Source: Schizochytrium sp. TIO01 (lineage: Eukaryota > Sar > Bigyra > Thraustochytrida > Thraustochytriidae). From it: 64,000 bases of DNA. The translations under genes were made by a program, and so were the position numbers. Below the pieces are notes generated by a model, which saw only the letters and a program-made list of their open reading frames with translations, had not been told where the DNA came from and searched no databases. The stretch spans positions 1,505,501 through 1,569,500 of the forward strand of contig SMSO01000034.1 of the NCBI GenBank assembly GCA_004764695.1, in the 5' to 3' direction. This document shows, piece by piece, positions 1 through 64,000 of the stretch (its first letter is position 1; every line of letters begins with the position of its first letter).

Positions 1-581
1 GCTCTCCCCCCTCAAGACTCCTACAGCAGAAGTCCTAAATGCATGTACCTACCATCATTTTGGCATATGCTTACCCCAAAAGATAAATTGGAGATCACTA
101 TTAATCATTGATTACCTAGTTGAACAAAAAAAAAACTACATGCAGGGATGCAAAGCATAGCTTCTGAATTTCTATAAATTATGCCAAAGCCTAGAGCTAT
201 CAAGTTTTACCTTCTGCTTTGCCTGGTCTTGCAGGAAAACAATGCAACGTAGATCTATACTGACTAAACATATGACACATATACAGACACACTTTACTTT
301 TTTAAAATCATTGCAATTTTTCATATGCTTGCTTTCGGGGTTTCATTATGTCTTGTTTATACAGCCATCTGTGTGAAATAGTTGAATAAGTCATAACCAT
401 ATGCCATATATCGGTTCGTTCAATACGGGTACTTAGATGTTTTAATAGTCATCTACGACTATTTCTGCTCCTTATGTTGCAACTGCCGCAATAACTTTTT
501 ATTGAAAGAGACAAAGAAACAGATTCGAAGTACAAGGCAGCAAGCTTTCGTTGAACGTCTGCAGCATTGCAGCTTGGGGCT
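1..581. other. Intergenic / 5' flank of the first gene
   Basis: AT-rich sequence with no convincing coding frame. A short reverse-strand frame (449-808) overlaps the start of the next gene and looks like its antisense shadow. I see no RNA gene or repeat beyond short A and T runs. Confidence 0.5.
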
Positions 582-1901
582 ATGGAGGCTGACAATGGAG
601 ACACTCGAAGCATTGGATTGCTATCTCCAGGCTGGACTGTGGCAGAGGTACCCTTCAGAGACGATGACGCAAGTATTGAGGATGATGGTGAAACTGGGTC
701 CTCAAAGCTGTTCAGGTCTGAGTCCTGGGACGCCTCAATTGTATACGGAATCACAAAGCTTGATGAGGCGGGAGAAATCTCTGCATTGGAGGTTAGTGTA
801 GACTGCATCGAGGTTCAAGGCTACGACTCAGACTCAGAGGTTTTCCTCGAACAACTTAATATGCTGTCCTTGAATGACCATGACAATGATAACGAGCTTT
901 TGGAAAGCCACTTCCATGCTAATATTGAAGCCGCATCCAGAACGCAACCAAAAGGAATTTCGAACAAACTAGAAAGTGTCAAGGAAGATCCATTCACAAC
1001 TAGTAGACCACATGGCCAACAGAAGTTAAACAAAAAGAAAGAAGAGAAAGCACCTATCGCTGTCCTGAACCCGTTTATGGACCCAATGCGTGTTCATTTC
1101 CCTCCTTGGGAAGAAGTGTTTGCAGAGATCGTTTACGAGGATGACCCAGAAGATCTAATAAAGTCTTCTGGTGATCTGGATATGAGCATTGATTTGCTCT
1201 CTGCCTTGAATCCTGAAGGCTTGGAAAATGCAACTCCTGTAAAATGCATCAATCCGCCGCTAATGCGGAAAGAACACTTCGCCCTGGCATTAGAATCAAA
1301 TGCTCCCATTGCTCATCTCCGAACACCATTCATTGACAAGGTACCAGCCTCTGCAACTAAACGCGGGCAGATAGGTAATCGACGACCTCTCCCGGCTCTG
1401 CGGAAAGGGATGGATACTCCTTCGACACCCGGAGCATTCTTACTTCCAGACTCGCCTACGCACCACAAAGACACGAATCATCTTTGCATGGCAGATTTGT
1501 ATTCGCAGGCGCTTACTACGGACGTATCGTTGTGGCCAACACCCATCTCACATAATGATAGAAGCGACCGTCGTAATTTAGAACGCTCGCCTGCTTCATT
1601 TATGTCAGATGCTTCACCCATTCGAATGACAATCCCATCCCCTTCTCCATTCAAATACTCGTCTATGAGCGGTGGGGACACTACCAACAGTATGCCATCC
1701 CCACTGTCATTGCGAAGCACACCCACATCTCCAAACTCTCCCCGAGACCCCTTATCTTCATCCGATTCTGCTACGCAATGGAGCACCCCTGTAGGTGAAC
1801 GAGCTGGTGCTATTGTGTCGAGTGTGGAATCCTGTTTAGGACGTCAGCTAAAACATACCCCTGCTAGGCGTTATCCTCGTGACCTAGCCAGCCCATGGTA
1901 A
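582..1901 (+). CDS. Orphan Ser/Pro-rich acidic protein, 439 aa
   Basis: I do not recognise this protein. The first ATG of the open frame is at 582; the frame is open a little further upstream but only from a TTG. The N-terminal half is acidic (Asp/Glu clusters near residues 20-120). The C-terminal half (about 240-439) is Ser/Pro/Thr-rich and carries many SP and TP dipeptides, which are typical targets of proline-directed kinases such as CDKs and MAP kinases. There are no membrane segments, and most of the chain looks disordered. A short hydrophobic stretch around residues 150-180 (motif NPFMDPMRVHFPPWEEVF) is the only part that looks folded or conserved and may be a binding motif. A phospho-regulated scaffold or cell-cycle substrate is possible, but no function can be assigned. 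Confidence 0.6.
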   Translation: MEADNGDTRSIGLLSPGWTVAEVPFRDDDASIEDDGETGSSKLFRSESWDASIVYGITKLDEAGEISALEVSVDCIEVQGYDSDSEVFLEQLNMLSLNDHDNDNELLESHFHANIEAASRTQPKGISNKLESVKEDPFTTSRPHGQQKLNKKKEEKAPIAVLNPFMDPMRVHFPPWEEVFAEIVYEDDPEDLIKSSGDLDMSIDLLSALNPEGLENATPVKCINPPLMRKEHFALALESNAPIAHLRTPFIDKVPASATKRGQIGNRRPLPALRKGMDTPSTPGAFLLPDSPTHHKDTNHLCMADLYSQALTTDVSLWPTPISHNDRSDRRNLERSPASFMSDASPIRMTIPSPSPFKYSSMSGGDTTNSMPSPLSLRSTPTSPNSPRDPLSSSDSATQWSTPVGERAGAIVSSVESCLGRQLKHTPARRYPRDLASPW

Positions 1902-2400
1902 TAAAAGTAAACACAAAACTGCAGCGCGTGCAGAACAAGAAAACAGAAGTTTGCATATACATATCCATCCATCCCTTCATCAATCAGCATTAAGGATGAA
2001 AAATCTTGCTTCATAAAATAATTGACATACACAAATGACGACATCGCATTCGGCCTCATGCTGACCATGTATTTACAATACACATTTAGTTGGACAATAT
2101 ATTTCAAAATTAAATAAACTAATATGAATTGACTTACCAGTACAGAACATACTACATATCTCGTCAAATTACTTGATACCAAATGGACACTCTTCGCAAC
2201 AGCTAGCGAAATCAGTCTAGCTCTGAAAGTATATTACTCTACGCATGATGATGTTTTTTTGTTTTTGTTTTTTCTGTTTTTCAGTGTGAGGAAATGGATA
2301 AGCAAACAGCGCCATGGTAACGCAGTAAATTAAATCCATCGAAACTGATTGGACAACGAACCTGGAGAGAAATTAGAGAGAGAGAAAAAAAAAAAGAAGA
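1902..2400. other. Convergent 3' intergenic region
   Basis: AT-rich spacer between two genes that converge on it. It holds a T-rich run near 2253-2283 and an A-rich run near 2388-2399 next to the stop of the following reverse-strand gene. I see no gene. Confidence 0.5.
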
Positions 2401-3441
2401 TTACATAGACCCTTCATTCACAATAGACTCAAAGTCAACAATATAAGAAGCGATTACATCCAACTGGTTCATTGCTGCGATTCCCTTGCGAGAAAGCTCA
2501 TCACGAGGCTGATTTCTACTTTTAGAAGCAGTGCCTTCTCGGTCCTCTTTCGATTCCCCATTCGTTCCATCCTCCATGGAATCATGTTGTTGCTGTTGTT
2601 GCTGCTGTTCCTCGGAAGCTTGAAAATGCTTTAAAAAGTTTCCATGGGGCTTTGAGGTGCACCTTTGCAACAGGTTCTCAATTGCCATAAGTGCTTGTCC
2701 AATTTCCAAAGTCCGATCAGAGATGCTTCGAATCTGCCCATCGAGCTCATTCTGCATTCTTAAAGCCTCCGACTCAGCGGTCTCAAGGCGTTTTTGCATG
2801 CTTGCAATCTCATTGTTAAAATTAAGAATTTCGTTCGTCTGTTCCTTTGTATAGTGCACATACTCTGCTCGTTTTGTCTCGTTGGAGTCTTCATATGTCT
2901 GTAAACGCTCTTTCAAATCCGTGTTTGCATCCTTCAATGTTTTATATCGATTCAATAGATCACCAACCTCTGGATAGTCCTCTGGCATCACTTCCTGGAC
3001 AGTTTCCAGGTAACGCTGGTATTTTATATTGCTACCTACTATTTCATCAAGTTCATCACATTGTTTCCGCATTTCATAAAGTTCGCTCTCAAGCTTTCCA
3101 ATTTCACCTTCTTTGAATTTTCTTTGTTTAGCCTCCTCCTGAGCGCGTTTGTCTGCGCGGTTTCTCTTGGATTCGTTTTCCTGCAAGAATTTATTGAATT
3201 TGATTAAAGATTCTTGAAGTTCAAGATCCTTCTTTCGAAGGCCCTCCTCACGTCGATGGAATGCCTCTTCACGCCTTGCGAATTCCTCCTTTTGTGCGTC
3301 AAGCGCTTCTTGCACCTCGAACATTTGTCGACGTTTTTCTAAAAGGCGAGTGGCAGGTGACACATGTTCAAGGACAAGAGCTTGAGGTACTTGTGCCTGC
3401 GTAGCTTCATCATTTCCATCGCTCTTTCCGTGCTTGCGCAT
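2401..3441 (-). CDS. CCDC42/CFAP73-like ciliary coiled-coil protein (DUF4200 type), 346 aa
   Basis: Almost the entire chain is charged coiled coil. Near the N-terminus, the segment from 'SPATRLLEKRR' through 'EEAFHRREEGLRKKDLELQ' to 'LIKFNKFLQEN' is characteristic of the CCDC42/CFAP73 family, whose members are about 300-350 aa, matching this length. In Chlamydomonas the homologue (MIA2) is part of the modifier-of-inner-arms complex on axonemal doublets, so a structural role in inner dynein arm regulation is the family expectation. The middle motif 'YQRYLETV' with 'VGDLLNRYKTL' also fits. The C-terminus has a Gln run (seven Q) and a hydrophilic tail. The first ATG is at 3441; the frame extends upstream only through GTG codons. 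A pyrimidine tract ending in CAG near 3505 could be a 5' UTR intron acceptor. The gene is divergent from the next coiled-coil gene. Confidence 0.75.
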   Translation of the reverse strand: MRKHGKSDGNDEATQAQVPQALVLEHVSPATRLLEKRRQMFEVQEALDAQKEEFARREEAFHRREEGLRKKDLELQESLIKFNKFLQENESKRNRADKRAQEEAKQRKFKEGEIGKLESELYEMRKQCDELDEIVGSNIKYQRYLETVQEVMPEDYPEVGDLLNRYKTLKDANTDLKERLQTYEDSNETKRAEYVHYTKEQTNEILNFNNEIASMQKRLETAESEALRMQNELDGQIRSISDRTLEIGQALMAIENLLQRCTSKPHGNFLKHFQASEEQQQQQQQHDSMEDGTNGESKEDREGTASKSRNQPRDELSRKGIAAMNQLDVIASYIVDFESIVNEGSM

Positions 3442-4271
3442 CTTTTCTAATGTAGGTACCACCACTATGGATAAAGGTCTGATTATGGCTCTTTGGCTAT
3501 CCTCTGCAAAATAACCAACAAATTGCTCTAGTTCACGCTAAATAAGCTGCGCAGCACACATAAACTTGCCTCTCACGCAAGCCACAGCGGGGAGGTTTGC
3601 ACGCTCCTCAACCAAAACTTTTCTTGTCCAGGTCGAAAGTGGAGTCTGCACAAAAGCGACCAAAGCGTTCTCCAAGTTTGCTCAACAATCTCACGAAGCT
3701 ACAGCCACTCTCAATCCGGCACATGCCGTCCAATCGATATAAATTGAAGCACTGACTCTGCACAAAGAATTTCTTTTATTTAGAACCACAGCTAAAGATA
3801 ACGAGAAGATGTTTCTTTTTCTTTCTTTTTTGCGATTAAATTATATCCGTTGAACCGTTCTCTTTAGAACGTAAGATCTTTGCTGTGCACAAATACCATT
3901 AGATTATGTTGTGAATGAGAACCAGCCGAAAATGGCAACTAGAAAAGGCCGTACCAATTGAACGTGCTCTAGTGCGCGGAATATTCATATACTTGGAACG
4001 AAAGTCGCGGTGGTGGTGGTAGTGCCGCTGCTGCCGCTGCTGCCACCGAGTGCTATCTCGGCTCCGAAAAAACTGTATTAAGTGAATTTTAGAGTACAAT
4101 CATACCGACAAGTGAGGATTTAAACTGTTAAGAAGAGAACTTCAACTACAAGAACTTGCGCAATCCATTGTGGACGCGTGTAGCGACAAGGCTACCTGCT
4201 GTCAACCTTTCTTAGTCGTGCGATAATTTGGAAAGGTCGCCAGCATCGAGAAGGACCACAAACCGAGAAGT
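3442..4271. promoter_or_regulatory. Divergent promoter region between two coiled-coil genes
   Basis: About 830 bp separates the divergent starts of the CCDC42/CFAP73-like gene and the next coiled-coil gene. It contains the sequence ATGGCAAC at 3932-3939, which matches one half of the RFX X-box found at many ciliary genes; the other half is not conserved. It also holds a GGT/GCC/GCT trinucleotide-rich patch (about 4012-4048). No start site or TATA box could be fixed. Confidence 0.3.
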
Positions 4272-5186
4272 ATGGATAGCACAGAAGAGAAGCTTGCCGA
4301 TCTTGGCAATATCAATCTCAACTATGATGACGACGCTGGGGAGGAAGGGTATGATGAGGAAGAGGATGAATACAAAGAAGGCGATTCTGACCTCAATGAG
4401 GTCAACGAACAGGCTGACTCCTCCACGACAGTAAAGACGAAAGGAGCAAAATCCAAATCAACCAAACGCACAACAAGAAAGAAAAGGAGCAAGAACAAAC
4501 CAAAACCCGGGCCTTCGTCTCTTTTTGCAAACGGCGCGTACGAATTGGCTATAAGTGAAAGCAAAATCGCTGAAAGTGAAGCTCTAGATGATGACGATCC
4601 AGATGCCGCAACTCGCCGCAAGCTTCTCTCAAGATCTCAACGACTTATGGAACAGCGTTTCCAACAGCGAGAGGCAGTAAAACGAGAGCTCTTACAGTCT
4701 CGCGCGGACCAGCGCGCTAAACTTCAGCGCCAGCGAATCAAGTCAGAAGTAACCTGGAAGGCTAAGCTAGAGAAGTCTCCATTCTTGGTGAACCTTATTG
4801 CCGAAAATGAACGCATTGAGGAAGAAAACAAGGCTCGTTTGGAAGAGGCTGCACGCCATGAAATGCGCATCGAGCGTCGACGTAGCAAAGTTAAAAATGA
4901 TATCATTCTGAAGGCCCTTCAGGAGGCTTCAGACCTAGACGCCCTGCGAGCAGAAAAACGTCTAATTATGGAGGAGGAACGACGTCTTAAAGCTTTGATC
5001 GAGGTTGAAAAGACAAACCTCAATCGCAAACAGGATCTTATGGCTGCGATGCGTGCAGAAAAACAGCGAAAGCAAATGCAGCAAGAGTTCAGAAGGCAAA
5101 AGCGGATGCAATTTGAGAAAGAAATGCGCGAGCAGCGCAAGCTTGCTCTTAAAGCCAAGCTTGGCCTTGAAGATCCGAGTCCGTGA
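4272..5186 (+). CDS. Acidic-N-terminus coiled-coil protein, 304 aa
   Basis: I do not recognise a named family. Residues 1-55 are strongly acidic (runs of D/E), 56-80 are Lys-rich (possible nuclear or tubulin-binding basic patch), and residues about 125-295 form a continuous charged helix rich in R, K, E and Q, typical of a long coiled coil. A short hydrophobic motif (SPFLVNLIAENERIEEEN, near 175-190) interrupts the charge pattern. The ATG at 4272 is the first in frame. It is divergent from a probable ciliary gene, so a cilium or cytoskeleton role is conceivable, but this is only contextual inference. The acidic-basic-coil layout is also common in ribosome biogenesis proteins. Confidence 0.6.
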   Translation: MDSTEEKLADLGNINLNYDDDAGEEGYDEEEDEYKEGDSDLNEVNEQADSSTTVKTKGAKSKSTKRTTRKKRSKNKPKPGPSSLFANGAYELAISESKIAESEALDDDDPDAATRRKLLSRSQRLMEQRFQQREAVKRELLQSRADQRAKLQRQRIKSEVTWKAKLEKSPFLVNLIAENERIEEENKARLEEAARHEMRIERRRSKVKNDIILKALQEASDLDALRAEKRLIMEEERRLKALIEVEKTNLNRKQDLMAAMRAEKQRKQMQQEFRRQKRMQFEKEMREQRKLALKAKLGLEDPSP

Positions 5187-5494
5187 TTTTTTCTTCTATT
5201 CACCTTTTGTGCAACGAGGGCCATTTCGTATCATTATATTTGTCATGCTGACATACTTTTCAACCGGAGGAAACTAACAAAATGCTCAAATTTCACATTT
5301 GTAGCTTCTCTTTCGGAAGGGAAGATCTGACATTATAGTACTTTAACTGCTTTTTTTTTAAAAGTTGAGTAATCAATCAAAAATTTGACGCTCATTTTCT
5401 TGTTTGATAATCTTCCTTGACCTGTAAATTGTTCTACAATTGCAAAATCATAAGTAAATTTATTGGATTTCTTATATGAAGCAATTCATTCTCT
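5187..5494. other. Convergent 3' spacer
   Basis: AT-rich 308-bp spacer between two convergent genes, with A and T runs (for example near 5352-5363) suited to 3' end formation. No gene seen. Confidence 0.5.
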
Positions 5495-6733
5495 TTAGAA
5501 AAGTAAATCGACAGTCATATGTAGGTGGATAAAGGAGGCAAGTTCACTTTCGTGGGCATATGCAGTATTTGAGAAAAACGTCCATCGAAGCTTTTGCAAT
5601 TCAGTGGGCTTTGAGCTATCAGGTAGTGCAAGGGTAACAAAGTCCATATCCATTGCCGCTTTCATAGCTTGGCGTGCACCGAAGCTCAGGTCTGTTCCAA
5701 CATCAAGCATGATAATTTTGTTGCCTTGAGCGAGGTTAAATGCAAGCTCACATACACCTTGTGCATAATTCACATCATCGATGTCATCCTCGGTTTCGAC
5801 ACATAGTGTTACGCGGTGAGCTTCGCAAGCTTGTGTATTTTGGATCTCTCGAGGACACAACCCAATAATATCAGGAAGAACTTTGGGTAAGCTGCTCAGA
5901 CCCTGAAAAATAGAATCAACACCGCCATGGTCTAGCACAATGAAATTACCATGTAATGCTGCCTGTAAGACTGCCGTTGCGATACTCAGACGCTCAATAC
6001 GGTCTTTGCGATGACCAGTAATGATAAGGACCCGCTCAGGTTGTCCAGCTCTTCGACCCACACCGTGATACATCCAAAGATGGTGTTTTAATATAGCTTG
6101 CGCAAAATCAGGTTCGGCAAGCTCGCCACACGTCGCTTGGCATATTTTACCAAGCTCATGGGCTCCAGGTGAGAAACACTCGTCACCGGGAATTTGACTC
6201 ATGTCGAAGTGTTCTCGCTTAATTACAGGTTTGAATTTAACCTTCCGAGGAGATTGAGCACCACCTTGAAGGTCCTTTTTCCCCTTTTGCGGACGCTTAG
6301 GAGATGTTTGATTATTGTTGGTACCTCCCTTGGGTTGGGGAGACTTTGGGCTTTGAGTATGTGATGTTGGTAAATCTGGAGGGTTCTTGCCTGCGTCGTT
6401 TTTAGCTTGTAGAGCTGGGCGATCTTCTTTTTTTTCTTTCACCGATTCAAGTCCAGGGGGATTTGGTGCTGCATTGTTTCTCAAGCTACTTTGCACAGTG
6501 AGCGAGCGATCAATTTCTGCGAGAAATTTGACTTCTGCTTTTTCAAGTTCAATATCCTGTATCTCGTCCAATACGTGGTCTTCCACCTCAATGTCAGATA
6601 CTGGTGATGTTTCGTCTAAAATCTTGCTTAAATCTGGTGGCGCTAGCTTGCTTCCCTCATTGCTTAAAGTAGGACTTTTGGCTTCTGTCTCACCATCCTT
6701 TTGATCAGTTGCCTTGGTCTCTTCTTCAGGCAT
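5495..6733 (-). CDS. Orphan protein with disordered N-terminus and folded C-terminal domain, 412 aa
   Basis: Not recognised. Residues 1-170 are low-complexity and charged (acidic to about 85, then Lys/Pro/Gln-rich). Residues about 180-412 look like a globular alpha/beta domain: hydrophobic strands such as 'RVLIITGHR', 'GNFIVLDHGG', 'RVTLCVETED', 'NKIIMLDVGTDL' and 'DFVTLALPDS' alternate with helices, and several Cys occur (for example in 'CQATCGEL' and 'GLCPREI'). The strand-helix alternation suggests a Rossmann-like fold, without a P-loop or classical nucleotide motif that I can identify. The frame is open upstream to 6898, but only from GTG; the first ATG is at 6733 and the extension contains a 15-bp tandem duplication, so I start at 6733. 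Confidence 0.6.
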   Translation of the reverse strand: MPEEETKATDQKDGETEAKSPTLSNEGSKLAPPDLSKILDETSPVSDIEVEDHVLDEIQDIELEKAEVKFLAEIDRSLTVQSSLRNNAAPNPPGLESVKEKKEDRPALQAKNDAGKNPPDLPTSHTQSPKSPQPKGGTNNNQTSPKRPQKGKKDLQGGAQSPRKVKFKPVIKREHFDMSQIPGDECFSPGAHELGKICQATCGELAEPDFAQAILKHHLWMYHGVGRRAGQPERVLIITGHRKDRIERLSIATAVLQAALHGNFIVLDHGGVDSIFQGLSSLPKVLPDIIGLCPREIQNTQACEAHRVTLCVETEDDIDDVNYAQGVCELAFNLAQGNKIIMLDVGTDLSFGARQAMKAAMDMDFVTLALPDSSKPTELQKLRWTFFSNTAYAHESELASFIHLHMTVDLLF

Positions 6734-7517
6734 CGTAGTGACAGGCGAGTAATATAGTAGACCTTCCCAGTGTTTTGACGCTGTGTTGCTGTGTCTCAAG
6801 GTCTTTGGGGCACGCCTGACTTTCTTGCGTGCGCTTGAACCTTGATTGGCTCGTTCGCAAAGGACCCGTTCGTAAAGGACTTGGACTATGTTTAACACCC
6901 CGTTCTAACTAAACGGTTCTCAGATGTGTGTGAACACGAATTTATTATAAGTACCATCGATCAGTACCTAGGTTTAACACTAAAAAAGCGTTCAACGTTG
7001 AACTCGACTGGGTCTTTCAACAACGGGGCGTCCTCGTAAAAACGATCACCTTTGCAGCAGATAAAGTTAGACGAAGCACATACTCCAGTGCTGTTGCTGG
7101 ACATGATTATTGTGGTGTTGTTACTTGAGTTGACTGGGATTTCACTTTTAGTTTGGTGTGATGACTAGTTATTTTTCAGTGTTTAAGAATAGATTTCTTA
7201 TAGTTGTAATGCTTGATTAAACAGAACAAACAGGGACCGTTCCTAGAACTATAGAAAAGCGATCTGTTATATATTTAGAACGATACTGACACGTTCCACA
7301 AACGTTCTCAAGGTTACACAATATATGGTTTAGAACGATAGCTAATAGTTCTCCGAACGTTCGGATTTATAATGTATGTACGACTGTATGTAGCCTCGCT
7401 AATAAATACTATACTTATGATGCTATCGTAAATACAGGTCAAATTATCAAGCTCAAAACTTCGAGTAGCAAACACGAAACATCAAACCAAAACCAAAAAA
7501 CAAACTTGAACAAGGCA
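6734..7517. other. Upstream intergenic region rich in GAAC/GTTC words
   Basis: Non-coding AT-rich DNA. It contains a perfect 12-bp palindrome CCGAACGTTCGG at 7353-7364 and several partial versions (AACGTTCTC near 7307, AGAACGAT near 7278 and 7332). No gene was found. Confidence 0.45.
6852..6880. repeat. Two tandem copies of a CGTTCG(C/T)AAAGGAC element
   Basis: The 14-mer CGTTCGCAAAGGAC at 6852-6865 is repeated with one change at 6867-6880, 15 bp apart. It lies 120-150 bp upstream of the preferred start of the reverse-strand gene, so it may be a promoter or leader element. Other GAAC/GTTC words occur through 6900-7370. Confidence 0.5.
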
Positions 7518-7958
7518 GATTTGCAACTTCTGGTTTAACGCCTTCATGTGTAAGTATTCATGCCCGAACTTGCCTATCCAGTCGCTTCAGGGATAGAGGG
7601 CTTCAAGGTCGTTCATGAGCTTCAAACGAAGCTGTGATTTGCAACTTCTGGTTTAGTGCCTACACAGGGGTAGGTATCCATGCCCGAACTTGCCTATCCG
7701 GCTACTTCAGGGACAGAGGGCTTCAAGATACATGGGCTTCAATATAAGCTGTGATTTGCAACTTCTGGTTTAGTGCCTACACAGGGGTAGGTATCCATGC
7801 CCGAACTTGCCTATCCGGCTGCTTCAGGGACAGAGGGCTTCAAGATACACGGGCTTCAATATAAGCTGTGATTTGCAACTTCTGGTTTAGTGCCTACACA
7901 GGGGTAGGTATCCATGCCCGAACTTGCCTATCACAGCTGCTTCAGGGACATAGGGGTG
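7518..7958. repeat. 117-bp tandem repeat, about 3.7 copies
   Basis: Four units start at 7518, 7636, 7753 and 7870 with the shared word GATTTGCAACTTCTGGTTTA. Spacing is 118, 117 and 117 bp; the fourth unit is truncated around 7958. Units 2 and 3 differ at only two positions; unit 1 is more diverged, with differences mainly at its start and end. Each unit contains CCTACACAGGGGTAGG, able to form a small hairpin (CCTAC/GTAGG), and the block ATGCCCGAACTTGCCTATCC. All six frames of a unit contain stops, so it is not a coding repeat although 117 is divisible by 3. An AT-rich stretch follows. Confidence 0.9.
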
Positions 7959-8175
7959 TATTAGACTTTTTTTTTTCTTTTTTTTTTTAATATTGTTAAT
8001 TTTAGTCTTAACTATTGAAATATCTCATGCTTTGTAATTTAACAAAATAGCAATGACTGTGATAGATCACTATTACAGTTAGTTAAAAATTACTAGACAA
8101 ATGAAGATATGAAGAAAGAAGCTAGGCTGCATAAATTTGGTGTATTATGGGAAACAAACCGTTTTCTCTGCCATC

Positions 8176-8743
8176 ATGAAGTCTCTTATAATACTGTCGA
8201 TGTCGATAATAGTACAACTGTATTTTTCTGTTATAGTTGTGAAAGGTTACGCCTTGCGTGGGAATTCTGGTATGGAAATTGAAAAAGTACTCAAGGGATC
8301 TTATGAGGTGAACTTCTGGTCTGCTTACTCGTTGAATTTTAATGTTGGTCTACAGTTGATTATATCATTCCATGTGCCTGCATCCGTTATGTGTAAACGT
8401 AGATGCTCCAGTATGGAATACTGTGTAGTTTCTATTATTGAAGAACATGAAGGTGTTTGCTATCAATACAAAGATATAGCTCCTGTTAATTACCATGATA
8501 CAATATCACATGAATACTGGGAAAGCGTCACGAAGCACCACGATGTAAAAAGCCTTGGACCTTGTAGTTAATGGTTATAAATATTCACTAAAAGCACTAA
8601 TAGGATAGAGATGCTTTTACTTTTTCTTATTTCTGATATGATTTTTATTACAGAATCGAGCGTATTGTTGGGCCCTTGTCAGATTCGAGCCTGCTCACGC
8701 CAGATGCAAGCATTATGAGAATGTCTTTTATCACACGAAATAA
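8176..8743 (+). CDS. Small secreted Cys-rich (PAN/apple-like) protein, two putative exons
   Basis: Exon 1 begins at ATG 8176 with a clear signal peptide (about 27 residues, hydrophobic core LIILSMSIIVQLYF). Around residues 73-92 a Cys cluster (motif CKRRC, then YC, then GVCYQYK) resembles a PAN/apple domain half. Exon 1 stays open to 8571 if unspliced (131 aa). A GTAAAA donor at 8545 and a TTACAG acceptor ending at 8653 would instead join in phase to a 29-residue segment (to 8743) containing 'AYCWALVRFE' and 'ARCKHYENVF', which echoes the first Cys motif. The spliced protein would be 152 aa and extracellular. The intron (109 nt) is my inference. The donor is weak and the gene could continue further. 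Confidence 0.4.
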
Positions 8744-9385
8744 GTGCATAAAGACTAGATCTACTTAGTCTAATCCGAAGTTTTAAATCTATCTCTCTTC
8801 TCATTTTTCTTTTCCAGGATAGGTATTTCGATGATCTTAATCCGAACAGAATTACAGAGATTTATAATGAAATTTGTGTTGTACTCACGAAATCTCGATA
8901 AATAACATTAGACAAACAAGAATGTGGAGACAGCTTCAAATTCCAGTTGATTTTTACAAAAAAGTGCAAAAGGATGCAGCTAACGTGATGCATGGAGATT
9001 TTGATCTAAATCGTAATAAGGACAAGGTTATCATATACTGTTCTAAGGGATATTACAAAGGTGATACACTGCAGCAAATAGTTCGTATGAATTTAATGGA
9101 CTGAAATGAAACATTGATTGCCTAAGATTTAGTGTGTTTCTTAAGGTGAGAGTTCTTTTCTTAAGTGAGTAGGTTGGGGTCATCGCCGATAAGGATCGTG
9201 GTGTAATTTGGAGAGGAAAGAGTGGGCTGGTTTGTAATGAGCTTTGGGAGAACTGTGACATATCAAAGCATAAAATATCTAGAAAGTGTACGGGGTTGAG
9301 CATTTAGAAGGTATAGCGTGTATTGTTTTATTTTCTTTCGTCCGATTGTTAATCAAGTTTTGTATATGTTTTGTAGAGCGAACCC
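8744..9385. other. Intergenic with possible exon remnants
   Basis: A strong pyrimidine tract and AG at 8816-8817 precede a 27-codon open stretch (8818-8901), and a further frame runs to 9104 with a conserved-looking composition. These may be later exons of the secreted-protein gene or a decayed gene. I cannot join them in a consistent frame and do not call a gene. Confidence 0.3.
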
Positions 9386-11050
9386 TCATCGAAAGCGCTC
9401 AAGAGAATCACGTACAAGAGGCTCCAGCAGTCTTGCGTTGGCACGCTGATCACTAGCGCGCATAACCTGACCCATAAAGCTACCAAGAAGAGCATCCTTT
9501 CCGCCCAGAAAATCCTTCACAAGTTTTTTGCCCTTTGGAGTAGCTGCAATTTGGTCGATGACCTTCATACTGAGCTCCCGAAGAGCACCCTCGTCGTTAA
9601 TCTGATATAAACCGTTTGCCTCAACAATGGAACGGGGGTCCCGCGCCTCGAGGTTGCCGATGTTATCACTGATAAGCTTTTTTGCAGTGAGACGAGAGAT
9701 CTCCTCTTCAGCGGTCATTTGCACAATATGAGCAAGGAATTGTGGGTGCAAGGTCTCGTGCAAGGCCAAAGTATCGTATCCCATGAGAACACTGCAAATC
9801 CAGCTAGAAGCTTGACTGGGGCCTCCAACTGGGGGCTTTGGAAGACTTTGTAAAGCTTCACAAACAGCATCGAAGTAAGGAATTGCACCAATCGTGTGGA
9901 AAAGAACAAGTGCATCATCCTCTGGTAATTCTAATCCGGGGCCTCGAAGCCTCGAAAGAATTGCTTCTGGCAAGGGCGGCATAGTGCGCTCAATTTCATC
10001 AATACGGCTCTGCTCAACAACGAGGGGGGGTAGGTCGGGATCTGGAAAGAAACGATAGTCTGCAGCACCTTCTTTGTCACGAAGCTGCCTTGAAATTCCC
10101 TCCAAGGCGTCGAAAGCACGAGTTTCTGCTGTCCTGGCAGGAGTGGGGATATCGTCGGGTTCTACATCCTTATATATCTCCGCAAGACGACTGGCCTCAT
10201 ACTCAACGGCACGGGAGACTGCGCGAATAGAGTTAAGGTTTTTTACTTCCACTCTGTGAGAATTGATGCCAGGGGCGTGCACAGAAACGTTCACATCAGC
10301 TCGTAGAGAGCCATCTTCCATATTACCATCACATGTACCCACCGTTCGGAGAAGTGTTTGAATAGTGCGAACAAACTCTGCAGCTTCAGCAGGAGATTCC
10401 ATGTCAGGTTCAGTGACAATTTCCATGACACCTGTGCCAGCCCGGTTCAAATCCAAGAGCTGCTTGCCTCCATCCAGTGTAGGAAGCATACGACCGGTAT
10501 CTTGCTCCAGCTGAATGCGGGTGATACGCACAATTCGTTCCGATGAGGCAGGAATAATAAGTTCAGGTCCTACAGATGCTTCGGTATCGTCACTTGGCGA
10601 TTTCTTTACCTTCTTGCTCTTCTTCTTGCTCTTCTTCTGTGCTTGCGCCTGTTGAGCAGCAGCATCCTCATCGGAAGTGCCCTTCACATACACATGGAGC
10701 TCACCTCCTGATACTACAGGCTGGCGCTGCTGGGTGATTTGAAATCCTAACGGCGAGTCTCCATAAAAGTAATGTTTCCGCTCGAATACCGAAAAGGCAT
10801 GAATCTGGCCCTTCAACGCGAGTCCAGTGCGGATTGCTTGATCAACGCAAGCAGCGTTGACTTGAGGCAACGTGCCTGGAACACCCGCGTCAAAGAGTGC
10901 AACTTGGTCATTAGGGTTGATTTGGTCATGTGCAAAGCTCGTTGATGATCCGGAAAAGAGCTTGCTCTTTGCCAGCACACGTGCGTGAATCTCAATACCA
11001 ACCTTGATGCGCCAGCGAAGAGCAGCCGCTGCAACAACCTGCGATGCCAT
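9386..11050 (-). CDS. GATB: Glutamyl-tRNA(Gln) amidotransferase subunit B (GatB/PET112)
   Basis: GatB of the GatCAB complex, which amidates Glu-tRNA(Gln) to Gln-tRNA(Gln), in eukaryotes usually in mitochondria or plastids. All family landmarks are visible: VGIEIHARV at residue 17, HYFYGDSPLGFQITQQ, NRAGTGVMEIVTEPD, DGNMEDGSLRADVNVSV, VEVKNLNSIRAV and ADYRFFPDPDLPPL, followed by the helical YqeY-like tail (about 400-554). Length (554 aa) is slightly above the bacterial norm because of a Lys-rich insert (KKSKKKSKKVKK, near residues 139-150). The start is fixed by an in-frame stop a short way upstream. The N-terminal extension is only about 15 residues, so a mitochondrial presequence is short or atypical. 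GatA and GatC are not in the window. Confidence 0.95.
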   Translation of the reverse strand: MASQVVAAAALRWRIKVGIEIHARVLAKSKLFSGSSTSFAHDQINPNDQVALFDAGVPGTLPQVNAACVDQAIRTGLALKGQIHAFSVFERKHYFYGDSPLGFQITQQRQPVVSGGELHVYVKGTSDEDAAAQQAQAQKKSKKKSKKVKKSPSDDTEASVGPELIIPASSERIVRITRIQLEQDTGRMLPTLDGGKQLLDLNRAGTGVMEIVTEPDMESPAEAAEFVRTIQTLLRTVGTCDGNMEDGSLRADVNVSVHAPGINSHRVEVKNLNSIRAVSRAVEYEASRLAEIYKDVEPDDIPTPARTAETRAFDALEGISRQLRDKEGAADYRFFPDPDLPPLVVEQSRIDEIERTMPPLPEAILSRLRGPGLELPEDDALVLFHTIGAIPYFDAVCEALQSLPKPPVGGPSQASSWICSVLMGYDTLALHETLHPQFLAHIVQMTAEEEISRLTAKKLISDNIGNLEARDPRSIVEANGLYQINDEGALRELSMKVIDQIAATPKGKKLVKDFLGGKDALLGSFMGQVMRASDQRANARLLEPLVRDSLERFR

Positions 11051-11216
11051 GTTCTCGTTTGCCTTGAGAAAAACTGTCGCCTCTTGTTGTAACCCAAACT
11101 AATTACTCTCTTTAAATGGATTGCTTTCCGAAACTATTTGTAGCTGCAATCTCTGGATTTATTTGAAGTTTTTGCTAATATTAAACTCGCAATCTTACTA
11201 TCAAGACGACTATAGC

Positions 11217-11690
11217 TTAGTTGAGTAACGGAATGTCCTCGTAGAGCCACTTGTCTTCCTCGATCTCTTGTTCAAGTAGCCGGAGGTTATCCAGCATATC
11301 ACCTACAAGGACCCTGCGTGCGCCCAAGCCAAGCTCTCGAGTCCGAGCCTGAACTTCGATGCGCTCCAAGAGTGCCTCTGTGGCGATTTCCTGGTCAGCG
11401 GAGTGTTTCTTGTCTGCCGAAGACCTGTGCGATCTCTGTGAAAGTACGCCTCCCAAAGCGGTGTTGGAATTCGAAATAGAGGTCGAAGACGAGGTGCGCC
11501 AGGAGTTTGCAGAAGCAGGTCTCGACCCAGGAGTGGCCGTCGCAGCAGCCGCCGGAGATGCCTCTGAGAAACGAGGAGGCTGAAGACGCTCGCGGCGAAC
11601 GCCACGATACGCAGCACGCGGGTCTGCAGTAGACCCTTCTCGAGATGAAGAACCCCCGCGACCACCGGATCCGCTCGGCGTCGTCCACAT
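11217..11690 (-). CDS. Small orphan protein with conserved-looking C-terminus, 157 aa
   Basis: No family recognised. Residues 1-95 are low-complexity (Gly, Ser, Arg, Ala). Residues about 100-157 form an amphipathic helix pair ending in 'LRLLEQEIEEDKWLYED', the sort of short acidic aromatic tail often used as a binding motif. The ATG at 11690 is preceded by pyrimidine-rich AG sites, so a 5' UTR intron is possible. Opposite-strand and alternate-frame open stretches here follow from the high GC content. The 166-bp gap to the GatB start places it head-to-tail upstream of GatB on the same strand. Confidence 0.5.
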   Translation of the reverse strand: MWTTPSGSGGRGGSSSREGSTADPRAAYRGVRRERLQPPRFSEASPAAAATATPGSRPASANSWRTSSSTSISNSNTALGGVLSQRSHRSSADKKHSADQEIATEALLERIEVQARTRELGLGARRVLVGDMLDNLRLLEQEIEEDKWLYEDIPLLN

Positions 11691-12787
11691 TGATGTCTGG
11701 GCAGTTCACAAAGAAATGCAAAACAACTGAGCACTCTGATGCAATGTGGTCTCTGCAAAGAATGTGATAAGTCCGTCAAACAGTCGGCTAAAACTCCTCC
11801 TGTAAGTGAAACTTATCTCTGCCAGAAGTAGATTATACGGACTGTAAATAGACTATTTCACGCACAACAGCACTATACCTTGGTCGCTGACAGTCAGTCA
11901 GTCAAACACCAATAGTTCCAGGAGTTCTGTAAGTTCTCAGTGTTCGGAGAGAAGATTGGGTTCTTGAGGTTCCCAAAGTTCTAAAGATGCTCAAAGTTCT
12001 TAGGTTGGGAAGAAAGGGAGAATGAGAAACCAGGATGGAGAAGGCTTTTAGAGAACGGAGAGCGCCAGCCAGCGCTGCTGCGAAGGGAGGGAGAAGGAGG
12101 CAGGCGACTGGAAAGAGGTAAGAGAGAAGACGAAGATGAGGATATGGATGGCTGAAGAATTCACGAGGGTGACTTCCTCGACTGCTGAGCTGTCCAGCCG
12201 GGTTGACGGTTTGTTGACTGTTTCTTTCTTTCTTTCTGGTTTCTTCAACAAGTTTTACAGCAACAACAAACAAAAAAATATTATTTTTGCCTAATTCTTA
12301 TGTATTACTACTACTCTTGCAGAGCAATGGGAATGCGTGACTCTTAGATGCTGTCAAAATGTCGTTTGGTCTTGAGGGCTGCAGACATGCTGTGCAAGAT
12401 TGTCAGATTGCTACGGAGGATTGCGCTATTTGCTTTCATCGCTTAATGATCGTGCAAAATAATACATAAAGTGTTTCAGCGAATAGGATATTCGATAGGG
12501 CATGCAAGTTAGCAATAAATTTAATGAGCTGCAATAGGATTATCGCTTGAGGGCAAAAACTAATCATTGCTTTTGCAGTAGCAACATATATTTTTGAAAG
12601 AAGAGTATTTACATGAACGAAATTGATTATGAAAAGCTGGTAGCAAGCCAGAAAATCGCGAATGCCTCTGTCTCTGTCAAGTTCGTACTTATTTACTTTC
12701 TTGATTTATTTTTTTTGGCAAAGAAACGAGTAAAGAGTCAACAGAAGAGAAACAACAATCAATACGAGACAATGAATCTTACAGTAT
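11691..12787. other. Intergenic region
   Basis: About 1.1 kb. It holds GA-rich stretches (about 12000-12140), a CTTTCTTTCTTTC run near 12222-12238, and AT-rich DNA near 12570-12790. Short reverse frames in the GA-rich part are compositional. No gene seen. Confidence 0.45.
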
Positions 12788-13723
12788 CTAGATAGACAGC
12801 ATCTTTCTGGAATCAGGTGCCATGGATTCATAGTATTTTTCCTTGAATTCCTCTATCCAGCCAAGCTCTCTGAGGAGCTCAGCGCAGGTCTGGTCACTAG
12901 GTCCACCGAGAAAGTGATCTCGATTGGAGGAGAAGCTGAGCCCAAGGTCCTCTCCAACAGGCTCCAAATTAATGACCACCCTAGGCACATTTCGAGCGGC
13001 AAGCATTGGGATCTGATTGGCTGGCGAAACTGTAAGACTAGTACCAATCACCACAACGCAATCAACCTCATTAGGGAAGTCGTCGTGCATGGCCCTAAAG
13101 AAGTCCTCTGGCAAATTGCGCCCGTAAAGCACTGTTGAAGGTTTAAGCCCAGGGCGTTTACAGGAAGGACATGGCACCATTGATGAGTCCTGTGGTGCTG
13201 ACTCGTCTTCACCATAGATATCGCGCACGTTCTCACGAAGCATCTTGACAAACACCTCACGGTCCACACTCTTTGAGCAAAACTCGCATGATATCTTTCC
13301 CAAGCTCCCATGGCAAGTCACAACTTTAGCAGGGTCAATACCAGTCATCATTTCAAGACCATCAATATTCTGCGAGTAGCATCTGCGAAGCTTGCCACGG
13401 TCATCAAGTTCTCTTAAGAAGTAATGCGCTAGTGAGGGTCTCCACCGACCCTCTGCAACGCCCAGAATAAAAGGCCTTCTTAGTTCGAGGTAAGGCAACT
13501 GGTTCTCACGAAAAAGAGACCAGGAAACTACGGTTGTGGGTTCTGCAGCCATTGCAGCGCGCTGATTTTGTGTGGCGGTCAACAGGTCTGGGCGCAACGT
13601 TGCGTACATGCCTCCTGGAGACCTGAAGTCCGGGATGCCGCTACCCACAGAAATGCCGGCGCCTAGAAGCACAGCTACGCGCCTGCTGGATCTCAACAAC
13701 TCTGCAACCTCTGCAACCGACAT
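12788..13723 (-). CDS. Sirtuin, NAD+-dependent protein deacylase (SIR2 family)
   Basis: A complete sirtuin core in 311 residues. The NAD-binding GAGIS sequence is at residues 21-25, followed by GIPDFRSPGG (29-38). The QNID motif is at 118-121 and the catalytic His at 138 (TCHGS). The zinc ribbon is C146-x2-C149 and C185-x2-C188. The cosubstrate motifs GTSLTVSPAN and VVINLEP follow. All known catalytic residues are present, so it should be active, removing acyl groups from lysines using NAD+. The motif set is that of the deacetylase sirtuins related to human SIRT1-3 rather than SIRT4-7, though I cannot place it in a subclass with certainty. There is no targeting peptide or long extension. It shares a 250-bp divergent promoter with ERCC8. 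Confidence 0.95.
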   Translation of the reverse strand: MSVAEVAELLRSSRRVAVLLGAGISVGSGIPDFRSPGGMYATLRPDLLTATQNQRAAMAAEPTTVVSWSLFRENQLPYLELRRPFILGVAEGRWRPSLAHYFLRELDDRGKLRRCYSQNIDGLEMMTGIDPAKVVTCHGSLGKISCEFCSKSVDREVFVKMLRENVRDIYGEDESAPQDSSMVPCPSCKRPGLKPSTVLYGRNLPEDFFRAMHDDFPNEVDCVVVIGTSLTVSPANQIPMLAARNVPRVVINLEPVGEDLGLSFSSNRDHFLGGPSDQTCAELLRELGWIEEFKEKYYESMAPDSRKMLSI

Positions 13724-13973
13724 GCTGGCAAAGGTACCTTACTCTACAAACCCCAAGATCTTCTGCAATGAGTTCCGACTCAGAGTGTCACTACCTCGTA
13801 GTTTTAGATTTGCTTCTTAAATTCAGAAAAGTGTTTTGTTCGCCTTGGAAATAACCTTTTCTTCTTGGTAGATCTTCGCACAAAAATCCACTCAAATCAA
13901 ATTATTCATTTCACGAAGAAGTCACCATTGCAAAGATCATCAAGAAAGCTGGATCGGAGCACAGTGGAGCACG
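13724..13973. promoter_or_regulatory. Bidirectional promoter, sirtuin / ERCC8
   Basis: The two start codons are 250 bp apart and point away from each other, so this spacer must hold both promoters and 5' UTRs. No TATA box stands out. Confidence 0.6.
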
Positions 13974-15461
13974 ATGTGGGCCGCTGCCGTGCTAGGTCGC
14001 GAGTCGGAGCCTAATTCGTCTGCAAGGCTGCGAATGCAACGCGAGATTGCAGCGTCGAGACTCCGGAGACTCGAGATCGACCTCGAAGACCCAATTCCGC
14101 CACAATGTCGAGGCGGGGGCTGGGCTTCTCTTGCTCTGGACCATGTGCAGGAACGATTTATTCTTTCTGGACGTGGATCCGGCGAAGTACAGCTGCGGGA
14201 TGTTGAGACTAAGGCCTCCAAGGGCCCGCTGGCTGTGGCCAAAAGACGTGGGAGCTCAAGCTCAAGTTCGCGAGATTTAGACCAAGATTCTGGCCAAAAC
14301 AATATTGATGGAAGTCAAAATGGATTTCGTAGATCCGGAATTGGGCATGCAAAAACAGTGACGAGCTTGGCGTGGTTTGCTGCTGATCTAGGTATCTTTG
14401 TGTCGGGAGGTCGAGATGCGAGGGCCATGGTTTGGGATACGAACGCATTTGTACCTGTGAGTGAGTTTGAGATGCAGCAGGCGATTCACAAAGCTGCGTT
14501 GTCACCGATTCCTGGAGCTGCGACTGCTAAACTTATTGCGTGTGGATCTGCATCTCCCATGGTGCGGCTGTGCGATATGAGCTCAGGAGCGCATACGCAA
14601 ATTCTTAAAGGCCATCGTGCTGCAGTCGCTGCAGTTGCATGGTCCCCAGCTTCAGAGTATGTACTGGCTACCGGTAGTTATGACCGAAGCATCAGGCTTT
14701 GGGATTTACGACGGTCTGGTGATCGTGCATGTTATGCAACCCTTGACCAACACAATGCACCACTACAATTACGACGTGCTCTGGTAGATGCTCAACATAC
14801 TGCTCACGATGGAGCCGTCACTGGCCTCCAATTTGTCGCCAGTGGCACAATGTTGCTATCCTCTGGATTCGACTGCAGAATGCGGCTATGGACAACCCGG
14901 GGTGTTCCAAGTGATCTTGACAAACATGATCTTCATTCTCATGAGCACATTTATGAGAATACATTCGTCAATTACACTTCAACCATGGGGGATACATTAG
15001 CTAAGTCAGGTATCTTTGTGGCTTCAGAGTATGCCACGCCCGTGGACAAACTCACTGTGTATCACAGTGTCGGTGTCCATGGGCAGTCTGTGGGGTGCTT
15101 TGATGTGAATACTGGTAGACCAGTAGGCTTTGCGCCACGCTGGAACGGGCATTTCATGCGTATCACTGGGCTTGCTCTGCGTGAATCCACACAAGAACTT
15201 TTTTCTGTTGGTCTTGATGGTCTCTTTCTGCGTTGGAAACCTCGAAAGAATACAAACATTACGTCAAGGCCTGGCCGCAGTGATGCCTCTGCTCAGGCGA
15301 ACCACCCTGCTTTGGTTCAAGTACCTGTACCTGGATTACCGAATCCACCTTCTGACGTGCCTGGAAATGATGACGAAGAAGTTGATGATGAGAGTGATAG
15401 TATGGGCGACGAGGATGAATGGCACTCTGATGTGGACGATCTGCGAGTGGGTGCTTTCTGA
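13974..15461 (+). CDS. ERCC8: ERCC8/CSA-like WD40 DNA-repair protein
   Basis: WD40 propeller protein of 495 aa, closest in pattern to Cockayne syndrome A, the substrate receptor of a CUL4-DDB1 ubiquitin ligase acting in transcription-coupled nucleotide excision repair. CSA-specific blocks are visible in order: an N-terminal start with 'RRLEIDLEDP', 'LSGRGSGEVQLRDVE', 'VTSLAWFAADLGIFVSGGRDARAMVWDT', 'ILKGHRAAVAAVAWSP', 'YDRSIRLWDLRR', 'LDQHNAP', 'AHDGAVTGLQF' and 'FDCRMRLW'. The WDxR motif WDLRR marks the likely DDB1 contact. The C-terminal 35 residues are very acidic, an extension not needed for the propeller. The window also contains a Ser-rich insert near residue 85. The ATG at 13974 is the first in frame. 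Confidence 0.85.
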   Translation: MWAAAVLGRESEPNSSARLRMQREIAASRLRRLEIDLEDPIPPQCRGGGWASLALDHVQERFILSGRGSGEVQLRDVETKASKGPLAVAKRRGSSSSSSRDLDQDSGQNNIDGSQNGFRRSGIGHAKTVTSLAWFAADLGIFVSGGRDARAMVWDTNAFVPVSEFEMQQAIHKAALSPIPGAATAKLIACGSASPMVRLCDMSSGAHTQILKGHRAAVAAVAWSPASEYVLATGSYDRSIRLWDLRRSGDRACYATLDQHNAPLQLRRALVDAQHTAHDGAVTGLQFVASGTMLLSSGFDCRMRLWTTRGVPSDLDKHDLHSHEHIYENTFVNYTSTMGDTLAKSGIFVASEYATPVDKLTVYHSVGVHGQSVGCFDVNTGRPVGFAPRWNGHFMRITGLALRESTQELFSVGLDGLFLRWKPRKNTNITSRPGRSDASAQANHPALVQVPVPGLPNPPSDVPGNDDEEVDDESDSMGDEDEWHSDVDDLRVGAF

Positions 15462-15905
15462 TTGTATGAAAGGCGTTTCTCTAAAACGTCGCAGTTGCAT
15501 GTTGCATGTTGCATTATCTTTCTGACTATAAGTATGATTTATCAGAGGAGAGAAGCACGTAGCGTTTTCAAGAATTAGTGTTCAATCATCGACGACATAT
15601 ATTAGCGTGAGTGTCTCTCGAGTAAAATATCAATGTATCATAGTTTTCCTTATAATATATATATTAGTTAGTGTTAGATATAAGGTCAAATCCTCACAAG
15701 GATTGATCGATGTTATAGCAGAATGTACAATTCAAGATTGTTGTGTATTTCTAGGAAGAACCAACAAGCCTTCTAAACTCAGCTTTAGCTCCAATATTAT
15801 AGACAACCTTTCGTATTATGGCGATGTGCGTGCAATTGCGAGAATAGATCTTTGTTTGTCAAAGAATGATAGGATTTGTCTCGTGGCTTATATTATCTTG
15901 CTTGA
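15462..15905. other. Convergent 3' spacer
   Basis: AT-rich region after ERCC8. A 112-codon forward frame at 15607-15945 overlaps the 3' end of the kinase gene and has no recognisable features, so I do not call it. Confidence 0.45.
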
Positions 15906-18240
15906 TCAAACCAAAGCCTTGATTTTGGAAAGGCGCCTACGATAAAAACTTTGAATAGAGAGTGCAGCGTGTTCTAAATCTGATGCCGCGATCTCCTTTG
16001 CTCTTGAAGCAACAATAATTTTTATCTCAGGAAAGACGCTATGCTTACGCATCTCAGTAGCTTGATGGCGAGCATATCGCATACGAAACAAAGATTGGAT
16101 TTTAGTTGCTGCGTATTCGATACTCTTTTGTACTTGCATCTCGTTTGCTAAACGTTGGGCAGAGTGCATGCGGAAAATGCTCTGGATTCGCACAGCCGCT
16201 CGTTCGAGATCCTTTTGAGCTACCTCCTTAACAGCCTGAAGCTTTGTCTTGCTACTCTCTGAGAGGTTTGACAGCCGCTCCTCAAGTGATTTATTGCTAA
16301 AGTCAGAGAGACGTGCCGCTGCAGCAGCAGCGATGAATTTAAACGAAGCCTCCATATGACCAAAACGCTCTTTGAAAGAGTTCCATGAACTTGTGTCTGT
16401 AACAGGGTTGGCCACATTATCCAAATCAGCCTCGGTAAGATCATCAGCAAATCGTTTGGCTTGCGACAAGGCTCCGTTCGTGGCCTTGTATGCAGGCATC
16501 GCTGGTTCCATCCATGGGTCCTTCATAATGTCGGAAACTCGCCGAAGTCGCTCATAAGGGCAAATGAGGAGACATTTCTTCAACAGTGCAGCACCACCGC
16601 GAGATGTTCGCGTAGAAAAGATACCAAGTTGTTGTGGTTTCCAGACTGGAAGTTCCTGTCCTTGACTCATAAGCTGTATCAAGTCGCCTCGCTCTGAGAC
16701 ACCACGCAAAGGCAAATGTCCAAATAACAAGACATATGCGGTGAGGCAAGCAGCCCAGACATCTGCCTCGCTTGCATCATAGGTGGCTCCAGGGGCCAGA
16801 CTACACGACTCGGGGCAGAAAAACTGTATGATAAAGCAAATTAGACACAGCAAATAAAGATGAAGGTGATTGGAGAGTACATTCATGGCAATAGTTGGAT
16901 CCATAAGTTAGCTTTTATCGAGTTGCCTGCAATATTGCGACAGCGTCTGACCAGAAACCTTCAACGGGAAGGGAAAAGAACAATCAAAGAAAACTTACGA
17001 GTAGTGTACCTTGTCCCCAACCACTGTGACTACGAAATCTACTTGCGCTGATATCTGTATGGGTACTTTGCATTTCTGAAACACGGCTAACACCAAAATC
17101 AATGAGCTTCAATTGACCGGTTTCCTTGTTGTACAGGACATTTGAAGGCTTGACGTCCCCATGATAGATTCCGTGGTAGTGCATGTACTCAAGCCCAGCA
17201 AGGATACCAGCAAAGATTTGCCGACATTCGGTCTCAGGATAGATTTCTCGAGCTGTGGTTTTTGTGTGAAGGTCCCAAAAGTCACCATCCATATCCTCGA
17301 GCTCTTCATCACCGAGAAGTTGCTCGCCCCCGAAAAAATCTGTCACAATAGCGATGCCCCGCACAGACTTATCAAACGCTTCAAGGTCCAAAATATCTGC
17401 GAAGTGAACAAGCTGGGGATGGTTAGCTCGACGCAAAATTGCGAGCTCGGTTCGTGTCGCTTTGAGTAGCGCAGCCGATGTGCTGTGTGCACGAAGGTTT
17501 GATAGTGTAATTGCAGAGTTTTCGTCTTCAACGTCACGAAGGCAGATACCTCGGACAACGCGAAGTGCCACAGGAGCGCCCGATAAGTCATTTTTAGCCT
17601 TAAATACGATTGCTTGCGATCCACGCCCGAGCTCTGCTTGCAATGAGTATTGGTTAAGCTTGATACTTGTGATATCCGTGTCAGGCATCCTGCAGCCCGG
17701 TAAAATGCTTTCTCGCAGGGAGCTTCTTCGCTTCGAGTCATCAAGGTCTCCAAGTGCGTTTCCTTCTTCCGCCTCATCAGCACCGTCATCAATTTGTTCG
17801 CCTTCCTTCGACTCCTCATCGTCAGAGACGAGTCCATATGAGTTATGTTTTGAGATGCGCACCGCAGGGTCACGCCTTGTGCCTGTGCAGAAGACAGCGC
17901 CGCCTTCTTTTTCTTTAGCTTCCTCTACCATGCTTCGTCTGTAACTCCCTTCTTGATTCATCCCACGGTTTTTCGCCTTAATTCCCGCACCACTACTACC
18001 TCTTCGGGCATATACCCTTTTTGATCCAAGGGTATCGTCTTCATCCCATGGGTCGGTATCTTCTTCGTCAGTTTCCTCAGCCGCTTTGAGCTTACCGATA
18101 CTTCGATACGAAGAAGCTCTTCTGCGTCTGGAAAGCACCGGAAACTCTTCACGGTTCTTCGATGAGGAAGAGGAGTCTTCGCCATGCTCTGACTCTGTCG
18201 TCGTCCTCACTGCTGCCACGAGGACCTCGTCCTGCTGCAT
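15906..18240 (-). CDS. IQ-motif protein kinase with Lys-to-Arg at the ATP-anchoring site, two exons
   Basis: Exon 1 is 18240-16999 and exon 2 is 16823-15906, joined over a 175-nt intron with a GTAAGT donor and CATACAG acceptor; the joint restores 'GTLL-FFCPES', the activation-segment/APE region, and gives 719 aa. A disordered Ser/acidic N-terminus (1-200) precedes a kinase domain: Gly loop GRGSQAIV 205-212, HGDVKPSN with Asp362, and DFG 381-383. The residue at the VAIK position is Arg227 (codon CGC), not Lys. The layout resembles CaMKK and LKB1-type upstream kinases (HxDxKPSN, long loop after the third strand), though family placement is uncertain. The C-terminus has three IQ motifs (about 620-719: IQSIFRMHSAQR, IQSLFRMRYARH, IQSFYRRRLSK), predicted to bind calmodulin. 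It could be a pseudokinase or use an alternative lysine. Confidence 0.8.
16824..16998 (-). other. Spliceosomal intron in the IQ kinase gene
   Basis: 175-nt intron read on the reverse strand: GTAAGT at its start (16998-16993) and CAG at its end (16826-16824). It is in phase 0 and the joined exons rebuild a kinase activation segment, so this is the best supported splice in the window. Confidence 0.85.
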
Positions 18241-18712
18241 TTCTCGTTTCTGGCCTTAGCCTTAAGTCTCCGCAAGAATGTCCTCCACTGCAAACCGTCA
18301 ATCAATCGCATTCCAGAACTGGACTCCACCTCCTCATTCATTTCCTCGTCCCTTCGCATTCCTTCGTACAAAAAAAAGCCTCTCCTCCTATTTAGCCCAA
18401 GGGCCTTTCACTCCTACAGTTACCACTAGCCACCATACAGGACTTGGAGGAAGTGAAAGACCCGCCGCAAGAACTCCACTGCTCTAGCCACTCCTAGCGA
18501 AGCGCTATCTACTAGTAAGCCGTTGGGCGCACACCTCCGCGGCCGTCCCCGCCGTGCGCACTACTACCAAGTACACACCTAAAACTGCGGGGGCGTTAGG
18601 GTTTGGGGTAGGTGGTCCTACTATCGCGATGGAGAGGTGGGAGATGAGGAGACAGAAAAGAGTCGCTCCGATGGACTAAATTGGCGATCAATGGATGAAT
18701 AACTAACTGAAC

Positions 18713-18761
18713 AGAGCATGAGATCGCAGAGAGCATGAGATTGCAGAGAGCATGAGATCGC
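18713..18761. repeat. 17-bp direct repeat, three copies
   Basis: AGAGCATGAGATCGCAG starts at 18713 and recurs at 18730 (one mismatch) and 18747 with 17-bp spacing. It lies in intergenic DNA. Confidence 0.8.
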
Positions 18762-20268
18762 TTGGAGGCGTAGGAAATGCAGGTCTTGGGCGGATAAGGA
18801 TGTGGATATGATGAAGCTGTGGTTACGGTGGTGGTGATGGCGATTATCGACTTGAAGGCATGACGGGTTTACAAGAGTTGGAGCAGCGAAGAAGTGCAGT
18901 TGACGCTGCCTTCTTGTAAGATTGCTTGCAAATGCATCTGATGGCTAAGCTGCTGACGGCCTTGGGCTGAGGGAGGCGAAATGGAAGTCCACTTTGCCGT
19001 ACATGGCCTCGAACCGATCACAAAGGTAAGGAATGGGAGGGAGGAAGTCCACCTCCAAGCAAAGGTTCATCAGAAAGTCCAACCTGTGGAAAAGCCGACT
19101 ACAGAGAGCGAGGACTGAACTCGTGTGACGTCCCAGCAAAGTTTGAGTTGAGTATAGCATGTAGCAAGCAATCAATCTGCCTGGGATAGAGTGTTGACGG
19201 AAGCGGTCCAAGGCTGGGCCGTCTACTTGTGCGAACTTCTGCTGAGAGCCGTCCCAGGTTAGAGGTCGGGAGTTAAAACTAGGCAGTGACCCATGCAGTG
19301 CAGGCTTGATTACTCGTCTTCAGTTTGAGTGCGACGGAGTAGGATAGTCGAGGCTGCTAGAAATCTAACACCTGTTGCAGATCAGTCGTGGTCGGCACGT
19401 ACCTACTCATCATAATCTATAGGCCTGTAATGTTAAAAGTGCACACCCCGGTCCAGTCTGTAGAACGTGTGGGGAAATCTCTAAGCTGAGGTTGCGTGTA
19501 ATTCCTCTCTACTTTATTTTGCTTCTAGGGTCAAAGCTTTCTCTTTCGGGGTGACCAGCTGGGGGTATAGAGCTGGACTACCATGGCCCATCAGAGACTT
19601 TCCTTTTTCCTTTTTCCTTTTTATATTGCAGGCTCGTCGCCCAGCCGAATCAAAAGAGGTACCCTTGTATTATAGCAATGAAGTTCACTAGTGTCGCACA
19701 TCGATTGTTTTCTAAACTGCTGTGTAATGTTCTGACTCCGAAGCGAATGCAATTTCTAATTGGCAATACTGTACCTATCTAGTGCGTACTGAAGGCTATG
19801 TTTCCTTGTCAAATTTTAAGAAACATGACGCCAGAGCTCGACATCTACTTTGGATTCAGCAGTCAATGATCATACGGCAAGATTTCAAGAACAAGAGAGA
19901 TCCTCATGACGAAGGTGCCACTAGTGCCACTGCTATGCCACTTAGTTTGTACGCCAGCCACTTGCAACAGAAAAGTGTGAGTATACATGAGCACACAAGT
20001 TAGCTCCCTAGCCGCGGTTTTCGAAAAGCAACCATTAAATAATTGAAGAATATGTGCTGTGCAAGGCCCGATCAAGGTGAATCGGACGGGTAATCTGCTC
20101 AGAGCAGCAGGACCGCTAGACGTCAATCCACAATCCATTCATCCATAATCCATTCATCGCGCTTGCAAAATTTTCTAAGATTTTAACTTCGAAAAACTAA
20201 ATTAATTGAAAGAATAATGTCAACTACGTATGTACCTAGTACCCACTGCAGCATTCATAGAATGGAAA

Positions 20269-20285
20269 GGGGGGGGGGAGGGGGG
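20269..20285. repeat. G-rich tract, potential quadruplex
   Basis: Ten G, one A and six G in succession. It lies about 240 bp upstream of the membrane-protein ORF. Confidence 0.6.
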
Positions 20286-20522
20286 CATGAGCTTTTCTCT
20301 CGAATCTTAATCAGTCATTCTTGATTGAGAGTTTAGAGGTCCATCTGCACTCTTTACGCAACTTTTATATGCAAAAGAAGCGAGAGAAAAAGGCTGTAGC
20401 ATATGTATCACTGATTCTATCTGCACATCAAACATTGTAATACATAACAATCTAGCAAATCTCAAACATCGATTGAGAATATAACTTTTCTGTGTATAAG
20501 GAAGTAGTTTAGCTAGAGGCTG

Positions 20523-21452
20523 ATGCGATACATCATGGAGCGCGACCATGTGTTCAGAAACTGGTGTTCATGTGAAACAATGGATAAAGAGCATGTTCTG
20601 ACTTTCTTTAAATCTGTACTGAATTGTCTGTATCGACTTTGGCAGCGCGTCGACTACAATTTGGTTGTATTTGATTTTGATTCCATGGAGAAGCGCTTGA
20701 CAGTCATCCTTCTGATGACTGCTCTTTTCATTGCTGTAAATGCTTCCATTGTTTTCAACTCGGATGCCGGTGGTATGCCAAGTATTGAACGCATGAACAC
20801 CACGCAGCATGCATTCTGTGCGATGCATTGGGAATTTAAACCATATTTGTTTTGGAATCCTGACTTTCACCCTTACGAAAATGATCTCGGAAATGTTTAT
20901 GAAGGCAAGACATGGTCAGGATACCGCCAACAGGCATGTGACTTCATTGCACAGAATTATCCTGCAGATGCTCCAGAATGGTATGACCACACTATCAATT
21001 TTGTTGCTTTAGAGGCTATGGAGTTCAATCGAGGTATTCATCGAACTCAAGCAATGCTTTTCATCTCATTGTTTGTGACCTTTATGGTTTATGTTTCGCT
21101 CATGATGATAAGTCGTGAGGGAGATTTGCAACGATGGTACAAGGTTGCAGTATATCCCCACTACTTTGCCATTGCTTGGTTTTTCGTCTCCATTCAGAAT
21201 CTTGCAGCACAAACACAGCAGTATGCCACCGCCTTTTATGATCCTTCAGCGGCCATGACAAGCAAGCTGTGGAACACATGCTGGTTCAACTTTACGGTCT
21301 CTCTGAGTAGTGCCTTCAGTATTTTTGCTGCTATCTACAGTAACTTCCACACCATCAATACAACTGGCTCTAATAAGAGCGAAAATTTTGCACAAGGCGA
21401 ACATGAACTCGACCATGATCGCCGTATCAAACCCTACGTTCTAGAGCCCTAG
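20523..21452 (+). CDS. Four-helix membrane protein of unknown function, 309 aa
   Basis: Not recognised. Hydrophobic segments fall near residues 57-78, 178-198, 210-232 and 256-280, giving four transmembrane helices. A luminal or extracellular loop of about 100 residues between helices 1 and 2 carries possible N-glycosylation sites (NAS near 73, NTT near 91) and conserved-looking aromatic motifs (HWEFKPYLFWNPDF). The C-terminal tail is short and charged. ATG at 20523 opens the frame; a second ATG at 20685 (residue 55) would start directly at the first helix and could be the true start, with the first segment then a signal anchor. The topology is reminiscent of small tetraspan channels or jellyroll membrane proteins, but no family motif is visible. 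Confidence 0.6.
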   Translation: MRYIMERDHVFRNWCSCETMDKEHVLTFFKSVLNCLYRLWQRVDYNLVVFDFDSMEKRLTVILLMTALFIAVNASIVFNSDAGGMPSIERMNTTQHAFCAMHWEFKPYLFWNPDFHPYENDLGNVYEGKTWSGYRQQACDFIAQNYPADAPEWYDHTINFVALEAMEFNRGIHRTQAMLFISLFVTFMVYVSLMMISREGDLQRWYKVAVYPHYFAIAWFFVSIQNLAAQTQQYATAFYDPSAAMTSKLWNTCWFNFTVSLSSAFSIFAAIYSNFHTINTTGSNKSENFAQGEHELDHDRRIKPYVLEP

Positions 21453-21840
21453 TTGACAGCATCATCTTTTGATTTCTCTTATTTTTTTTTCTTTTTACTT
21501 TTTTCCTTCCAATGGTTCCATAATATGCTCTTACCATCAGCACAAGGAAAAATATTAACTATAGGTAAATAAACTCTGTGTACTTTTTATTTTTGAAAGC
21601 TCAGAATGAACGACGATGATATATGTCAAAGAGTCAAATATTCCAACATCGGTAAATCCTACATACAGATGAAATATGCATATATAGTCGTGTTGAGAGA
21701 TAGCTAAAGACTGCTGCATTGAATCTAGGGAACCTACTAATTATATGTTTAGGAGAGTCAGACACCCATTCAAGGAACCAAATTCTCATAAATGGCTTTC
21801 ATTTCGCGAGAAACAGGAACATGATGACCTTCAGCTGTAT
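21453..21840. other. Convergent 3' spacer
   Basis: AT-rich, with a T-rich run at about 21478-21506. No gene seen. Confidence 0.45.
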
Positions 21841-23277
21841 TTAGCTTGCATAGAACCGTCCATTACGTTGATAAATAAGTCCATCAAGCAGCAACGCATC
21901 TAAAGTTTGCGTTGGAGCTGAGAGACGTGTTGGAGCAATGCCGCGTTTGCCAGCTTTGGAAATAGCAGCTAGAATTTCTTGAGCGTGCTCGTTGGCGATC
22001 TCTTGTTTTATCTCACAATTAGATTCCTGAGGCACTCCCATGGGCACTGCTCCAGTTGTTGTTGTTGTTGTCGCTGCTGCTGATGATGTAACAGGTAATG
22101 ACTGCATCAAAGGCTCCTCCTTTGCCGGTTCCTGACGTAGCGACTGAAAGTGATAGTCACTGGCAATTGCCTCAATTTTGTCCAGCAGAAGCGGTCCCTT
22201 CGCACCCCATCCTGCCCGACCCGAGGCTACTGTCGGACGAAATGTTGCATACATATCGTACGCCGCTCTATTTCCATTCTCGCGTAGCTTTTCCGCATCA
22301 AACTGACTAATCACAGCTTTCATCGTCCCGTAAACCCTCTCTAACTCACCTCCAAAACTCCTGCGAAGACCTGCCAGGACTGTTCGCGGGTTTGCCTCCC
22401 GGAAATCATGTTGCAAACCTCTCAAGGCAAACTTAAGCCTCCCTCCACTGACAATTCTATCTCCATATTTTTCTCCTGTACCGTCAACCTTATTTGTTTC
22501 GTTTGGGCTTTCCTTTCTTACAGCAGCATTCAAGAAATCAGAACTGTCTTGGTCATTATTGACGTCCATTTCACCAGAAACCTTTATTATTTCATCATGT
22601 TCTGCTCTCTGCAAAGAGTACTTCCTCGCGCGAATCTCGCGACCGAGCAGGGCAAAACACGCCTCGCCAGGACTTAGGGGAGCAGAATACGCATCCTGGG
22701 CCTTGGATGCCGCGCCCTCGGAGGAGAATATTCCAAGCGCTGTTCCATGCGACCTCGCATTGAGAGATGCCATTGCGCTGGCCATAGAGAGCGCAGAACT
22801 CCAATCTAAGCCCAGCAACTCAGCCACGGTCGCGCCCCAGAGGATCATCGCTGGGGAGCGGTTTACAAGCAGACGCCGCTCACTATCTTTGTCCTTGGGC
22901 ACCTCACGAAGGGTTTCTGCTGCGTCATCGCGAGCCCGGTGAAGTCCATTCTGGAGCTCGGTGACACCAGAACCGGCGCCACTTTGAGCGCCTTGAAGAC
23001 CAACTTCGGAGGCTGCTCTTCGTGCCTTCAGCTGTTTCGGATCCTCGTCGCGTACTACAGCAGCAGAAGAGCGACTTCTCTTGCGAGATTTCCCTCGAGA
23101 GGCCTGCAGGACTTTGCGTCGCAGTGCCGGCGGCAAGGATGCAAGAGAAGAGGCATCTGCGTCATCTAGAGCAGCGGCACTTCGAAAGCCTGCTTGGACG
23201 AGGGGTGCAAGGAGAGTCGCAGCATCCAGGCGTCGCTCAGTAAGCCAGCGAAGCACCTCTGCCACTCCCTCGGCCAT
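21841..23277 (-). CDS. SAM-like domain protein of unknown function, 478 aa
   Basis: Residues 1-60 (start MAEGVAEVLRWLTERRLDAA, end near RRKVLQASRG) have the pattern of a SAM-type helical bundle. A central conserved block around residues 145-190 contains 'SPAMILWGATVAELLGLDW', 'ALSMASAMASLNARSHG' and 'ALGIF'; I recall similar 'SP-ILW--VVAE-LG' blocks in uncharacterised fungal and bacterial proteins, where function is unknown. The C-terminal 70 residues (I-x-A-I-SKAGKRGIAPTRL onward) resemble a winged-helix like that at the end of RPA2 or in small DNA-binding proteins. Ala/Thr-rich linkers separate these. I start at ATG 23277 because the longer frame to 23517 runs through a TTTC microsatellite that merely happens to be open. 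A nucleic-acid role is a guess. Confidence 0.6.
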   Translation of the reverse strand: MAEGVAEVLRWLTERRLDAATLLAPLVQAGFRSAAALDDADASSLASLPPALRRKVLQASRGKSRKRSRSSAAVVRDEDPKQLKARRAASEVGLQGAQSGAGSGVTELQNGLHRARDDAAETLREVPKDKDSERRLLVNRSPAMILWGATVAELLGLDWSSALSMASAMASLNARSHGTALGIFSSEGAASKAQDAYSAPLSPGEACFALLGREIRARKYSLQRAEHDEIIKVSGEMDVNNDQDSSDFLNAAVRKESPNETNKVDGTGEKYGDRIVSGGRLKFALRGLQHDFREANPRTVLAGLRRSFGGELERVYGTMKAVISQFDAEKLRENGNRAAYDMYATFRPTVASGRAGWGAKGPLLLDKIEAIASDYHFQSLRQEPAKEEPLMQSLPVTSSAAATTTTTTGAVPMGVPQESNCEIKQEIANEHAQEILAAISKAGKRGIAPTRLSAPTQTLDALLLDGLIYQRNGRFYAS

Positions 23278-23358
23278 CGCGGAGGAGTTGAGCGGCGGCT
23301 GCTGACGAGTACGATCGGGAGATATTTGGTCTGCAAGATCTCCAAGTTCTTCAAGTTT

Positions 23359-23403
<45 letters not shown>

Positions 23404-23922
23404 AAAAGTCTCAGTGGAGGACTGATGCAGTTCGTCCTTTAAAAACTCTACAATAGACGGCAGCGAGTGTTCCCACCGTTCCCTGGTAGTAGATATATAG
23501 GCTAAATAATAGTACACTCAGCGCTTTCATGACAAATGCAATGTAACAGGTAGTCTAACACAACGTGCAATGCAATGCAATGGACGCCGATGCAAAAAGC
23601 CCAGAGCGTAAGACTGCGATAAGAAAGAGGCATGGAAGTTATTTGATTGAAGCAGAAGTTCAACGTGCTTCAGGGTCCTAATCATAGAGCAATTTGACTC
23701 TCTAAAAGAAAGAAGTGCCAATTGTACATCTCAATTCCTTCCTGCATTCACTCATTCATATTCTGATTTTAATTATTTTTTATTAAAGGCGACAATAGAA
23801 GTTAGCTATGTCCTATTAGCCCTGCTCAACAAATGGGCGAATGAGTGATTATGGACAGAAAGAATGAATAGTTGGTTGCCTTAAAAGTAGTTCTCTTTCG
23901 TTGAAGACTTACTTCAGTGGCC
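23278..23922. promoter_or_regulatory. Divergent promoter region, SAM-like gene / TrmH
   Basis: 645-bp spacer between divergent starts. It holds the TTTC microsatellite and an AT-rich segment (about 23758-23795). No motif stands out. Confidence 0.4.
23356..23403. repeat. (TTTC)n microsatellite
   Basis: About eleven TTTC units in the 5' region of the reverse-strand SAM-like gene. On that strand the repeat reads GAAA and is translated as a run of Lys/Glu/Arg in the open upstream frame, a compositional effect. Confidence 0.9.
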
Positions 23923-24786
23923 ATGGTGACCCTCTCTCGCGTGGCACGGCTACGACACGTGCTCGCTCGCCGTCAGCCTAGCTTGACTGTCTGCGTAGAC
24001 GGCGTGAAGAAGGCGCACAATCTCGGCGCCATTGCACGGTCTGCGGAGGCGGCTGGGTGCCTAGATGTCTTTGCAGTGGCGCAGGACCCGAAGCACGTGC
24101 TCCTTAGCAATGGCAATGACATTGGCAAGCGCAAAAAAGCACGTGCTCAAAATGCGACGAAAAACGATCCTGCAATGGAAAGTATTGACATTGATGGAGA
24201 CAAAAACGACTCTGAGAATGTAGGTTGGGATGTGAGTAATGTGGGAGGACCTCTGCGCAGGGTCAAAAACAAGGAGCTGCTGGCCACCAGCAAAGGAGCA
24301 CACTTGTGGCTACAGATGTCTGTGCACGATCAGGTGGACTCTGCTGTGAAGGCTATCAAGGCCAGAGGCATGCAGATCGTAACTGCAGACCTTGTGCCAG
24401 AGAGCGTGGACTTCAGGGAGATCGATTACACCAAACCAACTTGCATTTTGGTGGGAGCAGAAGCACAGGGCGTCAGCGAAGAAGCTCGTAGAGCTGCGGA
24501 TCACATCATTACGATTCCAATGGTTGGCATGGTACAGAGCCTGAATGTGTCAGCCGCGACGGCAGTAGTTTTGTATGAGGCTCAACGTCAGAGAGAGATT
24601 GCAGGCATGTATGATCCTGCACGCAGTGCACTGTCTGAGGATGAGCAGAATGACCTCCTTGTTCGGTTTTTCCAGCCAGACATTGCAGCATTTTGTGATA
24701 AGAGGGGCATTCCTTACCCTTTGCTTGACGAGCACGGCGCTGTTATTGAGGATGACGCATGGCTTGCATCCATCCGCTCTCAGTGA
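23923..24786 (+). CDS. trmH: tRNA (guanosine-2'-O)-methyltransferase, bacterial TrmH type (SpoU class)
   Basis: SpoU-class knotted methyltransferase using S-adenosylmethionine, expected to make Gm18 in tRNA D-loops. The family blocks are present: 'LTVCVDGVKKAHNLGAIARSAEAAG' (motif 1, Asn and Arg), 'VDFREIDYTKPTCILVGAE', 'IPMVGMVQSLNVSAATAVVLYEAQRQR' (motifs 2-3 of the SPOUT knot). The C-terminal extension that follows (with 'AGMYD', then 'RGIPYPLLDEHGAV') is the TrmH-specific tail seen in gamma-proteobacterial proteins rather than in eukaryotic Trm3. Between strands near residues 55-105 there is an insert of about 45 charged residues (KRKKARAQ...DGDKND) absent from bacterial TrmH. 287 aa from ATG 23923; a GTG at 23917 is also open. 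Its 5' end is GC-rich compared with neighbours. No organellar presequence is obvious. Confidence 0.9.
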   Translation: MVTLSRVARLRHVLARRQPSLTVCVDGVKKAHNLGAIARSAEAAGCLDVFAVAQDPKHVLLSNGNDIGKRKKARAQNATKNDPAMESIDIDGDKNDSENVGWDVSNVGGPLRRVKNKELLATSKGAHLWLQMSVHDQVDSAVKAIKARGMQIVTADLVPESVDFREIDYTKPTCILVGAEAQGVSEEARRAADHIITIPMVGMVQSLNVSAATAVVLYEAQRQREIAGMYDPARSALSEDEQNDLLVRFFQPDIAAFCDKRGIPYPLLDEHGAVIEDDAWLASIRSQ

Positions 24787-25652
24787 ACGAGCTACATCTG
24801 AGAACGCCAGACCAACAGACAAACACCTAGACTGTCCTTTAGTCCTAGACGCGCAACACAGACTGCACAACCATCCAGAGCACAAATATGGGATGTCGGA
24901 TTGTTTTAAACGCAAATTAGCTCTAGGCATGGCAAACTCCTCTGAGTTGCATCAAACAAGTTCACACCATGCAAGCTAGTACAAATTGACGCTTGAGCTT
25001 ACGTACTAGCGTAAATGCTTGGCCGAACTGACGCAACAGTCAGCCTTGTACCCTTTATATCTCCTCATCTGATCGCTCACAGGAAATCAAGCTTTATGCG
25101 CGAGAAGAGGGTATTTAGATCGTCTCCATAAATCCGGATATCTGGTTTCAAATCTAGCAGCCGCCTTATGCGGATACATCCAAGGTTAATATAGAATGCC
25201 AAATCTACCACATTTACTCCCTTTACTATTCTTAAATACTCCATCGGGCCAATTCTTCAACCTATGCTATACCTTCTTTAGATACTCCCATATAGAACCG
25301 AAACAATGCATACTAGCTTCTTGTTAGTCTAATCATAGCAGAATTGAACTTACATTATGTACCACTAGGACTGGCTATGCTCTGCATTGTCATTGATTGA
25401 CTCAAAGTATGTTCACTAACCAGAAATCTAGGCCTTCACTCTCTATACTAAATTGCTGCAATTCAACATCTTTTTACAATCATTAATAGAGTTGCCTCGG
25501 CCTTGTTCTCAGATCTGCGCCTAACTCCTGGCAGTTTCAAAATAACAAACAAGAAGAATCAGCAGTTTTAAAATAGCAAAGTAATTCAATAATTATCATA
25601 TCTATACACTTTTACAGGTCAAAATAGGACATCTCACCTCCCGGCCAAAATT
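24787..25652. other. Convergent 3' spacer
   Basis: 866 bp between TrmH and the giant gene. Several open stretches occur in 24500-24980 but overlap TrmH antisense or are short. No gene seen. Confidence 0.45.
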
Positions 25653-28600
25653 CTAGACACCACCGAGAAAAAGCCTCTTCAAGTATGGGGGGCAATCCCA
25701 CGTTGCAATACCTGTGTCTAGACGGTAATAAAAGCAGGCACCTGTCACACTATCGTCGAATTGAGACCATCCGTCATGTTCATTAATGATTTTAGCACGC
25801 TTTCGGCGCTGAATCCACTCCAGTTCCCAATGCGGTTCTTTCCACTGGGTCTGCTGCGTGACCGAGTTGAACCAAAACTTAGAGAACTCGACCTGCGAAG
25901 CCTCAGGATCAAACATCTCCATCCATTCACCATCTTGTGAAACAACCCTGCTACGTTTACGGGCAATATCACCAGGGCCGCCGCCTTCAAAGCGACCACC
26001 TGGCAGACGATTGAGTAAAAAGTCCTTATAATTATCCATAGCACTCTGATGTGTAGGATCGAGATCTAAGGCCTTACGGAAAAACTTCTCCGCGCGCTCG
26101 TAGTCATGATCAATAGATTGCTTCACGATTGCCCAGTTCAACCATGCATCGGGATTCTGGGGCTGAGAAACCACCGACCAGAAAAAGAATGACTGCTTTG
26201 CTGTAACGAATTTGGCATTCTTTGGGTCAGTTCGTCGCGCTTCGTCGATTCGACGCATAGCCCGAGAAAATGTGTCGCGACGAGGGTACCCATTCATTGC
26301 AAGCTCGAGTATTGCAAATGCGTAAAGCAATAGAGGACTGTGCGGAGCCTTTTCCAAAGCTTCCTCGTAAAGCCTTTTTGCACGTACATAATCGTGCTCC
26401 CTGGTGTGCACAAGAAGTGCATAATTTGCAATGCTCGAGAGACGTCCAGGGTTTTGTTGATAATGTAACTCGGCTTGCCTCTGGAAACTGAGAGCTTGAA
26501 CAATTGTTGGGAAGTCCATACGAAACTCAACGCCCTGTTTTTTCCGAAACAGTCGCTGGACACGTGTAGCGGCTTCATCCTCTGATAACCACGCTGTACG
26601 ACCCGTCAAAGGGTGATAATAATAAACTGAACCATCAGCCCCCTGGCATGCCTCCCATTTGTCGGGAGGGTCAGGTAAATCTTTGGAACCTAGTAGACGC
26701 GGTTTTGTCCACGATACTTCACCTGTATCAAATCGAACATAATACCAACGATGCGACTCGGGATCCCACTGTTTGCGATACATACGATGAATCATCACAA
26801 CGATCAAGTTATACGCCTTGCGTTGACGGAAGAGGCCCTGAATGCGACAGGCCATTTGATACTCACGCTGCTCCTGTACGTCACATTCAAGCATAAGCAC
26901 ATCGTCACCCCGGCGATGCATTGCTAAATGAGTAGACAGCCCGCAGGCTTTACATAAAATGAGTCTCTTCACGAGATATTGCATCAAGTCGGCTACTCGA
27001 GCAGGGCGTAAGAGGGGCGGAATTACCGAATCTGCTTCTGGATCGTAGTGAAACCAAGCATGCAAATTCTTACGACTCAAGACAACAGACTTGATAACTC
27101 CATTGGTTGGGTTATACGCATGAAAAGAGTATTCGCCTCGCGCTTCTGTTACTGTCACAATGTGTAGCACCTTGGTATTGTCCGAGGCCATAACGTATAC
27201 ACCCTGGCGCAACAGCCTCGTGCCATTTTCCTTCACTGGCTTGCGACCAAGAACCATCATGGGTTCAGCTCCGCGCTTTCTATACTGTATTCGCTCCAAG
27301 ACAAACTCAAGACTCCGTGCTTGATAGAGCTCCTCATCTGTATAGTTACTGATATTTGTGGCTTCTTCTACGGTCAAGCGAATTTCGTCCAGAGTTAATG
27401 TGAACGTGTTCTTTTCACAATCAGTTGGGCGATAACACTGAATTAAAATTGAACCTTTCATATGCTTGAAGATTGTCACAATATTCAACACACCTGTAAT
27501 GAGTCGAGCATGCGCGTATATACGCGATTTTGATCTCGACTCCCGCAGGGAACGTGCTTCGTCTTGTTTGACCTGCCTTGTGCGCCTTACACGGGCAATT
27601 TTCTCCAAAAACTGATTTCGGTTATGGCATGACTTAAAATGAGCTTGCAAGCGAATTGTAGCCATACGTTGAATTTTGTAATTCTTTCGTGCAATGCTTC
27701 CTCGCACAAACTTTTGAATGAATTTAGCCGCGCACTGTCGTTTGGCTTCAACGACGACCGCAAGGCGTTTAGCTTCAGTCCATTTAATTCTTTTGCACTC
27801 TTTCCAGTTCTCGACAAAGGTCTCCAAGAATTTCTTCACTGCAGGACGATCATCAAGCCAGGGATAATGAGTCGTTGCTACCTCTGCTAATGCATTCTCA
27901 ATAAACTCGCGCATTGTCAATCTCCGCTCACCTGTTCCTTTCGAGCGAGCAAAAATCAGATCGATATCTGTGACAGTAAGGCGGTCATTAATAACGCCAG
28001 GTAGCTCTCGAAGAAATTTCATAAACTTAACGTTGTCCATACCTTCAGATGCTGGAAACCATTGTGCACAAATCATCTTATAAATTCCTCGAATCGCAAA
28101 CGGCATCGTGACTTGGTCCCAGAAATCCTGCTGACGAGGGTGAAGCGGTCCTGTGCCAAGCATTGGCACTAATTCTCGCCAGCTCATTGTAAACCCAAAG
28201 AAACTCTCAGTTTGGCGAAGCTCCTCTTCAAGACGGGCTTTACGCAACTTTTCTGCTTGCTCTTCTTTTTGCTTTTGAAGAATCGACTTTTCCTTCTCCT
28301 TTTCAGATAACTCTTTCACTACAACACGTTGCAAAAGTACGCGGAACAAAGATGTTCCAGGGAAAGGCTCTTTAAGGGTGAGGTGATCAGGCTCAAAAGG
28401 ATCTTCAGGATCTTCGGAAAGTTGCAAAAGAACAGTTTCATTCAGTCTCACGAAGTCTCCTACGCGAAGATCGTATCGCAAATCATTATGGGTTTCAAGA
28501 CGTCTAGAGCCAGTCTCAACACTCGCAAGTCCATGCTTAATATCGATTACTTTTCCTGGTGTTCGGATTACGCGGTAGGCCTCCACATCGACATACTCTT

Positions 28601-31600
28601 TGGCCTGATCGCCCATATCTAACGAGTCTTCAATGAGAGCTCCACCTTGTGAAGAAGCTTTGCTTGTTGCTGTTGCTACACGATCTCTTGCTGCTTCATC
28701 CTCCCCATTTATTTCTTGCCCATCTAGTTCGTGATTCTCTTCCCCCTTTGCTCTTTCTATTTCAGCATCCTCACCTACGTCACTCTCGGCTGCACTCGCA
28801 CTGTCAGATTCATCTATTGGACTATCAATGTCACCAAGAGCAGGCTCGTTTTCTGGCGTCACGGGTAGCTGCACATCAAATGGCTTTGCTAAAGGTACGG
28901 TACATGGGTCAAATTGGGTTCGTTTGTTTTTTGACACCATCGCACGGACCCCTTCGATTTCGATCAAGTCACCACGTTCTAAGAGATCACTGAGATCAAC
29001 ACTAGGTGTTAGATACGATGCACCTCGACGGACTGTAATGGACCCGGGAAGCTTTACAAGCTCCTCAAAGAATACGCGCCGTCTACGCCTCTCCTCTCGA
29101 GCTTTACGCTTTGCTTCACGCTTTGCCTCCTTGCGGGCTCTGCTCTCTGCTTTTCGACGTTCGGCTTCTTCTGCTTCAATCTCTGCAGGGGTTTTATGCA
29201 GCCCACGTCGCATAAGCAGAGTCAAAAAGTCCACTCGCGCACGCCGCTTTCTCCGACGCCGCTTTTTTCTTTTCTTCGATTTTCCTGCATCTTCTGGTTC
29301 TGGACTTGCCAAGTCGAAAAAGGAGTCCACATCCCCGTCACTGTATTCATCATCACTGTAGAAATCCACTGAGAAAATGTTCAAAGTCGGAAAAAATGCA
29401 AACGCAGCTGTAACAACTTCATCGTGTTTCTTAGGACATTGCTCAAATAGGAACTTTTGACTCTTTGTCACGTCTGCTCGCTCAATTTGCCTGCGAGCGT
29501 CGAACAGTGTACTTCGAGGACCCATCAGAACTTGACAAACCTGGTTGTGATTTAATCTTACTTGCATTCGTAAACCACACTCCTGCCAAGAAGCAAATTC
29601 CAAACGAAATCCTGTTGGGTGCTCTGGCCAAGGCAAAACGAGCAAGCGATCAACGATTGCACTTGCAGCTAATCTTGAAGGGTAGGAGTTCAACAATTGA
29701 AGAAAGTCGTCATCCGCATTTTCGTCACCAAGATGTCGCAGCTCGCTACGAAAGCTGTTGATAGTTGCTTCCTTCTCCAGGGTTCCCACGTGATGTAGCT
29801 TAACAGAAACGCGAAGCATCCTACCATTCTCAATCATGCGTACCTCAAAGTCTTCTATGTGGTATCCATCAATGAACAAGTCTTGATCATATGCAAGGCG
29901 TGGGTGCACACGGAGAGTTCGCTCGCTCTTGTCGTTCAGATGGATTTCTATTCGCTCAAGAAGTTCAGGTAAGCTTGGATACCCAAGAATTTCAAGCTCT
30001 GCAGATGGAACACATCCTGTGATGAGAGGTACACCTGGTCTCATCTCTCCAATAGGCTGCTCGTCACCACTCAACTCCTGAGCTTTGAGTAGAATATCTC
30101 CATTAGGTTTTACCTTTAGCTGCATGTGTAGACGAGCTCCGGAAATCTCCAATCCATACTCAGGGTGGAGAATTTCTATTCCATGATGCTTTCGCAGCTC
30201 TATCATCATTTTACACATATTAGACATGGCACGGCCATCAGTAAAGCCACGAAGGATATGTGCAGAGGAATTACCCGTTGACGAAGCATCTAGCGCAATT
30301 AAGGTCTTTGCAAATTTTTCAGACATCTCGACAGTTTCCTGAGCATTTGTAGCTATGTTGTATACACGAATTCGAAAATGAAGATCTGGCTCACGGACTC
30401 GGTACACTGTTCCAAGTACCGCTCCTTCAGAGGTGGACCAGAATGCTCCTTTCCACAATAATTCCTCATTCGTGTTTTCTTTCGCAAAAGCAAAATCAAC
30501 AATATCTTTTGCGGCAGTCTCCTTATCCGACTCGCTAGCCTTGTTTGATGCAAAGTCAATAATATTGATATCTGTAAGACGGTGAGCATACGCTGTGGAT
30601 ATCACTCGAGTATGTGCTTTTTTCTTTTTGGTTTTATGTGAGATGATAATATCCTCTGGAGAATCTAGCGAAACCTCGACTTGGTGTGAAGAGGTCTCAA
30701 GCCTGATTTGCGAAGGCACAACAACCTCTGTTTTGGCCAATGTTGTTTTTTCACCGAGGATGTGTTGTTTAAGATCTGTAATCTCTTGCTTAAGGGTTGA
30801 TATTATTGCATCATTGTGCTGCTCGGAGAGTCTGAGATGCGAGCTGTGATCAAAGCAAAGCTCCACTGAGAAAACATATTTGCTTGCATTAGCCAGACAC
30901 CAGACACACAATTGAGCTGCGATAGGGCTATGAGGTCTCAAACTGGCTGGGTCGAATCGTTCATCTTTGAAAATAGGCTGAAGAAATTTCGCGCGTGATA
31001 CTGGAATGTCTCTTGCCCCTTTAAATTGTGAGAGACGTCGAAGAAAGCGCGTTGGATTCTCAAGCAAGACAGTTACGAGGCGGTCCCACTTAAACTCTGC
31101 CCGAGGCGGCAAAGGCTCGCGAGGGTTTAATAATAGTACACGGACAGCACCTAGAACTCCCTGTGCAAGTTCTGAAGGCTGTCTAGCAAGTTCCCGTAGA
31201 TTCTGTGCAGTAAGGCCTTGCACTTGCAAAGGCGGATGGATTCCTGGGCGCGGTTTGTTTATTTTCGGCTTTGTCTGGTACCCACAGGCTTCCAAAGTCC
31301 AGGTTTCGATTGTTTTCTGAGGCACTGCAAGAATCCCAGCTTGTCGAGACTCTGGTACTAGCTCCACGCCGTGCTCAGAAACATGAGCATCCATTGAAAT
31401 ATCGTCCTGGGCTGATGCAGGTTCGCGAGACTTGAACTGAGGAATTAGCGTTTCTGCTGCACCAGGATTTCGAAAGCTAGACTCTGAGAAAAGACCAGAG
31501 AGACGCCCATGTTGTCTCTCTTCCTGAAGCAGGACAATAGCTGCTAGCTCTAATCGCCTGCGGGTAATGGGTTCGTCATCGGGGGGTATCACAGAGCGTG

Positions 31601-32552
31601 GTGAAGCATGGTTGGTAGAGTTTTGAGTTAGATTTTCATACCTCCGATTTAAATCGATCTCATCTTGAATGTACTCCGCATCTAAAGATGCAGGAAACTG
31701 TGCACATGCGGGAGACTGACAGGCATGCTGCTGGTCGGCTAGGGTATCTAAATCAACAGATGCAAGCAATGGATTTCTCTGTGTAGCCAATCCCAATGCA
31801 CTCAGAAAGCTAGCTCTACCACCTGGCATAATTTGACCCAAGAAATTAAGATCGATGGACATTTTCAATAAATAGTTGAAATCCCGCCACTGGAATTGAG
31901 TACGCCGATTTCCCAATTCAGATCGCCAAGCCTGTACTGCCTCGACTACCTGTACGCTACGTTTTCGTAGCAACTCAACCGTGGGTCGAGTGCTCAACGC
32001 AGCAGCATTTACGTGAGCATTAACTGCAGCTGGCGTCCAATACTCGAGAGCGACCCCACGCTCGCAAGTCTTTCTGACACGGTTGTACTTCCTCTCGAGC
32101 TCCTCCACAAGGCCTTCCCGTAGAAAGGCAAGTTTCATCAAATGCAACTCTCTCGAATTAGCTGCCGTACCTTTTAGACTATGCATTGAGGGCTGGGGAG
32201 AGAGAATGAAAGAACTTCCTTTCGTCGGGGACATATTTGTGCAGCCCTCCAGGGCGCTTGGTCGAGGTCTCTTGAGCGAATAAGTATCTCTTTTGCGCGC
32301 AATAAATTCATCCTCGGCTAGTATTGATTGCTGCGAGAGTCTAACTTCTCCAGCATGGCGCTCCTGCGTGGCAAGTTGCAGTTTATAGTATGGTGAATTA
32401 CGAAAGGACTTTGACTTTGTATAAGAGCAGTGCGTGTCTTGAATAGCATCGTATTCGGGAATGCCTTGTGAAAGAACACTTGCTGCTGTGGTAAACTCAT
32501 CTTCATGCTGCACCGGCGATTGCGGAGACGCCACTGGCTGTTTACGAAGCAT
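25653..32552 (-). CDS. Giant multidomain protein: p25-alpha-like, IQ, WW and TPR regions, about 2299 aa
   Basis: Single uninterrupted frame. The first ATG is at 32552; the frame continues to 32618 through a TTG, and a CAG acceptor just upstream suggests a 5' intron. The N-terminal 700 residues have no family I know. A Lys/Arg-rich region lies at about 1089-1164. Near 1490-1565 the sequence 'VKFMKFLRELPG', 'LTVTDIDLIFARSKG' and 'LTMREFIENALAEVA' matches the pattern of the p25-alpha/TPPP domain, which binds tubulin. IQ-like motifs follow (about 1604-1644, 1901 and 1992-2004). WW domains sit near 1924-1954 (W...YYV...VSWTKP), 1964-1990, 2207-2241 and 2254-2290, split by a TPR array at about 2024-2181 (for example 'ALDLDPTHQSAMDNYKDFL'). 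This points to a cytoskeletal scaffold binding calmodulin and proline-rich ligands. It may be a cilium or microtubule organiser (inference). No close named homologue is recalled. Confidence 0.7.
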   Translation of the reverse strand: MLRKQPVASPQSPVQHEDEFTTAASVLSQGIPEYDAIQDTHCSYTKSKSFRNSPYYKLQLATQERHAGEVRLSQQSILAEDEFIARKRDTYSLKRPRPSALEGCTNMSPTKGSSFILSPQPSMHSLKGTAANSRELHLMKLAFLREGLVEELERKYNRVRKTCERGVALEYWTPAAVNAHVNAAALSTRPTVELLRKRSVQVVEAVQAWRSELGNRRTQFQWRDFNYLLKMSIDLNFLGQIMPGGRASFLSALGLATQRNPLLASVDLDTLADQQHACQSPACAQFPASLDAEYIQDEIDLNRRYENLTQNSTNHASPRSVIPPDDEPITRRRLELAAIVLLQEERQHGRLSGLFSESSFRNPGAAETLIPQFKSREPASAQDDISMDAHVSEHGVELVPESRQAGILAVPQKTIETWTLEACGYQTKPKINKPRPGIHPPLQVQGLTAQNLRELARQPSELAQGVLGAVRVLLLNPREPLPPRAEFKWDRLVTVLLENPTRFLRRLSQFKGARDIPVSRAKFLQPIFKDERFDPASLRPHSPIAAQLCVWCLANASKYVFSVELCFDHSSHLRLSEQHNDAIISTLKQEITDLKQHILGEKTTLAKTEVVVPSQIRLETSSHQVEVSLDSPEDIIISHKTKKKKAHTRVISTAYAHRLTDINIIDFASNKASESDKETAAKDIVDFAFAKENTNEELLWKGAFWSTSEGAVLGTVYRVREPDLHFRIRVYNIATNAQETVEMSEKFAKTLIALDASSTGNSSAHILRGFTDGRAMSNMCKMMIELRKHHGIEILHPEYGLEISGARLHMQLKVKPNGDILLKAQELSGDEQPIGEMRPGVPLITGCVPSAELEILGYPSLPELLERIEIHLNDKSERTLRVHPRLAYDQDLFIDGYHIEDFEVRMIENGRMLRVSVKLHHVGTLEKEATINSFRSELRHLGDENADDDFLQLLNSYPSRLAASAIVDRLLVLPWPEHPTGFRLEFASWQECGLRMQVRLNHNQVCQVLMGPRSTLFDARRQIERADVTKSQKFLFEQCPKKHDEVVTAAFAFFPTLNIFSVDFYSDDEYSDGDVDSFFDLASPEPEDAGKSKKRKKRRRRKRRARVDFLTLLMRRGLHKTPAEIEAEEAERRKAESRARKEAKREAKRKAREERRRRRVFFEELVKLPGSITVRRGASYLTPSVDLSDLLERGDLIEIEGVRAMVSKNKRTQFDPCTVPLAKPFDVQLPVTPENEPALGDIDSPIDESDSASAAESDVGEDAEIERAKGEENHELDGQEINGEDEAARDRVATATSKASSQGGALIEDSLDMGDQAKEYVDVEAYRVIRTPGKVIDIKHGLASVETGSRRLETHNDLRYDLRVGDFVRLNETVLLQLSEDPEDPFEPDHLTLKEPFPGTSLFRVLLQRVVVKELSEKEKEKSILQKQKEEQAEKLRKARLEEELRQTESFFGFTMSWRELVPMLGTGPLHPRQQDFWDQVTMPFAIRGIYKMICAQWFPASEGMDNVKFMKFLRELPGVINDRLTVTDIDLIFARSKGTGERRLTMREFIENALAEVATTHYPWLDDRPAVKKFLETFVENWKECKRIKWTEAKRLAVVVEAKRQCAAKFIQKFVRGSIARKNYKIQRMATIRLQAHFKSCHNRNQFLEKIARVRRTRQVKQDEARSLRESRSKSRIYAHARLITGVLNIVTIFKHMKGSILIQCYRPTDCEKNTFTLTLDEIRLTVEEATNISNYTDEELYQARSLEFVLERIQYRKRGAEPMMVLGRKPVKENGTRLLRQGVYVMASDNTKVLHIVTVTEARGEYSFHAYNPTNGVIKSVVLSRKNLHAWFHYDPEADSVIPPLLRPARVADLMQYLVKRLILCKACGLSTHLAMHRRGDDVLMLECDVQEQREYQMACRIQGLFRQRKAYNLIVVMIHRMYRKQWDPESHRWYYVRFDTGEVSWTKPRLLGSKDLPDPPDKWEACQGADGSVYYYHPLTGRTAWLSEDEAATRVQRLFRKKQGVEFRMDFPTIVQALSFQRQAELHYQQNPGRLSSIANYALLVHTREHDYVRAKRLYEEALEKAPHSPLLLYAFAILELAMNGYPRRDTFSRAMRRIDEARRTDPKNAKFVTAKQSFFFWSVVSQPQNPDAWLNWAIVKQSIDHDYERAEKFFRKALDLDPTHQSAMDNYKDFLLNRLPGGRFEGGGPGDIARKRSRVVSQDGEWMEMFDPEASQVEFSKFWFNSVTQQTQWKEPHWELEWIQRRKRAKIINEHDGWSQFDDSVTGACFYYRLDTGIATWDCPPYLKRLFLGGV

Positions 32553-34326
32553 TCTTTCCCAATCCTCTCCGTTTAGAGCGAGCACGCCAGCGTTTGGCTG
32601 CGTCCTCCACGGACGCAACTCCTGTAGGTTGCCACAGATGTATGTTGATTCCTTGCTCTTACGTGTCGCTACTGTTTCTCCCTGTTTATCGCAGTGACTC
32701 TTGCGTTTTTGTCGACCGGAGCAAATCGTTCACAAAGTTGAACAGTGTTATTGTTCTTCGCTGTGCTTGATCTTTCCCTTCCTTCCAATGTTCTTGCTGC
32801 TGCCAATGTATGCAAGTATCTACCAACCCCTGTGCGCTAGCAGCTTAACCGTGGCACTCACGGATTAACTTAACCTATGAGTTCTGCGCGCGGTAATATA
32901 GTTCTCGTTCGAGTACACACCCATTAAGGGGACATCTTCATCATGTTCTATGAGACGAGCACACGCTGGAGATCCTAGTATTAACTATATGTGACACTAA
33001 AACCTGCTAGGATCACATCACATCATGTTCATTTCTTTAATAAATCAGAAACTAATTAATTAAAAAAAAAAAGAAAAAAGTTGAAAGAACCATTACATTA
33101 TCCGTACTCTCCCTATTCAGAAGCTAGGCTAAGTACTCCGATCATTCAAACCTCGTACTAGGACAGGGACTCAAGATAAAACATACCGTTCGCATCCACG
33201 ATCGTTTATACGAGCGATGGATGCTTAGGTATCTGGAACTACTGTTGTTGATGCTCGGATGTATGGGCGTCAGTAGCTATACTATAATAAACGGGGGTGA
33301 ATTACATTGGTTTTGGTGCAATTGCAGAACTGAAAAGAGCGTGGACCTCCTTTAAGAATATATTGCGAAGAATGTAAAAAGCTAAATAAGAAATAACTTT
33401 ATAAAATGGCAATTTTTTTTTGGTGACCACTAAAACTCATATCCTTTCGGGTGATTTATTTTCCTTAATTAGCTTATTTTCCATGGTACCAAGGACAGCA
33501 TTTCAAAGGCTGTTGTATCGATAAATCAGGAACAGTTTTGTGTTAGTTCGATCGATCATGTCGGTGCTAGACGACCTAAATATGATCCAACATTTATTTC
33601 GCCCTGCCGTAAACATCCTACAAACTTAGTTTTGTGAGCTAATCAAAGAAATCCGCGCAAATGTGCATAACTATAAAACCTTAATTTGTCCCTTATTCAT
33701 GATGCAGAGTTTATCAGAAGAAAAGTATCTTGGAGCTCCTAGGCCGGTAAGGTAGCTAGGTACTACCGCCATGTAGAGGTTCTGAGCCTGGTTAGAAAGA
33801 CCATTTTTACAGTTAATTTTGTCAATATGACACTAACAGCCTCTTTCTACATCTTCGTTCCTTAAATGATTTCATCAATAATTCTCTCAAGGCATAAGAC
33901 GAACTCTGCCTCGACAACTGAGGTTCATTGTATCCAACGGCGTTTCCAAGGCTGCGGAGCGTCCTTAGCAGGCTCAGGCGGCGCTCGAGCCTCTGTATTC
34001 GAAGCGAGCTGTGCCAAAGAGACGCTGCAAAGGTCAAGATCGCGACGCACGCAACTAGTAGATCAAGAGAAACCTATAGATACAGAAACCACCAGGAAAG
34101 GAAAACTACCTCTGCTTGACCTACATTTTCTTGTAGCGGCATCGGTGCGTAGTAGTGTTTCGGCAGTTATTGCATAGATCTTCTAATTTGCTTGTTGGGA
34201 ATTCCTGTTGAGAAACATTGTCTTTAACTTGCGAGGATCCTGAACTTGAGGGGTTGACAAACCACTTTTCGCAATTTTGGGCTCCTGGTTAATCCGCGTA
34301 CCTGTAGCGTTGTTTGCGAAGTAAAC
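32553..34326. other. Divergent intergenic region, 1.8 kb
   Basis: Mostly AT-rich. Three short overlapping frames occur at 33822-34177. The reverse one (33822-34037) reads like a basic helical exon and is discussed separately. Otherwise no gene is seen; the GT-AG sites at about 32638-32680 may mark a 5' UTR intron of the giant gene. Confidence 0.4.
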
Positions 34327-37300
34327 ATGGGCAACGTTGTTCCAACAGGCCGAGCAGGTGAGGAACCATCTCAGCTAGTCACCTATATTGATGATTCAAG
34401 GCTCGTATTTCAGGATGAATTGTGGAATGGCAAGTTTCTCAAGTCCGCTCGATGCCAATCTGGGGGTAATTCTCTTGTAGTCAAAGTGTATGAAAAAATT
34501 CCTGCTACAGACCCCAAGGTACTTCGCCAAATGAAGAAAGAGCTCGAGGATCTTCGCGACCTGGTGCAACCATCCACTCACCCGAATGTCCTTTCGTATT
34601 GCAGGCTTGGAGAAAACTCCCGAGTGGCGTATGTCATGCGGCAATATACTTCGAGCAATTTACATGATCGCCAGAGCACGAGACCCTTCTTGGCTCCTAT
34701 GGAAAAACGCTGGATTGCGTATCAAATGTTGAAAGCTCTTTCACAATGCCATCAGTCTGGCTTAGTTCATGGAGATATCAAAGCGGAAAACTTTCTAGTC
34801 ACATCATACACTTGGGTTCTTCTTGCAGACTTTGCCCCATACAAACCCACGTTTCTCCCCTTGGATGATACAGCTCCATACAACTACTTTTTCGATTCCA
34901 GTAATAAGCGAGATTGTTGCTGTGTGGCGCCTGAGCGCTTTCGCTCCCCAACTTCAATTATTGATATTTCGTTACTAGACTCTGCAACACCACAATGCGC
35001 ATCGGTTCTTAGTGTAATGCTAGACTCAAACGTGTCCACTGTAGATGCAGAATTCGAACTTGCAGAAGCTTCTGCATCATTAGAAGCTGCAGAAATCGCA
35101 ACTGCTCAGAACGTCGGAGCTGCTGCAAGTACTGATGATGGTGATGCTTCTGACCAAGAAACTGGAAACCAAGGTAATGTCCGGTCAAAGTTATCTCCAG
35201 CGAATCGAGCTCATGGCCTTGTACGACGTCAGCGAAGCTACAGCTTTGATACACAAAGCCGTTCCTTGCGCCTAAGACCGTCCATGGATATCTTTTCGTT
35301 GGGTTGTGTCATCGCGGAGCTGTTCATGGATGGCGAGGCTTGTTTTAATCTTGCAGAGGTTCTCCGTTATGCCAACCCAGAGCATGGTGCAGAGGCTCGG
35401 GCTGCTTTGCTAAAGTCGAAGTTGGATAAAATTAAGGATCCTGCTGTCCGTCCGCTAGTTGCGAGCATGCTTTCGGCAGAGCCCTCGCAACGCAAATCTG
35501 CTGACTTATATTTGTCCGAGTTTACTGGTTTGAACAAACTATTTCCACAATACTTTGAGCGATGCCTTCATCCATTTTTCCAGGAATTTTTGCAGGAGGA
35601 GTTTAGCTCACCTGATGAACGAATTTGGGAGGTCTGTCGACGCTATGGTGCATTAGTTGAGTCCTTATGTGGTCTCGAAGACAAGCGTGGTGCGACTTAC
35701 TTCACAACCCGATGTGAGGAGTGGATTAAGCGCCATGTTCCCTTGGATATTAATTTACGAGATTCTCCAATGAGAACTGTAAGGGACGGTGTTGACGATA
35801 CTCCCTCCAATATAGAGGAGAAGGTTTCCCCAGAGGACAACCACGTTAGTCCTAATGCGCAGAAAAAGGACGAAGAAACGGTTCGCGATTTGCTGTTGCG
35901 AACTCAAAAAATCATGAATGACCTGTCAGCACTTGATGTATCACCTTCGATGCAAGCAACTGTTTCTTGGGCAAAAGAAAATGTGAAAGATCAATATGAA
36001 AGCCTTTTCAAAGAGGACATCGACAAAGGCTATGACCGTTCGCATGATCTTGATGACCACTTTACTACAGCTGTTGCTGGAGAGGATTTCTTCCTTGTCA
36101 GTGGCCCCGGGTCCTTCACGCGGCATATATCTAACGAAAATGAGCCTCTCGCACAAAGTCCGGCATCTTGCAATATTGAGGAGGATACTAATGGTGTTCT
36201 CATTATTGTCCACATGCTAGCTACGATGATGCGATTTGCCCGCTACCCAAGTACAAAGGTTGTAGCCCTCTGTATGATACTACGACTGTCGCGTTTCAGC
36301 AACGATGAGACGCGTCTGCAGCGCGTCTTACCCTACGTTGTTGTTGAGCTGAATGATGGTTCCTCTCTCGTTCGTTGCACAGCCCTGCGTGTGCTGACGG
36401 ACCTTGTGCGCAAAGTTAAAAAAATCCCAGCCTCGGATAGCCGTATTTTCCCGGAGTATCTGTTTCCGTCGTTATCACGCTTCAAGAATGATTCATCTCT
36501 TAATGCACGTCTAACCTTAGCTGAGTGCCTTCCTAGACTAGCTGAAGCCAGTGCAAAATTTCTGGAGCTCGCACGTTTGCACCATAAAGAAGATGACATC
36601 CGCAACGATCACCTGAACAATAGTGGTAATAGCAACGTGAACAATCGCGCCCAAGGTACGGAAAGTGCTGGCATGCAACGTCCCTCTTCAAATAAGCGAT
36701 CTGATCTTCAAGGGAACAAAACCGCAAGCTATGATGCCCAGCTTACCGAACTACACGATATTGTGCAAGATTTTGTTAGTAATATGATCGAACAACCTGC
36801 CGTTGTACGTCGCACTTTGTTGTGTGACATTACAAGATTATGCCTGTTCTTTGGTCGTGAGCGAACTAGCAGTCATATTTTACCAATTCTCATCACTTGT
36901 TTAAGTGAGCGCAATGACTGGCGGCTACGCGCAACTTTTTTTGAGCACATCCCCGGTGTGAGCGCTCTTGTAGGCCCCCTCGCTCTTCAGCAATTTCTGT
37001 TGCCGTGTATCGTTCAAAGCTTATACGAGTTCGAGGAGCTCGTAGTTGAACGAACCCTTACTTGTGTGTATAGTTTGACTGAGCTTGGCCTCCTCGGAGT
37101 GACAATGATGACTGAGCTTACTGCCAAAATTCTACCACTGGTATATCATCCAAGCATGTGGATTCGTAATGCAGTGGTTCGCGTTCTTGCGTCCCTTGTT
37201 TCATCCAAGCGAATGACTATGGTAGAGGTCCAAGTCACAATTGTTCGTTTGATCGACCCATTCTTAAAGGAACCTGGGATGCGTAGTGCGTTACTACTTG

Positions 37301-39903
37301 GTTACTCTAAAGACGTTCAAGAGAATGAAGCTATACTGCGTGAACTTCTGGTGGACCAAATACCTCGCGACGTGTACGAGACAGCAGCGGCAAAGTACGA
37401 TGCAGAAGCCTCTCCCTCGAATAGCCATGCCCCGGTTGTAGCTTCAAGACCCCCAGAACCCCCTTCCACACCTCAACAACAAAGAATGAGTCCTTCATCT
37501 GAACCTGCATTACTCAATGCTGGATCTTCCTCTTCTTCCTCTTCCTCTTCGTCGGCAATGCCTTCCGCTCCTAATCAAGGCACAACAAATAACTCCGAAC
37601 ATACTTCATCTAGCTCCGGAACATCATGGTTAAAATTATCGCACAAGACCCCAAAGAAGAGCGAAAGTGCGAAGCAGAGTGCTGTTACTGCTGAAGCAAA
37701 CGATTTAGCTGCTTCTCCCCATGCCCATGCGCTGCAAATGTTGGAGCCATTCTTCAAAGCCTCGGCAAGTTTAACAAGAGGCAAACGCGCATACAACCTG
37801 AAGTTAGAGCTTGACTTGCCAGCCGACTATGCTGAAGCTTTGAAGGGCACTGACATTGCAATTCTTGTTCCCGAACAAAGCTATGTAACACTAGCCATTC
37901 ATAGTCGTTACTCTGAATACTTGGATCAAATGGCTTCGGTCTTAGGTCCAGGTGTACTTATGCAGCACCAGCAGCCTGACTTTAAACGTATAGTCAACTC
38001 CTTTGGCATTGTTGCACGCTCAAGACGGCACGGGCCTAAAGGTCCTGATACCGCAGAAGCTCTTTCTGGGGGAGTACAGCGCTTGACGCAACGCATTCGT
38101 GCACTCGAAGTACCCCCTTTGCCACCCGACATGGGAACACTTCGAAAGTTGGATGGTAGTCATTATGTAGCTACAGTGCGACGGCATTCAGCCCAAGTGG
38201 GCAGCATGTGCGACTCTGCTGAGTCGAGTCTAACACGTGATGCTGCGGCTACACCCTCTGATCGGCCTTGGAGGCCCCGAGGTGTGCTAGCTGCAAATCT
38301 ATATGGTCATGATAGCGCTGTAAACCGTGTAGTGACTTCTCAGGATAACTTGTTTTTTGCCACTGGATCTGACGATGGAACTGTTCGTTTGTGGATGACC
38401 GCCGGCTTGGAAGATGGCTATGGAATTCGACCAAAGTTGACGTATGCAAGCCAGGGTGGTTGCATTGCAGATTTGGCAATCATCGAGAACACACACTCTG
38501 TAGCGGCTGCCTCAACAAGTGGTAGCGTTCATGTTTTCAAAGTTGAGCATGCACTAGATGTGACTCGTGCAGCGATTGATCCAAGTGACCTTTTTGGACC
38601 TTCAAGTTCGGTGGTCATCTCGACTGGTGATGGCTCTATTGAAGACCGTTTGCTGGATAAATCCGAAACACGCTTTGCGCAAGCAAGGGCAGCTGCCGAT
38701 GGTTCTCTGCGGGACGAACGAGAGTTTCGTACGGGTGCAACAGTTGGTGGCTCAGTAGGGGTAGGGGCTTCTGGTTCTGGCGCACAGGCCTATGCACAAA
38801 GCGGAACCAGAAGTTCTAACTTAGGAACTCCTCAGCAACGCAGCCTTGGTGCCAGTACGGTGCTCGAGCTAAATGTTGCCCAAGATGGCCCAGTTCGTGC
38901 AGTTTGCCACTTCACGACCATGAGCGAGTCAATGCTTGTTTTTGCTAGTGAGTCAGGTGCTATTCATGGCTGGGATCTTCGTGCGCGCAAACGGGCTTGG
39001 GTACTGCGCGTTGGCCCTCAAGCTGGCGTCATTACGTCTTTGGCTGTTCCGCCTGAGGGGGATCCCATCTGGCTTGTTGCAGGAACCTCACGTGGAGTTA
39101 TTCTGCTCTATGATTTGCGGTTTTCTATTCTTCTCAAAGCTTGGCGCCATCCCAGCCACGCACGGATTCACCGTTTGCACTTATCTCGTGCAACATGCAG
39201 TGATCCATTCCTTTATGTTGCTGCTGGTGTCAATACATTTTCTTTGTATAATATTGCAAGTGGCGAAATGGTCCATTCCTATCGCACAGTGTCAACCAAG
39301 GCAACTGAGAGAGATGCAACCCAAGTTGAGAACCTTGAGGAGGTCGATGTACGAGCTTTAGCAGTTCAACCTGCTGCACGAGACCCGATTTGGTCCCATC
39401 TGGCTATGGAAGAGCTTGATGCATCACGCTCTCGAATGGAACCTTCAGTGCGCGCTGTCGTCTGTCCATTTGATATGTCAGATGTAAGGACTCACATGTC
39501 ACACATCCCAACAACAGTGTTGTCCGCAGGAACAGATCGTCGTATCAGATACTGGCATCACGATCCGTCGCTGTGTTACTCAATTTTCGACCAAGAATTT
39601 GGCAACTCAGTCAAACAGTACTGGGACTCAATTGGTAAAGTCGTTGTTTGTCGTGAAGATATTGCAGGGCACAAAGAGTTGCGACAGCAGATGCACTCTC
39701 AGCTGCTCCAACAACGCCAGCAGCAACAACTTTCTGGTGAAGGTCGAGGGCTGCCGCATCCATCTACAAACCACGAAGATGCGATCCTAGATCTTGCCTT
39801 TCTTAATGCCTCAGTGCATCTTGGAGGGACCTCAAGCCATCGCTCCTCGTCTGGATTCTTGCTTTCTGCATCTCGAGATGGTATTGTCAAAGCATGGGCG
39901 TAA
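34327..39903 (+). CDS. VPS15: VPS15/PIK3R4 homologue, regulatory kinase subunit of class III PI3K complexes
   Basis: Protein of 1858 aa with the classical VPS15 layout. The start is MGNVV, with Gly2 placed for N-myristoylation. The kinase-like domain has Lys53 (VVKVY), HGDIKAEN with Asp150, and 'ADFAPYKPTFLP' at Asp168 with DFA in place of DFG, then 'FFDSSNKRDCCCVAPERF'. VPS15 proteins normally carry DFA rather than DFG, and 'FKPTYLP' is their signature. After APERF lies an acidic/Ala-rich insert of about 110 residues before 'MDIFSLGCVIAELF'. HEAT repeats occupy about 620-1020, a Ser/Pro-rich linker with a ten-Ser run 1020-1140, and a WD40 propeller 1320-1858 ('ATGSDDGTVRLW', 'SASRDGIVKAW'). 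It should anchor VPS34 on membranes for autophagy and endosomal traffic. Human PIK3R4 is shorter (about 1358 aa). Confidence 0.95.
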   Translation: MGNVVPTGRAGEEPSQLVTYIDDSRLVFQDELWNGKFLKSARCQSGGNSLVVKVYEKIPATDPKVLRQMKKELEDLRDLVQPSTHPNVLSYCRLGENSRVAYVMRQYTSSNLHDRQSTRPFLAPMEKRWIAYQMLKALSQCHQSGLVHGDIKAENFLVTSYTWVLLADFAPYKPTFLPLDDTAPYNYFFDSSNKRDCCCVAPERFRSPTSIIDISLLDSATPQCASVLSVMLDSNVSTVDAEFELAEASASLEAAEIATAQNVGAAASTDDGDASDQETGNQGNVRSKLSPANRAHGLVRRQRSYSFDTQSRSLRLRPSMDIFSLGCVIAELFMDGEACFNLAEVLRYANPEHGAEARAALLKSKLDKIKDPAVRPLVASMLSAEPSQRKSADLYLSEFTGLNKLFPQYFERCLHPFFQEFLQEEFSSPDERIWEVCRRYGALVESLCGLEDKRGATYFTTRCEEWIKRHVPLDINLRDSPMRTVRDGVDDTPSNIEEKVSPEDNHVSPNAQKKDEETVRDLLLRTQKIMNDLSALDVSPSMQATVSWAKENVKDQYESLFKEDIDKGYDRSHDLDDHFTTAVAGEDFFLVSGPGSFTRHISNENEPLAQSPASCNIEEDTNGVLIIVHMLATMMRFARYPSTKVVALCMILRLSRFSNDETRLQRVLPYVVVELNDGSSLVRCTALRVLTDLVRKVKKIPASDSRIFPEYLFPSLSRFKNDSSLNARLTLAECLPRLAEASAKFLELARLHHKEDDIRNDHLNNSGNSNVNNRAQGTESAGMQRPSSNKRSDLQGNKTASYDAQLTELHDIVQDFVSNMIEQPAVVRRTLLCDITRLCLFFGRERTSSHILPILITCLSERNDWRLRATFFEHIPGVSALVGPLALQQFLLPCIVQSLYEFEELVVERTLTCVYSLTELGLLGVTMMTELTAKILPLVYHPSMWIRNAVVRVLASLVSSKRMTMVEVQVTIVRLIDPFLKEPGMRSALLLGYSKDVQENEAILRELLVDQIPRDVYETAAAKYDAEASPSNSHAPVVASRPPEPPSTPQQQRMSPSSEPALLNAGSSSSSSSSSSAMPSAPNQGTTNNSEHTSSSSGTSWLKLSHKTPKKSESAKQSAVTAEANDLAASPHAHALQMLEPFFKASASLTRGKRAYNLKLELDLPADYAEALKGTDIAILVPEQSYVTLAIHSRYSEYLDQMASVLGPGVLMQHQQPDFKRIVNSFGIVARSRRHGPKGPDTAEALSGGVQRLTQRIRALEVPPLPPDMGTLRKLDGSHYVATVRRHSAQVGSMCDSAESSLTRDAAATPSDRPWRPRGVLAANLYGHDSAVNRVVTSQDNLFFATGSDDGTVRLWMTAGLEDGYGIRPKLTYASQGGCIADLAIIENTHSVAAASTSGSVHVFKVEHALDVTRAAIDPSDLFGPSSSVVISTGDGSIEDRLLDKSETRFAQARAAADGSLRDEREFRTGATVGGSVGVGASGSGAQAYAQSGTRSSNLGTPQQRSLGASTVLELNVAQDGPVRAVCHFTTMSESMLVFASESGAIHGWDLRARKRAWVLRVGPQAGVITSLAVPPEGDPIWLVAGTSRGVILLYDLRFSILLKAWRHPSHARIHRLHLSRATCSDPFLYVAAGVNTFSLYNIASGEMVHSYRTVSTKATERDATQVENLEEVDVRALAVQPAARDPIWSHLAMEELDASRSRMEPSVRAVVCPFDMSDVRTHMSHIPTTVLSAGTDRRIRYWHHDPSLCYSIFDQEFGNSVKQYWDSIGKVVVCREDIAGHKELRQQMHSQLLQQRQQQQLSGEGRGLPHPSTNHEDAILDLAFLNASVHLGGTSSHRSSSGFLLSASRDGIVKAWA

Positions 39904-40360
39904 GTAATTATGGTTATTATAACATAGCAATAAAATTACTTTAATTTGTACAAACCTACCTGTTGTTCCTTGCGGTATACACTCAGACCACGTGTTGCTC
40001 GGAAAATAAATTGCCTCCCAACTTTGAGGAACTGCTTCTACATATGTGACGAGCCGTACATTTTGCGAGGACAAAACACTTTAGATAGAATGATTAAAGG
40101 CTAAGAAAAACGAACAATATTATTATGGATAAAATTCAACACAATTTGGACATAAAACAATATTAAAGGTATGCGATGTTAATTGGTACCAAAACCATTT
40201 GGTGTGACGCATGTAAACTTCTCGCTGATCAATTGAGCGAGCGAGAAAGAGAGAGAGAGAGAGAGAAAAGAGGAGGCAGGGAAGAAGTTGAAAGAGAAAG
40301 CAGGCTTTCGAAGTCCGTTTGTGACGCAACAAAAATAGGTTGAAGAGGAAATGCTTGGCT
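39904..40360. other. Convergent 3' spacer with GA repeat
   Basis: Contains a (GA)n run at about 40247-40266. Short reverse frames across it are shadows. No gene seen. Confidence 0.5.
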
Positions 40361-41314
40361 CTACATAAAACCTGCTTCAGCCAGAGCATCTGCCATTCGA
40401 GGGGTGTCTCTAGGGGGGCGGCCACTCCGATTACTGCGTGCGCTGAACTGACTCTCGGCGTCAAAAGCATCTTCGGTTGTACGCGGACGAGCGCCCAAGG
40501 CATCGTAGTTCGAGCGTGTTGCAGCTTTGCCAAAAATAGCCTCAGCATGCACAACAAAGAAATACATGATTCGGCTCGCAGCATTTACTTCGGGACCAGG
40601 TTGTACAGATTCCAACAGAAAATGGGGGCCCAACGAAAGTGCGTTAGCAGTTGGGTCCGACGAAGAATCCCGAATCAAAGCAGCAATCTCTCCAAGGGCT
40701 TCACGGCCAGAGATTTTCAATTGGTCAATTTCAGGAGCAAACTTCATGGCAACCTCAGAACTGCTGCTGTCCTCTTTAAGCTTACTACTAGCACTTAGAA
40801 GCATCATGAATCCTTTAGCAGTCACAATACGGGGAGAAGCATTTTGAAATACAACAAGAAGAGCCTTTGCCCATGTTGAAGCATCAAAGTTGCCGCACAG
40901 CTGCCGTAGCTGCGCGTTAGTCAAGTCGTCGCCGTACGTGTCGACCGCTGCTAAAATCTGATCCAAAGCTCGATTAGCTGTAAATTCATAATCGCAATAA
41001 GAGATTAGGTACTTAGTGGTGTCAGTCTCAAAGAATCCTCACAATAGATTCATCATCTCTGCAGCACATACATGAAGATCTAATGTTAGAGTTTCAAGGC
41101 CCATGAATCCTTCTACATGAGCACCTTAGGAAATACCAGAGAACATGCCTGTTTATAGCTAAATAAACAAAAACTTACCATCGCGGTCTGGAATGCGCAC
41201 AACATTCACAAGGAGATCCCCAGCCTGGTGCTCATTGTGTCGTAACCATGACACAATAAATGGGATATGCGGAACAAGCTTTGTAGTGCGTGCACGCAGT
41301 GCCTTGGCGTCCAT
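40361..41314 (-). CDS. Spliced orphan protein, three exons (about 278 codons)
   Basis: Exon 1 is 41314-41179 (ATG at 41314; ends with a GTAAGT donor). Exon 2 is 41124-41043. Exon 3 is 40977-40361. Exon 1 encodes 'SWLRHNEHQAGDLLVNVVRIPDRD', exon 2 'AHVEGFMGLETLTLDLHVCAAEMMNLL', exon 3 a helical segment (LAAVDTYGDDLTNAQLRQLCGNF...) and a disordered Arg/Ser/Pro-rich tail. Introns are 54 and 65 nt. The coding lengths add to a total that is one base over a multiple of three: exon 2 read with a GTGAGG donor leaves two bases, but exon 3 needs one. Either an unusual splice site is used or there is a base error. The protein is not recognised; the N-terminal part is conserved-looking, the tail is low-complexity. 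Confidence 0.5.
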
Positions 41315-42284
41315 CTTGCTGTTTCAAAGCTTGAAACGTGCCGCAATTTTTACTCCTGAGCTCTGCAATTCAGGTCTACTAGCCCCAGTCCCAAGCAAAT
41401 CACCCTTGCACCTTCTGACTTTCTTCGCTCACACGAGAAAGGTTTCTCCTAGAGCGTGAGGGTTTGATAAGCGCCAAGTAGCTGGTGAGTAATACTCCTC
41501 TTCGTGAGCGAGTGAATTATGTTAATTGTGCAGCGCGTGTCACAATCAGACGCCCTTTCACAGACGTCGATGTCCACTGTTGACGCCTCGCGACGCCACA
41601 GCCTGCCAACAACGCCGACGAAGCGGGAGGCCTAGCGATCTGTCACGGGGATATGCTCCCGAACTTCGATCGAAATAACGCAAGGAGCCAGGCACGCGCG
41701 CAGGTAAGCGACTTAAGTTGCAGTTCTATTATCATGGCACTTTTTTCTGCGCAAGACCTGCTATGGTTATGGCTAAATGGACACTATTGAGCACACTCCA
41801 TATAGGCACTACCACTAGCACCGCGCTTGACCCGGGAGATGCTTTGAAGGGAAGACAATATTGGGTCAACAACTGCAGCTGGAGCAAAAGATGAGTAAGG
41901 ATGGTGGTGAAGGTGGCCCCGACATGAGATGACAAAAGTAAGAAGGTCGTATGTTCTATAAGAGAAAGAGATACAATAAAATAGTTGCAAAGCTTGTACA
42001 AAATCAGTGGATGCTATAAAAATGTGCTGGTAATATGAGAGCTAATATCAGGTGGGAATCTCTGTGAAGTCCCAAGTTTCTTTTTTCCTTTTTTCAACTG
42101 GAATTTTGTGGATTGAAGCGAGCAATGCACAGTGATCTTTCGAGGGTTACAGGCTAAGCTTATTTGATTGGACTTTATGTAGTTCGGTAGCCTCGGTCAT
42201 ACAATTTAAATAATACAAAGTGAACTACTCTCCATTTTACTTGAACGTAAAATGGAAAGCCGAACAGATTTGATTTGCATGTCC

Positions 42285-42318
<34 letters not shown>

Positions 42319-42362
42319 CAAATAGAGAACATAGCAAAAGTTGTGACAGACGTAGAGTTTGG
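41315..42362. other. Intergenic region
   Basis: About 1 kb between the spliced orphan and the downstream membrane gene, including a T tract (about 42286-42318). No gene seen. Confidence 0.45.
42286..42318. repeat. Poly(T) tract
   Basis: T-rich run interrupted by two C. It lies just downstream of the reverse-strand membrane-protein gene and could belong to its 3' UTR. Confidence 0.8.
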
Positions 42363-44216
42363 CTATGGAGATTCGGAGATGTAGTCACAATAAAGCTGTC
42401 TTATGCCAGTTGCATAAAGTCCATTGCCATTGGCACAGACACACATGTCCTGTTCGCGGCAATTCGTAACGGAATCGCGCATGTCAGCAATTGTCAAGAG
42501 ATGACATGACGCATACCATGCAGCCCAAATGTAAAGAATCACGAAGTATTTAGGCCGCAAACGCCAAGCGCCAAGAATGTCTAGTCCCTCGCGCTCTTCC
42601 ACTATTACACAGCAACAGTCAACGACAATTTCAGCAACGAATTGCAAGAGTGTACCTCGCCAGAGACCAGCTTCATCAAGAGGGTGTATTGAAAATTTCC
42701 CTTCTTGTACATAATGGTCAAACGGTAGTTGCAACTGGGCTGTACTGAAAAGCGTCAATATAATCGGCGAAAGGAAGATAGCTGTATATTCACTCATCAT
42801 TTCACCAGCTACTACTGATGCAGTGAAATGTCTACGACAGTATTCCTCTATTGCGTCAGACCTTTCAATGTGGAAGAGGTCCCCAATAACCTCTCGCGCA
42901 GAATCACTATGTTCAAGAATTGATTTAGGATCAAAACCTACAGACCTGTCATCATCACTCAGGGGGGGTGCCTTGTCCTCTTTAAAATGCTCTGTTTGCG
43001 TAGTTATGGGTTCACCATCATTCATAGTATCATCACTCAGGGAGGGTGCCTTGTCCTCTTCAACATGTTCTGTTTCTTCAACATGTTCTGTTGGCGTAAT
43101 TATGGGTTCACCATCATTCATAGGCTTGGCTGCGTTTTCTAAATTTGTAACAGTCTTGACTTTATGGAGTTTGATACCGTTTGTTGCTGTTTTTTGGCGA
43201 AACTTGAGGTCAAGTTCAAGCTGGGCTGGCATTACGACAGTTTTGTTTTTGTGTTTTCCAAAGATACGCGCTTTTAGTTTTTGTACCCATCGGTCACGCT
43301 TATTCATGGTAATGCGTGTAAATAACTCGCATACTGATTGGAAAGCAATGGCTGCAATGAGATTTGTAGTGTCAGAAAATCTAGAAAAAAAAAGCCGAGT
43401 TACCATTGCAGTAAATAACTGAAGCCAAATATGAATAATCCATGAAAGATCGCGCCTCAGCATATGGCCCTCAACTTTTATATTTGGCGAAAACGCCATA
43501 TACAGCGCCAGTGCTCTGGCAATGATGTAGCTAAGCTCTTTGATTACTGGAAAGATTATACAAATTGCAATAAATTTGTGGGCATCGTCAGACATAGAGT
43601 AATTACTCAGAAACACAAGAAAAAGGAAACCCAAAACAAGTATTATAGCTGATAGGAAAGCAGCAAATGGCACATTTGTGCCCTTCCCTAAAACTACCCG
43701 CAAAAGTATGACAGGGAAAAATACTGGTAAAACTGCAGCCATAAGTCCAAGTGCTGGATAGAGTGCAAACCTGAAAGCTAGAAGTGCGCCTAGTGTAAAA
43801 CTCATGAGAGCAACGAATTGACGCTTTGAGGCATTGATATAGAATGCGAAGCAGACAGGGAAGAAAAATAATATTGGAATATCCCATGAACATGTACTAG
43901 CAATAAGAATGAAGGGGTTTTTCTCAAGTGCAGGGACGATGACATGTTCTTTATCCTCAATATCAACACGCCACGCTTCTCTAAATGCGGAGTATCTGCG
44001 GGGAAGCCAGAAAAGCAGCACTGCCACTAAACCCCAGAGCGAGTGAATAATAAGCTCAGCACAAATCCGCATGGAGCGTTTGATTAATTCAGACCATGAT
44101 AAATTCTTGGTTTTGGCATCAAGTTCAATTATCAGCGTGTTGGCAAGGATACTTAACTCCTCTGGATTATGCAGGAGAGAATTTCGTCTTACAAACGATT
44201 CGAAGACTGCTGACAT
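42363..44216 (-). CDS. Multi-pass membrane protein of unknown family, 617 aa
   Basis: Not recognised. Hydrophobic segments suggest around eight to ten transmembrane helices: near residues 55-72, 100-125, 135-160, 162-180, 185-205, 215-240, 255-270, 462-482 and 565-590. A hydrophilic loop (about 305-450) is Lys-rich, then acidic, and contains an internal duplication: the unit MNDGEPI...KAP(S/P)LSDD occurs twice, 32 and 26 residues long. Near the C-terminus there is a Cys-rich stretch (DCCCVIVEE and CREQDMCVCANG). No pore, transporter or GPCR motif is evident. The ATG at 44216 is the first in frame. It lies downstream of and in the same orientation as the spliced orphan; there is no sign of an operon. 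Confidence 0.6.
   Translation of the reverse strand: MSAVFESFVRRNSLLHNPEELSILANTLIIELDAKTKNLSWSELIKRSMRICAELIIHSLWGLVAVLLFWLPRRYSAFREAWRVDIEDKEHVIVPALEKNPFILIASTCSWDIPILFFFPVCFAFYINASKRQFVALMSFTLGALLAFRFALYPALGLMAAVLPVFFPVILLRVVLGKGTNVPFAAFLSAIILVLGFLFLVFLSNYSMSDDAHKFIAICIIFPVIKELSYIIARALALYMAFSPNIKVEGHMLRRDLSWIIHIWLQLFTAMVTRLFFSRFSDTTNLIAAIAFQSVCELFTRITMNKRDRWVQKLKARIFGKHKNKTVVMPAQLELDLKFRQKTATNGIKLHKVKTVTNLENAAKPMNDGEPIITPTEHVEETEHVEEDKAPSLSDDTMNDGEPITTQTEHFKEDKAPPLSDDDRSVGFDPKSILEHSDSAREVIGDLFHIERSDAIEEYCRRHFTASVVAGEMMSEYTAIFLSPIILTLFSTAQLQLPFDHYVQEGKFSIHPLDEAGLWRGTLLQFVAEIVVDCCCVIVEEREGLDILGAWRLRPKYFVILYIWAAWYASCHLLTIADMRDSVTNCREQDMCVCANGNGLYATGIRQLYCDYISESP
42950..43125. repeat. Intragenic tandem duplication, about 78-96 bp
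   Basis: The block beginning ATCACTCAGGG and ending TATGGGTTCACCATCATTCATAG occurs twice, with the second copy carrying a further 18-bp internal duplication (TTCAACATGTTCTGTT). Copies are highly similar, so the event looks recent. The reading frame is maintained. Confidence 0.85.
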
Positions 44217-47200
44217 GATTTAACAGAGCTTTGCTCATGTATGATACTGCCGGCACAGTTCTGCAACACGGTCTACACCACTCTCCGGGCGCAGTCGCGT
44301 GGCGCAGCCAAGCACCGCGCGTGCACCTTGGCTATGGCAGATCAAATGGAATGAGGTTGAGTTTGCTTGCGCCAATGCAACCCGTTTTTGAGAATTGCTA
44401 CAAGATGATCTTCCCTACTAGACTATGCCAGGTAAGTGTAGGAGATTACATATACTACCTCCGCCACTACTAGCTCAGAAAGGCTGGGGTTAGTAATGGA
44501 TTCCGGAAGTTTGATAAGGTCTCTTGATACATGCTAGTCTTACCGTCAACGAGCATTCGGGTAAGAAGATGGTAGGTAGGTATGTAGGTACTATACGCTG
44601 ATGAGTTTCTTCTTTTGCTTACTTGCTTCGTTTAAATGGGAGATTTTGTTTATCGAGCCAGAAAGTGAAAGGAACGACACGGAGCTTTGGGTGACAAGAC
44701 TGCTCTGCCTCCGAGTGTTCGTTACAATATCGTGAAAATTTGTGTGTTTAAAGTGCTTCCTTAAAACCCAAACACTGCATGTGAAAATTGAAAAATATAT
44801 TCTGTTTAGGGCTAACTCAACAAACTCGGCATGTCAAGCAAAAACACTGCAGGGAAAGATTCCTTCCAGGGGCCCTCAATCCTGAAAGTGATTGCTCGAA
44901 CGGGATGACCGTGGGCAGCTGATGCAGCTGTCATGGGAGAAGAACCCCCGACGTTTATGCTCCATACTTATAAGTTTTCGCGAACCTAACAACATCAGCG
45001 AGTTAGCATAACAAAAAATTAAATTACAACTTTTTCTTAACACTCTATATCCTTTGACTCCGTTTTGATGAGCTATACGACTAGCACAGTCAAGACAATA
45101 AAAAATAGTTCTCTCTGTTCGAGTTCACCCTCGCAGTTCCTGGTTAGGTAATTCTTTAGGGGCCGCACATCCCTGACTTTCTTGTTCCGCTGTAGGCAAC
45201 ATGCAGCAACTGACTCAATGTGTGTTCTCATCCTTACCCCCACTTCTCAACGTATTCCGAATGTTCAAACCGCTGCGCCGATTCATCGTCCAACTTCCGA
45301 AAAGGAAACAGGATCTATATGGCAGAAAATACAGATTGCAAAAGCGAAGAGGCTTTACTATGTACAGGGTTGTCCTTTCTTCATTTCATCCTCGTACTTG
45401 AAATTGGAGTTATAGCCCATTCGTCCCTATGAAAAGAAAGTAAACCTCCCAGGACTTAGGAAAAGAATATCGAGTATCAAGTCAAGAACCCCTCCCCAAA
45501 AACACGGTTGGCAAGCAACCCTAGCATCTTACTCAAAAGTGCATGTCAGTCCAAGAAGCCGCTTACATGCGCTTTCATGAGGCTGAATGAAGCATCTGTG
45601 TAAGGCGACAGCTCAGGCCTGTTGACAAGATATCCGTTACGATTAAGTTTGAGTGCACGAAACTCACTCATTGGAAGAACGGTATAGAAAAGTATAAAGT
45701 ACATCGACCATGCTTTCAACGCAAGTCCCGGGAATAGTATTTAGCTGGGTTTTGCTTGATGCTTGCTTATCAAGCTTCGAGGCATCAAGATCGATTGATA
45801 CTGTCTCAGACTGACTCAAGCAGCTTTTTGAGGCTCAAACAAAGCAAAAATCGATCCGTGTTTTTTTTTTTTGCCATGGAACAAAGTTCTTGCAAGTCTG
45901 TGCTGTGACAAGCCTGGTGTCGTAATCTAATCCGTTGACGCTAATGTGGGGACTGAATCGCTACCAACAATGTCGAGGGCTTGATCTCGTCACAACGTCA
46001 AACGAAGTCTGAAGGGGAAAAAAACTATAACATCAGAGGAAAAGAAAGAATGCAACACATCGTTTAATCTTAAAAGAAATTAATCATTCGAGCAAGCAAA
46101 GTAGCCAGCGAGCAAGCAACTGGAGAGACCTCTATACTTTCCCAAGTAAGCTGAGACTAGAGTCGAGGATTGCTCCGGGTATACTGAAAAGGGAAATGTC
46201 AAATTCCCCTGTCTTGAAGTATCGCGTCATCGCAGGAACCTGCAATGACACAGAAAAGAGCTATCAACCTAGAAGCTACTCAGAGCAGAAGTGCTAAACC
46301 ACCAAAAAAAAGAGGGAAAAACACAAGAGTCAGAGAGAAGGAAAATAAGATGTAACAATAAAATTATTTTCATTTTCTGTATTAAAAAAAATAAAAATGA
46401 AATGGTAGAAATAACACGGAAACTACAGTGTGTACCTCCTCATGTGTGCTATCGTCGTCTGTGACCAAGTGTGCGAATATTGATTGATTTGCTTTCTTTC
46501 ACAAGATCTCTTAAGTTTTACAGAGCTGTGAATGAAAGGCCTGGTCCGCCAAGCCTCGCACGGGTCATATCTCTACGCCAGCCTCCTAAGTTCACCAACT
46601 TCCACGGCCGCGGAGACTCTTCTTTGGAGGCTTGGCGAGTTGCTTATCGCAATGGTGCGCCTCGAGGTTCAGGCCTCCAATTGCGAGGCTCTGCGCACTT
46701 GGCGTTCGAACTTCATGGAGGTCACCCACGGCACATGGAATTATAGAAGCATGGCCGACAACGATGGAGATATTGCCACTAACGTTCCCAAAACAGGACA
46801 GAGGCCCGGACAAAGATGGTTCGGAGGCGCCGCCTTGGAATCATAAGGCGAGACGGACATGCTGTGCTAAAGCTAAGTCTTACGTTGGGTGCGATGCGAT
46901 GCGATGCGATGCGATGCGATGCGATGCAAGTCCTGACATTGCTCAAATGCTCGGAGTATAACTTGGGCAGCACGAAGAGTGCCGTGGATTTGAGTTGGAC
47001 ATGAAACTGTCGTACGGATCAAATAGTTGTCGTTCACCTTGCAGAAGCAGACTGCACGGTCTTGCCAAAGGTGCTAGAGGATGGATGGAAGAGGCAGAGA
47101 GGCTCAAGGCAATGCATACTTTCCAACGCTCTGCAATTCACGCTGACTTTTGTAAGTGACACACTCTGCTGATTACACCCGATACTGACTCTGTACATGG

Positions 47201-47385
47201 TGTTCTTCGCATCAAAATGCACTGAGCTAGTTTGGCACACTGCTGAGTCCTGACGCTGACGGCTGGGACATGCAACACTCGATGGCGTATTGACTAACGC
47301 CGGGAGCCAGCTCACTTCAATCCCTGCGCTTGAGATTGCGCCGCCAAACCCCAATCTCAGGGACCATTGACTTTAAAGGGCAAGC
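44217..47385. other. Large intergenic region, 3.2 kb
   Basis: No convincing gene. Frames at 44231-44473, 45182-45432 and 46471-46961 are short, overlap each other in several frames and carry no recognisable sequence. It includes a T run (45861-45872) and a (GCGAT)n microsatellite (about 46890-46926). Confidence 0.45.
46890..46926. repeat. (GCGAT)n microsatellite
   Basis: Seven or so 5-bp units GCGAT in succession, preceded by GTGC and followed by GCAAGTCC. Confidence 0.85.
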
Positions 47386-49791
47386 ATGGGCAACGTCCAG
47401 ACTGCTGATGATGAAAAACCCTCTTGTTCGCAACAGCAAGAGGTATTGAGAGATTATGAAGGGGCAGCAAATAAAAATGGCACCCCACATGAGACGCTCG
47501 AAAATTCTTTCCAAGGCGATGAAGGTCCGTTTGTAGATGAGCTGCATTGCCGAGGAACTGATAATGACGCAGGTTTAGCTGACTCATCAAGTGCGGCATC
47601 CTCCTCGTCATCGTCGTCTTCTTATTCCTCCACTGCGAGCATAGGAACCTCAGTTACTATGACGACATCAGCGGGGGTGACCTTGACAAAATCAAGCGAA
47701 GAGGAAAGCATACTTGGGGTTAAGCCGAAGCAAATGAAGACTATGAGCCACGAATTTATGAAGCTGTCTCACATCTCCGAGTCACCAGAGCAATGTGAGG
47801 TAACATCATTGTCTGAAGAAGGCGAGCTAGTTTCTGGCAAAAACCATGCCAAATTCGAAGAAAAAGAGGGAAATATCAAAAAGCCCATCTCGAAAAGGCA
47901 TGTTTGCAAAGAAGATATAAAGGATGTACTAGAGGACCTCAGAACAGTCCACAAATATATAGAGAGTGCCTATGGGCGATTGGCGAGTATTATTCCTGAA
48001 GCGATTGATCGAGCTACTCATCTATCAGGATGTTTTAGTAGGCGCAAACATCAGCAGAGCCGAGCACGTAAGCTCCACGAAGAGATGCAAAGTGTTCGGA
48101 AAGAAATGGAGATGTTTTTGTCTTGTATAGTCAAGCTGGAAGACTGGCTTGAAACAGATGAAAATGTTTCTTATTATTTAGAAGTAGTCTTGACATTGCA
48201 GTACATGGGCGTAGTGCTAAGTATTTCGGACGATAAGTTTACAAGTCTTGGACGCATCAAGTGCAAATATTATAAAGCAGAATATGACGGAATTACGTTG
48301 GAAAAACTCACTGATTCATTCAGTAATCGCTATATCACCTGGCATACGCACGGTGATTTGAAGCTGTTCCTATCTCAGATTAGAGGTTTGAATGAAGTCA
48401 TGCAGATGTTTATCCATAAGGCATGCTGTGAGCCCGACAATTATATTATGAGAATCGTCTCCGGAGAGATCGACTTAGAAAAAGAAGATCATATTGAAGT
48501 CGTTTCTGGCCTTTATGATGAAGACAGCGCAGCACGAAACCTCACCAAGTTTTTCAACGCGCTAATGATCGCTAATGCTTCCGTCTATGAGATGTATTTC
48601 GAAGAGGACCAAGCTGCACGGTGTGCTGGGTTCATGCGTGGCTTGACATACTTTGGCATACTCAAGCACAAGCGTGGTAAGCACCGGGGCCAAGTTACCT
48701 TCACAAGTTTAGGATCTGATATTCAAGAACAACTAAAATTTATCCAGTATGTGTGGAACCTGCCGGATAAAAAGGCCGTAAGCGACCTTTGGAGGATTGG
48801 TCTTCCTCCAATTAAGCATAGTTTCTCGTTTAAAATCGAAGGGCACGTGAATGCTCGATTCATTTCAGATGAAAGTACTAAAGTTCTCCCTAACGAGTTT
48901 GATAAACCCAATGCACTAGAGAAAGCCAAGCCACAGCGAGCTATTATCCTACACTTTCATGGAGGTGGGTTTATTTCAAGCAGTGCGACAGCACACGAGA
49001 CTTACACGCGAAGCTGGGCAAAACATTGCAAGTCTCCTATGATTTCTGTCGATTATAGTTTGTCCCCTGAAGCGAAATTTCCGACCGCACTAGATGAGGC
49101 TTTCACAGCCTACAGGTGGTGTCGAGAAGTCGCATGTAAGATGTACAAGACTGACCGGGTAGTGGTAACCGGCGACTCCGCGGGTGGTACTTTGAGTACC
49201 GCACTCATTGTTAAATGCATCATGGAAGATTATCCTATCCCAGATGGAGCTTTGCTGTCATATCCTGCCGTGGACATCCGACGTTCCTTTTTTCCGTCCC
49301 TCCTTTGGAGCCTCAATGATCGGCTTCTACCGTACACTTTCCTGCTTTCATGCCTTTCTGCGTATTTGGGAACTCAGGATCCAGAAGAAATGCTACGTAT
49401 CTGCGATAATCCACAGGCTTCCCCAAACGTTGCGTCTGATGAAATTTTATCCAAATTTCCACCTACATATTTGATCGCAGCTGCAAGCGATCCTCTTTTT
49501 GACAGGACAGTTGAATTTGCTCACCGTCTTTCAATAGTCCTTCCCAAGGGGAATACAAAACTCTACGTTGTGCCTCGCATGGCACATGGTTTCCTCTGTT
49601 TTAATATTCCAAGCATTGGTATTCCTGAGGTAGGCAGCCTCATCGAGCTTTGTTCTGACTTGCTAGAAAATCTTGTGGAGGGGGACTTCGAACCAAATTC
49701 TGCGCAGCAAAATAAAACTCTAAATTGTAGATCTTCACCCGCATCGTCATCTTCTGGATCGTCCACATCCGGGAGTCAAATTCAAGAATAA
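47386..49791 (+). CDS. Hormone-sensitive-lipase-type alpha/beta hydrolase, 801 aa
   Basis: The C-terminal half is an HSL-type lipase/esterase: oxyanion motif HGGG at 525-528, nucleophile Ser598 in GDSAGG, Asp702 in ASDPLFD and His734 in MAHGF form the catalytic triad, with 'SVDYSLSPEAKFP' and 'NPQASPNVAS' characteristic of the family. Between residues 170 and 500 is a helical domain similar in place and length to the HSL N-terminal domain (containing 'FHNALMIA'-like and 'CAGFMRGLTYFG'). The first 150 residues are disordered and acidic/Ser-rich. It starts MGNVQT, with Gly2 and Thr6 suited to N-myristoylation, which would tether it to membranes. The C-terminal 30 residues are Ser-rich. It should hydrolyse acylglycerols or sterol esters in lipid mobilisation. 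Upstream lies a 3-kb gap. Catalytic residues are intact. Confidence 0.88.
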   Translation: MGNVQTADDEKPSCSQQQEVLRDYEGAANKNGTPHETLENSFQGDEGPFVDELHCRGTDNDAGLADSSSAASSSSSSSSYSSTASIGTSVTMTTSAGVTLTKSSEEESILGVKPKQMKTMSHEFMKLSHISESPEQCEVTSLSEEGELVSGKNHAKFEEKEGNIKKPISKRHVCKEDIKDVLEDLRTVHKYIESAYGRLASIIPEAIDRATHLSGCFSRRKHQQSRARKLHEEMQSVRKEMEMFLSCIVKLEDWLETDENVSYYLEVVLTLQYMGVVLSISDDKFTSLGRIKCKYYKAEYDGITLEKLTDSFSNRYITWHTHGDLKLFLSQIRGLNEVMQMFIHKACCEPDNYIMRIVSGEIDLEKEDHIEVVSGLYDEDSAARNLTKFFNALMIANASVYEMYFEEDQAARCAGFMRGLTYFGILKHKRGKHRGQVTFTSLGSDIQEQLKFIQYVWNLPDKKAVSDLWRIGLPPIKHSFSFKIEGHVNARFISDESTKVLPNEFDKPNALEKAKPQRAIILHFHGGGFISSSATAHETYTRSWAKHCKSPMISVDYSLSPEAKFPTALDEAFTAYRWCREVACKMYKTDRVVVTGDSAGGTLSTALIVKCIMEDYPIPDGALLSYPAVDIRRSFFPSLLWSLNDRLLPYTFLLSCLSAYLGTQDPEEMLRICDNPQASPNVASDEILSKFPPTYLIAAASDPLFDRTVEFAHRLSIVLPKGNTKLYVVPRMAHGFLCFNIPSIGIPEVGSLIELCSDLLENLVEGDFEPNSAQQNKTLNCRSSPASSSSGSSTSGSQIQE

Positions 49792-49995
49792 CCAACAACC
49801 AAATCAAACAGTAACCAATAACTCAACTGTTGCAGGACATTTAACAAAGTCAAGGTTTTTCTGCCCATTCAAGAGTTATTCGATCATCAGCGCAAATTTG
49901 CTATCAGCTTGTTGGAAGGGAAAACATAATATTATTTCTAAGCTAATAAAGTGAAATTGCTGAAGTGGTTCAAACAATAAGACATAGTTCTATTT

Positions 49996-51660
49996 CTAAA
50001 CAAGAAAATCTTTACGAATGGCTTCAATCTCTTCACGAGCACGATCGTGTTCTAGCTCAAGCCTTTCGAGTTCGGAAAGCACTTTGCCTGAAACTTTGTC
50101 CTTATACCTTGATCTGTTCTGTGGAGAAAAGGTGTCGCCCTCAGAATCTGACTCTCCACGCGCAGTTTTCGTGGCACGTACCCTGGGTTTGGGTACGCTT
50201 TTTGCAAACTCAAGAGCACGGTGTCGTGCAGACTGGGCTTTTCGTTTCTCTCGCAAAGCTTGCTCACGAACATCCGGTGCTTGTTTATGGTATACGCGCC
50301 GCGTTTGGTTGGCTAGTTCATCTTCCTCCTGGTTGTTTGCACCTGGAGATTGCTTTATTGCATAGCTCGAAGCTAACGCTGGGGTAATTTGCTTCAATAC
50401 AGGGTTATTATTGAGATTTCGAAGTTTCGAACTATAGGACTTCATGCGCTCCATTTTTTCACGTTTCTTGGCCATTTCCTCTGTATTCAAATCCACCTGG
50501 AGCTTACCCAGCTCGTAGTACCCGTCTGGTTTATTCTTCAGATACTCTTTTGTTGTGCAAGGCTTGTAAGACACGTTTCTATGTTTGCGACTGAAGAATA
50601 GCTGGTCCTTTTCGTTCTTTATCAGGCGCTCATTGGCTTCGTCTTTTGTAGGTCGTTCCTTAGCTTCTTCTTTTTCCTCAGCAAATACATCTGGATCTCG
50701 CCTTCGCTGCCGCTCGTTTCCTCGTTGGCTTTGTTTGTTGGGGGAGTCGTAGGCGGCTCCTTGAGGTTTATGAGCGACAAGTCGTGGACTTACTGATGGA
50801 GGATTCGGCTGAGCATCAACCTGGTGAGGTGAACACCTGTAGGCATGTGTGGTGTCAGAGAAGCCAGGAGAGCTCATTTTCATGTGAGAATATCCATAGA
50901 GCTGTCCACCTAGCTGTCTAGGAATATTGATTTGTGACTGTGTCACCTCTGATGGAAAGGGTTTAGTTGCGGACGACGTTGGTGCCGAATAGTGGCCGGC
51001 TTTTAATCCTGAGGATTGTTGGTCATAGGAAGATGCTACAATATCTTGTAAATCAGCCAGGCTCGGTCTCATTGCGGGTTCCAATGAATCTGCATGAGTT
51101 TTGAATTTATCCTCCGATATCCCATAGCTTCCGGATCTTTGTTTTGCACTATTAGTTGAATAGCTTGTAAAAGTAGAGACAGACGGAGAATTTACCTGCA
51201 CAACAGGTCGCTGGGGCCCAACTTGCACTGAAGAAATTTGCCCGTGGTTTTGAGGAAGAGGCTGCATTTTAGTATGCCCGCTAGTCCCAAGGCTAGAGAA
51301 GCTTCCATTCCCCGACTGTACAGGTGGAAATATCGTGCCGTGACTTTGTTGTAGACTTTGTGTGTTTGGGACACCTCCAGTATTACCAGCTGTCTGCAAT
51401 GAAATGACACTCGTTCTTGCTGCAAACCCTGCATTGCCAAAGTCTTTGCGTAGATTTTCAGGGTTCTGGGCGCTTTGTTGTCTCTCTCTCTGCTGCTGCT
51501 TTAAGGCTTCACGAGATAGTGGTGCACCTCCCTGTCGTTCTCTTGATGCTGGTGCGTGAAGCCTCACATACGAACCGTCCCCTGATGTTTTAAGAATACG
51601 TTGCCCGAATTTCGACTGGAAGCTACCCCCTGCTGTCGGTCCATTACGTGACCTCTTCAT
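49996..51660 (-). CDS. Basic disordered protein with a Jhy-like motif, 554 aa
   Basis: Residues 1-330 are low-complexity Ser/Gln/Gly/Pro. From about 385 the sequence becomes helical and charged. A block near residues 360-425 ('SYKPCTTKEYLKNKPDGYY', 'ELGKLQVDLNTEEMAKKRE', 'MERMKSYSSKLRNLN') resembles the conserved C-terminal segment of Jhy (C11orf63) and similar ciliary proteins, which have a 'KPYTLKEY...YYELGKLxPDL' pattern; this is recalled, not checked. Phospho-site-like SP and SDSEGD motifs follow, and the last 30 residues form a coiled coil. The gene converges on HSL (205-bp gap) and is divergent from the Dad2-like gene. A cilium/axoneme role is inferred. Otherwise it is an orphan. Confidence 0.6.
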   Translation of the reverse strand: MKRSRNGPTAGGSFQSKFGQRILKTSGDGSYVRLHAPASRERQGGAPLSREALKQQQRERQQSAQNPENLRKDFGNAGFAARTSVISLQTAGNTGGVPNTQSLQQSHGTIFPPVQSGNGSFSSLGTSGHTKMQPLPQNHGQISSVQVGPQRPVVQVNSPSVSTFTSYSTNSAKQRSGSYGISEDKFKTHADSLEPAMRPSLADLQDIVASSYDQQSSGLKAGHYSAPTSSATKPFPSEVTQSQINIPRQLGGQLYGYSHMKMSSPGFSDTTHAYRCSPHQVDAQPNPPSVSPRLVAHKPQGAAYDSPNKQSQRGNERQRRRDPDVFAEEKEEAKERPTKDEANERLIKNEKDQLFFSRKHRNVSYKPCTTKEYLKNKPDGYYELGKLQVDLNTEEMAKKREKMERMKSYSSKLRNLNNNPVLKQITPALASSYAIKQSPGANNQEEDELANQTRRVYHKQAPDVREQALREKRKAQSARHRALEFAKSVPKPRVRATKTARGESDSEGDTFSPQNRSRYKDKVSGKVLSELERLELEHDRAREEIEAIRKDFLV

Positions 51661-52098
51661 ATTTTAAGTTTGCCCAGGACCGGCATCCGAAGAGCGTGTG
51701 TTCAACTTGTCTGCGATTAATTTGTCAATCTGTTTCTATGCACGTTCTGCCCAAAACTTTTATGTTGCCAGTCAATGACTTTTCCCTTACTTGTGATTAT
51801 TACAAAGCAAAGTTTTAATCAATACTAAGACGGAGTTCTTTCCCATGCCCCACTTCAAGCTTAGATCTATCAAAAATAAGCCTTAAGTCTTATGAAAGTA
51901 TATCCGTAAAGCCCAAATTTGGAGAGCCGTTGATCATTTTATACAGCGATACTCTTGGTCCGTTATTTAAAATAATAGAAGTACATATTTAAAAGACTTG
52001 GGTACGAGGAGTGCTCTAAAGAAATAATAGAAACGTCAAACACGATCAATCTCGCATCGTGGGGTTCGTACAATCTACGCACGAAGATTCTGATCAAG
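51661..52098. promoter_or_regulatory. Divergent promoter region
   Basis: 438 bp of AT-rich DNA between the divergent Jhy-like and Dad2-like starts. A short reverse frame (51963-52175) overlaps the Dad2-like gene and is its shadow. Confidence 0.4.
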
Positions 52099-52332
52099 AT
52101 GGACGCTCGCGAGCTTGAAGCACTGAGAACATCTTCGGCTGCAGTTGCTGCCCAACTAGAGTCTGCACGGGACACGTTTGCAGAAATGACAAGGATTGCA
52201 CAGGCATCGGCAGCGGTTATGCAACGCTGGAAAGAGGCCCTTGGTGCAAGTGTAGAGTCAGAATCAGACGCTCAGAACGCGCGAATCGAGGGCGCTGTTG
52301 AAACGAGTGCAGAAATCGCGCAAGCCCTATAA
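52099..52332 (+). CDS. Dad2-like DASH/Dam1 kinetochore subunit, 77 aa
   Basis: Short, almost entirely helical acidic protein. The pattern 'LEALRTSSAAVAAQLESARDTFAEM', then 'ASAAVMQRWKEAL', matches the Dad2 subunit of the DASH/Dam1 ring complex: an LR..S..L...L central heptad and a VMQRW-type motif where fungal Dad2 has VLSNW. DASH couples kinetochores to dynamic microtubule plus ends. It is best known in fungi and occurs patchily in other eukaryotes. The ATG at 52099 is the first in frame; length is near the family minimum (fungal Dad2 are about 100 aa). No other DASH subunit is visible in this window. Assignment rests on a short motif and needs a profile search. Confidence 0.5.
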   Translation: MDARELEALRTSSAAVAAQLESARDTFAEMTRIAQASAAVMQRWKEALGASVESESDAQNARIEGAVETSAEIAQAL

Positions 52333-52723
52333 GCTGTCTACTGCGAGCTCATTTTTTTTTTGTAGATGCAGAGTTCTCGCCAACCTAGTTTCAATTATGC
52401 TGACAAACTACGTGTAAATATTAGAGGAACGGTCTCGCTGCCTAAATTTTGATCACATATGCGCAAGGCTATGGAATGCTAAGTCATCAAACGATGCTGC
52501 ATGTTACTGTGCAATAGAGGTGGTGTATTAGGAAGCAAGCAGAATTCTTCACAAGAAAAGTCTAAGGCATTGCCCGTGATGTTTCACTTTTGTTATTATC
52601 TGGCAAACCTGCCAAAAGCTGATGGTCGCCTTAAATTCGAATCATAAAAGAGAAAACATAACTTGACAAATCAACTTTTTCTATTCTAGTTCAAGATCGT
52701 TTATTTGCTGATAATTACTCGGC
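52333..52723. other. Convergent 3' spacer
   Basis: 391 bp, AT-rich, with a T run at about 52352-52361. No gene seen. Confidence 0.5.
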
Positions 52724-54594
52724 TTACCCACTGTATTCGACACATCGAGATAATGGGATGCCGAGGTTGTCAACAAGTGCAGTCTTGAGCGCTGCCATGA
52801 ACCCAGGAGGCCCGCTCCAACCGTATACAGAGTCAGGTCTGCCACTGACCTGGACAATATCCTGAAGAAAGTTTACATTGTCAACACGGGTACCAATAAT
52901 GTACTCAGTAAAATCCTCATTGGCAGGACTTTCAGAAGCATCTGTAAGAAGGTGAATCACACGAACCTTTGTCGGAAGTTTTGCTTCAGCTGCAAGAGTA
53001 TGCAATGCATCCTTGCCAAGTATGTGGGGAGGAGACTTATTGGCGCAAATGATGGTCACCTGTAGCCCAGCGTTTGCATCTATAGCATTTTGCACAATCT
53101 GCAACATTGGTGTCACACCACTCCCACCAGCAAACAGAAAAACATTTTTAAGGCCTTGGAGAGATGGGAAGGCTTTGTTTAGGGTCGACTCTGAGGCCTT
53201 CACGGTCCCCGGACGAGCAAATACCTTATCCCCAATATTCAGTGAAGCTAGACGCGGGCTCACTTCACCTTTCTCATATACCCGAATCTCGAGATGCACA
53301 AGATGGTTTGAACTAGCCTCTAAACTACGCTTCGCGGAGCGCGCCGGTGTATAGGGTCGATGAACCAGTTCAGACCCTAGAACATTTCCACTCATGACAC
53401 CAATGTCCAAGTGGCGTGTATCAAAAAGGTCCTCCACATCTACAATAGTACCATCCCCAAAATCATTCGTAATGCTGTACAATCGTCGCAAGACTTCTTG
53501 GGCACCATCAAATGTTGTTGCATCTAGTTTTAGAGAGAGGCTGGAGTCGCTGTGTTGTTGCTTTACAGCCACAACAAGTTGTGTCCACTCTACATCATCG
53601 GCACCCATCTCTGCAGCAACAGTACCACCAGCTGCAGCACCTTCCAAAGAGTCAATGTCATCGTGTTCCGTTGTTGTCAGCGATGCAAGCGAGGTGGATA
53701 CATCAGATCGTCCCATATAAGGCGGCATTGCGCCGGGCATACTTCCTTGGGGGGGGGGTGCGAGGCCTGGCATGGTACCCTGGGGAGGAGGCATAGATGA
53801 TGAGTTGCCACGTAACACATGGCCACTTCTTTGTGGGAGTCCGAAGCTTCGCTTTGAATGAACAGGTTTATTGCTAGCTTGTGAAGACCCTCCACAGGTT
53901 GACATACCTCCATAGCTGTCACTATCCCATTTGCCATCCAGATTGAGGGTTACGTAGATTCCATCGGCACGTTCCTCAACTTTGTGAACGCGCTGCGCAT
54001 TTTCTTTTTTCTTCCAACCTCCAGGCACCATTTTTTTATCAGCTGTCATGATGAGTGGCTGATAGAATTTTGAGCCATCCTCCAAGGAGACCTGATACAA
54101 ATGCCATGGGCAAACCAGGCAGGATTCCCCATTGACATCTTCGATATCGCCATTACCAAGCGGGCCTCCTGCATGGTAGCAGGTACTATCCATGCAGTAC
54201 AGCTTGCCACGGTGCCTGAGCACGCTCACATATCTTCCTCGAATTTGCTATAAAGATTAAAAAGTATAGATTTTACCACACATTTGAATCATTGGGAGCC
54301 CCAGGACCAAAGTTCGTCCATAGATGTAGAAATAATTCCCAGGTGTCATATGGACCATGGATATCACAATTGCCCAAAGTATATATTACATTTCTAGAAT
54401 CTTTGCGTGAGTCATCCAGTTTATACTTTGTCGCACTACACTTGTACATACCTTGCATTTCTCAGCGACCTGTGAGTTTGCTATATTGCTCAAACGAAAC
54501 TTACCGTGTGGACTCGGGCTCCGTTCGAAGCGAGTTTGCTCACATCACAGACGCGATGCGGCGTTGAAGTGGATGCGGACGCCGAAGAAGACAT
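52724..54594 (-). CDS. Rieske/cytochrome-b5-reductase-type fusion oxidoreductase, two exons
   Basis: Exon 1 is 54594-54505 (30 codons), exon 2 is 54247-52724; the 257-nt intron has a GTAAGT donor and a TATAG acceptor and joins in phase 0 to give 537 aa. Residues about 25-100 are a Rieske [2Fe-2S] domain with ligands C53-x-H55 and C76-x-x-H79 (TCYHAGGPL, CPWH). A Gly/Pro/Met-rich linker (about 150-205) follows. The C-terminal part is a ferredoxin-reductase-like FAD/NAD module: HRPYTPAR (flavin binding, near 326) and GGSGVTPML (nucleotide binding, near 403), ending WSGPPGFM and CVEYSG. This is a self-contained NAD(P)H to FAD to [2Fe-2S] electron carrier; the acceptor is unknown. Splice and domains are visible; the fusion is unusual relative to human CYB5R4 (b5-CS-reductase). 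Confidence 0.85.
54248..54504 (-). other. Intron in the Rieske/reductase gene
   Basis: 257-nt intron on the reverse strand, GTAAGT at 54504-54499 and TAG ending at 54248. Joining 'RVHT' to 'QIRGRYVSV' supplies a natural N-terminus for the Rieske domain. Confidence 0.75.
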
Positions 54595-56134
54595 CGTCGC
54601 CCAAGCAGAAGAGTGCTTCTAGCTCTCCCCGAGCTTACTCCAGACTTAAAGCTCTGAAAACAAGCACTGTACAGCGCTCGCAATGGGCTTTCGGCGTTTG
54701 AGAAGTGCTGCTGTGCAAATCTCGATTATCCGCCCTTCTCTCAGCCTTAGAGAAAATGTTATTAGATGGACCTACTGCTCATCCTCATAGGCCCCAATTA
54801 GAAAGAGTATAGTCATGCTAATTTCAAGTCGCAGAATGTATCGAATTGTTAAAGGATCAAATTATGAGTACATTTTGACTGTGCGGTCGAGATTTTCTAA
54901 GACTGAAGTAAAGTAACTTCAAACGAGCTTGCAGGTCTATGCACTCGTTGAGCTGGCAACTTTATTTTAAAGGTATCATCCCGATTTCATTCTTTCAGTG
55001 TCAGCACTTAGAAAATAAACGAGGACAGTGCCACGGTATTGATAATTTATTTTTAGGACGCAAACTCGAGAATTACATGATCTAATCTAGCTTGAGGCAG
55101 CAATTGCAACAATCTAAAACCAAATCAAGTGTTACCTCGCGAAAGAGATGTGCATGCCATTTCTGCATGCCATTTCTTTAATCTGAGGCTAAGGAGAACT
55201 AGACTATTCTCGACTAACCATAATATCCTAGCTTATGGGTAAACTACAGATTCTGATCCCTTAATATCCTCAAATATACGCATATCAACGGCCCGGCCGC
55301 TTACAGAGGGGTTCCCTCAGTGCGGTTCCTCTCTATCTCCACTATCTGCACTATTTTTCTTTCCCTCACATATTAAACTTTCTAATCCCCACCGTAAGGG
55401 TGTACTTGAGAGGGTAATAATTCAAATCCAAAAGAACCCCTCAAATTTGGTGACTTTACCTCACTGGGCATAGGGGTATTCAAAGAGTGGAAGAAATCCT
55501 AGTGGACACATAACCAAACTCCACTGGTAAGGAACCGTTAAGGCCCGTTGAGAGGGGGGGCATTGCAGAAGTATACGTCGATCCCAGGCCGAGTCCAAAT
55601 CTGCGAGACAGTACCCAGTAAGCAAGCTGGCCGATCTCTTGCACTCGCTCGGCCCCCACGGTCCCATCCCGGCGCCCTCGCAGCCTGCACCACAGAGGAT
55701 CCCGCCCCGTTTGTGGAGCTCTCGACTAGCTCAAGTCTGCGTAGCTGGAGGTACGGTCTGCTCTTTTCGAGCTCGTAATCGAACAAGCGATCATTGGCGA
55801 TTCTCGTAGTTACTATCCGAGTTCAACTTTTCCCTTAGTTTTCCGAGTTCTTGTCGATTGAGAGTGGATTGATTGGCATTCTCGGCACCGTCGCTGGGGG
55901 TCAAGTTGTATCGGTGGAGTGAAGGCTAGACATAACTTTTCTTCACTACTGGACCTGGCTGTCTTGATTTTGCAGTGAGAAGTCGGCTCGATAGGATTAT
56001 CAGGAAGAAGTGGTTGAGTCTGTTTCCCAAGCCTACAAACCTTCACAATCCTATATCTTTCGGAGCAGCTTGGACTCCGGCGAAAACCTCAAACACCTTC
56101 AAGCATCCCGTCATTTCTAAGTCTCTTTGCCAAG
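54595..56134. promoter_or_regulatory. Divergent intergenic region, 1.5 kb
   Basis: Separates the oxidoreductase and the repeat-protein gene. It includes a GC-richer patch at about 55540-55760 with several short overlapping frames, and otherwise AT-rich DNA. No gene seen. Confidence 0.4.
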
Positions 56135-59100
56135 ATGGAGACCCCTCAGAAAACAATCAACAGCCACAAATCTTCTGATCACAGTGAGGATGTCCAGCTC
56201 GAAGATATCCGACTAGAAGAAGCTAATATCCCAAGCCCCAGTGTTCCTGGCAGCCTATCGGATTCTTTCGCCGCTTTCGGCAGCGCTTCCTCAAATTCTA
56301 CTCCTGAAAACCCTAGTTTGGACGATGATGTTATTGTCTCCAGCCCTTCTAAGGCCTCTGTGATCGAGGTTGACGTGTCTGAATTTACTCCTCGCAAACG
56401 TCGCGGTTCTGTCTCCTCGGCCTCTGATATGCGCAGTCCTCGCCTTGCCTCCCTTCTCAGCCCTACGAGGTCCCTCTGCGAAGGCTTTAGCAACGGTGTT
56501 ACGCTAGAGGAAGTTACGGAGAAGCTTCGTCGTGCTGACGACAAGCGGAGCTCCGTTTTGGGACTACGGAAAGAGAAGGCTGGTGCATGGAGCGAAAAAC
56601 ACCGACGAGCCTCAGAAGCAAGGCGCCGCGAGAGCCTTGAAAAAGCGAGCAACCTCGAGGCAAAACTCCAATCTGCGGAACGCCGTCGCAGTCTTCTCCT
56701 GGAAAAACAACAAGCTTCGGCTGCTGCTCAGGTGATCTACGCTCGAGGTGTGCAAGAAAGTAATGCTGCTTCGCAAGCTGCCGAGAGCTTTGAGAGGCGG
56801 GAGAACCTTGAGGAGAGACTTGAGCAGGCGTCAAAGAGGCGTGAGTCGTTTCTCGACGAGGTCTCTGGCAAAGCAGCAGCAACAACAGGAAGGGTATCCA
56901 CGGCACAAGAGCGAGAACAAGAACATGTACAAGAACGCCGCGAGGAGATTGATCGCAGGCTCTCGCAAGCCGCAGAAGCTCGTGAGGAGATGATTGGCTG
57001 TATCAGAGGCCGTGCTCACGAGCTTTCGGAACGCGTGGAACTTGCTAACGCTGCAGCACAGGCAGAAAAAGACCTTCGTCGCGCAAAGCTCGGATGCAGA
57101 CTCTCCGAAGCAGACCAGAGAAGAGCAGAGCAACTCGCGGCAACCCGTGAGAAAGCGCAGAATGCGAACGAAAAAGTTGTACGTAAGAGCGAGGAACTCG
57201 AGATCATGACTGAAGCACGAATGCAGCAGATTGCAGCGAAGATGGAAAGGGCAGACGAAGCGCGGCTTCAGAATATTGAGGACAAAAAGGCTCGAGCGCA
57301 AATTGTGGCGGAGCGCGTTCAAAGAACTGCTATGGAAAATGCGAGGGAGAACGCAGTGAGGAGGCATACTATTGACACGAAAATGGCAGCTGCAGCAGAA
57401 CAGAGGGACCTCGTGATAAATGAGAAAATGAAACGCGCTGGGCGAAACGGAGAACGCATGGAACGCGTGAAAGAAACAACTGAGAAGAAGGCAGAAGCGC
57501 AACTTGAAAAGGTGCAGGCGAAGCTTGATGAAGCAGCAAGTAAAAGAGCAGATGCTATCGATGCCAAAGTTCGCAAGGCGAGACGCCAGAGTGATCGCGT
57601 GGACCGAGCCAAAGAAGCGGCGAAAGATGTGGCGGATGATCGCCGCAAGAGCATTGAATTCAAGCTCGCCAGAGCTTCGGAAGCTCGTGATGAAATTCTC
57701 TCTGAAAAGGCGGCTCGCGCTGCTGAGGAATCGCGAAAGGTGGCATCGAGCAAGAGTACTCTTGAGGAGCAGGCAGATCGCCGACGACAAAGCCTTGATC
57801 GTAAACTGGGCGAAGCTCTCGAGGCACGCGAGAATATCCTTCAGGAGCGCAAGGAGAAAGCAGCAGCTGTAAATGAACGCGTAGACGAAGCGAGAAGGCA
57901 ATCTTTGGTAGATGCCGAGGCGAAAAGGGAACAAATCGCCAAGAAACTCGCGCAGGCAGAGGCCGCTCGGCAAGCAAAACTATCGATTGTGCAAACTAAG
58001 GCCAGCGATGAATCTGCCAAAGTAGAGGCTGTCGGCCAAGATATCCGACGCCGCCAAAGCGTTGAGTCCGAGCAGGCTCGAGAGCAGCTTGAGCAGCGCC
58101 TTGGAAATGCCTCTGAGAATCGCGAGGCAGTCTTGTCCGATCGCAAATTCCGTGCGACGAAGACTACAGATCGCGTGAACGACCGACTTCGGCAGCTTGA
58201 CGAGCAGACCGAACAAAGACGACGTGAACTCGAGCAGCGTCTTGAGGATGCTGCCGACAAACGATCCTCCAGCGTGGCTCAGAGGCAGGCCAAGGCCGGA
58301 CAGCAGATCTCCAAGGTGGTAACTGCTTCGGTGGCTTCTCGTGAAAGGGAGCGACTTGAGGCCGAAGCAAAGCGGGTTGCCTTAGAGCAACGCCTTGACC
58401 AAGCTGAACGATCGCGCTCGACAGTGTTGGCGTCAATCGCGGGTCGTGCTGCTGCAGAGATCCGCAAGGTTGATGAAGCTTCTGCTCAGGCTGAAGAACG
58501 CGTAGAGGAAATGCGGCGTACAATGGACCAGAAGCTTGAAGTGGCTGCAGAAATCCGTGAAGCTTCATTGCTTATGAAGCAAGTGAAGGCCTCGCAGCAG
58601 TCCACGCGTGTGGCGGACGCCAACATCGCACTCAAAGAGCGGACATCTCACCTCAGTAGCACAAAGCTTCGGCTACTCAATGCCAAGCTGGATCAGGCTC
58701 AGGAAGCGCGTTCCGCGGTTCTCTCGGATGTGGCTGCCAAGGCAGCTATCACGAGCGAGAAGGTGAAGCAAGTCTCTAAGACTCTCGAATCTGCATCGGA
58801 TGCACGCCGTGCCGAGCTGGAGCGTCGTATGGGTTCTGCGGCAAGCCAGCGAGAATGCGTCATTCACTCGAAGCAGGTCAAGGCTAGCTCGCACTCTGCC
58901 CGCGTGGAGGCTGCTGGTGAGGCACTAAAGCGGAACCAGTCTCATGAGCTAAACCAGCGTCGGCGTGATATGGATGATCGCCTTGAACAAGCAGCTGCTT
59001 CTCGGGGCGCTGTGCTCGAGTCTCGAAAGGCGAAGGCAGCCGGGGTCAATGAGAAGGTGGCAGTTGCCCTAGCGGCAATGCAAGATGCTTCGGATGGTGA

Positions 59101-59398
59101 GCGTGTGGCCCTTTCGGAGCGTATTGATACCAAGCTGAACCAAGCTAACCAGCGACGCAGTAGTCATTTGGAGGATACTCAGAAGAGGTCTGCAAAGATT
59201 GCTGAGCATGCGCGAAATGTGGCCAAAGCAAAGCTTGAAGAACAAAACGAAAATGCTGAACGTTCACGCTTGGCCATTTCTAGTAAGCTGGAGTCTGCTG
59301 ATGAGCGCCGTTCCAACATCCTTGCGCAGAAAATGAGTCCTACTCGTGGCACGCGCCGCTCTACAGGAGTTCTGTCACCTGCCAATGGTGCGCGTTAA
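56135..59398 (+). CDS. Coiled-coil protein made of about twenty 47/51-residue repeats, 1087 aa
   Basis: A disordered head (1-125), Ser/Pro-rich with basic SP/TP sites (TPRKRRGS, RSPRL, LSPTRS), precedes about twenty tandem repeats (about 126-1070) of a charged helix, consensus 'L--RL--A---R---L------KA-----KV'. Units measured are 47 residues or 51, the extra four always in the second half: for example units starting SIEFKLARA, SLDRKLGEA and ALEQRLDQA are 47; QIAKKLAQA, ELEQRLEDA and ELERRMGSA are 51. The tail has MSPTRGTRRSTG and LSPANG. The unit resembles stathmin-like and other cytoskeletal coils, but I do not recognise a named family. It should form a continuous rod of the order of 140 nm if fully helical. 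SP/TP-basic ends suggest CDK regulation. No introns. Confidence 0.8.
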   Translation: METPQKTINSHKSSDHSEDVQLEDIRLEEANIPSPSVPGSLSDSFAAFGSASSNSTPENPSLDDDVIVSSPSKASVIEVDVSEFTPRKRRGSVSSASDMRSPRLASLLSPTRSLCEGFSNGVTLEEVTEKLRRADDKRSSVLGLRKEKAGAWSEKHRRASEARRRESLEKASNLEAKLQSAERRRSLLLEKQQASAAAQVIYARGVQESNAASQAAESFERRENLEERLEQASKRRESFLDEVSGKAAATTGRVSTAQEREQEHVQERREEIDRRLSQAAEAREEMIGCIRGRAHELSERVELANAAAQAEKDLRRAKLGCRLSEADQRRAEQLAATREKAQNANEKVVRKSEELEIMTEARMQQIAAKMERADEARLQNIEDKKARAQIVAERVQRTAMENARENAVRRHTIDTKMAAAAEQRDLVINEKMKRAGRNGERMERVKETTEKKAEAQLEKVQAKLDEAASKRADAIDAKVRKARRQSDRVDRAKEAAKDVADDRRKSIEFKLARASEARDEILSEKAARAAEESRKVASSKSTLEEQADRRRQSLDRKLGEALEARENILQERKEKAAAVNERVDEARRQSLVDAEAKREQIAKKLAQAEAARQAKLSIVQTKASDESAKVEAVGQDIRRRQSVESEQAREQLEQRLGNASENREAVLSDRKFRATKTTDRVNDRLRQLDEQTEQRRRELEQRLEDAADKRSSSVAQRQAKAGQQISKVVTASVASRERERLEAEAKRVALEQRLDQAERSRSTVLASIAGRAAAEIRKVDEASAQAEERVEEMRRTMDQKLEVAAEIREASLLMKQVKASQQSTRVADANIALKERTSHLSSTKLRLLNAKLDQAQEARSAVLSDVAAKAAITSEKVKQVSKTLESASDARRAELERRMGSAASQRECVIHSKQVKASSHSARVEAAGEALKRNQSHELNQRRRDMDDRLEQAAASRGAVLESRKAKAAGVNEKVAVALAAMQDASDGERVALSERIDTKLNQANQRRSSHLEDTQKRSAKIAEHARNVAKAKLEEQNENAERSRLAISSKLESADERRSNILAQKMSPTRGTRRSTGVLSPANGAR

Positions 59399-60040
59399 TC
59401 TCTCCCTTTTTTTGCCCGCTCAATTTTCTTTTTTGATGCACCGGGCAGGATGTTGCTTTTTTGTTGTATGCGCCTGTCATCAATACTGCCATTTCTTTGG
59501 GACTGTTGCTCTCAGCACATGTATCTGATTTGGGACAACCAGGTATGTAAGCTTGATCCCCCGCTTTTCAGAGGTGTCAAATGTTTTCGCAGTTGCCTTG
59601 ATTGGTGCTGCTATTCCTGAAGTCTTCCCTGTTTTTTCATATCTTACCACTTGCAAGCCTCTTTTTTTTCTCTTCAATTTTAAGAAGGGGTTACTTTATC
59701 ATAGTAGATCAATCAATTCTCCAACACGAAAATACAAAAAAAAATACATCATTATAATAATAATAATCACCATTTTAAAATTTTGTATAACCTGCTAAGC
59801 TTGAAGGTTCCAGTAAATATTAGACTGAGAAGCTGGCAGATATACCCATACACATGTGTTAGGTAGATTTCCAACTCAAACGAGAAGTACAAATTAAACA
59901 ATTTTATTATATTGTTCAATTACCAGCGCCGAGTGTTTGATTATTCGACTCCAGAGGTTTAGTTTTCTTCGTCCTACCTTGGGTAGGTTAGCATTCCAAT
60001 ACAATCTACAATACGATTCAGTCTACGCAAGCCAGAAAGA
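59399..60040. other. Convergent 3' spacer
   Basis: AT-rich, including T-rich runs and an ATAATAATAAT patch near 59753-59764. No gene seen. Confidence 0.5.
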
Positions 60041-60802
60041 TCATCCCTCGATAATTCTTTTCTCCTTGTACATGCGCATCGCAAATTTTCCAAGCTCAGT
60101 TTGTCTGTAATTCTCGATAAGTTGCTTGTAGTCGTCTGAGAACTCATTCTCAGGAGGAAAGTACTGAGCCCCTCCAAACAGGTTGGGAGGAGCTAGCAAA
60201 GGATACATAATTGCAGCAAGAGCAATATTCGTGGCAGTGAGGTCAGTAGGATGGGTAACCCCATTTGTGATACCCATTTGATTTTGCACTTTGACGACAA
60301 GATCTGAAAGACGGTTCTGCTGCTCCTCCACGTACTGGTCTGATCGAACATAAAGACGAGAGAGAACACGCCTAGTCAAACCAATGAGCCAATACCAAGC
60401 TGTTCTTTGAGCAAATGATGACTCTTTCGAAAGTCCAGATACAACCGGTGAGTCAATAAGTTTATCATACGCCACAGTTCGGGCTGTGTCACCAAGCTCA
60501 TCGATCAGACCTTGCAGTTCTTCACTAGGCATCGCTCCGATGCTGCTTGATCCGTTTTCAACTGCATACTTCAAGATGCTCCAGGAGTCAGGTTTGCAAG
60601 CTCCATCCGAAAGAAGAAGGTATGGCACTTGCTTGCGAGATGTGCCAGGTTTAGAAGGGAGGACGCCAGGTAGAATATGAACCACGGGAAGCCCAGAGCG
60701 TTCTTCAAAACGTATTTTGGCTGCGGTGAGAGCCCATCTCGCTGACTCCGCATAATGCGAGATCGTGATGGTACACAGCACCGGTAGTTCTAGCTGTGTC
60801 AT
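60041..60802 (-). CDS. Glutathione S-transferase-like protein, 253 aa
   Basis: The N-terminal 80 residues follow a thioredoxin-fold GST domain: strand 'PVLCTITISHYAESARWALTAAKI', cis-Pro region 'RKQVPYLLLSDG' and the DSWSILKYA motif at the place where GSTs bind glutathione's gamma-glutamyl group (Glu/Ser). The C-terminal 150 residues are all-helical as in GST-C. In the first helix the usual Cys/Ser/Tyr catalytic position is the ISHYAES stretch; Ser or Tyr could serve. Class is not clear; sequence is divergent. The first ATG is at 60802; an upstream GTG at 60811 is also in frame. The enzyme would conjugate or transfer glutathione, or be a GST-fold non-enzymatic member. Confidence 0.7.
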   Translation of the reverse strand: MTQLELPVLCTITISHYAESARWALTAAKIRFEERSGLPVVHILPGVLPSKPGTSRKQVPYLLLSDGACKPDSWSILKYAVENGSSSIGAMPSEELQGLIDELGDTARTVAYDKLIDSPVVSGLSKESSFAQRTAWYWLIGLTRRVLSRLYVRSDQYVEEQQNRLSDLVVKVQNQMGITNGVTHPTDLTATNIALAAIMYPLLAPPNLFGGAQYFPPENEFSDDYKQLIENYRQTELGKFAMRMYKEKRIIEG

Positions 60803-61206
60803 ATTCGCCACAGTTCTCCCTTCGCTGCGTCAGGCGCCCGCTCCCGGACTGCGATAGTGTGGAGTTATTGGTTTGCAAGACTCTAAAAGCACCAGTGCCG
60901 TTGTTACATTAAAAAAAAATATTATATTATATACATGACATACATATATTCAGGACTACGGCCCCTTCTACCAGCCCAGCACTACGTCCCCTAAAAGTTC
61001 GTTCACAAGGTAAATTCACGAGTCTTCCTCCACCGCCTTCCTTCTTCCACCAGATCTGCCAGCGTGCCGAGCTGCATGCACTGCTCGCGCCCAAACTTTG
61101 AGTTTAATCTTCATTTGCATCACACCTCTTATCCCAGCCACCTCCACTTAGGCCTCTACCTCCCTTAGAGCGGCGACACTTCCAGAGCACCTCTAACAAT
61201 CCACCA

Positions 61207-61325
61207 ATGCATCAATCAATCAACCAACACATCAACACATCAATACACATCAATACACATCAATCAATCAATCAATACATCAATACATCAATACATCAAT
61301 ACATCAATACATCAATACATCAATC
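61207..61325. repeat. (ATCA)/(CATCAATA)n microsatellite
   Basis: ATCA units pass into an 8-bp unit CATCAATA repeated several times. Translated on the forward strand it yields Gln/Ile/Asn/His, giving a spurious open frame. Confidence 0.9.
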
Positions 61326-61391
61326 CCCTCAACTCAACGTAGTCTCGAGGAGGCTCAAATCAAGCACGGACTCAGCTCACCAAAGTAGCTC

Positions 61392-61443
61392 AACAAAAGC
61401 CAAAAGCCAAAAGCCAAAAGCCAAAAGCCAAAAGCCAAAAGCT
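61392..61443. repeat. (AAAAGCC)n 7-bp repeat
   Basis: About six units CAAAAGC in succession. Confidence 0.9.
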
Positions 61444-61575
61444 AAGCCAAAGCTTCGTTGTTCTGAAGCTTCTCCCGAGGTCACTCACTCACTCGCATTC
61501 GGTGTCTTCTTGGCGCCTTTGGTTGGCGTCCTTCGCGTCCATGTTCCCATCGCTGCGAAGGACCGCAGCAGCAGC

Positions 61576-61600
61576 AAGAAAGAAAGAAAGAAAGAAAGAA
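61576..61600. repeat. (GAAA)n microsatellite
   Basis: Six GAAA units. It is a short repeat of the same kind as the TTTC tract at 23356. Confidence 0.85.
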
Positions 61601-61799
61601 CTCCTCTGCGTCAGTGAGTGCGTCTTCAACCCAGCTCACTGACCCTGGGTTGGCGCACGGGGGACCAGGGTTGGTAGGGCCCCGCTAGCCGTGGCTAGGG
61701 GAAAATGTGGCGCCCCGGGACCAGCAGTTCCGCAGTATTGCGCAATACAACAAAATACAATCAATAAGCTGAGGACGAGAAACAACCTCAGGTTGGCAC

Positions 61800-61825
61800 G
61801 TTCATTCATTCATTCATTCATTCAT
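61800..61825. repeat. (TTCA)n microsatellite
   Basis: Six TTCA units followed by degenerate copies. Confidence 0.85.
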
Positions 61826-62493
61826 ACATTCATACACTCACTCAGACACTCAGACACGCGTTGATGCATACATGGAAACAGCGGAGCGCGTTTCGTAAGA
61901 CTTGGAGTTCTGCGAGTTGGCGTTTTCTTCGATGCCGGGCTGGAAGTGGACAGAATGGATTGGATTCCAAGATCGATGCATCAACTAACTCAACGACGGC
62001 GAGAACCACCTACCAGGCAAGACCTGCCGGAGCATCGACCGATATCGCGGCATGAGGTGCTAACGACAGGCGGACCAGACTCTGCTTTTGCATTTATCGC
62101 AATCGATCCACGAATACGCTCGGCATTTCAAGCTGCCAGCCGGGAGCTCTTGAAGGGCACCGGCAGGAGCAGCAATTGAATTGAATTCCGCAGCAGAGCC
62201 CAGGGAGCGTAGCCAAACGCCTAAGTGGCGCCTAGTGGCGACCAATTGATGGATCAATTTGCCCTCGGTCTGGTATTAGCTGCACCATGCTCATAAACGA
62301 AGCGATTCGAAGTTAGCATTGTGGAAGCTAAAGGATCAATCACCTGGGTTAAGAAAGGCCAACCCAACGCCACGCCAGCCTCACCTGCTGCTGTTGAACC
62401 TGGTACTGCCATAGACCCAGGCTTCCTTACCCCACCATGGACCAGGCAGAACCCAGAGTCCAGGATCCATCGCCAAGGCCACAGAACAAGTAA

Positions 62494-62525
62494 GTACGTA
62501 CGTACGTACGTACGTACGTACGTAT
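62494..62525. repeat. (ACGT)n self-complementary microsatellite
   Basis: About eight ACGT units; every unit is its own reverse complement, so the tract can fold on itself. Confidence 0.9.
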
Positions 62526-63218
62526 TATACAGCACACTCCTCAAAGACCATCCCAGCTACACTCCCCCCGTTCCCACTATTCTCTCTGTTACCTTTATTA
62601 CCTACGTTACCTTGGTTCCCTATGTTCACATTGTTACCCTCGTTACCTTGGGCTCGAAGCGAGGATATCCTTGGAGATACGTTAGATCATGATATTCTCG
62701 ATCATGCGTGATATACTTGATCTTCAGTGATATGCTTTTGTATAGGAACGAATAGATGCGGGTTCCCAGCTAGTGTGGTGTGGGTACAGTTTGGGGTAGG
62801 AAGCTGGGTAGTCGGAAAGCGCCTTGGCGGGATCCGAGCGAGCGGAATCCGCCTTTGCGCGATCCTGGGGTCTGAAGATTGGCAAAGGTTGGCGAGGAAG
62901 AAAGCCTCGTGGAAAGCGTCTTGGCACCCGGCAGACACGTAACTCTTGGCTGCGACCTGCCTTGATATTGCAAACATAGCAGGTGCCGCGAAAGAGGGCT
63001 CAAAGACTTTGTTTGGGTGCTTTTCAGGATTCGTTGGAGGAGGACAAGAAGAGGAGGGAGGAGGTACGAGAAGAAGAGGCAAAATAGGGGCCTCGGCGAG
63101 CTTCGTGAGGAAGGCTTCGAGCGGCGTCCTGGTGGCAGGAGCTGCTGTCTGGGGCGAACACGCTTTTGCAGGAAAGACAATTGCTCGGGCTGCAAGTACG
63201 TGTACTGAGAACAACATC

Positions 63219-64000
63219 ATGTCTTCTATTCGCAAGGTTGATGAGGGTATCCTCTTCGTGTCAGAGCCCAACCCATTCATGTTTGGTAATGGCAAGAATG
63301 ACCCGAACAATTCCGCATGGACCAATAAAAACTGGCTCAAAAGCAGATTCCACTTCAGTTTTGCAGAGTATCATAACCCTCGCAACAGCCACTTTGGAAA
63401 GATGCGTGTTATGAACGACGATTTAGTTCAGCCAAACCGCGGGTTTGGAGCGCACCCTCATGCAAATATGGAGATCGTCACCTATGTTGTTCATGGTGAG
63501 CTCAGTCATGCAGACAACAAAGGGAACCAGGAAAGCCTCGGTCGGCACAGCACACAATTTATGTCCGCCGGCCAGGGCGTTGTTCACTCCGAGTTCAACG
63601 ACTCCACGAAGTCTCCTGTTCGCTTCATTCAAATGTGGTTTATGCCCCGCATGATGAACATTGATACTCGCTATGGCTCAACGCAAGGTAATGCCGAAGC
63701 CCTCACTAATAAGTGGCAGCACCTTGTGTCTGATGATGACTCCTCCTTTTCTACGCCAGTGAAGATTTGCCAAGATATTAACATCTACGTAACCCTGCTC
63801 GATGAAGGCAAGGAAATTGACTTTCACGTTAACTCAAACCGCCAAGCATACCTTCTTTGTGTTGAAGGAACTGTTACGCTGCAGGGTACACGTGGCGATG
63901 GCAAGGAAGAGAAGACGGAGTTGAAAGCACACGATGCAGCTGAGCTCTTCGGCGACATTAAGCTCAACATGCACGCCGAAGCGACTGGCACCCATTTACT
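63219..64000 (+). CDS. Pirin-family cupin (3' end outside window)
   Basis: ATG at 63219; the frame is still open at 64000. The bicupin start has iron ligands H79-x-H81 in the stretch HPHANME and H123-x-E125 in HSE, at the same spacing as human pirin. Other family blocks are 'RFHFSFAEYHN', 'MRVMNDDLVQP', 'FGAHPH', 'YVVHGELSHAD' and 'FMSAGQGVVHSEFN'. Pirins are iron-containing nuclear redox sensors or quercetinase-like dioxygenases; the role here is unknown. The first 25 residues are an extension compared with human pirin. About 260 codons are visible, so the C-terminal part is missing. The reverse-strand frame 62702-63340 overlapping the start is its antisense. Confidence 0.92.
   Translation, partial: MSSIRKVDEGILFVSEPNPFMFGNGKNDPNNSAWTNKNWLKSRFHFSFAEYHNPRNSHFGKMRVMNDDLVQPNRGFGAHPHANMEIVTYVVHGELSHADNKGNQESLGRHSTQFMSAGQGVVHSEFNDSTKSPVRFIQMWFMPRMMNIDTRYGSTQGNAEALTNKWQHLVSDDDSSFSTPVKICQDINIYVTLLDEGKEIDFHVNSNRQAYLLCVEGTVTLQGTRGDGKEEKTELKAHDAAELFGDIKLNMHAEATGTHL

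Follow-up and report, generated by a model that had tools for sequence, protein, structure and literature searches.

What kind of protein is encoded by the long repetitive reading frame at positions 56135..59398 (+ strand) of the 64-kb window, by which we mean the whole stretch of DNA analysed here, and what might its repeats bind? The frame is an intact, intronless ORF of 1087 codons plus a stop codon (1087 aa), and the chance of finding 1087 open codons at the local base composition is about 6e-24. The frame stays open for 39 codons before the ATG as well, which gives an open frame of 1126 aa. The 64-Mb genome is that of a single-celled eukaryote, probably a thraustochytrid, and a consensus-unit search of it found no second gene with such an array, and the viral and prokaryotic collections yielded 0 relatives of the protein. 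The window also encodes the ciliary helix proteins JHY and DUF4200, and TPH proteins are further ciliary helix proteins of the genome.

The earlier note had described about twenty repeats in which units of 47 residues alternate irregularly with units of 51, by exact insertions of four residues. PSSM segmentation confirmed the twenty and made the number exact, with the last unit shortened. All 19 spacings were found to be exactly 47 (12 times) or 51 residues (7 times), in the order 47, 51, eight times 47, 51, 47, 51, 47, 51, 47, 51, 51, 51. With a held-out PSSM and spacings of 30 to 65 residues permitted, the best spacing was again 47 or 51 in 19 of 19 cases. The autocorrelation, which had been proposed as a check, has its maxima at 47 (z 14.4), 98 (12.6) and 51 (7.8), followed by 196, 94 and 145. 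On the + strand, unit 1 (47 residues) occupies 56498..56638 and unit 2 (51) occupies 56639..56791. Units 3 to 10, all of 47 residues, lie at 56792..56932, 56933..57073, 57074..57214, 57215..57355, 57356..57496, 57497..57637, 57638..57778 and 57779..57919. They are followed by units 11 (51; 57920..58072), 12 (47; 58073..58213), 13 (51; 58214..58366), 14 (47; 58367..58507), 15 (51; 58508..58660) and 16 (47; 58661..58801), by units 17 to 19, each of 51 residues (58802..58954, 58955..59107 and 59108..59260), and by the partial unit 20 (positions 1-25; 59261..59335).

Within each unit, positions 2-38 form a conserved block of about 37 residues, and the remaining 9 or 13 residues constitute a linker that is free to vary. 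The additional four residues are placed within this unconserved linker, after unit position ~35-44, and thus always in the second half of the unit, as had been claimed. The mean core-to-core identity among units is 28% for protein and 40% for DNA. Such low identity points to an old, selected repeat and not to a recent tandem array of DNA.

The hydrophobic period of the array shows a sharp peak at 3.62-3.625 residues per turn over 921 residues. At this value 47 residues make 13 turns and 51 residues make 14, as the earlier note had proposed, and the hydrophobic stripe remains in phase along the entire array, or 254 turns. Together with the held-out spacing test, this periodicity supports selection for whole helical turns. 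The notion of a single continuous rod is also supported, since the AF2 (AlphaFold) model of a three-unit stretch is one uninterrupted helix spanning residues 2-148 with a mean pLDDT of 95.3. More than 900 residues are free of proline, glycines are few, and the composition is charged and rich in A, R, E, K and Q. The stripe is one-sided in each unit and consists of L6, K/R9, L10, A13, R17, L21, K/R27, A28, K/R34 and V35. Of these, A13, R17, K/R9, K/R27 and A28 line one face, in agreement with the suggested periodic lattice of R, A and K. R17 is invariant, and another basic residue, K/R24, lies on what would be the core face of a coiled coil.

Stathmin is generally regarded as an animal protein that has two sites for tubulin, and its layout is 35+16 (conserved block plus linker). 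Searches with the whole protein gave nothing in the PDB or in Pfam, where the result was empty even at E 1, so that a full-length match to an ordinary non-repetitive family, which would have spoken against the repeat reading, is absent. A signal arises only from unit or two-unit queries. In Pfam scans of two-unit segments, the Stathmin family (PF00836) was matched by 8 of 19 segments with a best E of 3.4e-4, and the next family by 2 of 19. Individual E-values are 0.056 for units 5-6, 0.00034 for units 11-12, 0.0027 for units 15-16 and 0.0013 for units 19-20. In the reversed-sequence control, the top family was ATG14 (4/19, best E 0.23), the lowest E for any family was 0.0072, and Stathmin was absent among the best 25 of 43 families. 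Stathmin is the one family that matched in these scans among those put forward for comparison. In non-overlapping segments, all four Stathmin matches begin at the same offset of 41 between unit and profile (position n against n+41), and the 47-spaced pair aligns to the profile with a four-residue difference. The best score, 21.0 bits for units 11-12, lies below the gathering cut-off of 24.7 bits, as does the score of the 20-unit protein in a whole-genome search with the Stathmin HMM (16.8 bits). The best match in the genome to this HMM (L004, 20.3 bits) was rejected as a candidate, as it is a distinct non-repetitive ORF whose match looks like a generic A..RR helix.

A more direct comparison was made with a one-unit profile. 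In hmmsearch against 177,635 PDB sequences, all 21 matches at E<=10 were stathmins, and the profile aligned with both of their tubulin-binding repeats, 51 residues apart. The E-values of 0.016-0.025 are not counted as significant, since the reversed profile matched troponin I at a similar value (0.026). In a PSSM scan of stathmin-4, the top two of about 60 offsets were its two repeats, about 20 bits over the third. The paired score, which includes the likeness between stathmin's own two repeats, was beaten by none of 4000 shuffles that preserve the helical face and by none of 162 decoy charged-helix windows (z ~6), which are mostly coiled-coil ORFs of the 20-unit protein's own genome. The single-unit match was modest (p ~0.007 for the face-preserving shuffles, and equalled by 1 of the 162 decoys).

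The likeness extends to several features. In both proteins the helical units carry the pattern [IL]xx[KR][LM]xxAxxxR...; unit 1 starts with VTLEEVTEKLRRADDKRSS (compare LEEIQKKLEAAEERRK in stathmin repeat 1), and unit 12 contains ENREAVL (compare ENREAHL in repeat 2). The tandem repeats of the array are in register with R1 and R2, the stathmin spacing of 51 recurs in 7 of the 19 intervals, a conserved block of ~35-37 residues is followed by a short linker, the repeats share one continuous helix (in the AF2 model of three units), and SP/TP sites adjoin the first unit. There are differences too: 12 of the 19 spacings are 47, and stathmin has E or M/L at the array's V35, K24 and A28. Vertebrate stathmins bind two tubulin dimers and some Drosophila isoforms four (PMC5090033, PMC3694009), whereas the array has 20 units. 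A third Drosophila repeat, 47 residues after the second, was dropped from the comparison, as just R1 and R2, 51 apart, were matched in a scan of the sequence. The N-terminus of the protein resembled that of stathmin by eye, but this was rejected on shuffle tests of local alignments with stathmin-1 (p 0.09 and 0.56). The closest known protein is stathmin. We call this protein of a non-animal host stathmin-like, with membership unproven, because its score is under the Pfam cut-off, an N-terminal cap, the segment by which stathmin contacts alpha-tubulin, is undetectable and the PDB E-values are no better than that of the reversed profile.

SCAPER, a factor of tubulin-mRNA autoregulation, carries an N-domain plus a C-terminal ribosome-binding domain. 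The SCAPER of this genome (L003; Pfam SCAPER_N, PF16501, E 9.3e-13) holds two array-type units, 47 apart, and its central alpha-helical domain shares with the array the pattern through KAxxxxxKV, although SCAPER has only these two units. Their pair score of 57.8 is within the range of held-out pairs from the array itself (mean 60.5, min 34.6) and closer than that of stathmin (5.4), and human SCAPER also matches the first unit (14.3). The SCAPER helical domain alone has no Pfam Stathmin match. The array could be derived from SCAPER and its units could bind the partner of the SCAPER helical domain, for example one linked to mRNA decay or the ribosome, and not tubulin. We consider this decidedly unlikely. 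Human SCAPER binds CNOT11 through F628, I629 and L632 (PMC10403363), and these residues map to unit positions 40, 41 and 44, which belong to the linker. The array has mostly E, A/T and E/R there, so the CNOT11-binding FI..L residues are not kept, and Pfam finds neither SCAPER_N nor the SCAPER C-terminal domain in the 20-unit protein. Furthermore, as SCAPER acts on tubulin supply, such an origin would be compatible with tubulin as the ligand. A 2024 study of TTC5 (PMC11570694) leaves it undecided whether SCAPER should be added to the factors regulated by colchicine.

The same helix could also be structural: as a single long alpha-helix, or paired in a weak parallel dimer, it would serve as a ruler or spacer within the flagellar apparatus, the centrosome or the cell cortex. 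The partner of the repeat would then be a filament protein and not soluble tubulin, and the likeness to stathmin would be a convergence of charged helices. The proline-free, glycine-poor and charged composition, the predicted continuous helix with its phase maintained over the full length, the presence of other ciliary helix proteins in the genome (JHY, DUF4200, TPH) and PDB scores no better than those of the reversed control all fit this explanation. However, a spacer has no need of an invariant arginine and near-invariant Lys/Arg in its stripe, and in every unit conservation ends at position 38 and gives way to a free linker, which resembles a binding site plus a spacer. Moreover, stathmin and SCAPER score with the profile of the repeat, and charged-helix decoys from the same genome do not. 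We regard a structural rod as somewhat unlikely. A filament protein with a canonical left-handed coiled coil, similar to SF-assemblin, rootletin or tropomyosin, would likewise be long, repetitive and helical, but appears highly improbable, because the period is 3.62 and not 3.5 and because the core face would bear the invariant R17 together with basic residues (K/R24); no such family is among the matches listed in the Pfam segment scans. The word "coiled-coil" in the earlier description is thus not supported, and on the predicted model the array reads as a single straight helix.

The ends of the protein differ from the array. The N-terminal region (residues 1-121; 56135..56497, + strand) has few conserved features, looks disordered and has no match in Pfam. 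It is enriched in SP/TP sites (n=7, p 0.004), four of which match the full CDK consensus [ST]P.[KR] (T3, S70, T85 and S109), and S101 and S109 precede unit 1. The basic C-terminal tail (59336..59395, + strand) contains SPTR (S1068) and LSPA (S1081). The ends do, then, carry the SP/TP-basic sites that had been noted there. Units 1, 3, 13 and 19 carry the motif [RK][RK]xS at their position 19. In stathmin, the regulatory phosphoserines comprise two SP sites ahead of R1 and one basic site within it.

Our preferred reading, to which we give a little less than an even chance, is that of a tubulin-binding helix with 20 sites and phospho-regulated ends, which stores or aligns tubulin dimers like a greatly extended stathmin. 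Each conserved block would hold one alpha/beta-tubulin dimer, with the basic stripe facing the acidic surface of tubulin. At ~1.5 Å per residue, successive dimers would be aligned head to tail on the helix roughly 70 or 76 Å apart, and a full molecule could carry up to about 20 of them, in the form of a storage string or of a curved protofilament. With every insertion of four residues the helix would gain one turn, so that the spacing would change while the stripe kept its direction. The spacing in a straight protofilament is ~80 Å. As ~70 Å is well below this and also shorter than stathmin's 51-residue spacing, the simultaneous filling of neighbouring 47-spaced sites is uncertain. Kinases acting on the terminal SP/TP sites may switch the protein, as phosphorylation switches stathmin. 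A plausible use would be a pool of tubulin released for spindle or flagellar microtubules. TOG-domain arrays (XMAP215/CLASP) have the idea of serial tubulin-binding sites in common with this helix, but they are HEAT-repeat domains on flexible linkers.

A wider reading, which we think unlikely, is that stathmin, SCAPER and the array have in common an ancient, pre-animal helical tubulin-binding unit. It would have been multiplied here to 20 sites so that one molecule templates or stores a row of tubulin as long as a protofilament, with the spacing tuned locally in steps of four residues, and the SCAPER helix would touch tubulin directly. The presence of an array-type unit in SCAPER does make a specific prediction, namely that tubulin may be bound by the helix of SCAPER; this would be relevant to the control of tubulin mRNA by soluble tubulin. 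If the unit is indeed ancient, tubulin mRNA autoregulation would, through this contact, gain a step that senses tubulin. If it binds tubulin, the 20-site helix would make it possible to hold defined oligomers of tubulin in vitro, and it would serve as a test case for the way in which protofilament curvature depends on helix phase and spacing. A 20-site relative or mimic of stathmin in a distant lineage would, if true, represent a natural molecular ruler for tubulin.

The intronless ORF at 56135-59398 (plus strand) encodes a protein of 1087 residues, a length far above chance expectation. Self-comparison of this array protein shows sharp peaks at 47 (z 14.4), 98 (z 12.6) and 51 (z 7.8) residues. 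Using the anchor motif [KR][LM]xxAxxxR and then a PSSM, we located 20 units, whose spacings, in order, are 47, 51, 47 (eight times), 51, 47, 51, 47, 51, 47, 51, 51 and 51, with no other value. When both units concerned were excluded from the PSSM and spacings of 30-65 were permitted, 19 of 19 spacings again came out as 47 or 51. The earlier note's reading of the chain as 47- and 51-residue units is thus accurate to the residue, and the 47-residue peak it had looked for is present. The units are only 28% identical to each other and their DNA 40%, and hence the array is old. Its second-order pattern is weak, with units two or five apart being slightly more alike.

Five positions are kept in all 20 units (K/R9, L/M10, A13, R17 and L/I/V21), and A28 is found in 18. 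Altogether, 19 positions, the first being 2 and the last 38, are conserved above the 99% chance level, and positions 39-47 (or 51) are free to vary. In long units the four additional residues lie in or beside this free part, in the second half of the unit as had been proposed; they are best placed after position 44, with placement after 38 nearly equal. Mapped onto a helix, the conservation is one-sided. The center of the conserved face is formed by the hydrophobic residues L6, L10, A13, L21, A28 and V35 together with R17, one flank carries K/R9, K/R27 and K/R34 (mean charge of the sector +0.57), and the back of the helix is acidic and variable.

Over the 921 residues of the array, hydrophobicity shows one sharp peak, at a period of 3.62-3.625 residues. 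The 12 × 47 + 7 × 51 residues make 254 turns, 13 per short unit and 14 per long one, which bears out the turn arithmetic of the earlier note. Its coiled-coil label, however, does not agree with this period, as 3.5 is expected for a left-handed coiled coil. With whole turns in every unit, the hydrophobic stripe forms a straight line down an ordinary alpha-helix. AlphaFold2, given three units and five further three-unit rows as the alignment, predicted one helix (residues 2-148 of 149, mean pLDDT 95.3) and neither a hairpin nor a bundle. A helix call is unsurprising for so charged a sequence, and the worth of the model lies in the predicted absence of a hairpin or bundle.

The whole array protein had zero matches in Pfam and the PDB. 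A 47-position profile matched 21 entries in the PDB at E up to 10, all of them stathmins (best E 0.025), and both tubulin-binding repeats of stathmin, R1 and R2, aligned at identical profile positions, 51 residues apart. The top 19 rows for a two-unit profile were also stathmins (best E 0.016). These rows are a single family repeated many times, and the reversed two-unit profile reached troponin I at E 0.026, so the PDB E-values by themselves prove nothing. Scans of the 19 two-unit segments, each run singly against 24,736 Pfam families, are more telling: Stathmin was matched by eight segments (best E 3.4e-4) and the next families by two. The commonest family among reversed segments was matched by four of them (best E 0.23); E fell no lower than 0.0072 in any family, and Stathmin was absent among the 25 of 43 families listed. 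In ten non-overlapping segments, Stathmin was the top match of four (E 3.4e-4, 0.0013, 0.0027 and 0.056), three of which are 51-spaced pairs aligned with no net gap and the fourth a 47-spaced pair with a 4-residue difference. In all four, the profile position equals the unit position plus 41, a shared register that, as the units are mutually homologous, is consistency rather than four independent proofs.

In a direct comparison, the unit PSSM was slid over about 60 offsets along the stathmin-4 letters given in the two-unit-profile PDB alignment. The two best offsets were the two tubulin-binding repeats, 51 apart and about 20 bits over the third. Their paired score was exceeded by none of 4000 shuffles preserving each residue's helical face (z about 6), and the best single score had p 0.007. 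Among 162 charged-helix decoy windows, taken from Schizochytrium ORFs at loci fetched as TPH or DUF4200 matches and others, the paired score was reached by none and the single score by one. Stathmin-1, stathmin-2 and Drosophila stathmin sequences gave a like result with repeats 51 apart. We read the agreement with stathmin in architecture and register as far greater than chance would give, and descent from one common tubulin-binding unit as likely, though not proven. Separately, a stretch of a 2070-codon ORF at G000:C32:802283 (locus L034), RLQQVRERLRQARERKSQILEERQQQQSLYHSRV, outscores stathmin with the unit PSSM, with a single unit there.

Residues 1-121 hold seven SP/TP sites where shuffled sequences would have 2.75 (p 0.004); four of the seven match the full CDK consensus, and the C-terminus carries SPTR and LSPA, as the earlier note had indicated in placing SP/TP-basic sites at the ends. 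Stathmin is switched via phosphorylation of four serines (PMC3694009), and the array protein may be phospho-switched as well. A stathmin cap suspected by eye in the N-terminus was rejected by shuffles. As the protein, unlike stathmin, has no detectable cap and falls below Pfam's cut-off for Stathmin (PF00836), we class it as stathmin-like by its working principle.

Only one other gene in the genome resembles the array protein at E < 1 (BLAST E 0.117, 239 residues). It is the SCAPER orthologue L003 (contig C31, around 4242481-4243203, minus strand), identified by SCAPER_N (E 9.3e-13) and a match to human SCAPER of PDB 8bpo (E 0.0011). Its helical domain contains two units 47 apart (HMM 19.0 and 13.8 bits), whose pair score of 57.8 is within the range of the array's own held-out pairs; in human SCAPER the first unit alone is well kept. 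The SCAPER helix had no match to Pfam Stathmin. In humans, tubulin autoregulation depends on the helical domain of SCAPER, whose residues F628, I629 and L632 bind CNOT11 (PMC10403363). Counted along the 8bpo alignment, these are unit positions 40, 41 and 44, i.e. in the linker, and they are absent from the array. Hence, the conserved block of the SCAPER units lies apart from the residues known to bind CNOT11 and, because the pathway controls tubulin mRNA, tubulin is an obvious candidate partner for it, a lead rather than a result. The genome also encodes TTC5 (L041, G000:C31:7654060-7654386, TTC5_OB, E 7e-12), which together with SCAPER suggests that tubulin mRNA autoregulation is present in Schizochytrium sp. 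TIO01.

The genome that holds the window (G000:C33:1505501-1569500) is eukaryotic (64 Mb) and contains a large, intron-poor PfaA-type PUFA synthase (G000:C4:608161-617209, 1031 + 2172 codons across two frames), to which the PfaA model gives 1157 bits across several stretches of one frame. It encodes the ciliary protein families JHY, DUF4200 and TPH; two such proteins (JHY, DUF4200) share the window with the array protein, at 49996-51660 and 2401-3465 on the minus strand. With SCAPER and TTC5, these genes, the PUFA synthase above all, point to a probable thraustochytrid (Labyrinthulomycetes, stramenopiles), a group whose zoospores are flagellated. A single ORF at 52724-54229 (minus strand) joins an N-terminal soluble Rieske domain to a C-terminal NAD-binding reductase domain through a Gly/Pro/Ser-rich connector. 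The ORFs of short tandem peptide repeats at 61207-61617 (HQSINQYINTS...) and 62254-62692 (YVRTYVRTY...) probably represent simple DNA repeats read as protein.

Each tubulin-binding region of a stathmin takes up one tubulin dimer, the vertebrate protein carrying two dimers and certain Drosophila isoforms four (PMC5090033). We infer tubulin as the ligand of the array protein, with one dimer per conserved block by analogy. A +4 insertion adds one turn and alters the spacing, while the stripe would still face the ligand, which would explain why only 47 and 51 occur. At about 1.5 Å per residue, the sites would be roughly 70 Å (47) or 76 Å (51) apart. As the dimer repeat of a straight protofilament is ~80 Å, the complex would need to bend, the helix lying on the inner side, and the mostly 47-spaced N-terminal half would be more tightly curved than the mostly 51-spaced C-terminal half. 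The main physical doubt is whether neighboring 47-spaced sites can be filled simultaneously. If tubulin binding is confirmed, this would be, to our knowledge, the longest array of its kind.
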